Source of the DNA: an uncultured Halomicronema sp.
GTDB lineage: Bacteria > Cyanobacteriota > Cyanobacteriia > Phormidesmidales > Phormidesmidaceae
Length of the DNA stretch: 42,322 nt
NCBI GenBank assembly: GCA_937899725.1
Contig: CALCCA010000105.1
Location: forward strand, 1-42,322
Direction of reading: 5' to 3'
The notes under the pieces were generated by a model. That model ran no database searches and was not told the DNA's origin. It worked only from the letters and a program-made list of their open reading frames with translations. Shown here in pieces: positions 1-42,322 of this stretch (its first letter is position 1; each line of letters opens with the position of its first letter). Position numbers and translations under genes: made by a program.

Positions 1-1
1 C

Positions 2-2017
2 TCTGGACATGGCATCGCAAATTACCCTGGTTCATCTCCTAATTATGCAACGCCGGGCATCTTTGAGAGCGATCGCTACTTTGACGTCTTGGTGGAATAT
101 GCCAAGGCCACCCCTGACGACATTTTGATCCAAATTACAGTCGTCAACCGTGGCCCGGCAGCTAAACCACTGACAGTGCTACCGACCCTATGGTTTCGCA
201 ATACCTGGAGCTGGGCAGAAAACAGCCCAAAACCCCAGATCAAACTGGCCGATCGGCAAGCCGATTTCAGCACCTTGGCCGCCAGCCATCCTGATTTTGG
301 CCCGCACTATCTCTATTGCCAGCACATCACCGCTGACGGCGATAACTCTATCCTCTTCACCGAAAATGAGACGAACAATCAGGCGCTCGTCGGTGCAGAC
401 AACACCACGCCCTATGTTAAGGATGCCTTCCACCGCTACGTCATCGCCGGTGATACTGCAGCCGTCAATCCTGAGGCGATCGGCACAAAGGCTGCCGCCC
501 ATTACCACTTGACCATTGAACCGGGTGAAACGCAGCAGCTGCGGCTGCGGCTCAGCGATGCCGCGCAGCTAGAGCAACCTTTTGGCGATTTTGCGGCGGC
601 GCTGCACCAGCGGCAGCAAGAAGCCGACGACTTTTATCAGACGGTGACCCCGTTTGCGATGCCGGAGGCCGAACGCGCCTTGCAGCGCCAAGCCTTCGCT
701 GGTTTGATGTGGAGCAAACAGTTTTACGCCTTTGATGTCGATCTCTGGCAACAGGGCGACCCCACCATGCCGCCACCGCCGGCCCATCGCCAACCCGGTC
801 GCAACCGCCATTGGCGCCATCTCGATGCCTGCGACATCATCTCGATGCCCGACAAGTGGGAATATCCCTGGTTTGCTGCCTGGGATACAGCGTTTCACTG
901 TATTCCGATCTCCGCGATCGATCCTGACTTTGCCAAATATCAGCTCGATATCATGACGCGGGAATGGTACATGCATCCCAATGGTCAAATTCCAGCCTAT
1001 GAGTGGGCCTTTGGCGATGTGAACCCGCCGGTTCATGCCTGGGCCACCTGGCGCGTCTACAAAATTGAGGAAAAGCTCAAGAGACAGGGCGATCGCCCTT
1101 TTTTAGAACGGGTATTTCAAAAGCTACTGCTGAATTTTACCTGGTGGGTCAATCGCAAAGACGCGGGAGACAACAACGTCTTTGAGGGCGGCTTTCTCGG
1201 TTTGGACAACATCGGCGTATTCGATCGCAGCTCTGATCTGCCCACTGGCGGCCACATCGAGCAGTCGGACGGCACCAGTTGGATGGCGATGTACTGCCTC
1301 AACATGCTCACCATTGCTTTAGAGCTGGCGATCGAAAACTCAGTGTACGAAGACATGGCCACGAAGTTCTTCGAGCACTTCATCTACATTGCCGATGCGA
1401 TGAACCACATTGGCGAAGACCGCGCTCAGCTGTGGGATGACGATGATGGCTTTTTCTACGATGTGCTGTATTTTCCCAATGGCGATCGCCAGCGCCTAAA
1501 GGTGCGCTCTGTAGTGGGTCTGATTCCCCTCTTTGCCGTGGCCACCTTAGAGCCCGACCGGCTGGCGAAAGTGCCGAACTTTAAGCAGCGCATGGACTGG
1601 TTTATTGACAACCGGCCAGAGCTGAAGAAAAACGTCGCCTGTATGGAAACTGAAGGCATGGGGGCACGCCGCCTTTTAGCCCTCTGCTACGCCACGCTGG
1701 GTCGGGTCGAACCCCATGACAAACTCCGGCGGATTCTCACCAAGCTGCTCGACGAGTCCGAGTTTCTCAGCCCCTACGGGATTCGCGCGCTGTCTCGTTA
1801 TCACGCCGAGCACCCTTACCACTTTCACGCGAATGGTGAAGACTTTTACGTGCATTACGAACCGGCAGAATCGAACAGTGGCCTGTTTGGCGGCAATTCC
1901 AACTGGCGCGGCCCAATCTGGTTTCCCACCAATTACTTGCTGATCGAATCACTGCAAAAGTTTCACCATTACCTCGGCGATGACTTCACCGTGGAATGTC
2001 CCACCGGCTCGGGGTAG
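2..2017 (+). CDS. MGH1/GH63-type glycoside hydrolase, 5' partial, ends at premature amber
   Basis: The frame is open from the window edge, so the true start lies upstream; the TTG at position 89 is internal. The 671 visible residues include VLPTLWFRNTW, WEYPWFAAWDTAFH, WDDDDGFFYDVL and NWRGPIWFPTNYLL. These are typical of the (alpha/alpha)6-barrel MGH1-like/GH63 glucosidase family that trims glucosides or glucosylglycerate-type compounds; the exact substrate cannot be read here. The Asp of FAAWD is a likely catalytic acid by family analogy. The frame ends at TAG (2015-2017), but family-typical sequence continues in the same frame for 86 codons. The stop is therefore probably a point mutation, a sequencing error or a readthrough site. 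Confidence 0.85.
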   Translation, partial: SGHGIANYPGSSPNYATPGIFESDRYFDVLVEYAKATPDDILIQITVVNRGPAAKPLTVLPTLWFRNTWSWAENSPKPQIKLADRQADFSTLAASHPDFGPHYLYCQHITADGDNSILFTENETNNQALVGADNTTPYVKDAFHRYVIAGDTAAVNPEAIGTKAAAHYHLTIEPGETQQLRLRLSDAAQLEQPFGDFAAALHQRQQEADDFYQTVTPFAMPEAERALQRQAFAGLMWSKQFYAFDVDLWQQGDPTMPPPPAHRQPGRNRHWRHLDACDIISMPDKWEYPWFAAWDTAFHCIPISAIDPDFAKYQLDIMTREWYMHPNGQIPAYEWAFGDVNPPVHAWATWRVYKIEEKLKRQGDRPFLERVFQKLLLNFTWWVNRKDAGDNNVFEGGFLGLDNIGVFDRSSDLPTGGHIEQSDGTSWMAMYCLNMLTIALELAIENSVYEDMATKFFEHFIYIADAMNHIGEDRAQLWDDDDGFFYDVLYFPNGDRQRLKVRSVVGLIPLFAVATLEPDRLAKVPNFKQRMDWFIDNRPELKKNVACMETEGMGARRLLALCYATLGRVEPHDKLRRILTKLLDESEFLSPYGIRALSRYHAEHPYHFHANGEDFYVHYEPAESNSGLFGGNSNWRGPIWFPTNYLLIESLQKFHHYLGDDFTVECPTGSG

Positions 2018-2278
2018 CAGATGAATCTTTGGGAAGTCGCGGCAGAGCTATCGCAGCGGTTGACCAATATTTTCTTACCGGATGAGACGGGCGATCACCC
2101 CCTATACGGCGGGCTGCATCCCTTTCAGTCCAATCCGCATTGGCGTCACTACGTGCTGTTTTACGAATACTTCCATGGTGACAACGGTGCCGGTCTCGGG
2201 GCCAGCCATCAAACCGGCTGGACGGGCCTCGTCGCTAAGCTCATTCAGCAGTTGAGCCAATATCAACAGGGTGAATAA
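2018..2278 (+). pseudogene. C-terminal remainder of the glycoside hydrolase after the in-frame TAG
   Basis: This stretch is in the same frame as the preceding gene and directly follows its TAG. It begins with CAG, then an ATG at 2021, and encodes [18 protein letters not shown] and then [22 protein letters not shown] and [18 protein letters not shown], ending in TGA at 2276-2278. The last segments are the normal closing part of the MGH1-like glucosidase fold, including the GASHQTGWT motif. It would not fold alone as a short protein. I read the two pieces as one gene of which the upstream 671+ residues are made, or the whole if the amber is read through. Confidence 0.75.
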
Positions 2279-2318
2279 AGGCGTGAGCCAGTGGGCACAG
2301 CTCCGCCCAAGCACTGTC

Positions 2319-2567
2319 TCAGGCTTCTTCGGCCTCGATCTTCTCGCGCGTTTCGCCCCAGTAAGCACTGACGGTGATGACTTCCTCGTCACCCTGAATG
2401 GCCGATTTCCAACGGTAAATCGTCTTTTTGGGATTAACGCCCACCTCCAGCAGCTTGGCCCCCATGTAGTAAGTCATTGAATCGCGGGTCCGCTGCTTAA
2501 AAAATTCCGACTGGTTTTTAGGCACCGTGCGCGACAGGTGAGCTTGAGTATGTTTGGGTTTGGCCAT
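2319..2567 (-). CDS. Small hypothetical protein (82 aa)
   Basis: The protein is basic at the N terminus (MAKPKHTQAHLSRTVPKNQ) and acidic at the C terminus. Its centre has aromatic and charged residues that look like real coding sequence (MTYYMGAKLLEVGVN, KKTIYRWKSAIQGDEEVITV). I recognise no domain. It converges with the glycoside hydrolase, with about 40 bp between the two stop codons. No strong Shine-Dalgarno precedes the ATG; a purine run lies about 20 nt upstream. Probably a conserved small cyanobacterial protein, but this rests on amino-acid composition only. Confidence 0.5.
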   Translation of the reverse strand: MAKPKHTQAHLSRTVPKNQSEFFKQRTRDSMTYYMGAKLLEVGVNPKKTIYRWKSAIQGDEEVITVSAYWGETREKIEAEEA

Positions 2568-2722
2568 GTCAGCAGTCGTTAATCGAATCTTCTTCTTTTA
2601 TTAAACAAGTAATCGGGGGCGATCCGGCACCGCTCTGTTGAACGCCAGACAGGACGGCAATATTCGTCTGCCTCACGGCGGTGCTGAGCGGCGATCGCCG
2701 CCAGCTTGGCACTCAATCCCAG

Positions 2723-3952
2723 CTACCGCAGGTAGTAAAAGACTGCCTGCAGCCCCCCAATCAAAACACCCAAGGCACCACCGAGATTCACGATCGCCTG
2801 CAGCTCGTTGCGCACGATCCCCTGCACCGCGGTTTCTAACTCTTCAGGGTTGGTGGCACTGACCCGTTCAATAATCACCTGATCAATATCGAGAATCGGA
2901 ATCACCTGCGCCACCAAGCTTTCCAAATCTTTTTCCAGATAGCGCTCTAAAATCAGCGCTAACTCTTCACTCACGGGGTCAAGGGAATCATTGATCACGC
3001 TAGAGTTGCGCAAGCGATTCAGCAGTTGGTTAGCCAGCATCTGCCAGTTGATGGTCGCACTGAGCCCCTGTAGCAGCTCTGGCCCCAAGGTTTGGATATA
3101 GCCGCGCACGGCTTCTCGAATCGTGGTGCGCAGTTCTCGCACGGTGGAGACTGGCAGACGCTGTAGAGTGAGCTGCTGCAGCATTTCTTGCAGTCGGGCA
3201 TTGAGATTGAGCGCTTCTACTAATTCCGCAAGGCGTAGATTCGTGGTCTCCCGCTCATCCAGACAAAAGGTGCGCAAGCGAGTCAGAGCGTTCCGCACGC
3301 CAAACAGATTGGCCACTACCCAATAGGTGCCACTGGTTTTAGACCGAAAGATTTCGTCAATGACTTGAATGTTGCGATCGGTCAAAAAATCGACCAGCGT
3401 CCGGCGCAGGCGATCTGGCGGCAGCACGGAAATCAGCAGCCAGCTTGACAGTTGCTGGGCCTGATCGGGCGATAGCTGAAATTCCAGCAGCACCTGGTCA
3501 AAAATCTGATTAATCTGCGCTTCCAGAAAGTCTTCACGCCGCGCCCAAACCTTCAGCAATCGGGGCAGAGACGCGCCAAACACATCCTGCAAGACCTTAC
3601 CGACAATTTCGGCGGTGCGCGCCTGGTTGCGAGACTGAATCTGATCCAGCGTCAGTTCTAATAGCCAGCGAATGGCCTGTTGAGTGCGCTCAGTCTGCAA
3701 GAGGCGACGCGCTAGATTTTCGAGTTCTGTAGGGGTCAGCAGTGACCCCATAATCGTGTCGGCAACGCGGCGGGCCAGCCGCGCCTGATTACTCGGAATC
3801 AACCCCGGCGTTAAAGGCAATCGGCGCTTAAACAGGTAGTAAGGCCGATAGGGTCGAAACAGCATCTTGATAGCCAGGTCATTGGTGAAATACCCAATCA
3901 CACCGCCGACCAGAGGCGGGGCTAGCAGTAGCCAAATATCAGACCAGACCAT
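2723..3952 (-). CDS. DUF445 family membrane protein
   Basis: The 409 residues start with a membrane segment and the family signature ([20 protein letters not shown], then [14 protein letters not shown] and [11 protein letters not shown]). A long helical soluble region follows, and the protein closes with a second hydrophobic segment ([19 protein letters not shown]). This N- and C-terminal anchoring with a helical middle is the usual DUF445 (YheB-like) layout, and the length is normal for cyanobacteria. Biochemical function is not established for the family. The gene points the same way as menG but is about 100 bp away and may be transcribed separately. Confidence 0.88.
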
Positions 3953-4057
3953 TTAAGCAACCAGGGGCGATCGCACCGATACCAACGTGCCGAGCTATCA
4001 TAACAAACCCACCGTCGCAGCGCTTGCCCCGTAAGGCGTATAAACCCCACCTCGCCC

Positions 4058-4768
4058 TTATTTGGTCATGACCAGGATGCCCATCAGCCCGGCCGCCACG
4101 GGGTAAAACGTGACGTCAGCAAAGCCAGCCGTTTGGGCCAGCTGCACCTGCTGTTGCCCGGTCGGAAACCGGTCAAGACTGGGACTAATGTAAGCGTATT
4201 CGGCAGTCAGGTCGAACCGCTGGGCGGCGGTGACCACCACGTTATCTAAATACCATTGTTGAAATTGCCGTAGCCACGCTGACGCCGGTCGGTGGAAGTC
4301 AAGCACTGCCGCCCGCCCACCCGGTTTGAGCACTCGCTGCAGCTCTCTCAGACCTTGAGGCACGTCGGTGAGGTTGCGCAAACCGTAGGCCATGGTGACC
4401 ACGTCAAACTCAGCGTCATCGAAGGGTAACTGCAGCGCATCGCCTTCAATCCACTGTACGGGCGCCAACCCAATTTGCTGCGTCGCCTTTTGCTGGGCGA
4501 TCGCCAGCTGCGCCGGCGCAAAGTCTAAGCCATATACCTGGCCGGTTTGGCCGAGGCGGCGGGCCAGTAGCAGCGCCAGATCACCACTGCCGCAGCAGAC
4601 ATCAAGCCCGATCTGCCCTGCCGCTGCCTGACTCCAATCGACGGCCATTTGCTTCCAAACCTGATGCAGACCGAAGCTCAGCTGCTGATTAAAGTCGTCA
4701 TAAACTGGCGCAATGCGGTCGAACAGGCCCTGAATGTCATCAGCGGAGGGAGACGGTGTTTGAGTCAC
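4058..4768 (-). CDS. menG: Demethylmenaquinone / 2-phytyl-1,4-naphthoquinone methyltransferase
   Basis: A 236-residue class I SAM-dependent methyltransferase of the UbiE/COQ5 family. Motif I is LDVCCGSGDLALLLARR. The family blocks VYGLDFAPAQLAIA, VTMAYGLRNLTDVPQGL and VLKPGGRAAVLDFHRP follow in order. In cyanobacteria this enzyme performs the ring methylation that completes phylloquinone, the secondary electron acceptor of photosystem I. The C-terminal TAGFADVTFYPVAAGLMGILV is also typical. The length is normal and all key motifs are intact. UbiE-type annotation is an alternative name for the same fold, but the organism makes MenG the better call. Confidence 0.93.
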   Translation of the reverse strand: MTQTPSPSADDIQGLFDRIAPVYDDFNQQLSFGLHQVWKQMAVDWSQAAAGQIGLDVCCGSGDLALLLARRLGQTGQVYGLDFAPAQLAIAQQKATQQIGLAPVQWIEGDALQLPFDDAEFDVVTMAYGLRNLTDVPQGLRELQRVLKPGGRAAVLDFHRPASAWLRQFQQWYLDNVVVTAAQRFDLTAEYAYISPSLDRFPTGQQQVQLAQTAGFADVTFYPVAAGLMGILVMTK

Positions 4769-4824
4769 AGGTGGATTGCGCGTCGTGAGGTTCTACTCAG
4801 ACTACGATAGCCCTGCGACGCGAT

Positions 4825-5721
4825 TTACAGACAGGCCAGCGTTAATGCCACCTGTTGAGCCGTCATTTTGATAAAGTTTTGGCTGCGCTCTGAGAACACC
4901 TGAGGCGATGCCCACTGCAAAGAGACGATCGCAACCACCGCGCCGCGAAACCGGACGGGTGCAACACAGTGCGCCCCCATGCCGGCAGCCTCATAAGCCG
5001 CTTTGGTAGCCGCATCAGCGACCTTGGCACCATCCGTGCAGTACTTCAGCTCACGGCTGGCGATCGCCTCGCCCACTAGAGGATCTTGCTTAATCAAATC
5101 ACTGCTGGCAGTACCGGCAATCCCCACATGGTCGGCCAAAACAGCTTGATCAACTAAATGTACAGCAACGCCTTGCGCCCCAATCACGCGCTGGGCCGCT
5201 GTGGCGATATCTGGCAAGGCCACCGTCACATCATCGGTAGATTGGGCAATCTCCGCCATTTTCATCACGACCCAATGCTGATTTTCTAGCAGGTCGATGG
5301 CTTCCCCACGCTGCTTCAACAAATCATAGGTATGGGCGGCCTGATCCACCACGTGCTTTAACTCGTCGGGGTCCCAGGGCTTCGTAATGTAGCGGTAGAC
5401 CTGACCAGCATTGATCGCATCAACCAGATCTTCCACATCGGTAAAACCGGTCAAAATGATGCGTACCGTGTCAGGAAACTCAGGGACGGTCTTGCTCAAA
5501 AACTCAGTGCCCTTCATCTCTGGCATGCGCTGATCAGAAATGATGACCGCAACTTCGCCGTGCTCAGACAAGATCTCTAGGGCTTGTTGACCGCTCTCAG
5601 CTCTCAACACCGTAAAGTCGCGCCGAAACGTGCGATAAAGCAGATCGAGATTGTCAGGCTCGTCGTCAACAACCAGCATCTTAGCCTTGTTAACTTTGCG
5701 TGAATGAGATGCCACAGTCAT
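4825..5721 (-). CDS. Response regulator: REC receiver plus GAF domain
   Basis: The N-terminal receiver (about residues 12-130) shows MLVVDDEPDNLDLLYRTF, the phosphoacceptor Asp63 in VIISDQRMPEMKG, the conserved Thr in IILTGF and the Lys in YITKPWDPDEL. A helical linker follows, then a GAF-like sensory domain (about 150-298) with CVAPVRFRGAVVAIVSLQW. There is no DNA-binding, GGDEF or kinase output. The protein therefore probably acts by contact with a partner, or couples phosphorylation to ligand binding by the GAF domain. It is transcribed alone; no cognate histidine kinase is visible nearby. Confidence 0.88.
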   Translation of the reverse strand: MTVASHSRKVNKAKMLVVDDEPDNLDLLYRTFRRDFTVLRAESGQQALEILSEHGEVAVIISDQRMPEMKGTEFLSKTVPEFPDTVRIILTGFTDVEDLVDAINAGQVYRYITKPWDPDELKHVVDQAAHTYDLLKQRGEAIDLLENQHWVVMKMAEIAQSTDDVTVALPDIATAAQRVIGAQGVAVHLVDQAVLADHVGIAGTASSDLIKQDPLVGEAIASRELKYCTDGAKVADAATKAAYEAAGMGAHCVAPVRFRGAVVAIVSLQWASPQVFSERSQNFIKMTAQQVALTLACL

Positions 5722-6609
5722 GTTTGAAGTCTCCCAAAATTATGGCATTGCACTGTCCAGTGACATGTGCCACCTAACAATCAATTGCTCTTAAAAACTC
5801 GCTTTCAGAATACCCACACGATCGTTAAAGCAAACGATACTGACGGTTCGCATTAACATCACAATCGAGCCAGTCGCCACCGCTGCCCGATCGCTCAATA
5901 CAGACCAGGGTACGTCAAATCAGGGACGGTCAAAAGCCTGGAGGCAGAAATGACCCGCCCGTTCTGCCCCCTTAGCGAGGGGCGAGAAACCGCGCCCTGC
6001 CGCCTGATATCACAGCCTCCCCGGCAAGCATGGCAAGATCCGACGGCATAGGGCGATCTGTATACCACATGCCCAAAATTGTCGGTTTAGCGCTACTGCT
6101 CTCAACATACAAGAATTCGGCAGGCAGAATACCCTGCGGGAAGGGCAAGGCCCTACGGAAATCGGAATTGAAAATCTGACCAGATGGTGATTTCAGTCCT
6201 CTGGAGTGACCTGATCGAACTGTGGCTTGCCATATCACAACTTCAGTCATCTGGAGGGGCTTGACCGAGCAGCGATTGACGCTCCGGCACTAAGACAGTG
6301 ACCGCCTGACTCTTTCAGGCATCGCCGTCCCCACATTCCGCCAACCGGTCACGTGATCCCATGAAATGCTCACATCTGGCATTACGGCAGGCAAGCTGTC
6401 AGGCAAAACCTGGCCCCACTCAAAATCGCCCAACCGGTTTCCCGCTGAGCGACTGCTGCAGAGTGTATCGCCAGTTGAGAAGCGCGATGGCGACTGTAGA
6501 ACAACAACCTAACATCCCACTAATAGACGCTCTAAGCCCAAGACGCTATGCCCCACCCGCAGGCTTGGCGGGCGTCCGGCGCGGCTAGTAACCGTGAGCG
6601 GTTGGTCGA
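5722..6609. other. Gene-poor spacer with hairpins and an imperfect direct repeat
   Basis: About 890 bp lie between the divergent or tandem starts and ends of the flanking genes. Short frames exist on both strands (minus 5972-6250, plus 6361-6588), but neither has a recognisable domain or a convincing start. Visible structure: GGCAGAA at 5943-5949 pairs with TTCTGCC at 5962-5968, overlapping a second hairpin around CCCCTTAGCGAGGGG. A roughly 50-bp imperfect direct repeat is marked by CAGTCCTCTGGAG (about 6195) and CAGTCATCTGGAG (about 6244). The 5' part presumably includes the response-regulator promoter. Confidence 0.5.
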
Positions 6610-7341
6610 TTACTCGTGAGACTCAGCCCCCTTTGAGAATCGATCAAAGAAATGATGATTGCGCTTACGGTAACTTTCCGGAAACGGTAAATCCAGCGTT
6701 TGGTGAAAGTCTTCTTGAACTTTGAGCGTCAAAAGCCGCGAGGCCTGACGCACAATTTGCCCTAGCAAATGATCCCCAGTTTTCTGCACGATCCGCTTGG
6801 GTAAAGCCTGGATAAAGCGAGGAAAGCTCACCCACACCTTCAAATCGAGATCCCAATCCACCTGGGTGATCACGGCTCCTGACTCACTCAAAATCTCCTT
6901 AAGCTCAAGCGATGCCTTGAAATCAACTTCGTAGCCCGGTGCCATATAGCCCGGAATCGGAATGGTTTCAATGCGATAGACCCCGTGATCTTGAGGCAGC
7001 AAATGCAAGCCGATTTTAGGCTCAACATCATACCCCAACGCGCCAAAGTGACCCACCGTCAGGTCATATCCGTTATCGCCTAGTGGCGTTGCCGTCATCG
7101 GATGTGCACACCGCAAAAACCAAGCGTGGTGATCGTCTAAATACTGAGTCACTGTGAGGCGATCAGCGGCCATATCCATGCGCCCAACATAGCCCCCTTT
7201 GAACAGAAACGGAGCGCCGCGAGAGATTTCAGTGTGAGGCGATTCGGAGTTGCCGTCAACCGGTTCCATCGGGTTAGAGACCGTTCCAAAGCCTGGAACC
7301 GCCAGGTCGTCAGCTCGATGGTTAGTAAAGGATGTTTGCAT
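6610..7341 (-). CDS. DUF1997 domain-containing protein
   Basis: A 243-residue soluble protein. The core (about residues 55-220) contains TQYLDDHHAWFLRCAHPM, VGHFGALGYDVEPKIGL, YRIETIPIPGYMAPGYEVDF and a terminal RIVQKTGDHLLGQIVRQASR helix. This is the DUF1997 layout, conserved in cyanobacteria and plastids; its beta-rich core recalls lipid-binding START-like folds, but its function is unknown. The N-terminal roughly 45 residues are low-conservation in appearance, so an internal start is possible. The gene is divergent from the SDR-like gene. Confidence 0.8.
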   Translation of the reverse strand: MQTSFTNHRADDLAVPGFGTVSNPMEPVDGNSESPHTEISRGAPFLFKGGYVGRMDMAADRLTVTQYLDDHHAWFLRCAHPMTATPLGDNGYDLTVGHFGALGYDVEPKIGLHLLPQDHGVYRIETIPIPGYMAPGYEVDFKASLELKEILSESGAVITQVDWDLDLKVWVSFPRFIQALPKRIVQKTGDHLLGQIVRQASRLLTLKVQEDFHQTLDLPFPESYRKRNHHFFDRFSKGAESHE

Positions 7342-7734
7342 GGATGCGCTGAGCCACTCGTTCCTATAAGCAATGTCAAAAGGCAGGGGGCGATCGCTGG
7401 CCGTCGCCTTGGTTATAACCCAAATGCCATTGTAATCAACACGCCGCCTACACCTTCCGAATCAGAAAGAGCAAAATTGACGATCGCGATTACTCACAAA
7501 AGCTTAACCCAGGTGAACTGAACCTACCTAGTCGAAAATACACGGACAAAAATCATCTTTCCGCATGAGTCAACGCCTTTTCTCCGCAAGCCTACTGCAG
7601 TACGGTTAGCTTATGAATAGGACTGTTCGCAATGTTGAAGCTATCGCTACGGTTTGCCCCCAACACAGAGCAACTTTTTCAATGGTAACGATAGCCAAGA
7701 TAGATTTTGTCATTTTATTCTCAGGGGAAGCACG
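7342..7734. other. Intergenic region between two divergent genes
   Basis: About 390 bp separate the DUF1997 gene (minus) from the SDR-like gene (plus), so it should contain both promoters. It carries HIP1-type sites near 7389 and 7481 and one plausible ribosome-binding site (AGGGGAAG at 7723-7730). The upstream in-frame codons before 7735 lack family similarity. I see no RNA gene or further coding sequence. Confidence 0.55.
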
Positions 7735-8397
7735 ATGAAAGCATTAGTGGTTGGCGCAACGGGCGAAACGGGACGTCGCATCGTGCGGGTATTAATCGGC
7801 AAGGGCATTCCCGTTCGGGCAATGGTGCGCGACCCAGCCCAAGCCAAAGAGATCTTGCCTAACACGGTTGAAGTTGTCACCGGTGATGTCCAAAATCAGG
7901 CCAGCATTGAAGCCGCGATCGCTGACTGCACCGTCCTTTTATGTGCCACTGGGGCGCGTCCCAGCTTCGACCCCACCGGCCCTTATCAAGTGGACTATGA
8001 AGGCACCAAAAACCTCATCAACGTGGCGCAGGCCCACAACATCGAGCACTTCGTCATCGTGTCTTCTCTCTGTGTCTCACGTTTTTTACATCCGCTGAAC
8101 CTGTTCTGGCTGATTTTGTGGTGGAAAAAACAGGCAGAAGATTACCTGATCGCCAGTGGCTTGCCTTACACCATCGTGCGACCAGGGGGGCTCAAAAGTG
8201 ATGACACCGATGACCGCGCCCTGATGATGGCACCGGCGGATACGTTATTTGATGGCAACGTGCCGCGACTCAAGGTGGCAGAAACCTGCGTCGCCGCCCT
8301 CACTGATCCGGCTGCCAAAAATAAAATCGTTGAGATCATCGCTCAAGAAAATGTCGCCCCCAAACCCTTTGCCGAGATGTTTGCCGGCATTGCATAG
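7735..8397 (+). CDS. Atypical SDR / NAD(P)H-binding (NmrA-, Ycf39-like) protein
   Basis: The 220-residue protein starts at the ATG at 7735, preceded by AGGGGAAG at good spacing and beginning directly with the Rossmann strand MKALVVGATGETGRRIVRVL. The frame is open 27 codons further upstream to a TTG, but those residues add nothing recognisable. The glycine-rich GATGETG loop, a strand ending in VTGDVQ, LLCATGARP and the late YTIVRPGGL identify an atypical short-chain dehydrogenase/NAD(P)-binding protein. The YxxxK active site of classical SDRs is not present. Relatives act as epimerase-like or redox-sensing proteins; the substrate here is unknown. Confidence 0.85.
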   Translation: MKALVVGATGETGRRIVRVLIGKGIPVRAMVRDPAQAKEILPNTVEVVTGDVQNQASIEAAIADCTVLLCATGARPSFDPTGPYQVDYEGTKNLINVAQAHNIEHFVIVSSLCVSRFLHPLNLFWLILWWKKQAEDYLIASGLPYTIVRPGGLKSDDTDDRALMMAPADTLFDGNVPRLKVAETCVAALTDPAAKNKIVEIIAQENVAPKPFAEMFAGIA

Positions 8398-8556
8398 AAG
8401 GGCCACTCATTTTTGCGGAGCGGTGAATAGTGGATCGCGGCGACAACTCCCAGTCGGCAGGGCCAGATTTGCCCTCGTGAGGCAGGCCAGTTTCGAAAAA
8501 TGCCGCTGAGGCTGGGATGCTTCATGGTGAACGGATGATTTACAATGGCTAAGCCT

Positions 8557-8640
8557 GGAGAGGTGGCAGAGTGGTCGATTGCGTCCGACTTGAAATCGGA
8601 TGTCCCAAAAGGACCGTGGGTTCGAATCCCACCCTCTCCG
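8557..8640 (+). tRNA. tRNA-Ser (anticodon UGA)
   Basis: The acceptor arm GGAGAGG (8557-8563) pairs with CCTCTCC, followed by discriminator G at 8640. The anticodon arm CCGACTTGAAATCGG presents TGA. A long variable arm (TGTCCCAAAAGGACC region) and the T-arm GTGGGTTCGAATCCCAC are intact. The class II variable arm and anticodon make this serine, reading UCA and related codons. CCA is not encoded. The minus-strand frames overlapping it are antisense artefacts. Confidence 0.97.
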
Positions 8641-9139
8641 TTGCCGGGTTTTAGCGAGTAACGCCGAGCCATCCAGTCCTAGCAAGATGCGTTAGCTCAG
8701 CAATGCGCATGTTGGCTGCACGGGTCTGCGTTGAGGCGATTAAGGCATTGAGACGCGCAGCTTTAGGGTGGAAGACTCATCATTTCGTATCCAGCGGAGT
8801 CGGTTTAAGCCGGAGAATCGTTCTCTGTATGAGAGCTGCTGATCGCAGGTGATGGAATGCAGGCGAGGGCAAAAACTCCAGTGCTGAATCTGGATCGGGT
8901 TAGTGTTGAGCGATCGCAAGCGGCATTTTGATCACATCAGTCGAGATGGGTGCAATGGCGATCTGATGAGTCTTGCAATTCTGACTGCCGACCTTTACAT
9001 TCTGTCGGGCCTGGTCCTTATCAAAGGGTATTCTGCTAGGCCATCAGGCACTTTCCTGACTTTGAAGCAGCAGCCGACCACCACCGCGAGTGCCATAAAC
9101 ATTTGCAACTTTCACGGCGATGCTCCTTAAATTCTTCTT

Positions 9140-9238
9140 AAATAGTCTCGCGTTGCGCAAAGTTGCCCTTATCTTTGGGTTTAAGATACCTCCTAACTGC
9201 GTCTCCAGCCCTGTCAGCTACTGATGGGGCTGCTTTTT
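9140..9238 (+). ncRNA. Candidate small RNA ending at a Rho-independent terminator
   Basis: The terminator at 9206-9238 does not follow any gene on the plus strand; tRNA-Ser ends more than 560 bp upstream. Directly before it is a possible small hairpin (GCCC-TTATCTTT-GGGT near 9163-9180) and then a likely single-stranded ATACCTCCTAACTG stretch whose CCTCC complements ribosome-binding sites. A hairpin, an open CU-rich stretch and a terminator is the general design of several abundant cyanobacterial sRNAs of the Yfr type. I cannot assign a family, and the 5' end is a guess. Confidence 0.3.
9206..9238 (+). terminator. Intrinsic terminator hairpin
   Basis: CAGCCC pairs with GGGCTG and the inner TGTCAG with CTGATG around a three-base CTA loop, giving a near-continuous 12-bp stem. 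It is immediately followed by CTTTTT. The form is textbook for a plus-strand Rho-independent terminator. Confidence 0.65.
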
Positions 9239-9393
9239 ATGGCATCTACTTACAGCTGCCCACCGTCGAGTAGTCAACTTTGTGCCTCAGGTTGTTCTCG
9301 CTCAGGCAACTTTTGTCAGGTCACCGATCGCAATTCGGGAAACTGTGACATTGCCAAGATTGCCTCGGGAGTCCGCTCTCTGAGAAGGGGATA

Positions 9394-9861
9394 TCAGGCA
9401 CTGGGAACATCAATGCTGCTGCTCAGGTCGCCGCGCTCAGCAATAAATTTTAGTAGGAGGGCCTGGTGGGGCTGGCCGAGGGGACGCACTTGATTGGCCC
9501 GAGCCGAAAATCGCTCGCCCCGACGAATTTCGTCCACAGTCCACAGTCCCAGATCCCAGCCTTCATTGAGTTCCAGCTGCTCGGGGGGAACCGTTAACTC
9601 GCCGTAAAACACGTGACGCACAATGTGCTCGTTGCGCCATTCGGTAAACCGCGACAGGGCCGGGGGCGTGTAGTTGATTTCTTCCTGCAGCTCGCGCCAG
9701 ATGCCCGCTTCCGGCGTTTCGCCAGGCTCAATGTGGCCACCAAAAAAAGCCCAGCAGCCTGGATACAAGATGGTCGGGATATCATCGCGCAGCTGTAGCA
9801 AAAACTGCCCCTGACGCATCAAGAGGGCGATCGCCACATGGATTTCTGGGCGGTTGGTCAT
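9394..9861 (-). CDS. NUDIX hydrolase
   Basis: The 155-residue protein carries the NUDIX box GHIEPGE-x7-RELQEEINY with every catalytic Glu present; the usual Gly near the end of the box is Asn. It starts at the ATG at 9861 (MTNRPEIHVAIALLMRQGQF). The upstream in-frame codons to 10038 look non-coding. NUDIX enzymes cleave nucleoside diphosphates linked to another moiety, with Mg2+; the aromatic YPGCWAFFGGHIEPGE block fits (d)NTP or sugar-nucleotide-type members. Substrate not determinable. It is divergent from the diguanylate cyclase gene. Confidence 0.88.
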   Translation of the reverse strand: MTNRPEIHVAIALLMRQGQFLLQLRDDIPTILYPGCWAFFGGHIEPGETPEAGIWRELQEEINYTPPALSRFTEWRNEHIVRHVFYGELTVPPEQLELNEGWDLGLWTVDEIRRGERFSARANQVRPLGQPHQALLLKFIAERGDLSSSIDVPSA

Positions 9862-10057
9862 GTCCTTTTTCCCTAGCCTGCCCCGTATCTTAAACGCTGG
9901 CCAGAGATTTAGCTGCCCCCTGCAAGGGCTGGTTGTGCCCCCGCAGTAATTTTTTCTGGTCAGCGTTCGGGAGCAACCTATTGACAGCGCACCAGAGTGT
10001 TGGATAAAAAGAGGCCCAGCTTTCCTAAGCCGTTCCAATCACCCGTTCACATCGATT

Positions 10058-10942
10058 ATGAAGCAGCCGCGCCGCTCAATTCCCCAGTTTCTTCGCCAGC
10101 AGTCTGATTGGCAGCTGGGGTTGGGCAGTGCTTTGATGTTGGGCGTGATTTGGGGCGTTGATTATTTGCTCAACGTTGACCTGGGGCTCTCGATTCTTTA
10201 TGTGTTGCCCATTGCCGCGATCACTTGGTACCTGAAGCCGAAACTCGGCTACGGAGCCAGTTTGCTGAGTGCAGTGCTCTGGTTTGTCGCAGAAATCCAT
10301 CGAGTTTTAACCTCTGATATGGTGCCGTTTTTAGTGTGGAATGCGGCGGTCAGGCTGGCTTTTTTTGGGCTGGTGGTGACGCTGCTGGCGGAGCTAAAAG
10401 CCGCCTATCGACAGGAGCAACGATTAGCCAATACGGATTTTTTGACGACGTTGCTCAATCGCCGCGCCTTTACCGAAATGCTGGAGCAGGAAATTCAGCG
10501 ATCGCAGCGGTATGAGCTGCCCTTTACGCTGGCTTATCTCGATGTCGATAACTTTAAGCAGGTCAACGATCGCTTGGGCCATGCGGCAGGCGATCGCTTG
10601 CTCAAGGACGTGGCGGTGGTGCTCAGACAACAGCTGCGAACTACCGACTTTCAGGCTCGATTAGGTGGTGACGAATTTGCCATGCTCTTGCCCCAGACCG
10701 AGCAGCCGCAGGCCACCATCGTGCTGCAACGAGTGTTTGCCGTGCTGTCACAGCTGCACAGCGACCAAGCGAGCATTGGCTTCAGCATTGGCGCGGTGAC
10801 GTTTGCCTCGATGCCCGATGACGCCAGTCATGCCCTCTCGATGGCCGATCAGGTGATGTATTCAGCCAAAGGACAAGGCAAGAATCAGTTTGTGCAAGCA
10901 GCTTTTGAACAGCTTCCCAGTCGGGAGCCGGGAGCCAACTAA
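10058..10942 (+). CDS. Membrane-anchored diguanylate cyclase (GGDEF)
   Basis: The 294 residues comprise a membrane region with about four hydrophobic helices (residues 19-112), a short charged connector, and a GGDEF domain (about 123-285). The active-site loop RLGGDEFAML (GGDEF at 203-207) is intact, as are the Mg2+-binding LDVDNFKQVND and LGHAAGDRLL blocks. RTTD (194-197) lies five residues before GGDEF and is a canonical allosteric I-site, so product inhibition is expected. It should synthesise cyclic di-GMP from two GTP in response to a membrane or extracytoplasmic signal. There is no EAL domain and no known partner next to it. Confidence 0.92.
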   Translation: MKQPRRSIPQFLRQQSDWQLGLGSALMLGVIWGVDYLLNVDLGLSILYVLPIAAITWYLKPKLGYGASLLSAVLWFVAEIHRVLTSDMVPFLVWNAAVRLAFFGLVVTLLAELKAAYRQEQRLANTDFLTTLLNRRAFTEMLEQEIQRSQRYELPFTLAYLDVDNFKQVNDRLGHAAGDRLLKDVAVVLRQQLRTTDFQARLGGDEFAMLLPQTEQPQATIVLQRVFAVLSQLHSDQASIGFSIGAVTFASMPDDASHALSMADQVMYSAKGQGKNQFVQAAFEQLPSREPGAN

Positions 10943-11052
10943 GGGATCGGCGAAAAGCTTAAGTCCCGTCAGGCAACGTCAATGAGTAGGAGGGTTGGGG
11001 GTTAGCGAGGGGGAATTTGGCACAAGGTGGCAGGCGATGAATTTGCCAGCCC

Positions 11053-11784
11053 CTAACCATGAATGCCGCACTCGGTTTTAGCCGAGCCTCGCCACCGACC
11101 GGCTCGCTCCGACTCGCCATTTTGAACTTGGGTTGTCAGCGGCTCATCGCCAATGCTGGTATAGCCCTGATCATGCAGCGGATTGTAGACCACGTTGTGC
11201 TGGTAGACGTAGTTCCACAGATCCTTGCGCGTCCAATTGGCGAGGGGATTGACCTTGAGCCGCCCATCGACGTCGAGCTCCAAAATGGGCATGGCCTGAC
11301 GGGTGGCTGACTGATCGCGCCGCCGACCCGAGACCCAGGCGGTGACCTCGATATCGGCCAGGGCGCGCTGCAATGGTTCCACCTTGGTGAGATAGTGAAA
11401 CTGATCGATGTCGCGGTGCCACAGTTCATCGCCGTAGCGAGTCGCAAAGCTCTCGCGGCTGCTGACGCCAATGGCACGGTAGACCTGCAAATCAAGCTGG
11501 TAGCGCTCGTGAGCGCGGTCAACGGTGGCCAACGTTTCGGGAAAATGATGGAACGTATCGAGAAAGATCACCGGCACCGGGCGCTTAGGGGTCAGCTCTT
11601 GATAGAGCATGTGAATAGTGACCGGAATGCTGAAGGCACTCGTTTGGGCTAACCCATGCGGAAAGGTTTGGAGCGCCCACCGCAAAATATCTTGGGGAGT
11701 CGCCGTCTCGAACTCTCGGTTGAGCTGATCGAGATCGAGGTCAGCGGGGGCGATTTGGGCTGGGGGTGTCATGCACTGAACCAT
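11053..11784 (-). CDS. cysH: Phosphoadenylyl-sulfate (PAPS) reductase
   Basis: The 243-residue protein shows the PP-loop-type HGLAQTSAFSIPVTIHML region, VIFLDTFHHFPET, WVSGRRRDQSATR, KVNPLANWTRKDLWNYV and the C-terminal catalytic ECGIHG with the nucleophilic Cys. The paired cysteines that hold the [4Fe-4S] cluster of APS reductases are missing: the position before KVEPL reads FHYLT. The thioredoxin-dependent PAPS-specific type is therefore expected, giving sulfite for assimilatory sulfate reduction. ATGs at 11784 and 11772 are both possible starts. It is divergent from the glutaredoxin-like gene, about 260 bp away. Confidence 0.93.
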   Translation of the reverse strand: MVQCMTPPAQIAPADLDLDQLNREFETATPQDILRWALQTFPHGLAQTSAFSIPVTIHMLYQELTPKRPVPVIFLDTFHHFPETLATVDRAHERYQLDLQVYRAIGVSSRESFATRYGDELWHRDIDQFHYLTKVEPLQRALADIEVTAWVSGRRRDQSATRQAMPILELDVDGRLKVNPLANWTRKDLWNYVYQHNVVYNPLHDQGYTSIGDEPLTTQVQNGESERAGRWRGSAKTECGIHG

Positions 11785-12042
11785 AAGTTCATTACCTGTG
11801 TTGCGTGTTTACAGTGCCACATTCAGTTATACACCGATTAATTCATTCAATCACACATAATCCGGTGGGGATTTGGGGATTACCCCTCTAGCAGCGGGCG
11901 GAAACCCTCCTGATAATCCGGCCCCAGTCATGACCTTCCTGGCTGGGTCAAGGTTGGCGCGATCGCCCTCCCCTCGCGATCGCGCGCGATAGTAAAGTAA
12001 AGGTCAATCGCATCCATTCCTCGTCAATTTCGGAGTATCGCT

Positions 12043-12327
12043 TTGAAATTAGTGCTGTATAGCAAACCGGGCTGTCATCTCTGTGCCGGTTTGCAAGAAA
12101 AATTAGAGGCCTTATCTCACCTCGACTTCACGCTAGAAGTCCGCGACATCACCACCCGTGACGACTGGTTTAGCCGCTATCAGTACGAAATTCCGGTGCT
12201 GTGCCGCGTGGTGGAAACCGCTGCGGGAGCACAAGAGACGGCTCTGCCGCGCCAGTCGCCCCGCGCCTCGATCGCGCGCGTCGAGAAAATGTTACAGACC
12301 TATTTAGAGCCGGATACGGCAAAATAA
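12043..12327 (+). CDS. Glutaredoxin-like (DUF836) thiol-redox protein
   Basis: The 94-residue protein begins at TTG (12043), with CGGAG about seven nt upstream; no in-frame ATG fits the fold. MKLVLYSKPGCHLCAGLQEKL gives the thioredoxin-fold strand and a CHLC (Cys11, Cys14) dithiol centre. EIPVLCRV contains the cis-Pro. The compact length is normal for this glutaredoxin-like family. It probably reduces disulfides or glutathionylated targets in the cytoplasm. It precedes murE by about 30 bp and is probably co-transcribed with it. Confidence 0.85.
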   Translation: MKLVLYSKPGCHLCAGLQEKLEALSHLDFTLEVRDITTRDDWFSRYQYEIPVLCRVVETAAGAQETALPRQSPRASIARVEKMLQTYLEPDTAK

Positions 12328-12358
12328 GCGAAATCCAATTTTGTGAGAGGTGGCGGAC

Positions 12359-13870
12359 ATGGATTTGCAGAGCTTGCTAACGCAGATGAGTCAAGCCGGG
12401 GTGACGCCCGCAATCGCCCTGCCGACTCATGCCGCTTTATCGCAACCGGTGAAACGGCTCTGCACGAACTCTCAAGCCTGCCAGCCCGGTGATCTGTTTA
12501 TCGGCATGCCCGGTACGCGGGTGGATGGCGGCGAGTTTTGGCCTGGCTCGATCGCAGCGGGGGCGATCGCCGCCTTGGTCTCGCCTCAGGCTTACCAAAA
12601 CCGCCCGCCTGAGCAGCATCACCCCGAGGCGCTGGTGCTGCCGTTCGACGATATGGCGATCGCCTGTGCTGAGGCGGCCACCGGATTTTATGACACGCCG
12701 GGGCAGGCCATGCAGCTGGTCGGCGTCACCGGCACCAATGGCAAAACCACTACGACACACCTAATCGAAGCGCTGCTCCAGCAGGCCGATCAGCCTACCG
12801 GTCTGTTGGGCACGCTCTACGCGCGCTGGCCCGGCTACGAAACCGTTGCCGTGCATACCACGCCCTTTGCCGTCGATTTGCAGGCCGATTTGGCCGCTGC
12901 GCGCGAGGCGGGCTGTCGCTCGCTGGTAATGGAGGTCAGCTCCCACGCGCTGGCGCAAAAGCGGGTTTGGGGCTGTCCCTTTGCAGTGAGCGTATTCACC
13001 AACCTCACCCAAGATCATTTGGATTTTCATGAGACGATGGCGGCCTATTTTGAGGCCAAGGCGCTGCTGTTTAACGACGACTATCTGCAGGGCCGCGCCG
13101 TCATCAACCAAGACGATGACTATGGTCAGAGGCTATTAGAGCGAGTCGGACAAAAAGGCTGGAGCTACAGCGTCGAAAATACCACCGCCGACCTCTACAC
13201 GTCGGAGCTAATCTACGGGGCCAGCGGCGTCAGCGGTCAGCTGCACACGCCCCAGGGCAGCGCCTCGTTTTCGCTGCCGCTGGTGGGTCAGTTCAACCTG
13301 TCGAATATGCTGGCAGCGGTGGGGGCAGCACTGCATTTGGGCGTCACGCTCGATCAGGTGACGGCCTGCTTGCCCCAGTTTGGCGGCGTGCCCGGTCGCA
13401 TGGAGCGGGTGGTGGTGAGTCCGGAGCAAGCGGTGAGTGTGATTGTGGACTACGCCCACACGCCCGACAGTCTGCAAAATGCTCTGACGGCAGCGCGGCC
13501 CTTTGTTACGGGACGGCTGATTTGCGTATTTGGCTGCGGCGGCGATCGCGATCGCACCAAGCGCCCCAAAATGGGCAAAATCGCTTACGACCTGGCCGAC
13601 ATCGCGATCGCCACGTCCGACAATCCTCGCACCGAAGACCCCCAGCGAATTTTGGCCGATGTGGTGGCGGGCATTCCCGTCACGCTGCCAGCGGAGCAGG
13701 TAGTCTGCGATCGCGCAGAGGCCATCCGCGTGGCGATCGCCCAGGCAGCACCCGGCGATTGTGTGCTCATCGCCGGTAAAGGCCACGAAGATTATCAAAT
13801 TCTCGGCACCGAAAAGATTCACTTCGACGATCGCGAACAGGCCCGCGAGGCCCTAGCCAACTGCCTCTAG
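12359..13870 (+). CDS. murE: UDP-MurNAc-L-Ala-D-Glu:meso-diaminopimelate ligase
   Basis: The 503-residue Mur ligase has an N-terminal UDP-binding domain, the central ATP loop GVTGTNGKTTTTHL, LVMEVSSHALAQKRV, TNLTQDHLDFH and the C-terminal domain with VDYAHTPDSLQNAL and VFGCGGDRDRTKRPKMG. TSDNPRTEDP contains the DNPR signature selecting meso-diaminopimelate over lysine, and GKGHEDYQI closes the active site. It adds the third residue of the peptidoglycan stem peptide. I chose the ATG at 12359, spaced correctly from GAGAGG; the GTG at 12350 overlaps that site. The stop is TAG, showing TAG is a normal stop here. Confidence 0.95.
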   Translation: MDLQSLLTQMSQAGVTPAIALPTHAALSQPVKRLCTNSQACQPGDLFIGMPGTRVDGGEFWPGSIAAGAIAALVSPQAYQNRPPEQHHPEALVLPFDDMAIACAEAATGFYDTPGQAMQLVGVTGTNGKTTTTHLIEALLQQADQPTGLLGTLYARWPGYETVAVHTTPFAVDLQADLAAAREAGCRSLVMEVSSHALAQKRVWGCPFAVSVFTNLTQDHLDFHETMAAYFEAKALLFNDDYLQGRAVINQDDDYGQRLLERVGQKGWSYSVENTTADLYTSELIYGASGVSGQLHTPQGSASFSLPLVGQFNLSNMLAAVGAALHLGVTLDQVTACLPQFGGVPGRMERVVVSPEQAVSVIVDYAHTPDSLQNALTAARPFVTGRLICVFGCGGDRDRTKRPKMGKIAYDLADIAIATSDNPRTEDPQRILADVVAGIPVTLPAEQVVCDRAEAIRVAIAQAAPGDCVLIAGKGHEDYQILGTEKIHFDDREQAREALANCL

Positions 13871-13937
13871 CAATCTCAGGATCGGTCAACCTGCCGTCCA
13901 AAGCGCCCTCCCGTTAACTTCTACTGGGTATCTCCCC

Positions 13938-14435
13938 ATGGCTAAAGCGCCCCCTGCTATTCTTAAATCCGTTTCCGTCAGCCTGCCCTTTGGCATCGGC
14001 TCGGCCTCGTGGGAAGCCGACCCCACGGAGCAAAATGCCGCCTGGGAACTGTACGTCGAACTGGTAACCCGAGTCGCGGTGCAGTCTTTGAGCGCCGAGC
14101 ATGGCACTGTGCGCGAAGCGATGAACTCGCTCTACAGCTTGTTTGGCTCGACTCGTGAAATTTTGCGGAAGGCGGGACCAAAGGTGGGTGCGGCCTCTAA
14201 TTCGGTGGGGGGCATTGCGATCGCGGTCCTTAACCGGGGGCTACGGCCTTTTTTGTCGAAGTGGCATCCGTTGTTGCAGGCTTGGGAGGCGAAGCGGGCG
14301 ATCGAGGTGAGCCCGCAAGCGCATGAAAAAGCCTGGGAGCAAGAGCCGATTTTGCGTCGCGACTTGGAAGCGCTGCGCGCTGATTTGGCGGCTTATTCGG
14401 AAGCGCTGGCCAAGATCTCTGGCGTTGAAGATTGA
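13938..14435 (+). CDS. Conserved hypothetical protein (165 aa) with RPFLxxWHPLL motif
   Basis: A mainly helical, soluble-looking protein. Distinct blocks are AAWELYVELVTRVAVQ, SLYSLFGSTREILRKAGP, AIAVLNRGLRPFLSKWHPLL and a C-terminal helix of ALRADLAAYSEALAKISG. I recall similar proteins in varied bacteria, including actinomycetes, with the same WELYVELVTR and RPFLxxWHP blocks, but I know no function. The start ATG follows a short gap after murE, and the stop TGA overlaps the next gene's TTG start. It therefore heads a likely operon with the two small downstream genes. Confidence 0.75.
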   Translation: MAKAPPAILKSVSVSLPFGIGSASWEADPTEQNAAWELYVELVTRVAVQSLSAEHGTVREAMNSLYSLFGSTREILRKAGPKVGAASNSVGGIAIAVLNRGLRPFLSKWHPLLQAWEAKRAIEVSPQAHEKAWEQEPILRRDLEALRADLAAYSEALAKISGVED

Positions 14436-14686
14436 AGACAACTCCCTATTTTAAACAGAAGTTGCTGGAGCGACCAGAAATCAAACGAGAGTGGTGCGAT
14501 CGCGTCGTTGCAGCGCCGATTAAACGCACTCAACAAGCCAACGGGCGGCTGAGTATCTGGGGCCAGATTCCAGAATTTGGCGATCGCGTGCTTCGAGTCA
14601 TTATCTTGGAAGATGGAGAGACGCTACACAATGCGTACTTTGACCGCAACTTCGGATCCCGATTACGTAGAGGTCTAGAACCGTGA
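14432..14686 (+). CDS. Small protein (84 aa), DUF4258-like, partner of DUF2283 gene
   Basis: It starts at TTG (14432), overlapping the previous stop by four bases, and ends in TGA overlapping the next gene's GTG by four bases, so all three are translationally coupled. MKTTPYFKQKLLERPEIKRE is followed by WCDRVVAAPIKRTQQANGR, IWGQIPEFGDRVLRVIILED and a terminal HNAYFDRNF. This resembles small DUF4258-type proteins (compact beta-sheet folds, some RelE/BrnT-like) commonly encoded just before DUF2283 proteins. A toxin-like role is inference only. Confidence 0.7.
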   Translation: MKTTPYFKQKLLERPEIKREWCDRVVAAPIKRTQQANGRLSIWGQIPEFGDRVLRVIILEDGETLHNAYFDRNFGSRLRRGLEP

Positions 14687-14898
14687 AAGTTCGATATTTT
14701 TCAGAAACGGACACGCTGTCGATTCGGCTGAATGACCGCCCCAGTCTCGAATCAGCAGAAATTGCAACCGATGTTGTGGTTGATTTTGATGCCATGGGCG
14801 GCGTGGTGGGCCTGGAAATTGACCTGGCTTCCTCTAAAGTTGATCTCCAAAATTTGGACTTGCAAGGATTGCTAATTCCAGAGTCTGTTTCAAAATAA
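14683..14898 (+). CDS. DUF2283 family protein (71 aa)
   Basis: MKVRYFSETDTLSIRLNDRP, then TDVVVDFDAMGGVVGLEIDLAS: this is the standard DUF2283 (YuzE-like) sequence, with a conserved D-T-L in the first strand pair and VDFDxxGxVVGLEI in the second. The length is typical. GTG is the start, overlapping the upstream TGA by four bases. Such proteins are widespread as second genes of small two-gene units with a DUF4258-like partner and are suspected antitoxins, though this is not proven. Confidence 0.88.
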   Translation: MKVRYFSETDTLSIRLNDRPSLESAEIATDVVVDFDAMGGVVGLEIDLASSKVDLQNLDLQGLLIPESVSK

Positions 14899-14899
14899 T

Positions 14900-14927
14900 C
14901 ATCAGCGCCCCAGATAGAAGGCTGATG
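14900..14927 (+). promoter_or_regulatory. Inverted repeat covering the transposase start codon
   Basis: CATCAGC (14900-14906) is perfectly complementary to GCTGATG (14921-14927), which contains the ATG start at 14925. The likely ribosome-binding purines (AGAAGG) lie in or next to the loop. In mRNA this hairpin would hide the first start codon; a second ATG at 14931 lies just outside. Restricting translation this way is common for transposases; here it is inferred from sequence alone. Confidence 0.45.
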
Positions 14928-15695
14928 CTGATGAGACCGCAACGTGAACTCACGCCAGGCTACTGCTATCACGTCACCACTCGATGTAATAACCGAGAAT
15001 TTCGGCTGACGCGCTTTGAATGTCGAGAACTCTTGCTATCCGCAATTAAGCAGTGTCGTCAGAAATTTAGCTTAACGATGTACGGCCTCTGCATCATGAG
15101 CAATCACGTACACTACTTGCTTAAACCCAACAAGGCTACAGACCTACCCAAAATCATGCACTGGCTCAACTGGTATACCGCCATGAGCTTTAATCGCCTG
15201 CTGCACCGCACCGGCCACTTTTGGGAAAAGCGATACCACAGTACCGGCTTTCCGATGACCGACCATCGGCGCGCCCTCAACACGTTGCGCTACATTCATG
15301 CCAATCCTCAAGCTGCCAACATGCAGCGGGGGTGGTTCTACGATTTCAGCAATTACGGCACTTACGACCGCCTCACTGACGATGGCATTACCCAATGGCA
15401 TCCAGCGTTTCTCGCTTTGGGCGCAACCTTAGACCTGTGCGTTAAGGCGTATCGTCAGCTGTGCAAAAGATATCAGCCGCAGTCCAAGCCCAAGCGCCAG
15501 AGCCATTGGGGCAACCAAAAACTTGCTGGCTTACGGCTCAAGATGAAAGTCAAGCAGGTTAGCCCAGGACAAAAGAGTCTCTGGCAAACCTGGAACGCAC
15601 CTTTGGATGACGTTGAAGCCGTGGCCAAAAAGTTTGTATTAGCCAATTGCCTGAACCCCGAAATTGCGGCCCTGCAATTTGCGGACACGACCTGA
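14925..15695 (+). CDS. REP-associated tyrosine transposase (RAYT, Y1_Tnp/IS200-like)
   Basis: The 256-residue protein has the Y1 transposase core. GYCYHVTTRCNNREFRL, the HUH metal site in IMSNHVHYLL (His-Val-His), WLNWYTAMSFNRLLHRTGHFWEKRYHS with the likely nucleophilic Tyr in WYTAMSFN, and ALNTLRYIHANPQAA are all present. The sequence after HANP is longer than in IS200 TnpA, as usual for RAYTs. These single-copy enzymes nick and join single-stranded REP hairpins and are usually domesticated rather than part of a full insertion sequence. I see no IS ends flanking it. Start ATG at 14925 or 14931. Confidence 0.9.
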   Translation: MLMRPQRELTPGYCYHVTTRCNNREFRLTRFECRELLLSAIKQCRQKFSLTMYGLCIMSNHVHYLLKPNKATDLPKIMHWLNWYTAMSFNRLLHRTGHFWEKRYHSTGFPMTDHRRALNTLRYIHANPQAANMQRGWFYDFSNYGTYDRLTDDGITQWHPAFLALGATLDLCVKAYRQLCKRYQPQSKPKRQSHWGNQKLAGLRLKMKVKQVSPGQKSLWQTWNAPLDDVEAVAKKFVLANCLNPEIAALQFADTT

Positions 15696-15783
15696 CCGAC
15701 GGTGCCAGGTAACAGATCGCCGAAACACCTAAAAACCCGTGCAGAGGCAGTCGGCAATAATTCTTGAAACCAGGCTGAAGCGC

Positions 15784-16833
15784 TTATTTGCTACAGTTTA
15801 CAAGTCTGGATGCGAGAGAAGAGACCCACACCACACCCCCCCCACCCACCACCTCCGGAAATTCTCCGCGAGGAGAAAATTTGGGGTCGGCTTTGAGTTC
15901 GCTGGTTTTGTAGTATCGACTGGCATCGGCAGGCTTCCAGCCCACGTCGATACAAAATTGATCCCATCTTTTGCCGGATGATGTCGGGCTGCCGTGTTTC
16001 TGCCAGATGGCTTTCTGTACGCTAAAGCCGAAGTGTCCCTTACTGTACTTTGTCCACAGGCTGTCAATCGTTTTCAGGTCAGCACATGGAAAGTTCTGCA
16101 GTTCGTCGGGGCTAAACCAGTCTCCTGATTCTTTGCCCACCGCCCGAATCATCACTTTGTAGGTTTCTTTATCCGCGTCTCGCCATTTGCCCTCTCTAAG
16201 TAAGTCTCGCAAACGCGTATAGTCAATGCCCTTCTCAGAGCTTAAGTCATCGGGTACTGCAGCTCTCGGCAGCGGTTTCTCAACTGCTGACTGCTGGGTT
16301 TTCAGTCGTTCAAGTTCTTGTCGCACAGCAGCGAGTTCTGCTGCCACATTCGTACTCGGCTTGGTCTCTGATGCCACTGTTTGAGTTTGAATGACCTCAG
16401 CTGTCCCCAACGCGTCATTAGGTCTTTGGCCCGTAATGCCCCAAATCAGCTGAACCGTCGGATCGGGGGTTTGCAGCCGATAATCAACCCAGTGAAAACC
16501 TTCTAAAAATATTGGCAAACTTGGTACTTTTGAGGTCGATGGCAGGAGTACGGGAACAACCGGCGATCCTTGGTTTACAAATGCTCGAATGTACGCACGC
16601 ATTTCTCGCTTTTGCCAAGGCCCCAATCCAGCTTTTCCAACAAATACAGCAACGCACTTGATCTGTCTAATTTGCTCTTCTAAAACCTCTTGCCAATCTA
16701 CTCCAGGACGCAACTCCCAAATATCGAGCCAAGGCCTGATATTGTTTTGCCGCAGCTGTTGCGCAATTTCGATGACGGCAGGCTTATCTTCGCTGTTGTG
16801 ACACAGAAAAACGTCAAACTGCTGCTCCGTCAT
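15784..16833 (-). CDS. TIR domain-GUN4 domain fusion protein
   Basis: The 349 residues split into three parts. TIR domain (about 4-135): FDVFLCHNSEDKPAVIEIA, then PWLDIWELRPGVDWQEVLEE with candidate catalytic Glu40 in WEL, and VAVFVGKAGLGPW. Linker (about 140-200) with a short coiled coil (AAELAAVRQELERLKTQ). GUN4 domain (204 to about 325): YTRLRDLLREGKWRDADKET, FPCADLKTIDSLWTKYSKG and HFGFSVQKAIW. Bacterial TIR domains cleave NAD+ or make cyclic ADP-ribose signals. GUN4 binds porphyrins and activates Mg-chelatase. The pairing suggests a porphyrin- or light-stress-triggered NADase or signalling enzyme, which is inference. The last 20 residues are glycine-rich and encoded by an 8-C run (15836-15843). 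Confidence 0.9.
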   Translation of the reverse strand: MTEQQFDVFLCHNSEDKPAVIEIAQQLRQNNIRPWLDIWELRPGVDWQEVLEEQIRQIKCVAVFVGKAGLGPWQKREMRAYIRAFVNQGSPVVPVLLPSTSKVPSLPIFLEGFHWVDYRLQTPDPTVQLIWGITGQRPNDALGTAEVIQTQTVASETKPSTNVAAELAAVRQELERLKTQQSAVEKPLPRAAVPDDLSSEKGIDYTRLRDLLREGKWRDADKETYKVMIRAVGKESGDWFSPDELQNFPCADLKTIDSLWTKYSKGHFGFSVQKAIWQKHGSPTSSGKRWDQFCIDVGWKPADASRYYKTSELKADPKFSPRGEFPEVVGGGGVVWVSSLASRLVNCSK

Positions 16834-16920
16834 CTGCTCAGCGCTCCATCAATTCCCTCCAGTCTACGCAAAAAGCTTGAATAATTCTCTGTGCTCAACG
16901 ACACCTCAATGAATTCAACC

Positions 16921-16955
16921 GTAGGGTGCGTTTGCTTGGCAGCAACGCACCCTAC
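16921..16955. repeat. REP-like palindrome with GTAG/CTAC ends
   Basis: GTAGGGTGCGTT (16921-16932) and AACGCACCCTAC (16944-16955) are exact inverse complements around an 11-base loop. The outermost four bases are GTAG/CTAC. A GTAG tetranucleotide beside the hairpin is the recognition feature of REP elements used by RAYT transposases in enterobacteria. The GTAGGGTGCGTT...AACGCACC core is familiar as a dispersed palindrome in many bacterial genomes. It lies between the TIR-GUN4 start and the stop of the upstream gene, and could also act as a terminator, though no T run follows. Confidence 0.7.
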
Positions 16956-16974
16956 GGCTGGCGTCGTTAGCGGA

Positions 16975-17400
16975 TTAGCGAAACTCGCCGCCAAAGCCGA
17001 TCGAGGTTCTGCCCATCGCCTCATAGACCGTGATGCCTAGCGGCAAATCGACATTGCCATTGTCATCAATAAACTGCTCAAAAAAGCTCAAATCAACCAA
17101 ATCGCCGATGTCGGGGGTGTCATCTTCGTCGTCATTGTGGTCGGTGTTATTGATGTTGCTCGCCACGGTGCGCAACAAATCAGGACTGTAGGTCGCCTCG
17201 GGCTGCACCGACGCGCTGACGCCTGCTACCGGCAGCGCTTTGGTCTGGTCGGGCAGGGCTTCCGCTGAAATGTCTGGCGAGTCTAACGGCAACAAATCCG
17301 CTGCGGTGCCCGTCGCTTGAGCTTGGGCCGATGCGCCTAGGGCCGAGAGTGAGACGGCTGATCCGACGGTAATCAAGGCGACTTTACTAGAAGACTTCAT
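16975..17400 (-). CDS. Exported hypothetical protein with signal peptide (141 aa)
   Basis: The N terminus (MKSSSKVALITVGSAVSLSA, then LGASAQAQA) is a classic Sec signal peptide with an Ala-x-Ala cleavage site near residue 28. The mature part is acidic (NNTDHNDDEDDTPDIGD) with a more structured C-terminal stretch (LSFFEQFIDDNGNVDLPLGI, then TVYEAMGRTSIGFGGEF). The acidic DHNDDEDD run might bind divalent cations; this is only a composition argument. I recognise no family. Probably periplasmic or cell-surface. It is divergent from the DUF389 gene. Confidence 0.65.
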   Translation of the reverse strand: MKSSSKVALITVGSAVSLSALGASAQAQATGTAADLLPLDSPDISAEALPDQTKALPVAGVSASVQPEATYSPDLLRTVASNINNTDHNDDEDDTPDIGDLVDLSFFEQFIDDNGNVDLPLGITVYEAMGRTSIGFGGEFR

Positions 17401-17520
17401 TGACTAAGACCCATAGATGGTTAGTTGAGCTGGCCCAGCATTTGGAACCGCTTGCCGGGGCGGGCTTGGGTCAAAACTGAGGCCGCACTTAACCTTCCGG
17501 TGGGAACAATTTCTATCGGG

Positions 17521-18780
17521 ATGAATCCTACAAAAGTTGTTGAACTTTCTCGACATGATTGCGGAATCGGAGCGATCGCTGGTGTGGCCCCCTCCCAATC
17601 AGCCGCTCATGTCGCCATAAATAGTCCTTCCATCACCACCGCTGCCGACAATCTAGACGTCAGTAGTCACTTAGACGAAGATGAAATGACGGCTGGAAGC
17701 CACATCGAGCACCGGGGAAAGCTGGCCAAGTTTATGAGCCAACGTTTAATTGAAGTATTTTTGCCGGAGCAGCATCAAAAGCAGGTCACCCAACTGTTAA
17801 AAGACCAAGCCGCGATCGCTACCTGGCTCGAAACCCGCTGGCAAGACCAGCTCTGGGTCAGACTATTAGTCGATGCCACCGAAGCGGAAACGGTCATTGA
17901 CTTGTTTGCCACCCAGTTTGAAGGGGTTGAGGGGTTTCGGCTGCTGTTGTTAGAGGTGGAGGCTTCGCTGCCACTCACCACCAGAGAGGAACAAGAGCAC
18001 GACCCAGAGGCAGAAAACTTGCTGCAGTCAGTCCTGAACGCAAGCCTCAAGCCTCAGTCATCTCGCATCAACCGCGAAGAGATTTACGATCGCGTTTTTC
18101 AAAGTGCTGATCTGTCGTGGGTGCAGCTCTCATTAATCGTGCTATCAACCGTGATTGCCGCGATCGGCATTGTGCGCGACAACCAGGCTGTGGTGATTGG
18201 GGCGATGGTGATTGCCCCCCTGCTGCAGCCCAACATGGCCTTGGCCGTCGCCACCACCCTGGGGGATAAATCCCTGGCCTACCGCACCCTGCGAACGGGG
18301 AGTATCGGCATTTTGCTGGCCCTGCTTCTGGCCGTGGCCATCGGCTATGTCGTCCCCGTGTCTTTGGAATCATCGGAAATCGCCAGTCGTGTGCAGGTGC
18401 GCTGGCCCGATGGCATTCTGGCCTTTGCCTCGGGCGTCGCAGGCGCGATCGCCCTGACCAGCGAAGAGCGCAGCGGCATTGTGGGCGTCATGGTTTCGGT
18501 AGCCTTGCTGCCGCCGCTGGTCGTTGCCGGGTTACTGCTGGGAGCGGCTGAATGGTCATCTGCCTTTGGGGCTTCCTTGCTGACGCTGACCAACGTCATC
18601 TGTCTCAATTTGGCAGCCGTGACGACCTTTCTCATACAAGATCTCCGGCCTCGACAACTTCAGGCCCAACCTCAGGCTGAGCAGGTCACGCAGGCGGCCA
18701 TTAGCATTTGGCTGCTGCTGCTAATGGCCTTGGTGGGAGTCGTCTTGGCCAACCGATTCTATGACCTCAATCTTTATTAG
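17521..18780 (+). CDS. DUF389 (TIGR00341-like) integral membrane protein
   Basis: 419 residues from the ATG at 17521; the frame is open back to 17425, and ATGs at 17686 and 17734 are also possible. After a soluble N-terminal part (about 65-165, with MSQRLIEVFLPEQHQKQV) comes a membrane domain of about six helices (about 195-415). It carries the family signature AAIGIVRDNQAVVIGAMVIA, then PLLQPNMALA, plus GVAGAIALTSEERSGIVGVM. DUF389 proteins are widespread; transport or channel roles have been suggested but not established. It sits alone, divergent from the small exported protein. Confidence 0.85.
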   Translation: MNPTKVVELSRHDCGIGAIAGVAPSQSAAHVAINSPSITTAADNLDVSSHLDEDEMTAGSHIEHRGKLAKFMSQRLIEVFLPEQHQKQVTQLLKDQAAIATWLETRWQDQLWVRLLVDATEAETVIDLFATQFEGVEGFRLLLLEVEASLPLTTREEQEHDPEAENLLQSVLNASLKPQSSRINREEIYDRVFQSADLSWVQLSLIVLSTVIAAIGIVRDNQAVVIGAMVIAPLLQPNMALAVATTLGDKSLAYRTLRTGSIGILLALLLAVAIGYVVPVSLESSEIASRVQVRWPDGILAFASGVAGAIALTSEERSGIVGVMVSVALLPPLVVAGLLLGAAEWSSAFGASLLTLTNVICLNLAAVTTFLIQDLRPRQLQAQPQAEQVTQAAISIWLLLLMALVGVVLANRFYDLNLY

Positions 18781-18819
18781 AGCGAGCCGGGGAGCAATTC
18801 TCAGCGATCGGCTTCCCCA

Positions 18820-18891
18820 TGAAATCTGAGGGGCATGAAATCCGAGGGGCAGGGGAGCCGAGGGACAGGGGGAACCGAGGGGCAGGGGAAC
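18820..18891. repeat. G-rich minisatellite, about four 16-17-bp units
   Basis: Units read TGAAATCTGAGGGGCA (18820-18835), TGAAATCCGAGGGGCA (18836-18851), GGGGAGCCGAGGGACA (18852-18867) and GGGGGAACCGAGGGGCA (18868-18884), followed by GGGGAAC. The shared core is CGAGGGGCA. Closely spaced G runs on one strand could in principle form a quadruplex. Confidence 0.75.
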
Positions 18892-19003
18892 AAGATCTAC
18901 AACCTTAATTTCAGAGAGTCGGTATCACTCCGATTTCCGACTGCTGAATGCCGACTTTTGCGCTAAGTCGCTGGGCCAAATTAAATGTCAAACCGGTCGC
19001 TGA

Positions 19004-19070
19004 TTTCGACTCCGCTCAATCAGCTAGATTATCGGCCAGGCAGGAAGTTGAGGGTTGAGCGGAGTCGAAA
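19004..19070. repeat. 16-bp perfect inverted repeat, REP/BIME-like
   Basis: TTTCGACTCCGCTCAA (19004-19019) and TTGAGCGGAGTCGAAA (19055-19070) are exact inverse complements separated by 35 bases. TTGAGCGGAGTCGAAA is a motif I know as a dispersed intergenic palindrome in many bacterial genomes. It is probably a second REP-like family in the window or a pair of inverted REP units. It is not followed by a T run and so does not look like a terminator. Confidence 0.7.
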
Positions 19071-19336
19071 CCCGTCGGTAAGAGATTGTGCCTGCCTACT
19101 TATCAAGACACCGCAAGTGGCTGACCGACAACAACTTGCTTCGCTGGTCATTTTTCAGCCAAAACTATGCTGTCAGCGCGGGTGTCGTAACCAGCAAGTC
19201 CTTGCCCCCTGACAGAGTGGGTAGAAAATCCTTAATTTTGTTTCATCTTTTAGAAAACCGATCGCAATCCTGTACACTCTCCCTTTAGTGGAGTTTCATT
19301 TCTCCTGTAAGTGGATATTTTGCGTTTGTCATCAAT

Positions 19337-19675
19337 ATGAGCACCATGAAAAGATTCTTTTTGGGCCTGTTTGCGGTTGTGTTGAGCTGGTTGGGCATCG
19401 TGGCGCCAGCACTCGCGGGCGACCTGGCCCACGGCGGACAAATTTTTTCGAACAACTGCGCGGCCTGTCACATCGGCGGCGGCAACGTGGTCAATGCGGC
19501 CAAGACTTTGAAACTAGCCGACCTGCAAACCTATGAGATGGACTCCCTCGACGCCATCAAATATCAGGTCACCAACGGCAAAAACGCCATGCCCGCCTTT
19601 GCGGGTCGCTTAACCGAGGAAGATATTGATGATGTGGCTAGCTATGTTTTGGATCAGTCTGAAAAAGGCTGGTAA
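19337..19675 (+). CDS. petJ: Cytochrome c6
   Basis: The 112-residue precursor has a signal peptide ([20 protein letters not shown], then PALA) that sends it to the thylakoid lumen. The single c-type haem is attached at CAACH (Cys41, Cys44, His45), and the Met of [10 protein letters not shown] is the axial ligand. The sequence [18 protein letters not shown] is the typical cytochrome c6 N terminus. It carries electrons from cytochrome b6-f to photosystem I (or oxidase), substituting for plastocyanin. In other cyanobacteria petJ is repressed by copper; here no regulator gene is adjacent. ATG 19337 or 19346 may be used. Confidence 0.96.
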
Positions 19676-20567
19676 AGCGGGACTTTGCCAAGGTCAGCGA
19701 TTGACCCTCACCATACTGGCGATCGCCAGTATGGTGCTGTTGCCGGGGCAAGCGATCGCAGCTCCGGCCAGCCTGCAGCTGGGGTTAGACGCCTTGCAGC
19801 AGCAGGACTTCGCTACTGCTGTGGAATATTTTGACCAGGCGATCCAACAACACGATTCCTTAGAGGTGGCCTATGGCCAGCGCTGTTTAGCCCACCTCAT
19901 GCTGAATCAGCCAGAGCAGTCGGTGCAAGATTGTTCGGCCGCGATCGCGGTGAATCCGGCCTATCCTAAGCTGCGCTTTTATCGGGGGCTGGCTCACTAT
20001 CGCCTAAGTCAATACACCGCCGCCGTAGTGGATCTGACTCAGCATCTGCAAGCCCAGCCAGACGACGCGCGCGCCTATTACAACTCTGGGCTGGCTAAGT
20101 TTGCCCAAGGCAACGTGTCCTCTGCGATCGCCGACTACCACCAAGCCCTCACCTACGCCGCTGATTTAAACCCCGTTGAGCGATCAAATCTCTACAACGA
20201 TTTGGGGGTCGCTTACTTGGCTAGCGGTGTCAAACCGGCAGAGACGCTGCTCGCGCTCGATCAGGCCGTGGCGTTAGATACTAGCGACACCCGCGCCTAT
20301 TTCAATCGAGGCTGCGCCTGTCGCGAACAGGGCCACTATGCTGCTGCCCTGCAAGATTTTGATCGCGTCATTGCCCTCAACCCCCACCATGCGGAAACCT
20401 ACTTCAACCGGGGGGCCGTGAAGCAGCAATTAGGCAATCTGGATGGCGCGATGACCGATTATCAGACCGCTTTTACCCAGTTTCAGCAGCAGGGCAACCT
20501 CGATGGGGCACAACGCGCCAAGCTGCGCCTGCAGCAGATGCAACAGCCTCGCCAAGCGATCGGCTAG
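19644..20567 (+). CDS. Exported TPR-repeat protein
   Basis: From the ATG at 19644 the protein has 307 residues. A basic N terminus and hydrophobic stretch ([19 protein letters not shown]) make a signal peptide, followed by about seven TPR units: [100 protein letters not shown] and others. TPR arrays bind partner proteins; the partner is unknown, probably in the lumen or periplasm. The start overlaps the end of petJ by 32 nt in another frame, so the two are probably coupled. Starts at 19629, 19632 or the later TTG near 19700 are also possible. Confidence 0.82.
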
Positions 20568-20672
20568 CGACGACCGCCAACCGTCAGCAGGCTCAAGCGC
20601 CCATTGTCTCCCAATTGCCCATTCCCACTTCACCTTTTGATCTTTAAGCCCTTTCTCCTACTTTCTAAATTC

Positions 20673-21194
20673 ATGCGCAAATTCTTGACTCACTTAATGG
20701 CTACCGGACTGCTCACTGTTGGCGTGAGCGCGATCTCTGCGCCCCCCGCACCGGCAGACATGGGCCACGATCATGGTGATGGCCACAGCGCCCCCGCCGA
20801 TATGACGACCGAAGACATGACCACCGAAGCGGATCATGGCCACCACGACCACGGCATGGTCGAGATTCCGGCTGGGCAGGCGGTGCCAGAAGTCGTCATT
20901 GATGTTTTTGCCGATTCGGTTGCAGGCTGGAACGTCGAAGTCGCGATCGCCAACTGGAGCTTTGCCCCGGAGCAGGTCAATATCAACAACCTCACGACCG
21001 AAGGGCATGCTCACCTCTATCTCAATGGGGAAAAGCTGACGCGGCTCTACAGCGAGTGGTATTACATTCCCGAGCTGCCCCCCGGCGAACACGTCCTCAC
21101 GGTGGGGCTCAATACCAATACTCACGCAGCGCTGATGCATGACGGCATGCCCATTGAGGCCTCCATCCAAATCATCGTTCCCGAAGCGGAATAA
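20673..21194 (+). CDS. Exported His/Met-rich protein, possible metal-binding
   Basis: 173 residues from the ATG at 20673 (MRKFLTHLMATGLLTVGVSA), an export signal; the upstream in-frame ATG at 20604 gives an unlikely extension. A His/Asp/Met-rich segment follows (MGHDHGDGHSAPADM, DHGHHDHGM). Then comes a beta-rich domain with WNVEVAIANWSFAPEQVN, GHAHLYLNGEKLTRLYSEWY and PPGEHVLTVGLNTNTHAAL. The histidines suggest copper or other metal binding. Because it lies close to petJ, whose expression is copper-responsive elsewhere, a copper link is tempting but unproven. It resembles uncharacterised exported proteins with HAHLYxxG-type motifs. Confidence 0.75.
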   Translation: MRKFLTHLMATGLLTVGVSAISAPPAPADMGHDHGDGHSAPADMTTEDMTTEADHGHHDHGMVEIPAGQAVPEVVIDVFADSVAGWNVEVAIANWSFAPEQVNINNLTTEGHAHLYLNGEKLTRLYSEWYYIPELPPGEHVLTVGLNTNTHAALMHDGMPIEASIQIIVPEAE

Positions 21195-21217
21195 AGCAGT
21201 TCTTCGCCGATGAACAA

Positions 21218-21247
21218 GCGATCTCAATCTAGTTAGGATGAGATCGC
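21218..21247. terminator. Stem-loop between convergent genes
   Basis: GCGATCTCA (21218-21226) pairs perfectly with TGAGATCGC (21239-21247) over a 12-base loop. It lies between the stop of the His-rich protein (plus) and the stop of the NYN gene (minus), where a bidirectional terminator is expected. Only a short TTTT follows nine bases after the stem on the plus strand. Confidence 0.5.
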
Positions 21248-21253
21248 TCACAG

Positions 21254-22003
21254 TCATCTTTTCGAGTTAGCATTTCCCTTACGTTTGTTTCTTACATAAA
21301 CCACTTTATTTTTTCGCTGAACTTCAAATAAGTCGATAGCCTGGAATAAACCACTCAGATTTGCGTATCCATGATTTCGCGAATCAAAAGATGCATGGTT
21401 TTTAATATGTCCACCAATAACAGCTAGATTTGACCAACCGTCGTCTTCTAAAGTGCTGGAAACAGCACCTCGCAATAGATTTATCAGCTTAGTATCTTGC
21501 TTTAACTCTTTACCAGTTTTCTTGATATTTGTGGAAATCTTGGATGCATCTTCAGAAACGACTGATTGATCAATAGTCTCAAGATATAGAAATGTTGAGC
21601 ATGCATAAACAAATGGTAATGGTGTCTTTTTCTCACCAAAACCATAGACCTTTAAACCATTTGTCAGAATTCTCATTACTAAGGGTGTAAAGTCGCAATC
21701 GCTTGACACAATTGCGAAAGCATCTAGCTGCTGTGTGTACAAAAGATCCATGGCATCGATGATCATTGCAGCATCAGTCGCATTTTTGCCTTTGGTGTAA
21801 TCGAACTGTTGAACTGGGCGAATAGCATATTCATGTAAGCATTCTTCCCAAGCTTGCAGATTGGAGCTTTTCCAGTTGCCATAAGCTTTCCGAATATTGG
21901 CAACTCCGTACTTAGCCATTTCAGCGACGATTGCTTCAATTTTCGACGCAGGAGCATTATCTGCATCGATTAGCATCGCAATTTTTGACTCAGATTGCTG
22001 CAT
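21254..22003 (-). CDS. NYN-domain (LabA/DUF88-like) RNase with C-terminal OST-HTH/LOTUS-like domain
   Basis: The 249-residue protein has a PIN-like NYN nuclease domain (about 5-155) with the acidic clusters MLIDADNAP, KNATDAAMIIDAMDLLY and IVSSDCDFTPLV, which coordinate the catalytic metal. Its C-terminal part (about 168-240: LINLLRGAVSSTLEDDGWSN, FDSRNHGYANLSGLFQAIDL) fits the OST-HTH/LOTUS RNA-binding domain. Such proteins are predicted RNases in RNA processing or defence. One sampled 60-base line counts to 21 G+C (35%), far below neighbouring genes, and HIP1 sites are absent, so recent acquisition is likely. Confidence 0.88.
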   Translation of the reverse strand: MQQSESKIAMLIDADNAPASKIEAIVAEMAKYGVANIRKAYGNWKSSNLQAWEECLHEYAIRPVQQFDYTKGKNATDAAMIIDAMDLLYTQQLDAFAIVSSDCDFTPLVMRILTNGLKVYGFGEKKTPLPFVYACSTFLYLETIDQSVVSEDASKISTNIKKTGKELKQDTKLINLLRGAVSSTLEDDGWSNLAVIGGHIKNHASFDSRNHGYANLSGLFQAIDLFEVQRKNKVVYVRNKRKGNANSKR

Positions 22004-22205
22004 AGTTTAAGACCCTTGACCGAGTTAGCGGTAAAACTCTGGTCAGCATCTTACGAGTATGCCCTCAACGATAAATGAGCAATCTAACTTTGCCTAACAT
22101 TTTCCAAGATGCTCTGACATCCTAAAATCAACGTTTGGCCATTATTCGTACATGAAATTTTCAGCGTCCTTCACACTCTGATCCTCCCGTCGCCAAGAGG
22201 TTGAC

Positions 22206-24935
22206 TTAGGAGGGATCGATGCGGTTAGCCAAGATCGCTACGGGCACCATCGGCACCATTGGCAATAAACAGATGAACCATTGCTGCCAAGTCAAGGGGG
22301 CCGTGTCAAACAGGAAGTTCATCACCCCCCACTGGCTAAACAGAATTTGCAGGGCAATGGCCACCACAATGCCCATGAGCAAAATCGGGGAATTGACGAT
22401 CGCGGGTGACCGGCGGCGTAAATAGGCGACTAAGCTTTTGCCTAACTGGCCAATGCTGAGCAGATAGATTACCCGCGCCGCCACCAGTGCTTGAATTGCC
22501 ATGGTGCGCGCCACAGTAATGTCGCCCGTGGTGGATTGAGCCCACTCAAAGATGCCAAAAATCAGCACCCAGTTAAACACTGACACCACCAAAATGCGGC
22601 GCAATAGTTTTGGCGTGATCAACGGTTCATTGGGATTGCGCGGGGGCGACTGCATCAGCCCCGGCGATTTGGCTTCAAAGGCCAGGGGCACGGTCATGGT
22701 GATGGAGTTGATCATGTTCAGCCACAGCACCTGGAGCGAGAGGATGGGTAAATCCCGCGCTAGCAACGCACTGATCAGGATGGTCATCGATTCGCCACCG
22801 TTGACGGGCAAGAGAAACGCGATCGCCTTACGCAGGTTTTGATAAACGGTGCGGCCTTCTTCCACCGCCGCTTCAATCGAGGCAAAGTTATCGTCGGTCA
22901 GCAGCATCGCCGAGGCTTCGCGAGCTACTTCGGTGCCGCCTTTGCCCATGGCGATGCCAATATCCGCTTGTTTCAGGGCGGGCGCATCGTTCACGCCATC
23001 CCCCGTCATCGCCACGACATCCCCCTTCGACTGCAGGGCTTCGACCAGCTGCAGCTTTTGGGCCGGGGCGACCCGCGCAAATACCGTCCCGGCTTCAATG
23101 GCGTCAACAATTTGGTGATCATCCATTTGGGCCAGCTGTTTGCCATCAAAAGCGATGACGTGGCCATCGGCTTGAATGCCCATACGCTGCGCGATCGCCC
23201 GCGCGGTGGCGATATGATCCCCGGTGATCATCTTCACCCGAATGCCCGCCGTCTGACAGGAATGAATAGCCGCGATCGCCTCCGGACGCGGCGGGTCAAT
23301 CATGCCCTGCAACCCCAGAAACACCAGGCCTGTATCGAGATCCTCATGGTCAATCGAATGCTGATGGACGCCCACCGTTTTTTTAGCAAAGGCGAGAACT
23401 CGTAAGCCCTCTGCGGCCATCTTTTCGACTGCTTGTTCAATCTGGGCAGCGTCAAGGGGGATGATTTGCCCCTGCGGATCCAGCATCTGTGCACACCGTC
23501 GGAGCAAGGCTTCTACCGAACCTTTGACGTAAATCTTGCGCATCTCCCCATCATGCAGAGTGGCCATATATTGGTACTGCGACTCAAAGGGAATCGCGTC
23601 TAATCTGGGGTGAGCCGCCACTTGCCCCGATTGACTCAGCCCCGCTTTCGCTGCCGCTGTAATCAGCGCCCCTTCGGTCGGGTCGCCCACCACTGACCAA
23701 TCGTCGCCCGCCTGCTTTAACTGGGAGTCATTGCAAAGCACCCCCGCCACCAGGCAATCTTCTAGCGTTGGTGACAGCTCCTCTTCCACAGCACCTTCCG
23801 GTTGGCCAAAGGTAATCAGACTAATGTCACCTTTAGGACTGTAGCCCCCACCACTCACCGCATAGGGTTGCCCTCCGACATAGAGGGTCTGCACCGTCAT
23901 TTGGTTTTCGGTCAGCGTCCCCGTTTTATCCGAACAAATCACCGTGGCACTGCCCAAGGCTTCCACCGCGGGCAGTTTGCGAATGATGGCATGGCGGCTG
24001 GCCATGCGGTTGACCCCGATCGCCAGCGTAATCGTGACCACCGCTGGCAGCCCTTCCGGAATGGCACTTACCGCCAGGGCCACTGTGGCTTCAAACATAT
24101 AAACCCAAGATTCGCCCTGCCCCACCCCAATCGCAAAGGTCAGGGCGGCCAGCGTCAAAATGGCGTAGAGCAGCGTGCGGCTAAATTTCGCAAACTTGCG
24201 GGTGAGCGGCGTCGAGAGGCTCACTTGCCGTTCCATCGATTGAGAAATCTGCCCCACTTCGGTGGCATTGGCCGTCGCGACCACGAGCCCCTGCCCCTGG
24301 CCAAAGGTCACGAAACTCCCGGCATAGGCCATATTGGTGCGATCGGCCAGAGATGTATCAGGCGGCAATAGCTGGATTGATTTCTCGACGGGCACGGCTT
24401 CCCCAGTCAGGGCTGATTCATCTACTTGTAAGTTGCGCACCTTCAGCAACCGCACATCTGCCGGCACTTTATCCCCCGAGGCCAGCAAAACGATGTCCCC
24501 AGGCACTAAATCACGTGACGGAATCCGCAGCGTTTGCCCCTCGCGAATGACCGAGGCTTCGGTCGTGACGGCTTTGGCCAGCGAGGCGATCGCCCCCTCG
24601 GCTTTCGCTTCTTGCACATACCCAATGACGGCATTGATGACTGTCACGCCCCAAATCACACAGGCATTGGTCCACGAGCCGAGCGAGGCCTTAACGGCCC
24701 CTGCTAGCAGCAAAATATAGAGTAGCGGTTGATTAAACTGCAGTAAAAACCTTAGCCAAGCAGGTTTTCCTGGCTTAAATTGCAGCTCATTCCAGCCATG
24801 TTTCTCGTATCGGCTGGCGACCGCTTCGGCTGACAGACCTGTTTTCAAATCACTGGCAAAGTATTCAACAACCTCTCGTTCAGCAAGGTGATGGTATACC
24901 GGCAATGGCAATTGAGCTGGCACTATATCCTCCAA
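22206..24935 (-). CDS. P2-type cation-transporting ATPase (PMA1/PacL-like)
   Basis: The 909 residues follow the P2-ATPase order. There is an N-terminal cation-ATPase domain, [20 protein letters not shown], the actuator motif [15 protein letters not shown] and transmembrane helix 4 [20 protein letters not shown]. The phosphorylation site [15 protein letters not shown] has Asp at about residue 335. The hinge [20 protein letters not shown] and about six C-terminal membrane helices complete it. PEGLPAV in M4 matches Ca2+-type pumps, but cyanobacterial relatives have also been named H+-type (PMA1) and the ion cannot be fixed from sequence. It is a stand-alone gene in the plasma or thylakoid membrane. 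Confidence 0.93.
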
Positions 24936-25724
24936 AATTTAGCCAATGAATTAATTTATTTTTATGAATTGGGCACGCCAAAAAGTCGAAAGCCTAATCA
25001 ATAGACTCAACGAGACAGAATATATGAGCTTAATTGAGAAGGCTCACGATCGCGGGCCGTAGTCGCCAAGAGTCACCGAAATCTAAATCATTCTTCTTGA
25101 TTAAATCTTGACCAGAATTCATCAAGCTGTGTGAACCAGTCAAAAGCCCAAACATCTTAATATCTCGGCTTTCTCTCAAAGCTGAGGTGTGTTTAGAGCA
25201 ATATTATGATGCCTTTGTCTCTACCCACTCAACCCTTGTTTAGACAACCCAAAGAACCAAGAATCCACTATCCATCGATATAGCCTTATTCTATTGCTTG
25301 GGATTGACTTTGCGGTTTACAAATCTTTTGAAATAAACCTGGCTTTTCGAGGCAATCTAACCATCTTTCCTGACCAAGCTAATGCGAATGACTCACAAAA
25401 AGTATAAGCAGCGGCACTGATAATTGATGGACATGGCCTATATATAAATTCAATCGCATCCATAAGCTCGGCACGCTTAAGCAACTGCGATCGCAGGTCA
25501 AAAACCAACCACAATCTTGTCTGAAAGCCGAGAAATATTTTGTTGTGAGAAAGTTTTACAAAAATATCTTTACCGAGTCTTTTGCCTGATGCGGCTCTCG
25601 CTGTGACCCAGTTAGCCCCTGCGACTGAGTCCCCAACCACCGGCCGGTCACGCTCTTAATCTTCCTGAGAACATCTGGACGCTCCCCGCGATCGCCCCAT
25701 TGCTCGCTGTTTTATGATGGAAAA
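24936..25724. other. AT-rich intergenic region between ATPase and pyrC
   Basis: About 790 bp. No frame has a recognisable domain; the longest (minus 25317-25640, 107 codons) has mixed composition and is probably chance or a decayed remnant. The left two thirds are AT-richer than the neighbouring genes and almost lack HIP1 sites until about 25050 and after 25680. It must contain the promoters of the divergent ATPase and pyrC genes; I could not place hexamers with confidence. Confidence 0.5.
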
Positions 25725-26753
25725 ATGCAAAACCTGACGATTACTCGACCCGACGACTGGCATCTGCATCTCCGTGATGGCGCGGCATTGCAGGCAGTTC
25801 TCCCCGATACGGTGCGTCAGTTTGCTCGGGCCATCGTCATGCCAAATCTGAAGCCGCCGGTGCGAACGGTCGCCGATGCGGCGGCTTATCGCGATCGCAT
25901 CATCGCCGCGATTCCAGCGGGTCAGCAGTTTGAGCCGTTGATGACGCTCTACCTCACCGACAATACGACCCCTGAAGACATTGTCGCGGCCAAAGCCTCC
26001 CAGTTTGTCAAAGCGGTCAAGTACTATCCTGCCGGAGCCACGACCAATTCCGACTTCGGCGTGACGGATATTCGCAAGTGCGATCGCGTCTTTGAGGCGA
26101 TGCAGCAGGTCGATCTGCCGTTGTTACTACATGGGGAGGTCACCCATCAAGCTGTGGATGTGTTTGATCGCGAGAAGGTGTTCATTGAGGAGTACCTGCT
26201 CCCCCTCAAGTCACGCTTTCCCAACCTGCGCGTCGTGCTAGAGCACATCACCACTGCCGATGCGGTGCAGTTTGTCCTTGCAACCGACAACATCGCGGCC
26301 ACCATCACACCACAGCATCTCTTGTTTAGCCGCAATATCCTCTTCAAAGGCGGCATTCGCCCCCACTTTTACTGCTTGCCCATTTTGAAACGAGAGACCC
26401 ATCGCCAAGCGCTGGTGCAAGCTGCCACTTCGGGGAATCCCAAGTTTTTTCTCGGCACCGATAGTGCCCCCCATCCGCGCAACAGCAAAGAAAGTGACTG
26501 TGGTTGCGCCGGATGCTATTCGGCACTGCATGCCCTAGAGCTATATGCCGAAGTGTTTGAGAGCACTAACGCCCTGGATAAGCTGGAAGCGTTTGCCAGC
26601 TTCTATGGCCCCGATTTTTATCAGTTGCCGCGCAACACTGAGCAGATTACGTTGACCAAAACCACCTGGCGAATTCCCGATGAGGTGCCTTTTGTGGAAT
26701 CGGGGCTGGTGCCGCTATGGGCGGGTCAGGAACTTACCTGGCAAATGGCTTGA
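25725..26753 (+). CDS. pyrC: Dihydroorotase (type II)
   Basis: The 342-residue amidohydrolase has the zinc ligands HLHLRDG at the N terminus, the bridging carboxylated Lys in [15 protein letters not shown], His in LLHGEVTH and LEHITT, and catalytic Asp in [13 protein letters not shown] and RPHFYCLP are also class II dihydroorotase marks. It interconverts carbamoyl aspartate and dihydroorotate, the third step of pyrimidine synthesis. pyrB, encoding the preceding step, lies 7 kb away on the other strand, with the accessory block between them. Confidence 0.96.
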
Positions 26754-26823
26754 CGTTCGCCTGGCCAGAGCCAATCGATTGGGGCGATCATTTTGTCGCT
26801 CCCGCGTTGCTGAGACGCTTGAT

Positions 26824-29800
26824 CTAAGCAGCTTTTTGCAGGTCGGCGATGTACCAGCGGGGGATGCCGTCTTCCGTATGGACGACGATAACGCCCAACT
26901 GTTCGAGGGTGTCGAGACAGTCTTGAATCGCCTTTTGTTTGCGGCTGGCATTTTTGAATTGAGCTTTGACTTGGGCGACGGTCCACTCGCCGCCTTGGGT
27001 GCGCATGAGGTCGCGGATGGCGGCGAGCTGGTCTTTGAAGGCGGTGGGGAATTTCTGTTGCTCGACGGGGGCAACGACGGTTTCCTCCGGTTCGGCGACG
27101 CCGGTGAGCACCTGTTGGGTGGACTGTACTTCGTCGGGGGCCTGGTATTCAGGACGGAGCCAGCGGACATAGCCGTTGCGTTCTTCTTCGGCGCGTTGGG
27201 CGTTGAGGGCAACGAGGTTTTCGAGAATTTGCTCGTCGGTGATGTCGTGGGGCCAGCCGTAGACATCGAGGACGGCGAGGTCTAGTTCGTCGTGGATTTG
27301 TTTGAGAGTGCTGACGAGGGCGCGATCGTTGTAGGCGCGGTCTTTGTCGGTGAAGGGCTCCCCAGCGCGGAGTCTTTCGAGCAGGTTATACATGCCGGTG
27401 ATGGTGATGTCGGGATGGTCGGCCTGCACTTTTGTGCGGTGGGCATCGAGCCGTTCGCTCAGGTCGCGAATTTTTTGTTTTTGCTCTGGAGTGGGATCTG
27501 GGAAGGGGAAACAGTCAAAACCTATCGAATGAGTATAAACAGGTCTATCCTCTAAAGCACCTCCTGTTACCAGCGCCCAATGTGTATGCACTCTGCTCGA
27601 CAGAACTCCAAGAGCGAAAGCATCACTCATAGCAATTGCAACTATTTTCTGATCTGGAATAACCTTGCCATCCACAAATAGAAATACCCGATGCTTACTA
27701 GTCTGAGTGGTTCCTATATATCTTCTAAGTCCTGTAAGTGCAGGTCGAAAACTAGACCTGGGTTCTGCAAAAATCCACCATTTTTCTCGATAAGTTGCTC
27801 GGTTGTTCTGATCTCTTTCGGGTTTAACCCTTTCATAAACCCATTGATAAACTTTAGGATACTTCTGAGCGACTTCCTGCTCAGTCATCCCAAAGAGATC
27901 AATAACGCGAACGTTGCGATTCACTTGAAGTAAATCTCGTCCATTAAGGTAGGGATGAATTACTGTATCTTCAAGATTTTTTGCCTCATTTTCCGAAACG
28001 CAAAACCCCATCCCGTGAAGCTTTACACCAAGACAAGCTAGGCTTTGATTGCTTTTGAGAGGTGTTGAAGATGCAACATTAGTACCAGGCTTCAAATTGC
28101 TAAAAATTTTGCCTGCTTCTACCCATTCAAATTGTATGCTGCTGGCTTCATCTTCCGGCGTTAGACCTTCTTTCTCAAAAGTTATAATTCCTAGTCTTGC
28201 ACTGGCCTGAATCTTTGAATTGTCGAATTCTCCGCCAGTCATTGCAATTCTTACAGCCGCACCTTTATCTGTCCAAGGATGATCTGGTATGGCAAAGAAT
28301 ATTCTTAAAGGGTGCTTTTGCTTTAGATGAAAATCGATAAGGTTCCTCAATCGTGGTTGTCCAATTGTGTTGGTAGTAATCAGGCAAAATCTTTTTATGT
28401 TTTCAGAGCGAGCTAGAGCGGCTGATTTATGCCACCAATACATGACGTAGTCAACGGTATAAGGTACATCTGCGTAAATTCGTCTGAGAGTTTCGGTATA
28501 ACCATCCCCCAGAGCTTCGCGCATAATCCTATTCCCAATAAACGGCGGATTTGACACCACATAATCCGCTTCCGGCCACTCCGCAGGCCGAGGATTCAAA
28601 TACCGATAAATGGGAATCTGATCACTCGGATCCGGCACCTCTTCCCCCGTCACCGGATGCTGCATCTTGCGTCCGCCCCACCGCGTCCGCACCTGTCCCG
28701 TTTCCGGGTCAATGTCCTCCTCCTTGCCGTCATAGGCCAGCACCGCATCCCGGTTTTCAATGTTGTTGTACTCTCGCAGCACCGGCTCCACTGGGGGCAA
28801 GTCGCCAAAGCGCCGAAAATGCCACTGCAAATAGCCAATCCAGATCACCAGGTCGGCAATGGCAGCCGCGCGGGGATTCAGCTCAATGCCCAAAAACTGC
28901 GACGGGTTCACCTGGTCAATATCCAGCCGCAGCTGGGCCTGCCCGGTGATGTCTTCCAAGCGCTTCAGCACCTCCGACTCTAGCTGCTTCATCAAATCCA
29001 GCGTTACGTACAAAAAGTTGCCCGTGCCGCAAGCCGGGTCCAGAATGCGGGTCTGGCGCAGGTCAGAGAGAAATGCTTCCAGGGTCTCGATCGCTTTCTT
29101 CTTTTGGTTCTCTTTCTTTATTCGGGTGTTCTGTAGCTCTGATGCTTCTAAATACTGTTTCGCTTCCCCCTGCACCACCACCCACTGCGCCTGCAGCGGC
29201 TCCATCACCACCGGCTTTACCAACCGCTCCACATAGGAACGCGGCGTATAGTGGGCACCAAGCTTGCTGCGCTCCTTGGCATCTAGCGCTCGCTCCAGCA
29301 GCGTGCCAAAAATGGCCGGTTCCACATTCTGCCAATCTCGCTCTGCCGCATCCAGCAAAATCTGGATTTGATCCGCCGAGAGGTCAAAAGCCACCGGGTC
29401 GGCAAACAAGCCCCCATTAAATCGCAATAGCTGCCCATGAAAGCCAAAGCTGCCTCCCTCATTCATGGCCTGCCACAGCGCCTCGACTTCTGGCTTAAAG
29501 CTCTGGGGATTTTCTCGCCAGCGCCCTTGGAGGGCAGTGGTAAACAATTCCTCCTTCAGCAACCTCACATCTTCCGCAAACATGGTGAAAATGCAGCGCA
29601 TCAGAAAGTGAGCCACATCCTGCGCTTCATGCTGGCCTTCCAGCGTTTTCGTCAAATTAGCGAGATCGGCGGCTACCTCCCGCGTTACCTTGGCGGCGAT
29701 CTTCTCCGGGTTGCGGGCCTGTGGGTCAGTGAAGATATCCACAAACAGGTCAAAGACTTCTGGCCGCTTCAGCGCTGCTAGCTCAATATCTTGACGGGCC

Positions 29801-30258
29801 GCGTAGCCCCCATAGTCGCCATTGAAGCCCATCCACAGCTCAAAGTGGCTACCAATGTCACAGGTCAGCAAATAGGGCGGTTTGGTAGGCACGTTGCGGG
29901 TATAAGCGATCGCCTGCACAAACGCTTTTTCCATCGCTTTGAGATAGCTAGGCGTGCCTCGCTTGGCAGTCCCTTTCCCACTCTGGTCGCTGCCTTGTTT
30001 GGCCTCAATGATGAAGTGATCAGCCTTGTAAAAGTCGATATAGCCAGCGGTCACTTTGCCGCTGGGGTGATAAACCTTGATGTCTTTGTCAAAACAGAAC
30101 GGATCGTCCTCTAGGCTGCCCTTTGGCGGAGGACTCTCGACGCCCAGCGCAACACACAGGTCGAGAAAGAAACCTTGATAGTTGGCCCGCTCATTGCCAC
30201 CAGAACCCTGCCACTTTTTCACAAAAGCATCAATGCGTTGTTGGGCGGCTTCATCCAT
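26824..30258 (-). CDS. Single-chain restriction-modification enzyme (MmeI-like, type IIG/IIL)
   Basis: 1,144 residues from the ATG at 30258 (MDEAAQQRIDAFVKKWQGSG), which matches family starts; the frame is open to a TTG at 30321. N-terminal nuclease: YIDFYKADHFIIEAKQ carries the D...ExK site (about 73-85). Adenine methyltransferase: DPACGTGNFLYVTLDLMKQL (motif I, about 406) and VVSNPPFIGNR (motif IV, about 568). A target-recognition region (about 580-910) and a C-terminal helical part follow. One protein should therefore cut and N6-methylate the same site. The target-recognition part is markedly AT-richer than both flanks. Nearby nuclease and toxin genes make this a defence cluster. Confidence 0.88.
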   Translation of the reverse strand: MDEAAQQRIDAFVKKWQGSGGNERANYQGFFLDLCVALGVESPPPKGSLEDDPFCFDKDIKVYHPSGKVTAGYIDFYKADHFIIEAKQGSDQSGKGTAKRGTPSYLKAMEKAFVQAIAYTRNVPTKPPYLLTCDIGSHFELWMGFNGDYGGYAARQDIELAALKRPEVFDLFVDIFTDPQARNPEKIAAKVTREVAADLANLTKTLEGQHEAQDVAHFLMRCIFTMFAEDVRLLKEELFTTALQGRWRENPQSFKPEVEALWQAMNEGGSFGFHGQLLRFNGGLFADPVAFDLSADQIQILLDAAERDWQNVEPAIFGTLLERALDAKERSKLGAHYTPRSYVERLVKPVVMEPLQAQWVVVQGEAKQYLEASELQNTRIKKENQKKKAIETLEAFLSDLRQTRILDPACGTGNFLYVTLDLMKQLESEVLKRLEDITGQAQLRLDIDQVNPSQFLGIELNPRAAAIADLVIWIGYLQWHFRRFGDLPPVEPVLREYNNIENRDAVLAYDGKEEDIDPETGQVRTRWGGRKMQHPVTGEEVPDPSDQIPIYRYLNPRPAEWPEADYVVSNPPFIGNRIMREALGDGYTETLRRIYADVPYTVDYVMYWWHKSAALARSENIKRFCLITTNTIGQPRLRNLIDFHLKQKHPLRIFFAIPDHPWTDKGAAVRIAMTGGEFDNSKIQASARLGIITFEKEGLTPEDEASSIQFEWVEAGKIFSNLKPGTNVASSTPLKSNQSLACLGVKLHGMGFCVSENEAKNLEDTVIHPYLNGRDLLQVNRNVRVIDLFGMTEQEVAQKYPKVYQWVYERVKPERDQNNRATYREKWWIFAEPRSSFRPALTGLRRYIGTTQTSKHRVFLFVDGKVIPDQKIVAIAMSDAFALGVLSSRVHTHWALVTGGALEDRPVYTHSIGFDCFPFPDPTPEQKQKIRDLSERLDAHRTKVQADHPDITITGMYNLLERLRAGEPFTDKDRAYNDRALVSTLKQIHDELDLAVLDVYGWPHDITDEQILENLVALNAQRAEEERNGYVRWLRPEYQAPDEVQSTQQVLTGVAEPEETVVAPVEQQKFPTAFKDQLAAIRDLMRTQGGEWTVAQVKAQFKNASRKQKAIQDCLDTLEQLGVIVVHTEDGIPRWYIADLQKAA

Positions 30259-30483
30259 GGGACATAGGGGCGATGTCAAGGGCATGTCAATTCTGCCCAG
30301 GCCACCCCAAGAATTCGGCAAAGCTTACATACATTTACGGATCGGAGAGAGGTGATCATGCCCTGCTGAACGCTAGGCGGGCCTGCTCGTCACGCAAACC
30401 TTCACGCTGAGGAATTGTCTACAATTTTCGTTGATTTAAACGACGTTATTGAGGTTCAGTGCTATTGCCAACAAAAGCGGCGT

Positions 30484-31113
30484 TTAGCTGGCTACCACAC
30501 GACTCAGTTGCTTCAATCCCTGCAAAATGCACTGCAGTTCTTGATGAGAAGCTAAGGCCGCAAACGCTCGCGAAAAGTTGTACTGCCGCCCTTCAGTCTG
30601 GGCCAGTTTTACAAAGACCGAATCATCCCCATTCGTCATTAAGGCAAAACTGGGTCTTTCTGGGTGAGGATTCGCCGCTAGGTACGCCAGAGTTTGCGGC
30701 AGGGCTGACCAGACCGAAAGCGCCGTCTTTTTAGATTCCAGTACAACCACCCAAAAGTGCTCCTTCAAGACCAACACAGCCAATCGACCTTGCAGCACTT
30801 CTTCTGAGTCTGCCAAAACGAGCTGTACCGATTCCTCGGCTCTGACTCTAAACGGTGGATCGTAAAATCCCGCCAGCGTTAGCAGGGGTGACGCAAACAA
30901 CAGCATCACAGTGCTTTCGAGTAAATGCCCTTGCGCGCTTTGATAGAGGTAGTGGTGGCGTAACTCAGCGAGCCCCGTCTCTTCAGACTCGGTCAGGGCA
31001 GGCAGGTCAACACACCACTCAGGAAAAAATTGTTCATCTTCGGTGCGAGTGAGATGAAATCGTTCTTCCGCTTCTGCCAGAGGTGTAATCGCATCTGTGA
31101 CCGCAACCGACAT
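30484..31113 (-). CDS. HSDR_N-like PD-(D/E)XK nuclease domain protein
   Basis: The 209-residue protein resembles the stand-alone N-terminal nuclease domain of type I restriction R subunits, common in cyanobacteria and often labelled restriction endonuclease subunit R. FFPEWCVDLPALTESEE, FRVRAEESVQLVLADSEEVL, VVVLESKKTALSVWSALPQT and FALMTNGDDSVFVKL are visible. The LESKK strand supplies the E-x-K of the nuclease core. No helicase or methylase domain is attached. It follows the restriction-modification gene on the same strand, upstream of it by about 160 bp, but there is no proof that they work together. Confidence 0.72.
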   Translation of the reverse strand: MSVAVTDAITPLAEAEERFHLTRTEDEQFFPEWCVDLPALTESEETGLAELRHHYLYQSAQGHLLESTVMLLFASPLLTLAGFYDPPFRVRAEESVQLVLADSEEVLQGRLAVLVLKEHFWVVVLESKKTALSVWSALPQTLAYLAANPHPERPSFALMTNGDDSVFVKLAQTEGRQYNFSRAFAALASHQELQCILQGLKQLSRVVAS

Positions 31114-31197
31114 CCTTTCTACCCACTCGCTGCTGCTATCTTAAGCCAGAGTCACGGTGGGCATCTCTCATACACGGACTGCATTGCTTCGATCCGT

Positions 31198-31797
31198 CTA
31201 GATAACGTTCTCCAGTTGTAGAATCAGCTCAGGCAATATGTGAGAGCGAATGGATTCTCCCAGGCGATAGAGGGTGCGATGGTATTCATCACCTTGGAGT
31301 TGGCAAATGGTAAATGTCGGTTGCTTCGGGCGACCAATGAAAGCGGTGCCACCTAATCCGGTGAAATCCACAATCCAATACTCGGCGATTTGCAGCAGCG
31401 CATATTCTTCTAACTTGCGGGCATAATCGTCTTGCCAATTGGTGCTTACCACTTCGACCACCAGTCGGATGGGGATGCCAGACGTAATAATCGGCTCTCG
31501 CTGCCATAAGGGTTCCGCTTTTAGCGCCGCTTCATCAAGCACAATTACATCGGGGCGCAGAGCCGTGGCCGCCGTGGCTGGGGGTTGAATCAGGCAATTT
31601 TTCGGCACCGTCCAAGCCAGCGCCTGACGCAGGATTTCTGCATAAATATGGCCTGCCAATTTGCCCGCAACACTTTCATGAGGGCCAGTGGGTTCCAAGG
31701 CACGCAGTTCTCCATCAATGAGTTCGTAGCGAGGGTCGTCACCATATTGGGCGACGAAATCCTCAAAGCTAAGGGTTTTGGTGGGGGTGTAGGTCAT
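31198..31797 (-). CDS. Uma2 family endonuclease-like protein
   Basis: A 199-residue DUF820/Uma2 protein: LSFEDFVAQYGDDPRYELID, PTGPHESVAGKLAGHI, RPDVIVLDE and IRLVVEVVSTNWQDDYARKL supply the PD-(D/E)XK-like core (Asp in RPDVIV, Glu in VVEVVS, Lys in ARKL). EYALLQIAEYWIVD closes the fold. The family is hugely expanded in cyanobacteria with many paralogues of unknown role. ATG start; about 85 bp upstream of the HSDR_N-like gene on the same strand. Confidence 0.9.
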   Translation of the reverse strand: MTYTPTKTLSFEDFVAQYGDDPRYELIDGELRALEPTGPHESVAGKLAGHIYAEILRQALAWTVPKNCLIQPPATAATALRPDVIVLDEAALKAEPLWQREPIITSGIPIRLVVEVVSTNWQDDYARKLEEYALLQIAEYWIVDFTGLGGTAFIGRPKQPTFTICQLQGDEYHRTLYRLGESIRSHILPELILQLENVI

Positions 31798-31874
31798 GAC
31801 GGCCCCTGCCGAACGAGAAAAGGATTGTTCTTAGAGGATAGCGTTGTCCACAACATGGAGATGAACGTTGCCCT

Positions 31875-31972
31875 GGTTATTCTGGCTCACGAGCGTTCAT
31901 GATGACCCAGGCGCTGGAACCGTCTTGTCAATGCTCTTTCTTTGCCAATCAGCGTTCAATCGGTTGCAGTCT
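31875..31972 (-). pseudogene. Decayed second copy of the moaE 3' end
   Basis: Positions 31875-31943 align without gaps to 32915-32983, the 3' end of intact moaE, at 51 of 69 bases by my count. On the minus strand it reads KKEH-stop-QDGSSAWVIMNAREPE-stop against KKEFWQDGSSTWVSIGACEEE-stop, with the stop codon in the same place. Further 5', ATD and TL...IG match AIDTL...IW, interrupted by an extra TGA and lacking a 15-nt piece that encodes the active-site KHNAP. It is a nonfunctional fragment, 1,040 bp from its match, with the Doc module between them. Confidence 0.7.
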
Positions 31973-31998
31973 AAGGGGCTGGGCTTGGTGAGAAGGCG

Positions 31999-32397
31999 TT
32001 ATCGCCTAGCCTCGTCCAAGGCATCCCTTAACACCTGGGCAATTCCAGCTTTATCTAACCTCCCCTGCACAACCTGTATCACTAGATCGTAGGCTGCATC
32101 ATCGGTCAGCATCAGCTGACAACCATTTATCCGTAAAAACGTATCCATTACTGCAAATGCTGTGCGCTTATTGCCATCTACAAAAGGATGATTCATCGCC
32201 AGGTGATACAGGTAAGCTGCAGCCTGCTCAGGAATGGTTGGATGTAACCACTGCCGTTCAAACGTCGCCTGCGGTTGGGCTAATGCAGAGTCAAGTAATC
32301 GCCCATCTCGTAACCCTGAAGTGCCGCCAAATTTTTCCAGCTGTCGGGTATGGATGGCCAAGACCATCGCTCTCTCCAGAAATCTAGGAGTTTGCAA
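31999..32397 (-). CDS. doc: Doc (death-on-curing) / Fic-family toxin
   Basis: 132 residues from the TTG at 32397, which gives the family-typical PRFLERAMVLAIHTRQLEKF N terminus; an ATG at 32367 would truncate this. The Fic motif HPFVDGNKRTA is intact, with catalytic His and phosphate-binding GNKR. GGTSGLRDGRLLDSALAQPQ is the Doc signature. Doc enzymes phosphorylate elongation factor Tu and stop translation. The start overlaps the stop of the upstream gene by 14 nt, as in toxin-antitoxin operons. Confidence 0.85.
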   Translation of the reverse strand: MQTPRFLERAMVLAIHTRQLEKFGGTSGLRDGRLLDSALAQPQATFERQWLHPTIPEQAAAYLYHLAMNHPFVDGNKRTAFAVMDTFLRINGCQLMLTDDAAYDLVIQVVQGRLDKAGIAQVLRDALDEARR

Positions 32398-32860
32398 GGC
32401 GAAGATAAACCTCCTTGCGCTCCTTTTCTGACTCCAGATAGGCTTGCCAAACGAGAGCGTCGGCGTCGCTCGGTTCAACAGGTTCCCTCAAGACCAGGTT
32501 GAGATAATCTCTAATCCAGACAACGATAAGTTTTTTGAGAAAAGGCAACCTTTCCTGATTTTCTTGCGTAAGTTGCCATTGTAGAAATTCAACCAACCCC
32601 TCTGGCGTGATGGTCCACGTATTTTGTGCTCCTTTCTGGCTTGCAGATACCACTGTGACCTCCTGTAAACAGGACGCAATTCGTGATGAATCTGTTGATT
32701 CTGTTCTTAAAGCAACCACAATCTGCTGCTCATTAAGACCTAATGACTTGGCCAGGGAAGCGAGGCCGACTCGATAAGAGCCATCAGGAAGTTGGAAAAC
32801 TTCTATCGCTTCATTACCGATGACAATCTGTTTTTGCTGAATGACGTCTGTCTTGGTCAT
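32384..32860 (-). CDS. Putative antitoxin/regulator upstream of Doc (158 aa)
   Basis: It is the first gene of the Doc pair and overlaps the toxin start by 14 nt. It is not a Phd-fold antitoxin. VFQLPDGSYRVGLASLAKSL recalls the beginning of phage-type Bro/Ant N-terminal domains. A middle region with NTWTITPEGLVEFLQWQLTQ is followed by a charged C-terminal tail (ESEKERKEVYLRLANS) that could wrap the toxin. Function as antitoxin is inferred from position; a DNA-binding or phage-regulator origin is possible. ATG start at 32860. Confidence 0.65.
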   Translation of the reverse strand: MTKTDVIQQKQIVIGNEAIEVFQLPDGSYRVGLASLAKSLGLNEQQIVVALRTESTDSSRIASCLQEVTVVSASQKGAQNTWTITPEGLVEFLQWQLTQENQERLPFLKKLIVVWIRDYLNLVLREPVEPSDADALVWQAYLESEKERKEVYLRLANS

Positions 32861-32916
32861 AAGACTTTGGTGGTTAATTAGAGCATTTGACGACTTAAGA
32901 GAACTTAGAAACTCGG

Positions 32917-33402
32917 TTATTCCTCTTCACAAGCGCCGATGCTAACCCAAGTGCTGGAACCATCTTGCCAAAATTCTTTCTTCCAGATTGGGGCGTTGTG
33001 CTTGAGCGTATCGATCGCATATCGACACGCTTCAAACGCCTCACCGCGATGGGGACAGCCGATCGCCACCAGCACGCTAATTTCACCCACCGTCAGCTTG
33101 CCCGTGCGATGGTGAATCACCACCCGCGTCACGTCGGTCCACTGCTGGCGAATTTGGTTAGCAATGGTCTTGAAGACTTCCAGGGCCATGGGTTCGTAGG
33201 CCTGATATTCCAGACAGGAGACGGCGCGGCCCTCGGTGTTGTCGCGCACCATGCCGCTCATCACCACGATCGCCCCATTGCGAGCATCATCCGCCAGGCG
33301 ATACGCCTCGTCGAGTGATAACGGGGCAAAGGTCATCGCAAAGCGATCGCCCTCAGCAGTGACGGGGTTGGGCGTAAACGGCAGGGTTGAATCTAAAACC
33401 AC
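32917..33402 (-). CDS. moaE: Molybdopterin synthase catalytic subunit
   Basis: 161 residues from a GTG start at 33402, 12 bp after the pyrB stop; an internal ATG at about 33336 would also leave the fold intact. FAPLSLDEAYRLADDARNGA, FSGMVRD-like VMSGMVRDNTEGR and YEPMALEVFKTIANQI are followed by HHRTGKLTVGEISVLVAIG, HRGEAFEACRYAIDTLKHNA and PIWKKEFWQDGSSTWV. The Lys of TLKHNAP and of WKKE are the catalytic and structural lysines. It transfers sulfur from thiocarboxylated MoaD to precursor Z to make molybdopterin. No moaD is visible nearby. Confidence 0.95.
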   Translation of the reverse strand: MVLDSTLPFTPNPVTAEGDRFAMTFAPLSLDEAYRLADDARNGAIVVMSGMVRDNTEGRAVSCLEYQAYEPMALEVFKTIANQIRQQWTDVTRVVIHHRTGKLTVGEISVLVAIGCPHRGEAFEACRYAIDTLKHNAPIWKKEFWQDGSSTWVSIGACEEE

Positions 33403-33414
33403 GGCAAACGTTAA

Positions 33415-34446
33415 TTATCCAGCGTCGATAGCAGCCCCGCGATCGCGGGTGCCTATTAAATATAGTAGGGCCATCCGAGTGGCGACACCGCTGGTCACCT
33501 GCTGGCTAATCAGGCTGCGTTCGGGGTCATCCATCAGGGCGGAGCTGATTTCGACCCCACGATTGACCGGGGCCGGATGCAAAATCTTGACCGCTGGCTG
33601 GCAGACTTCAATGCGGGCGTGGGTAAGACCAAACTGTTGATGATATTCACGTAGGCTGGGGAGGAGATGCTGACTCATGCGCTCGCGCTGCAGCCGTAGG
33701 GTCATGACAAAGTCGGCATCTACCAGCGCCGCTTCCAAATCAGTGTGCTGCACTAATTTGCGAGTGAGTTCCGGCGGATCGACGGGTGATCGCTGAAAGG
33801 CTTCAACAAATCCGGGGGGCAGCAGCGTCGGTGGCCCGGCCAGATGCACCTCAGCACCACAGGCCGCCAAACTCCACAGATTAGAGCGGGCCACCCGCGA
33901 GTGAATGATGTCGCCGACGATCGCAATCTTTTTGCCCTGCAGCGTCGTAATGGTCGGTTTTTCCGGATTGAGCACCGTACAGAGGGTCAACAGATCTAAG
34001 AGGGCCTGAGACGGATGTTCATGCTGCCCGTCCCCCGCGTTCAATACGCCGACCCCGGTTTTTAGCCGGTCGAGCTCGGCGGCGATCGCTTGGGGCACCC
34101 CCGTTGCCGCATGGCGAATAATCATCAGGTCGGCCCCCATCGCCAGGTAGGTTTTCGCCGTATCGAGGATGGTTTCACCTTTGGTGAGCGAAGAACTGCC
34201 GGGGGCAAAATTGAGCACATCTGCCGACAAGCGCTTCGCCGCTAGCTCAAAGCTGCTGCGGGTGCGGGTCGAGGGCTCAAAAAACAAATTGGTGACCACT
34301 TTGCCCTGCAGGGTCGGCACCTTTTTGTTGCGGCGAGAGAGCACATCACGAAAGCTCACGGCAGTATCCACCACCGTTGCATAATCGGTCGGGGTCAACC
34401 GTGATAACGAGAGAATGTGTCGATGATTCCAAGCGGTCTCAGCCAC
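33415..34446 (-). CDS. pyrB: Aspartate carbamoyltransferase catalytic chain
   Basis: 343 residues from a GTG start at 34446. The carbamoyl-phosphate motif [18 protein letters not shown], the [12 protein letters not shown] loop, [12 protein letters not shown] and the substrate loop [11 protein letters not shown] are intact. The enzyme makes carbamoyl aspartate, the committed step of pyrimidine synthesis. No pyrI is adjacent. Downstream moaE is 12 bp away and likely co-transcribed. It is divergent from the gene at 34490 with 43 bp between the start codons, so their promoters must overlap. Confidence 0.95.
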
Positions 34447-34489
34447 AGCGGCATCCTATTCAGCGCATCAGTCAGGAGGGCACTCACCC

Positions 34490-35077
34490 ATGGTCACCGT
34501 CAGCTTACATCGCTTTGTCCGTCGGCCCCGGCAATTTTTGCGGGCGCTAGGTTGGGGCAGTCGCCTGGGCATGGCGGGGGCGATCGCCACTGCCTCGATG
34601 TTCACGCCTGCTGCCGTGGCCAACTCTCCACAGGTGGTCACCGAGCAGCTCAGCGAATTAACGACTGTTGAGACGGCCACCGAGCGATTCTGGGAGGCCG
34701 CGATCGCGAACAGCCCCCCTGGCATGACCGTAATTTTTTACACCCCAACGGCCGCCTGCGACGCCTATGCCGGTGATCTCACGATGGTCGCTGCCGATCA
34801 CGCCATTCCCCAAGTCGTGCAGCGCTTAGTCACGGATCAAACGCCCCAGCTCATCGATTTTGAACTGGCGGGCTACCGCGTCCAGCCGTCCACCGACGAC
34901 GGCACGGTGACCATTGATTTTCGCCGCAATCCCCATGCCGAGCGCCACTTTATCTCGCTCTCGATGTGCGAACAGAGAGAGCTGTTCGGCAGTTTACGCC
35001 AAACCCTGCTGCAAAATCCGGCCCTAGAGATTAACCAGGTGCGCTTTACCGAGCGCGGTCGCCCGATTAAGTTTTAG
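34490..35077 (+). CDS. Exported GerMN-like protein (195 aa)
   Basis: AGGAGG at 34474-34479 lies ten bases before the ATG. The N terminus has a basic stretch followed by GMAGAIATASMFTPAAVA, a signal peptide ending near residue 45. The mature part (about 60-190: MTVIFYTPTAACDAYAGDL, PQLIDFELAGYRVQPSTDDG, TVTIDFRRNP and FISLSMCEQRELFGSLRQTL) looks like the GerMN fold, also found in cyanobacterial exported proteins. Its function is unknown; sporulation is not implied. It shares a promoter region with pyrB. Confidence 0.72.
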   Translation: MVTVSLHRFVRRPRQFLRALGWGSRLGMAGAIATASMFTPAAVANSPQVVTEQLSELTTVETATERFWEAAIANSPPGMTVIFYTPTAACDAYAGDLTMVAADHAIPQVVQRLVTDQTPQLIDFELAGYRVQPSTDDGTVTIDFRRNPHAERHFISLSMCEQRELFGSLRQTLLQNPALEINQVRFTERGRPIKF

Positions 35078-35093
35078 GGCATCCTGAAGAACC

Positions 35094-35145
35094 CGGTTTC
35101 TGGGAACAGCTCAACCGTCTGCGGCAAGTTTCCCCATAGAAACCG
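35094..35145. repeat. Short inverted repeat with CGGTTTCT/AGAAACCG arms
   Basis: CGGTTTCT (35094-35101) and AGAAACCG (35138-35145) are exact inverse complements; the wider arms ACCCGGTTTCTGGG and CATAGAAACCGAGT match imperfectly. The CCGGTTTCT motif is familiar as part of dispersed palindromes in cyanobacterial intergenic DNA. It follows the GerMN-like gene. Confidence 0.4.
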
Positions 35146-35251
35146 AGTGCTTGGACACGTCATTTCTTGGACTACTCTTAAACCTTTCCCTTGGCTCAGG
35201 GGAAGTTGACCGTGTCACCGGGCGATCGCCCCAGCCCATCCGCGCCCGTCG

Positions 35252-36397
35252 TTACACCGAGTTGAGCAGCTCAGTCACCTGGGCATCCCAAAGAGCACGA
35301 TCAACCCCGATGAGTTGATGATGTCCCGCCTCGGGGGAAACGACCAGTTGTTTCGGCGCGGTGATGTTGGCAAACAGCTCGTTAATTTCAGCCACCGTAG
35401 TCCACTTATCTTGCTCGCCGTGAATCAGCAGCGTGGGGCAGTTGATCGCCGGGGCAAAGTGGATGGGGTTATGCCGAAACCCGTTCACCCCATGTTGCAC
35501 GCTGCCCCAAAACACCAGCAGCTCCGCAGTCGGAAACGCGGGCAAACCGTGATACCGTAGACGGCTTCTCACCGCATTCAGAAAGTGTGCAAAGGGCAGT
35601 TCTAAAATGACGGCATCGGGGGTAATGCCCTCCTGAGCGATCGCCCGCATGATCGCCACACTGCCCATCGACACGCCGTAGAGAATCGTCGGTGTCGGCA
35701 GCTCTAACTCCGCCGCATACTGCAACGATCGCACCACATCTTGGGCTTCCTTCATACCAATGGTGATGGTGTTGCCGCTGGAGCCCCCCACCCCCTGAAA
35801 ATCGACCAGCAGACAGTCATAGCCCAGAGCCGTAAACGTCTGCGCGGGACTGATGAGTTGGCTGCCCTTCGTACCCAAATTACCGGGAAACAGAACGATG
35901 GTGCCCCGAGGGTCAGCAGTCGGCGTCGGCACGAACCACGCTTCTAGAAACCCATCGCCCTGGAGGGGAATCTGACGGGTGGCATAGTCTAAGCCGCGAT
36001 CGCTGGGCAAGGTTGTTGATACGGGCTTAGCCACCCCTAGACCCACCTGGCCGGGCGATCGCACATGGGTCATGTGGTAGGTCATCAAGTAAGTCGGCCC
36101 GTTCGCGACGATCAGCAGCGCCACTAAGCTACCCCAGAGCCAGCGGTAGGATCGTTGGTGAGTAGGGGCTACCGCATCAGATGACAGCACCCGCCCTTGC
36201 CAAAGCCGCACGCCTAAGGCGCCGAGATAACAGAGCAAGCCGCCAAAGAGCAAGAAAGCGCCCACAGGCCGGAGCGGCAGCCGCCAAACATTGAAGATAC
36301 CGAATCGGTGCAGCGCCGCCATGATCAAAGCTAGCCCAACCAGGAGTAAAAGGGTGAGCGTCCCCGTTCGAACTAAAGACCGACGTAGAGTATTCAT
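35252..36397 (-). CDS. Membrane-anchored alpha/beta hydrolase
   Basis: The 381-residue protein has three N-terminal hydrophobic helices (about 12-30, 43-64 and 87-105), then an alpha/beta hydrolase domain. The nucleophile elbow is GVSMGS, the oxyanion strand GTIVLFPGNLGTKGS, the acid in LIHGEQDKW and the catalytic His in PEAGHHQLIG. These form a complete Ser-Asp-His triad. It is probably an esterase or lipase-like enzyme facing one side of the membrane; the substrate is unknown. The ATG start overlaps a doubtful small frame by four bases. Confidence 0.88.
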   Translation of the reverse strand: MNTLRRSLVRTGTLTLLLLVGLALIMAALHRFGIFNVWRLPLRPVGAFLLFGGLLCYLGALGVRLWQGRVLSSDAVAPTHQRSYRWLWGSLVALLIVANGPTYLMTYHMTHVRSPGQVGLGVAKPVSTTLPSDRGLDYATRQIPLQGDGFLEAWFVPTPTADPRGTIVLFPGNLGTKGSQLISPAQTFTALGYDCLLVDFQGVGGSSGNTITIGMKEAQDVVRSLQYAAELELPTPTILYGVSMGSVAIMRAIAQEGITPDAVILELPFAHFLNAVRSRLRYHGLPAFPTAELLVFWGSVQHGVNGFRHNPIHFAPAINCPTLLIHGEQDKWTTVAEINELFANITAPKQLVVSPEAGHHQLIGVDRALWDAQVTELLNSV

Positions 36398-36858
36398 GGC
36401 TCAAGCCGTAGGAAATTAAGTTTGCCAGGTGAAGCGGTCATTTTTCGATCCAGTCTCCTCAGGCCCGCGCCCACCCTGGAGAGACCGATCCGTGATTTAC
36501 CCTGTAGAAAATTGAGCGACTGCGAGGGGATCATCGAACCCTGGCAGCCGGTTACCTGCTCAACCGTGACCTTTGAGGCCGCTTGATTAAAGGCCATCCC
36601 AACGATCTTCACTCGCGATCGCGGCCATTCCGCAGTGTCAAACTCCGCAAAGTTAGACGTGTTTGCCAACAGATGGTGTCAAGGCCGATCGCCCCACTCG
36701 CCAACTAAATCTTCCATCGCAATTTCACGGACATTCCCTTTAGAATAAAGTCCTAGCCGTCGCCCAAAACTTCAACCGGCGCGGTTAGAAACTCGAAATC
36801 ATCTACCCCCGGTGTCGCGACATTGGGGGACGTTTTCATTGTGGCTAGTGACATTCTG
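36398..36858. other. Intergenic region upstream of mfd
   Basis: About 460 bp divide the divergent hydrolase and mfd genes. A minus frame at 36394-36669 overlaps the hydrolase ATG by four bases, but its product has no domain and unremarkable composition, so I leave it uncalled. No RNA or repeat is evident; both promoters should lie here. Confidence 0.45.
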
Positions 36859-39800
36859 ATGGCATTTTCTTCCGTCGTTCGAGCCTTAGGGCGCTCCCCC
36901 CTCACCACCGAAATTCTCACCAAGCTGCAGCAGTCGCCGCCGGTCAAACTCAGCGGTGCGCCCCGGTTGCCCCGAGGTTTAGTAGCATCGGCGCTAGCCA
37001 AAACATCGGACGCGCCGCTGCTGGTAATCACCGCCACGCTGGAGGAGGCCAGTCGCTGGGCGATTCAGCTAGAGGCGATGGGCTGGCGCACCGTGCATTT
37101 TTACCCCACGTCCGAGGCGTCGCCCTACGACCCCTTCGACCAAGCCTCCGAAATGACTTGGGGCCAATTGCAGGCACTGGCCGATCTGACCCGTGGCGTC
37201 GAGTTAGAAAACACCGCGATCGTCGCCACCGAGCGCGCCCTGCAGCCCCACCTGCCGCCCGTAGCGGTGCTCAAAGACTATTGCCTCGCCCTGACGACTG
37301 GGCTGGAGATCAATCTCAAAGATCTGTCCCTACGCCTAGCGCGCCTGGGTTACGAAAAGGTGTCGCTGGTCGAAACTGAAGGCCAGTGGGCGCAGCGGGG
37401 CGACATTATCGACGTGTTTCCGGTCTCGTCGGAGCTGCCGATTCGCCTGGAACTGTTTGGCGATGAGCTAGAGCGCATTCGTGAGTTTGACCCGGCCTCG
37501 CAGCGATCGCTCGACGCCATCTCCCGCCTGGTGCTCACCCCCACCGACTATGTGCCGCTGATTCTCGATGCCCTGCGCGATCGCCAGCGGCTGGAGGCTC
37601 TGTTTCCCCCCGAAGTGCTGGAGGGGGTAGCGGACGGCATCTTTCCTGAGGGAGTGCGGCGCTGGCTAGGCTTGGCCTTCGACCAGCCCGCTTCCCTACT
37701 CGACTATCTGCCTGAAAATACCTTCATTGCGCTGGATGAACCCGATCAGTGTCAGGCTCACAGCGATCGCTGGGTCGAACACATCGACGAACAACGCCGC
37801 GACCTCACCGTACGGGCGACGCATTTTGGGAGTGAGGGCTCGGAAGATCCAGCATCTGATCGCCCCAATGCGTCGTCCCTGCCGGATGCCCCCCAACCGC
37901 CCAAGATCCACCGCCCCTTTGCGGAAACGCTCGAAGAACTAGCCCTGTTCACCACCATTCACCTGACAGAACTGGCGGAGGAAAAAGCGGGCCTGAATCT
38001 GGCCAGCCGCCCGGTACCTGCCATTCCCCATCAGTTTGGCAAGCTGGCGGAAACCATTCGCGGCGAGCGCGATCGCCGCTTTGCTACCTGGCTGATTTCG
38101 GCCCAGCCCTCGCGATCGGTCGCCCTGCTGCAGGAGCACGACTGTCCCGCGCAGTTCATCCCCAACCCGCGCGACTACCCCGCCATCGAAAAACTGCAGG
38201 GCCAGCATGTGCCGGTGGCATTGAAGTATTCCGGCCTGGCGGAGCTAGAAGGATTCGTGCTGCCGACCTTCCGCATCGCCGTGGTCACCGATCGCGAATT
38301 TTTTGGTCAGCACAGCCTCGCGACTCCTGGCTATGTGCGCAAGCGGCGCAAAGCCACTTCCAAACAGGTTGATCCCAATAAAATGAAGCCGGGGGACTTC
38401 GTCGTTCACCGCAACCACGGCATCGGGCGCTTTTTGAAGCTCGAAAGTCTGACGGTCGATCACGAAACGCGGGAATATCTGGTCATCCAGTACGAAGATG
38501 GGCTGTTGCGAGTCGCGGCCGATCAGGTCGGCTCTCTATCCCGCTACCGTTCCACCAGCGATCGCCCGCCCACCCTCAACAAAATGACGGGCAAAGCTTG
38601 GGAAAAAACCAAAGGCCGCGCCCGCAAGGCCGTGCAAAAGGTGGCGGTGGATCTGCTCAAGCTCTACGCCCATCGAGCGCAGCTCCAGGGGTTCACCTTT
38701 CCCATCGATACGCCCTGGCAGCAAGAACTGGAAGACTCGTTCCCCTATCAGGCGACACCCGATCAGCTCAAGGCCGTGCACGACGTCAAGCTAGATATGG
38801 AGAGCGATCGCCCGATGGATCGCCTGGTCTGTGGCGATGTGGGCTTTGGCAAAACCGAGGTGGCGGTGCGGGCCATTTTCAAAGCTATCAACTCCCATAA
38901 ACAAGTGGCGATGCTGGCACCCACCACCATTCTCACCCAGCAGCATTACCACACCCTGAAGGAACGCTTTGCGCCGTACCCGATTCAGGTCGGCCTGTTG
39001 AACCGCTTCCGCACTGCAACCGAGAAAAAAGATATTCTGCAGCGACTCAAAACCGGCGAACTAGACGTCGTCATCGGCACCCACCAGCTACTGGGTAAGT
39101 CAGTGAATTTCAAAGACTTGGGCCTGCTGGTGGTGGATGAAGAGCAGCGCTTTGGCGTCAATCAAAAGGAAAAAATCAAAGCGCTGAAGTCGGAGGTGGA
39201 TGTGCTCACTCTCAGCGCCACGCCAATTCCGCGCACGCTGTACATGGCCCTATCTGGCGTGCGCGAAATGAGCCTGATCACTACGCCACCACCCTCGCGC
39301 CGCGCCATCAAAACTCATCTGTCGCCCTACGATCCCGAAGCGATTCGCAGTGCGGCGCGGCAGGAACTCGATCGCGGCGGCCAAATTTTCTACGTCGTTC
39401 CTCGTGTCGAAGGCATTGAGGAAATCTCCGCCCGCCTGCGCGAGTGGATTCCGGGGGCGCGGATCATGGTGGCCCACGGGCAAATGCAAGAGGGTGAGCT
39501 GGAATCGACCATGCTGGGGTTCAGCAGCGGCGAGGCAGACATTCTGGTCTGCACCACGATCATCGAGTCCGGCCTAGATATTCCCCGCGTCAACACCATT
39601 TTGATTGAAGACGCCCAAAAATTTGGCCTCTCCCAGCTGTATCAGCTGCGGGGCCGGGTCGGGCGATCGGGCATTCAGGCCCATGCCTGGCTGTTTTATC
39701 CTCGTCAGCAGGTGCTCACGCCGAAGGCGCGGCAACGCCTGCGGGCCATTCAGGAATTCGCCCAGCTCGGTTCCGGTTATCAGCTGGCCATGCGCGATAT

Positions 39801-40410
39801 GGAAATTCGCGGCGTCGGCAACCTACTCGGCATGCAGCAGTCGGGGCAAATGGATGCCGTCGGCTTTGACCTGTATATGGACATGCTGGAAGAAGAGATT
39901 GCCGAAATTCGCGGCCAAGAGATTCCCAAGGTGGACGACACCCAGGTCGATCTCAAGGTGACGGCCTTTATCCCCAACGACTACATCGACGATACCGAAC
40001 AGAAAATGAGCGTCTATCGCGCCCTCGCCGCGGCCGATAGCAAGCGGGAGCTGGCCCAGGTCGCGGCTGACCTCAACGATCGCTACGGCCCGATTCCTTT
40101 TGCGACGGAACAGCTCATCCGCATCCTAGAACTTAAGCAACTCGGCAAACAGCTCGGCTTTGCCCGCATCAAACTCGAAGGCAAGCAGCACATCATCCTC
40201 GAAACCCCGATGGAAGAACCCGCTTGGAGGCTCCTCTTTGACAAGGTGCCCGGTCACCTGAAATCGCGCTTTGTTTACGCGGGCGGCAAGGTGATGGTGC
40301 GCGGTCTCGGCGTGCTCAAACCCGAAAAGCAGGTAGAAAACCTGGTGGACTGGTTCAAACTCATGCAGGCGGGCTTGCCGGAAAAGGAAGGGATAGGGGC
40401 GATCGCTTGA
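36859..40410 (+). CDS. mfd: Transcription-repair coupling factor
   Basis: 1,183 residues from the ATG at 36859, where [20 protein letters not shown] matches typical cyanobacterial starts; a frame open to 36823 adds 12 codons. The N-terminal UvrB-like region (about 1-370) is followed by the CarD-type RNA-polymerase interaction domain ([20 protein letters not shown]). The superfamily 2 translocase follows, with [38 protein letters not shown] and LRGRVGRSG, and then the C-terminal TRCF domain. Mfd removes stalled RNA polymerase at DNA damage and recruits UvrA. The gene is intact and single-copy here. Confidence 0.96.
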
Positions 40411-40446
40411 CTCAATCAATTTAAGCGCCAAACTTCACTTAATCTC

Positions 40447-40467
40447 GATGACGACATAGTAGTCATC
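40447..40467 (+). promoter_or_regulatory. Possible operator palindrome upstream of the vapB-like gene
   Basis: GATGAC (40447-40452) and GTCATC (40462-40467) are inverse complements separated by nine bases, ending 25 bp before the ATG of the antitoxin gene. Antitoxins of this type repress their own promoter through such repeats. No test of binding; the call is positional. Confidence 0.3.
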
Positions 40468-40492
40468 AAGCGCTAACGCAAGTTGAAAGCAA

Positions 40493-40723
40493 ATGGGAAC
40501 GTTTCGCCGGGTTGTGACCGTTTCGAGCGATCGAATAATAGAAGTAACGCTGCCTAAAACAATTCCATTGGGACAAGCGGAAATTGTCATGGTCGTTCAA
40601 TCGATTGGCGATACATCAGCACATACATCACTGTCTGCCCCAGCTAACCTATTTGGGTTCTTGCCTAAACGCCTCGATCCGCTCTTGTTTGAACGCCAGA
40701 TCAGAGATGACTGGAATCAGTAG
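40493..40723 (+). CDS. Putative antitoxin of a VapBC-like pair (76 aa)
   Basis: MGTFRRVVTVSSDRIIEVTL, then PKTIPLGQAEIVMVV: a short beta-rich N terminus typical of small antitoxins, followed by an acidic/basic tail (LFGFLPKRLDPLLFERQIRD, then DWNQ) of the kind that occupies a PIN toxin groove. The TAG stop (40721-40723) overlaps the toxin's ATG region by 17 nt, giving translational coupling. I do not recognise a named DNA-binding fold in it. Confidence 0.7.
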   Translation: MGTFRRVVTVSSDRIIEVTLPKTIPLGQAEIVMVVQSIGDTSAHTSLSAPANLFGFLPKRLDPLLFERQIRDDWNQ

Positions 40724-40889
40724 ATGGTATCTGTTCGATACCAATATTTTCATTTACTACTTCAACGGTGAGCCTGTTCTAGAGCCTCTTTTTGATGAAG
40801 TTTTATCGGATCAAGCTTCAGCACTTTACTGTCCTATCACTTGGGTAGAGATTCTTTGCTACCCTGCCTTGACACCACAAGAAGCTTAG
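40707..40889 (+). CDS. VapC-like PIN toxin, truncated at amber codon
   Basis: From the ATG at 40707 the frame encodes SRWYLFDTNIFIYYFNG with the first PIN acidic residue (Asp11), and CPITWVEILCYPALTPQEA with the conserved Glu, and ends at TAG (40887-40889) after 60 residues. The remaining PIN motifs follow in the same frame (see the next entry). Alone, this piece lacks two active-site acidic residues and should be inactive. Confidence 0.65.
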   Translation: MTGISRWYLFDTNIFIYYFNGEPVLEPLFDEVLSDQASALYCPITWVEILCYPALTPQEA

Positions 40890-41102
40890 CAAATCAGACT
40901 CTTTCTCAGAAAACTTGAGCAAATTGAACTGACTGAGGCGATCTTGGATAGGGCGGCTCAAATTCGGATGGAATATCGAACAGCTCTCCCTGATGCAGTG
41001 ATTGCTGCCTGTGCCATTCTCACAGAAAGTACCCTGGCAACTCGTAATGAGGTCGATTTCAACCGCATCTCTGGTTTGACTGTCTTCAATTCATTCAGAT
41101 GA
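40890..41102 (+). pseudogene. Second half of the PIN toxin after the in-frame TAG
   Basis: In frame with the preceding 60-residue piece, it continues QIRLFLRKLEQIELTEAILD, RAAQIRMEYRTALPDAVIAA, CAILTESTLATRNEVDFNRI and SGLTVFNSFR, ending in TGA (41100-41102). LPDAVIAACAI and TRNEVDF are the third and fourth PIN acidic motifs, so the restored 131-residue protein would be a complete VapC ribonuclease. Only one codon separates the two halves. Confidence 0.75.
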
Positions 41103-41380
41103 TCGCGGCTTTATGGGTAGAGTCCCTTCAATTGACCGTCAACCCAGCGACCGCGCATACCACAGTCATTGCGCGGTCGCGGCGCATTGCCCCACGACAC
41201 CACCCGAGCAGGTCTCATTTGAGGCGGGTGGATTTGAAGGAAAAGAAGGGTGTTTAGAAGCTCACTCGTGCGCCATATCGACACTCATTTCAGCTGTAGG
41301 CTGTAGGGTGATTCGGCGGGAAGAGGATGCTGAGATGCTGTCGACCACGAGCACCCACCTGAAGGCTCAGAGTTCTCTGC

Positions 41381-41773
41381 TTACAATCCTTCCAAATATT
41401 GCAGCAGATCCGCCATTACCTGAGGCTGGGGTTGAAACTGCGGCATCGGCGGCGTCTTGCCGCTCACGACCTGCTTAATCAGCTTGACCTTTGATTTGCG
41501 GGCCGAGACGCTGAGCAGACTCGGGCCGACTTCACCGCCAGCGCCGAGCCCGTGACAAACAGCACAGTTCATCTGAAAGATTTCTTGACCGCGATCGCCA
41601 TTACCTGGCAGGGTTAAAACGTCTTGAATGTAAGGGTCAGCAGCCTGAGCGTGGCGCACGGTTAGCACCGATCCCAACACCACCATCAGCATGACGACGA
41701 AGGTCAGTACCGGTCGCAGACCAGACCGTGATGTGGGCAATTCCTTCTCTAGGGCGTCGTCACTCAAAGCCAA
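41381..41773 (-). CDS. cytM: Cytochrome cM
   Basis: A 130-residue cytochrome with a single N-terminal membrane anchor (about 21-40, VLTFVVMLMVVLGSVLTVR) and one c-type haem at CAVCH (Cys70, Cys73, His74). VGPSLLSVSARKSKVKLI and SGKTPPMPQFQPQPQ (axial Met110) are specific to cyanobacterial CytM. CytM is widely conserved in cyanobacteria and appears to dampen photosynthesis or respiratory electron flow under some conditions. It is divergent from petG by about 200 bp. Confidence 0.92.
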   Translation of the reverse strand: MALSDDALEKELPTSRSGLRPVLTFVVMLMVVLGSVLTVRHAQAADPYIQDVLTLPGNGDRGQEIFQMNCAVCHGLGAGGEVGPSLLSVSARKSKVKLIKQVVSGKTPPMPQFQPQPQVMADLLQYLEGL

Positions 41774-41918
41774 ACTTCTAGTTACGTTTCGTTATTAACA
41801 TAGCTTAAAGATGTCTCATAAAGCCCGCCAGAAAACCTTGAATTCAGGTTTTTAGTTTGCAAAAGATTAAGTCAGACGCGCTCTTTTCAGGGATTTGCCG
41901 CGCATTGCCCAGGTGAGA

Positions 41919-41935
41919 TGAGATAATAAATCTCA
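41919..41935. promoter_or_regulatory. TGAGAT...ATCTCA palindrome upstream of petG
   Basis: TGAGAT and ATCTCA form an exact inverted repeat with a five-base AATAA loop, 40 bp before the petG start, in an AT-rich stretch between the divergent cytM and petG genes. It could be an operator or a 5'-UTR hairpin. I do not recognise the regulator. Confidence 0.3.
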
Positions 41936-41975
41936 ACTAAAAGTTTATTGCTGTGATGGAAAGGAGTCGTTAGGC

Positions 41976-42089
41976 ATGGTTGAACCCCTTTTGAGTGGAA
42001 TTGTGTTGGGTCTGATTCCGATAACGCTGGCGGGGTTATTTGTGGCTGCCTACATGCAGTACCGTCGGGGCAATCAGCTCGACCTGTGA
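41976..42089 (+). CDS. petG: Cytochrome b6-f complex subunit 5 (PetG)
   Basis: A 37-residue single-helix protein: [20 protein letters not shown], then [17 protein letters not shown] and TGA. This is the near-invariant PetG sequence, a small hydrophobic subunit needed for assembly or stability of the cytochrome b6-f complex. A strong AAGGAG (41961-41966) lies nine bases before the ATG. The gene is short enough to be missed by length-based gene calling. It is followed by its own terminator. Confidence 0.96.
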
Positions 42090-42206
42090 TGGAACCAGCA
42101 TTTGAGCTCGCACTGACGGCACGCTCTGTCAGACTGGCTCAATAGTGCGGTCGATGATTGCCAAACCCATACGGACAGGCAATGGTAGATTCTTAGATTT
42201 TGAGGT

Positions 42207-42241
42207 GGGCTCAGCGATCGCTGAGCCCCCCACATTTTTTT
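42207..42241 (+). terminator. Intrinsic terminator of petG built on a HIP1 palindrome
   Basis: GGGCTCAGCGATCGCTGAGCCC without gaps is a perfect 22-base palindrome (42207-42228) whose centre is the HIP1 octamer GCGATCGC. It is followed by CCCACA and a T run (to 42241). It stands about 120 bp after the petG stop. Confidence 0.8.
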
Positions 42242-42250
42242 AGACGAATT

Positions 42251-42322
42251 TTATTGCAATATGGTGAGGCGCTGCAGTCCCAAAGCGGCCAGACAGGCAG
42301 TGACCAACGAAGCCAGGGTAGA
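42251..42322 (-). CDS. 3' end of an unidentified protein (edge-truncated)
   Basis: The minus frame is open from the window edge to TAA at 42251-42253 and reads STLASLVTACLAALGLQRLT, then ILQ. The residues look like the end of a hydrophobic, perhaps membrane, protein. Too little is present to name a family. The petG terminator lies immediately past its stop, and the two genes converge. Confidence 0.4.
   Translation of the reverse strand, partial: STLASLVTACLAALGLQRLTILQ

Follow-up and report, generated by a model that had tools for sequence, protein, structure and literature searches.

The TIR-GUN4 gene described here lies in a stretch of 42,322 nucleotides (the window) from an uncultured Halomicronema sp., and it is rather likely to be one of many cyanobacterial genes for effector-GUN4 proteins in which the C-terminal tip is subject to targeted variation. 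Comparison of close relatives shows that the flanks of this tip stay alike while the tract separating the GUN4 core from a downstream DNA box is wholly replaced. Judged by alignment, the tail is conserved as DNA and not as protein. We read the tail module as one that diversifies the recognition tip of cyanobacterial conflict proteins; no template for it was detected. Features of the locus are listed in Table 1.

Table 1. Features of the TIR-GUN4 locus, in window coordinates.
Feature	Position	Strand	Basis or remark
RAYT-type HUH (Y1) transposase, 256 aa	14925..15695	+	Y1_Tnp; NHVH and YIHANP intact
Second conserved motif of the 3' element (GTTTCGGCGATCTGTTACCTGGCACC region)	15701..15729	-	Alignment of 19 copies
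TIR-GUN4 gene	15784..16833	-	Intact ORF, 349 aa
DNA box CTCTTCTCTCGCATCCAGACTTGTAAACTGTAG	15791..15823	-	Sequence conserved; all three frames used among relatives
G/T tract, 32 nt	15824..15855	-	Coding strand 72% G, 25% T, 3% A
GUN4 core, residues 199-326, last residues GEFP	15856..16239	-	Pfam, structure match and alignment
Interdomain predicted helix, residues 163-182	16288..16347	-	AlphaFold2 model
TIR domain, residues 8-120	16474..16812	-	Pfam TIR_2, E 2.5e-25
E77 codon, likely catalytic Glu	16603-16605	-	AbTIR alignment and 8-protein alignment

The original prediction was of a TIR domain joined to GUN4 in one protein, and this is borne out by the uninterrupted reading frame, by Pfam matches to TIR_2 and to GUN4 (the latter over residues 199-340, E 7.9e-35) and by an AlphaFold2 model (mean pLDDT 80.8, pTM 0.53) that matches solved structures of both folds. 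The linker proposed as a coiled coil is predicted as a helix between the domains. PADLOC labelled the protein as the anti-phage kinase PD-T4-6. This label was rejected, as the best match spans the GUN4 part only (profile positions 301-448 of 450), and no kinase domain was found in the window protein by Pfam scan. A second TIR is encoded elsewhere in the genome (contig C4:8644-9096) in a 236-aa frame; it is 58% identical, the match being confined to the TIR part. Upstream of the TIR-GUN4 start, at 16914-16960, lies an inverted repeat, GTAGGGTGCGTT...AACGCACCCTAC, and the sole Rfam match in a scan of 13800-17500 was to a microRNA, below the gathering score, at this same repeat.

The last 12 residues of the window protein (SSLASRLVNCSK) are one of three readings of the DNA box. 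Related genes end in sequences of the SSLASRLVNC, LLSHPDL or LFSRAETCKL types, which are the same DNA read in three frames. Within the host's order the box pattern gave 60 matches in 34 of 63 genomes, and the reversed control none; across the phylum it matched in 66 of 386 genomes, the reversed control in one. The box occurs once in its own genome at up to 3 mismatches, and a search of IMG/VR for exact matches found none. We assembled a set of 132 distinct copies, consisting of all 60 from the order and 72 from part of the other phylum matches. A GUN4 domain ends no more than 260 nt upstream of the box in 116 of these copies. Of the 16 boxes that lack a GUN4 match, three are no more than 110 nt from a contig end, three have a remnant detectable by tblastn, and ten have sufficient upstream sequence in which tblastn found no remnant; ten of the 16 were inspected by eye. 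Of 115 boxes, 107 are followed by stops in all three frames within 60 nt, compared with 34 after one shuffle of each, a count in which two of the stops are part of the search pattern and the third lies outside it. The second conserved motif of the 3' element sits immediately past the stop of the convergent RAYT gene. No conserved hairpin or other structure was found in the 3' element among 11 aligned copies (12 named copies were submitted). Two of the ten boxes without a remnant have unusual neighbors, their genes named from translation. At L133 the box lies just past a putative membrane-transporter gene without GUN4, which suggests movement of the element, and at L220 a kinase-like gene, seemingly cut within its catalytic domain, is joined to tract and box, an arrangement that looks as if a deletion had extended back from the box.

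The tract upstream of the box occupies the place of the LxNxLR motif of true GUN4 and is hypervariable among relatives. Its length ranges from 22 to 149 nt, with a median of 53 among the 108 copies that stop in the box region. The composition (A.154, C.10, G.419, T.326) is unlike that of the upstream sequence (A.292, C.183, G.276, T.248), and the bias is uniform along the tract. It is more pronounced within the order (A.11, C.087; 47 copies) than outside it (A.185, C.109; 61 copies). In 111 of 116 copies the GUN4 frame enters the box without meeting a stop, compared with 55.4 expected when each tract is shuffled; in 108 of them a stop follows no more than 60 nt from the box start, and in three a later one. 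The other two frames of the 108 are stop-free in only 112 of 216 cases. Two of the five closed GUN4 frames belong to second boxes of double-box loci. The box itself is entered in all three frames (40/38/30 among the 108 copies; chi-square p 0.46). With the GUN4 frame open and the box frame free, the tails look translated and kept open, their sequence being free to vary. Of the tracts with ordinary base composition, two were searched for a phage donor; none was found for L232, and weak pieces only for L114.

After a pre-filter for shared 8-mers and for 70% upstream identity, 294 pairs of tracts were left, and each comparison involves either genomes of different species or paralogs. In the 57 pairs with 80-90% upstream identity, tracts scored.402 compared with.409 for shuffled tracts, while the box and 3' flank (100 nt) scored.878. 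The 227 pairs with 70-80% upstream identity gave much the same picture (tracts.407, shuffled.411). The 10 pairs at 90% upstream identity or above scored.454 compared with.382, in a set that includes two double-box loci paired with themselves as well as the pair L233/L234. In the pair L233/L235, upstream sequence (.95) and box plus flank (.98) are nearly the same and the tracts, 38 and 70 nt long, are unrelated (.39; shuffled.34). Similarly, neighboring paralogs at L182 in one genome share 85% of their upstream sequence and 99% of box and flank, and their tracts are unrelated. Turnover of the tract does not appear to be constant, since L239 and L240, from two genomes, carry an identical tract, which adjoins a stop-free RAYT frame, and the tracts of L233 and L234 are 92% alike.

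Could the tail simply be an unimportant, fast-drifting C-terminus, in which slippage at G/T runs and the footprints of RAYT-element insertions produce the variation? We consider this unlikely, at perhaps one chance among several. Consistent with it are the G runs in the tracts, the longest of which reach 10, the tandem double boxes found at one GUN4 gene each at L201 (70 nt apart) and L210 (51 nt apart), the box beside a non-GUN4 gene at L133, and the recurrence of 8-mers of a gene's own box in 4 of 108 tracts, compared with a mean of 0.8 and a maximum of 3 in 100 shuffles. (8-mers from the GUN4 end recur in tracts in 4 of 108, compared with 1.7 when shuffled.) Such drift fits poorly, however, with a GUN4 frame that is open twice as often as expected and with a box and flank conserved across the phylum. 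Moreover, the tracts of close relatives are wholly different and are not length variants of a simple repeat, and internal 9-mer repeats stand near the shuffled level (10 of 108, compared with a shuffled mean of 6.7).

Downstream of the TIR-GUN4 gene and convergent with it is the RAYT gene, the sole match of its family in the genome (E <= 1e-3). It scores 72.1 bits against the curated REP_Tyr_transpos family, for which the cut-off is 80, and the HUH and catalytic Tyr motifs are present in 17 of 18 RAYT loci checked, that of the window included. A convergent RAYT gene or fragment lies beside 27 of the 60 boxes in the order, and in 11 of these 27 loci the end of the RAYT match falls 129-131 nt from the box start. 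The other 33 show none, four of them having less than 700 nt of downstream sequence. Outside the order, 7 of 48 box rows have a RAYT no more than 350 nt away and the remaining 41 show none, one locus being counted twice. The two elements tend to occur in the same genomes: in a hand tally over the GUN4-bearing genomes of the class, with family f20 left out, 27 of 31 genomes with a RAYT carry the box, compared with 39 of 98 without (Fisher p 3e-6, uncorrected for kinship).

We also fetched 20 box-less RAYT loci, part of those listed, of which 17 belong to the family and three are distant. Eleven of the 17 family loci, none of which has a box of up to 3 mismatches alongside, face a convergent GUN4 gene no more than 900 nt away; the other six have no GUN4 gene adjacent, and none of the three distant RAYTs is convergent with GUN4. 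This convergence was seen for 10 of 11 RAYT matches that reach query residue 244 or beyond and for 1 of 6 shorter ones. RAYT matches were found in three plasmid records. Two are convergent with a GUN4 protein, in one case an AAA_35-GUN4 protein and in the other a GUN4 that adjoins a MoxR ATPase gene, on what is, by its equal record length, probably the plasmid of locus L244; in the third, no gene is annotated under the RAYT match and the stretch contains no GUN4-named product. Over all loci, the median A+C of the tract is.19 beside a complete RAYT (n=18) compared with.25 for the others (n=79; p 0.013), a difference that is not seen inside the order (n=14 compared with 24, p 0.26).

Two small genes lie on the same strand as the RAYT gene of the window. 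The first (13938-14435) encodes a 165-aa protein with no family match above cut-off, and relatives 71-75% identical to it are found at three other GUN4-box loci (L050, L105 and L139), making it a possible recurrent partner of such loci. The second (14432-14686), which overlaps the end of the first, encodes an 84-aa protein with no family match and one relative (L119).

From this arrangement we infer that the RAYT may be the diversifying agent. Under such a scheme, which is less certain than the recognition role of the tail, the RAYT-type HUH endonuclease encoded convergently, or a trans-acting relative, would nick the box element, and the tract would then be resynthesized without a template. 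By comparison of copies, the tract is kept open in the GUN4 frame and may enter the box in any of the three frames, each of which the box region provides with a stop. It is conceivable, and offered tentatively, that RAYT-type endonuclease and box together constitute a template-free diversification that gives new tails to proteins of NLR, TIR, kinase and caspase types. A similarly speculative analogy is that the process might resemble, in effect, the junctional diversity of antibody genes, placed here at the former GUN4 ligand site.

The tail is carried by proteins with a variety of effectors. A domain scan of 84 of the 108 open ORFs, with the window copy substituted for L041, identified GUN4 in 84, kinase in 32, NACHT in 20, TIR_2 in 19 and caspase in 6, overlaps being possible. 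The idea that GUN4 serves as the sensor half of the protein is supported, since GUN4 has a C-terminal, sensor-like place in a conflict-type protein and the same GUN4 plus tail is found on kinases, NACHT proteins, TIR proteins and caspases. Of 8 other TIR relatives scanned, 2 have an FGE-sulfatase domain instead of GUN4 at the C-terminal place, a domain that the available text of Kaur et al. 2020 (PMC7159879) relates to domains of diversity-generating systems.

What the sensor might bind is a separate question. The window GUN4 resembles true GUN4 up to GEFP, and thereafter it has a tail of different sequence. In the alignment the true GUN4 of the same genome (L001) reads GHLP-LTNQLRG and the Synechocystis chain (Sll0558) GHLP-LLNQLRG, where LxNxLR corresponds to L209-R214 and N211 lies inside the motif. 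The window protein reads GEFP-EVVGGGGVVWVSSLASRLVNCSK, with EVVGGG where the L001 ortholog has LTNQLR, and LxNxLR is absent from it. Y308 aligns with the aromatic W192/F191 position, in a single alignment with gaps adjacent. In the available text of Rockwell & Lagarias 2023 (PMC10156173), one substitution in the conserved LxNxLR ablates bilin binding by Chlamydomonas GUN4, and no member of a paralog clade keeps the key Asn.

The original prediction held that porphyrin is sensed by GUN4, and Kaur et al. 2020 propose much the same; GUN4 would bind porphyrin or bilin and gate the TIR enzyme. We regard this as improbable, more so than drift of the C-terminus. The GUN4 fold is matched, Y308 is aligned with W192, and loss of the key Asn need not abolish porphyrin binding by a GUN4, to judge from the N219G mutant, which loses bilin binding and retains porphyrin binding in the available text of the 2023 study (PMC10156173). 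On the other hand, LxNxLR is missing, the Asn is reportedly lost throughout the paralog clade, and the segment at the ligand site is hypervariable among relatives, which is a poor fit to a single fixed ligand. Alignment therefore leaves the porphyrin-sensing reading of the window GUN4 weakened. Neither the fusion nor the sensor role of GUN4 in a conflict protein, the latter suggested in the original prediction as possibly new, is a novelty: the available text of Kaur et al. 2020 (PMC7159879) describes single polypeptides that join GUN4 to kinases, caspases, trypsin and TIR, and it proposes tetrapyrrole-dependent allosteric control for GUN4 conflict proteins.

We favor instead a tail that varies in a targeted way. 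Occupying the place of the ligand segment of true GUN4, it probably provides a recognition surface particular to each protein. A ligand from an invader or from stress, bound at the tail, would then switch on the N-terminal effector, and for a TIR effector the outcome would be NAD+ cleavage or synthesis of a signal by way of E77. This residue is not the one first proposed. E40, initially named as the catalytic Glu, lies opposite a Thr in the AbTIR alignment and varies among eight aligned TIR proteins, the window's own included, whereas W73 and E77 (WxxxE) are invariant in all eight and align with W-TNY-E of AbTIR. The Glu of WxxxE presumably corresponds to the catalytic residues E208 of AbTIR and E642 of SARM1, and the catalytic Glu of the window TIR is probably E77, not E40.

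Diversity-generating retroelements (DGRs) alter adenines, and with substitutions only, so that length and frame are kept; the tract here, in contrast to such adenine-directed change, is G/T-rich. Rewriting of the tract by a DGR that draws on a distant template is very improbable, because no second copy of box or tract was found (both the box and the 30-nt core of the window tract are single in the genome at up to 3 mismatches, with no template repeat seen, and among tracts of ordinary composition L232 matches only itself and short pieces at E 0.145 or worse in its own host genome and L112 only itself) and because neither length (22-149 nt) nor frame (40/38/30) is kept. Speaking for a DGR are four RVT_1 loci in the genome, every one of them on other contigs, and the diversification of putative conflict-protein sensors by DGRs in multicellular bacteria, cyanobacteria among them, reported in the available text of two studies (PMC10907252, PMC7517822). 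No RVT_1 match was found on the contig of the window. A 366-aa reverse transcriptase is encoded elsewhere in the genome (contig C112:97779-98420, L260); its best NCBIfam match is of the group II intron type, below all cut-offs.

If our reading is right, cyanobacteria possess a targeted protein-diversifying system, its template not found, that is aimed at the ends of immune-type sensors. It could help to account for the abundance of effector-borne GUN4 domains in these genomes, and it would provide a function for a RAYT family whose role is otherwise unresolved. The available text of PMC6006769 states that the function of class 2 RAYT proteins is not yet formally elucidated. The RAYT/TnpA-REP proteins treated there share the HUH and Tyr motifs with the protein described here, of which the genome has one copy. 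Known RAYTs are associated with many dispersed REP palindromes, whereas the element here is a box marking the 3' ends of GUN4 genes. A search for multicopy palindromic REP sequences, covering the box element, found the box single in the genome and no conserved hairpin in its 11 aligned copies.

GUN4 orthologs (Synechocystis Sll0558; PDB 1y6i, 7e2t) have the core fold in common with the window protein, and they keep LxNxLR and the C-terminal part that follows, both of which are replaced in the window protein. The GUN4 conflict proteins of Kaur et al. (2020, PMC7159879; 2021, PMC8195603) are alike in the fusion of GUN4 to effectors, with TIR included in the 2020 paper. Their available text proposes tetrapyrrole sensing or small-molecule binding, and no hypervariable tail, DNA box or RAYT partner appears in it. 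We found no description of the tail module in the literature searched, which included no preprints and few subscription papers, its texts being available in part. Like the tail module, DGRs bring about targeted variation of C-terminal sensors in cyanobacteria and other multicellular bacteria (PMC10907252, PMC7517822, as far as their available text extends); the tail module differs from them in having no template repeat that we could find and no reverse transcriptase match on its contig, and in varying in length and frame. We rate the tail module as the new element at this locus, rather than the fusion, while targeted sensor variation as such is already known from DGRs.
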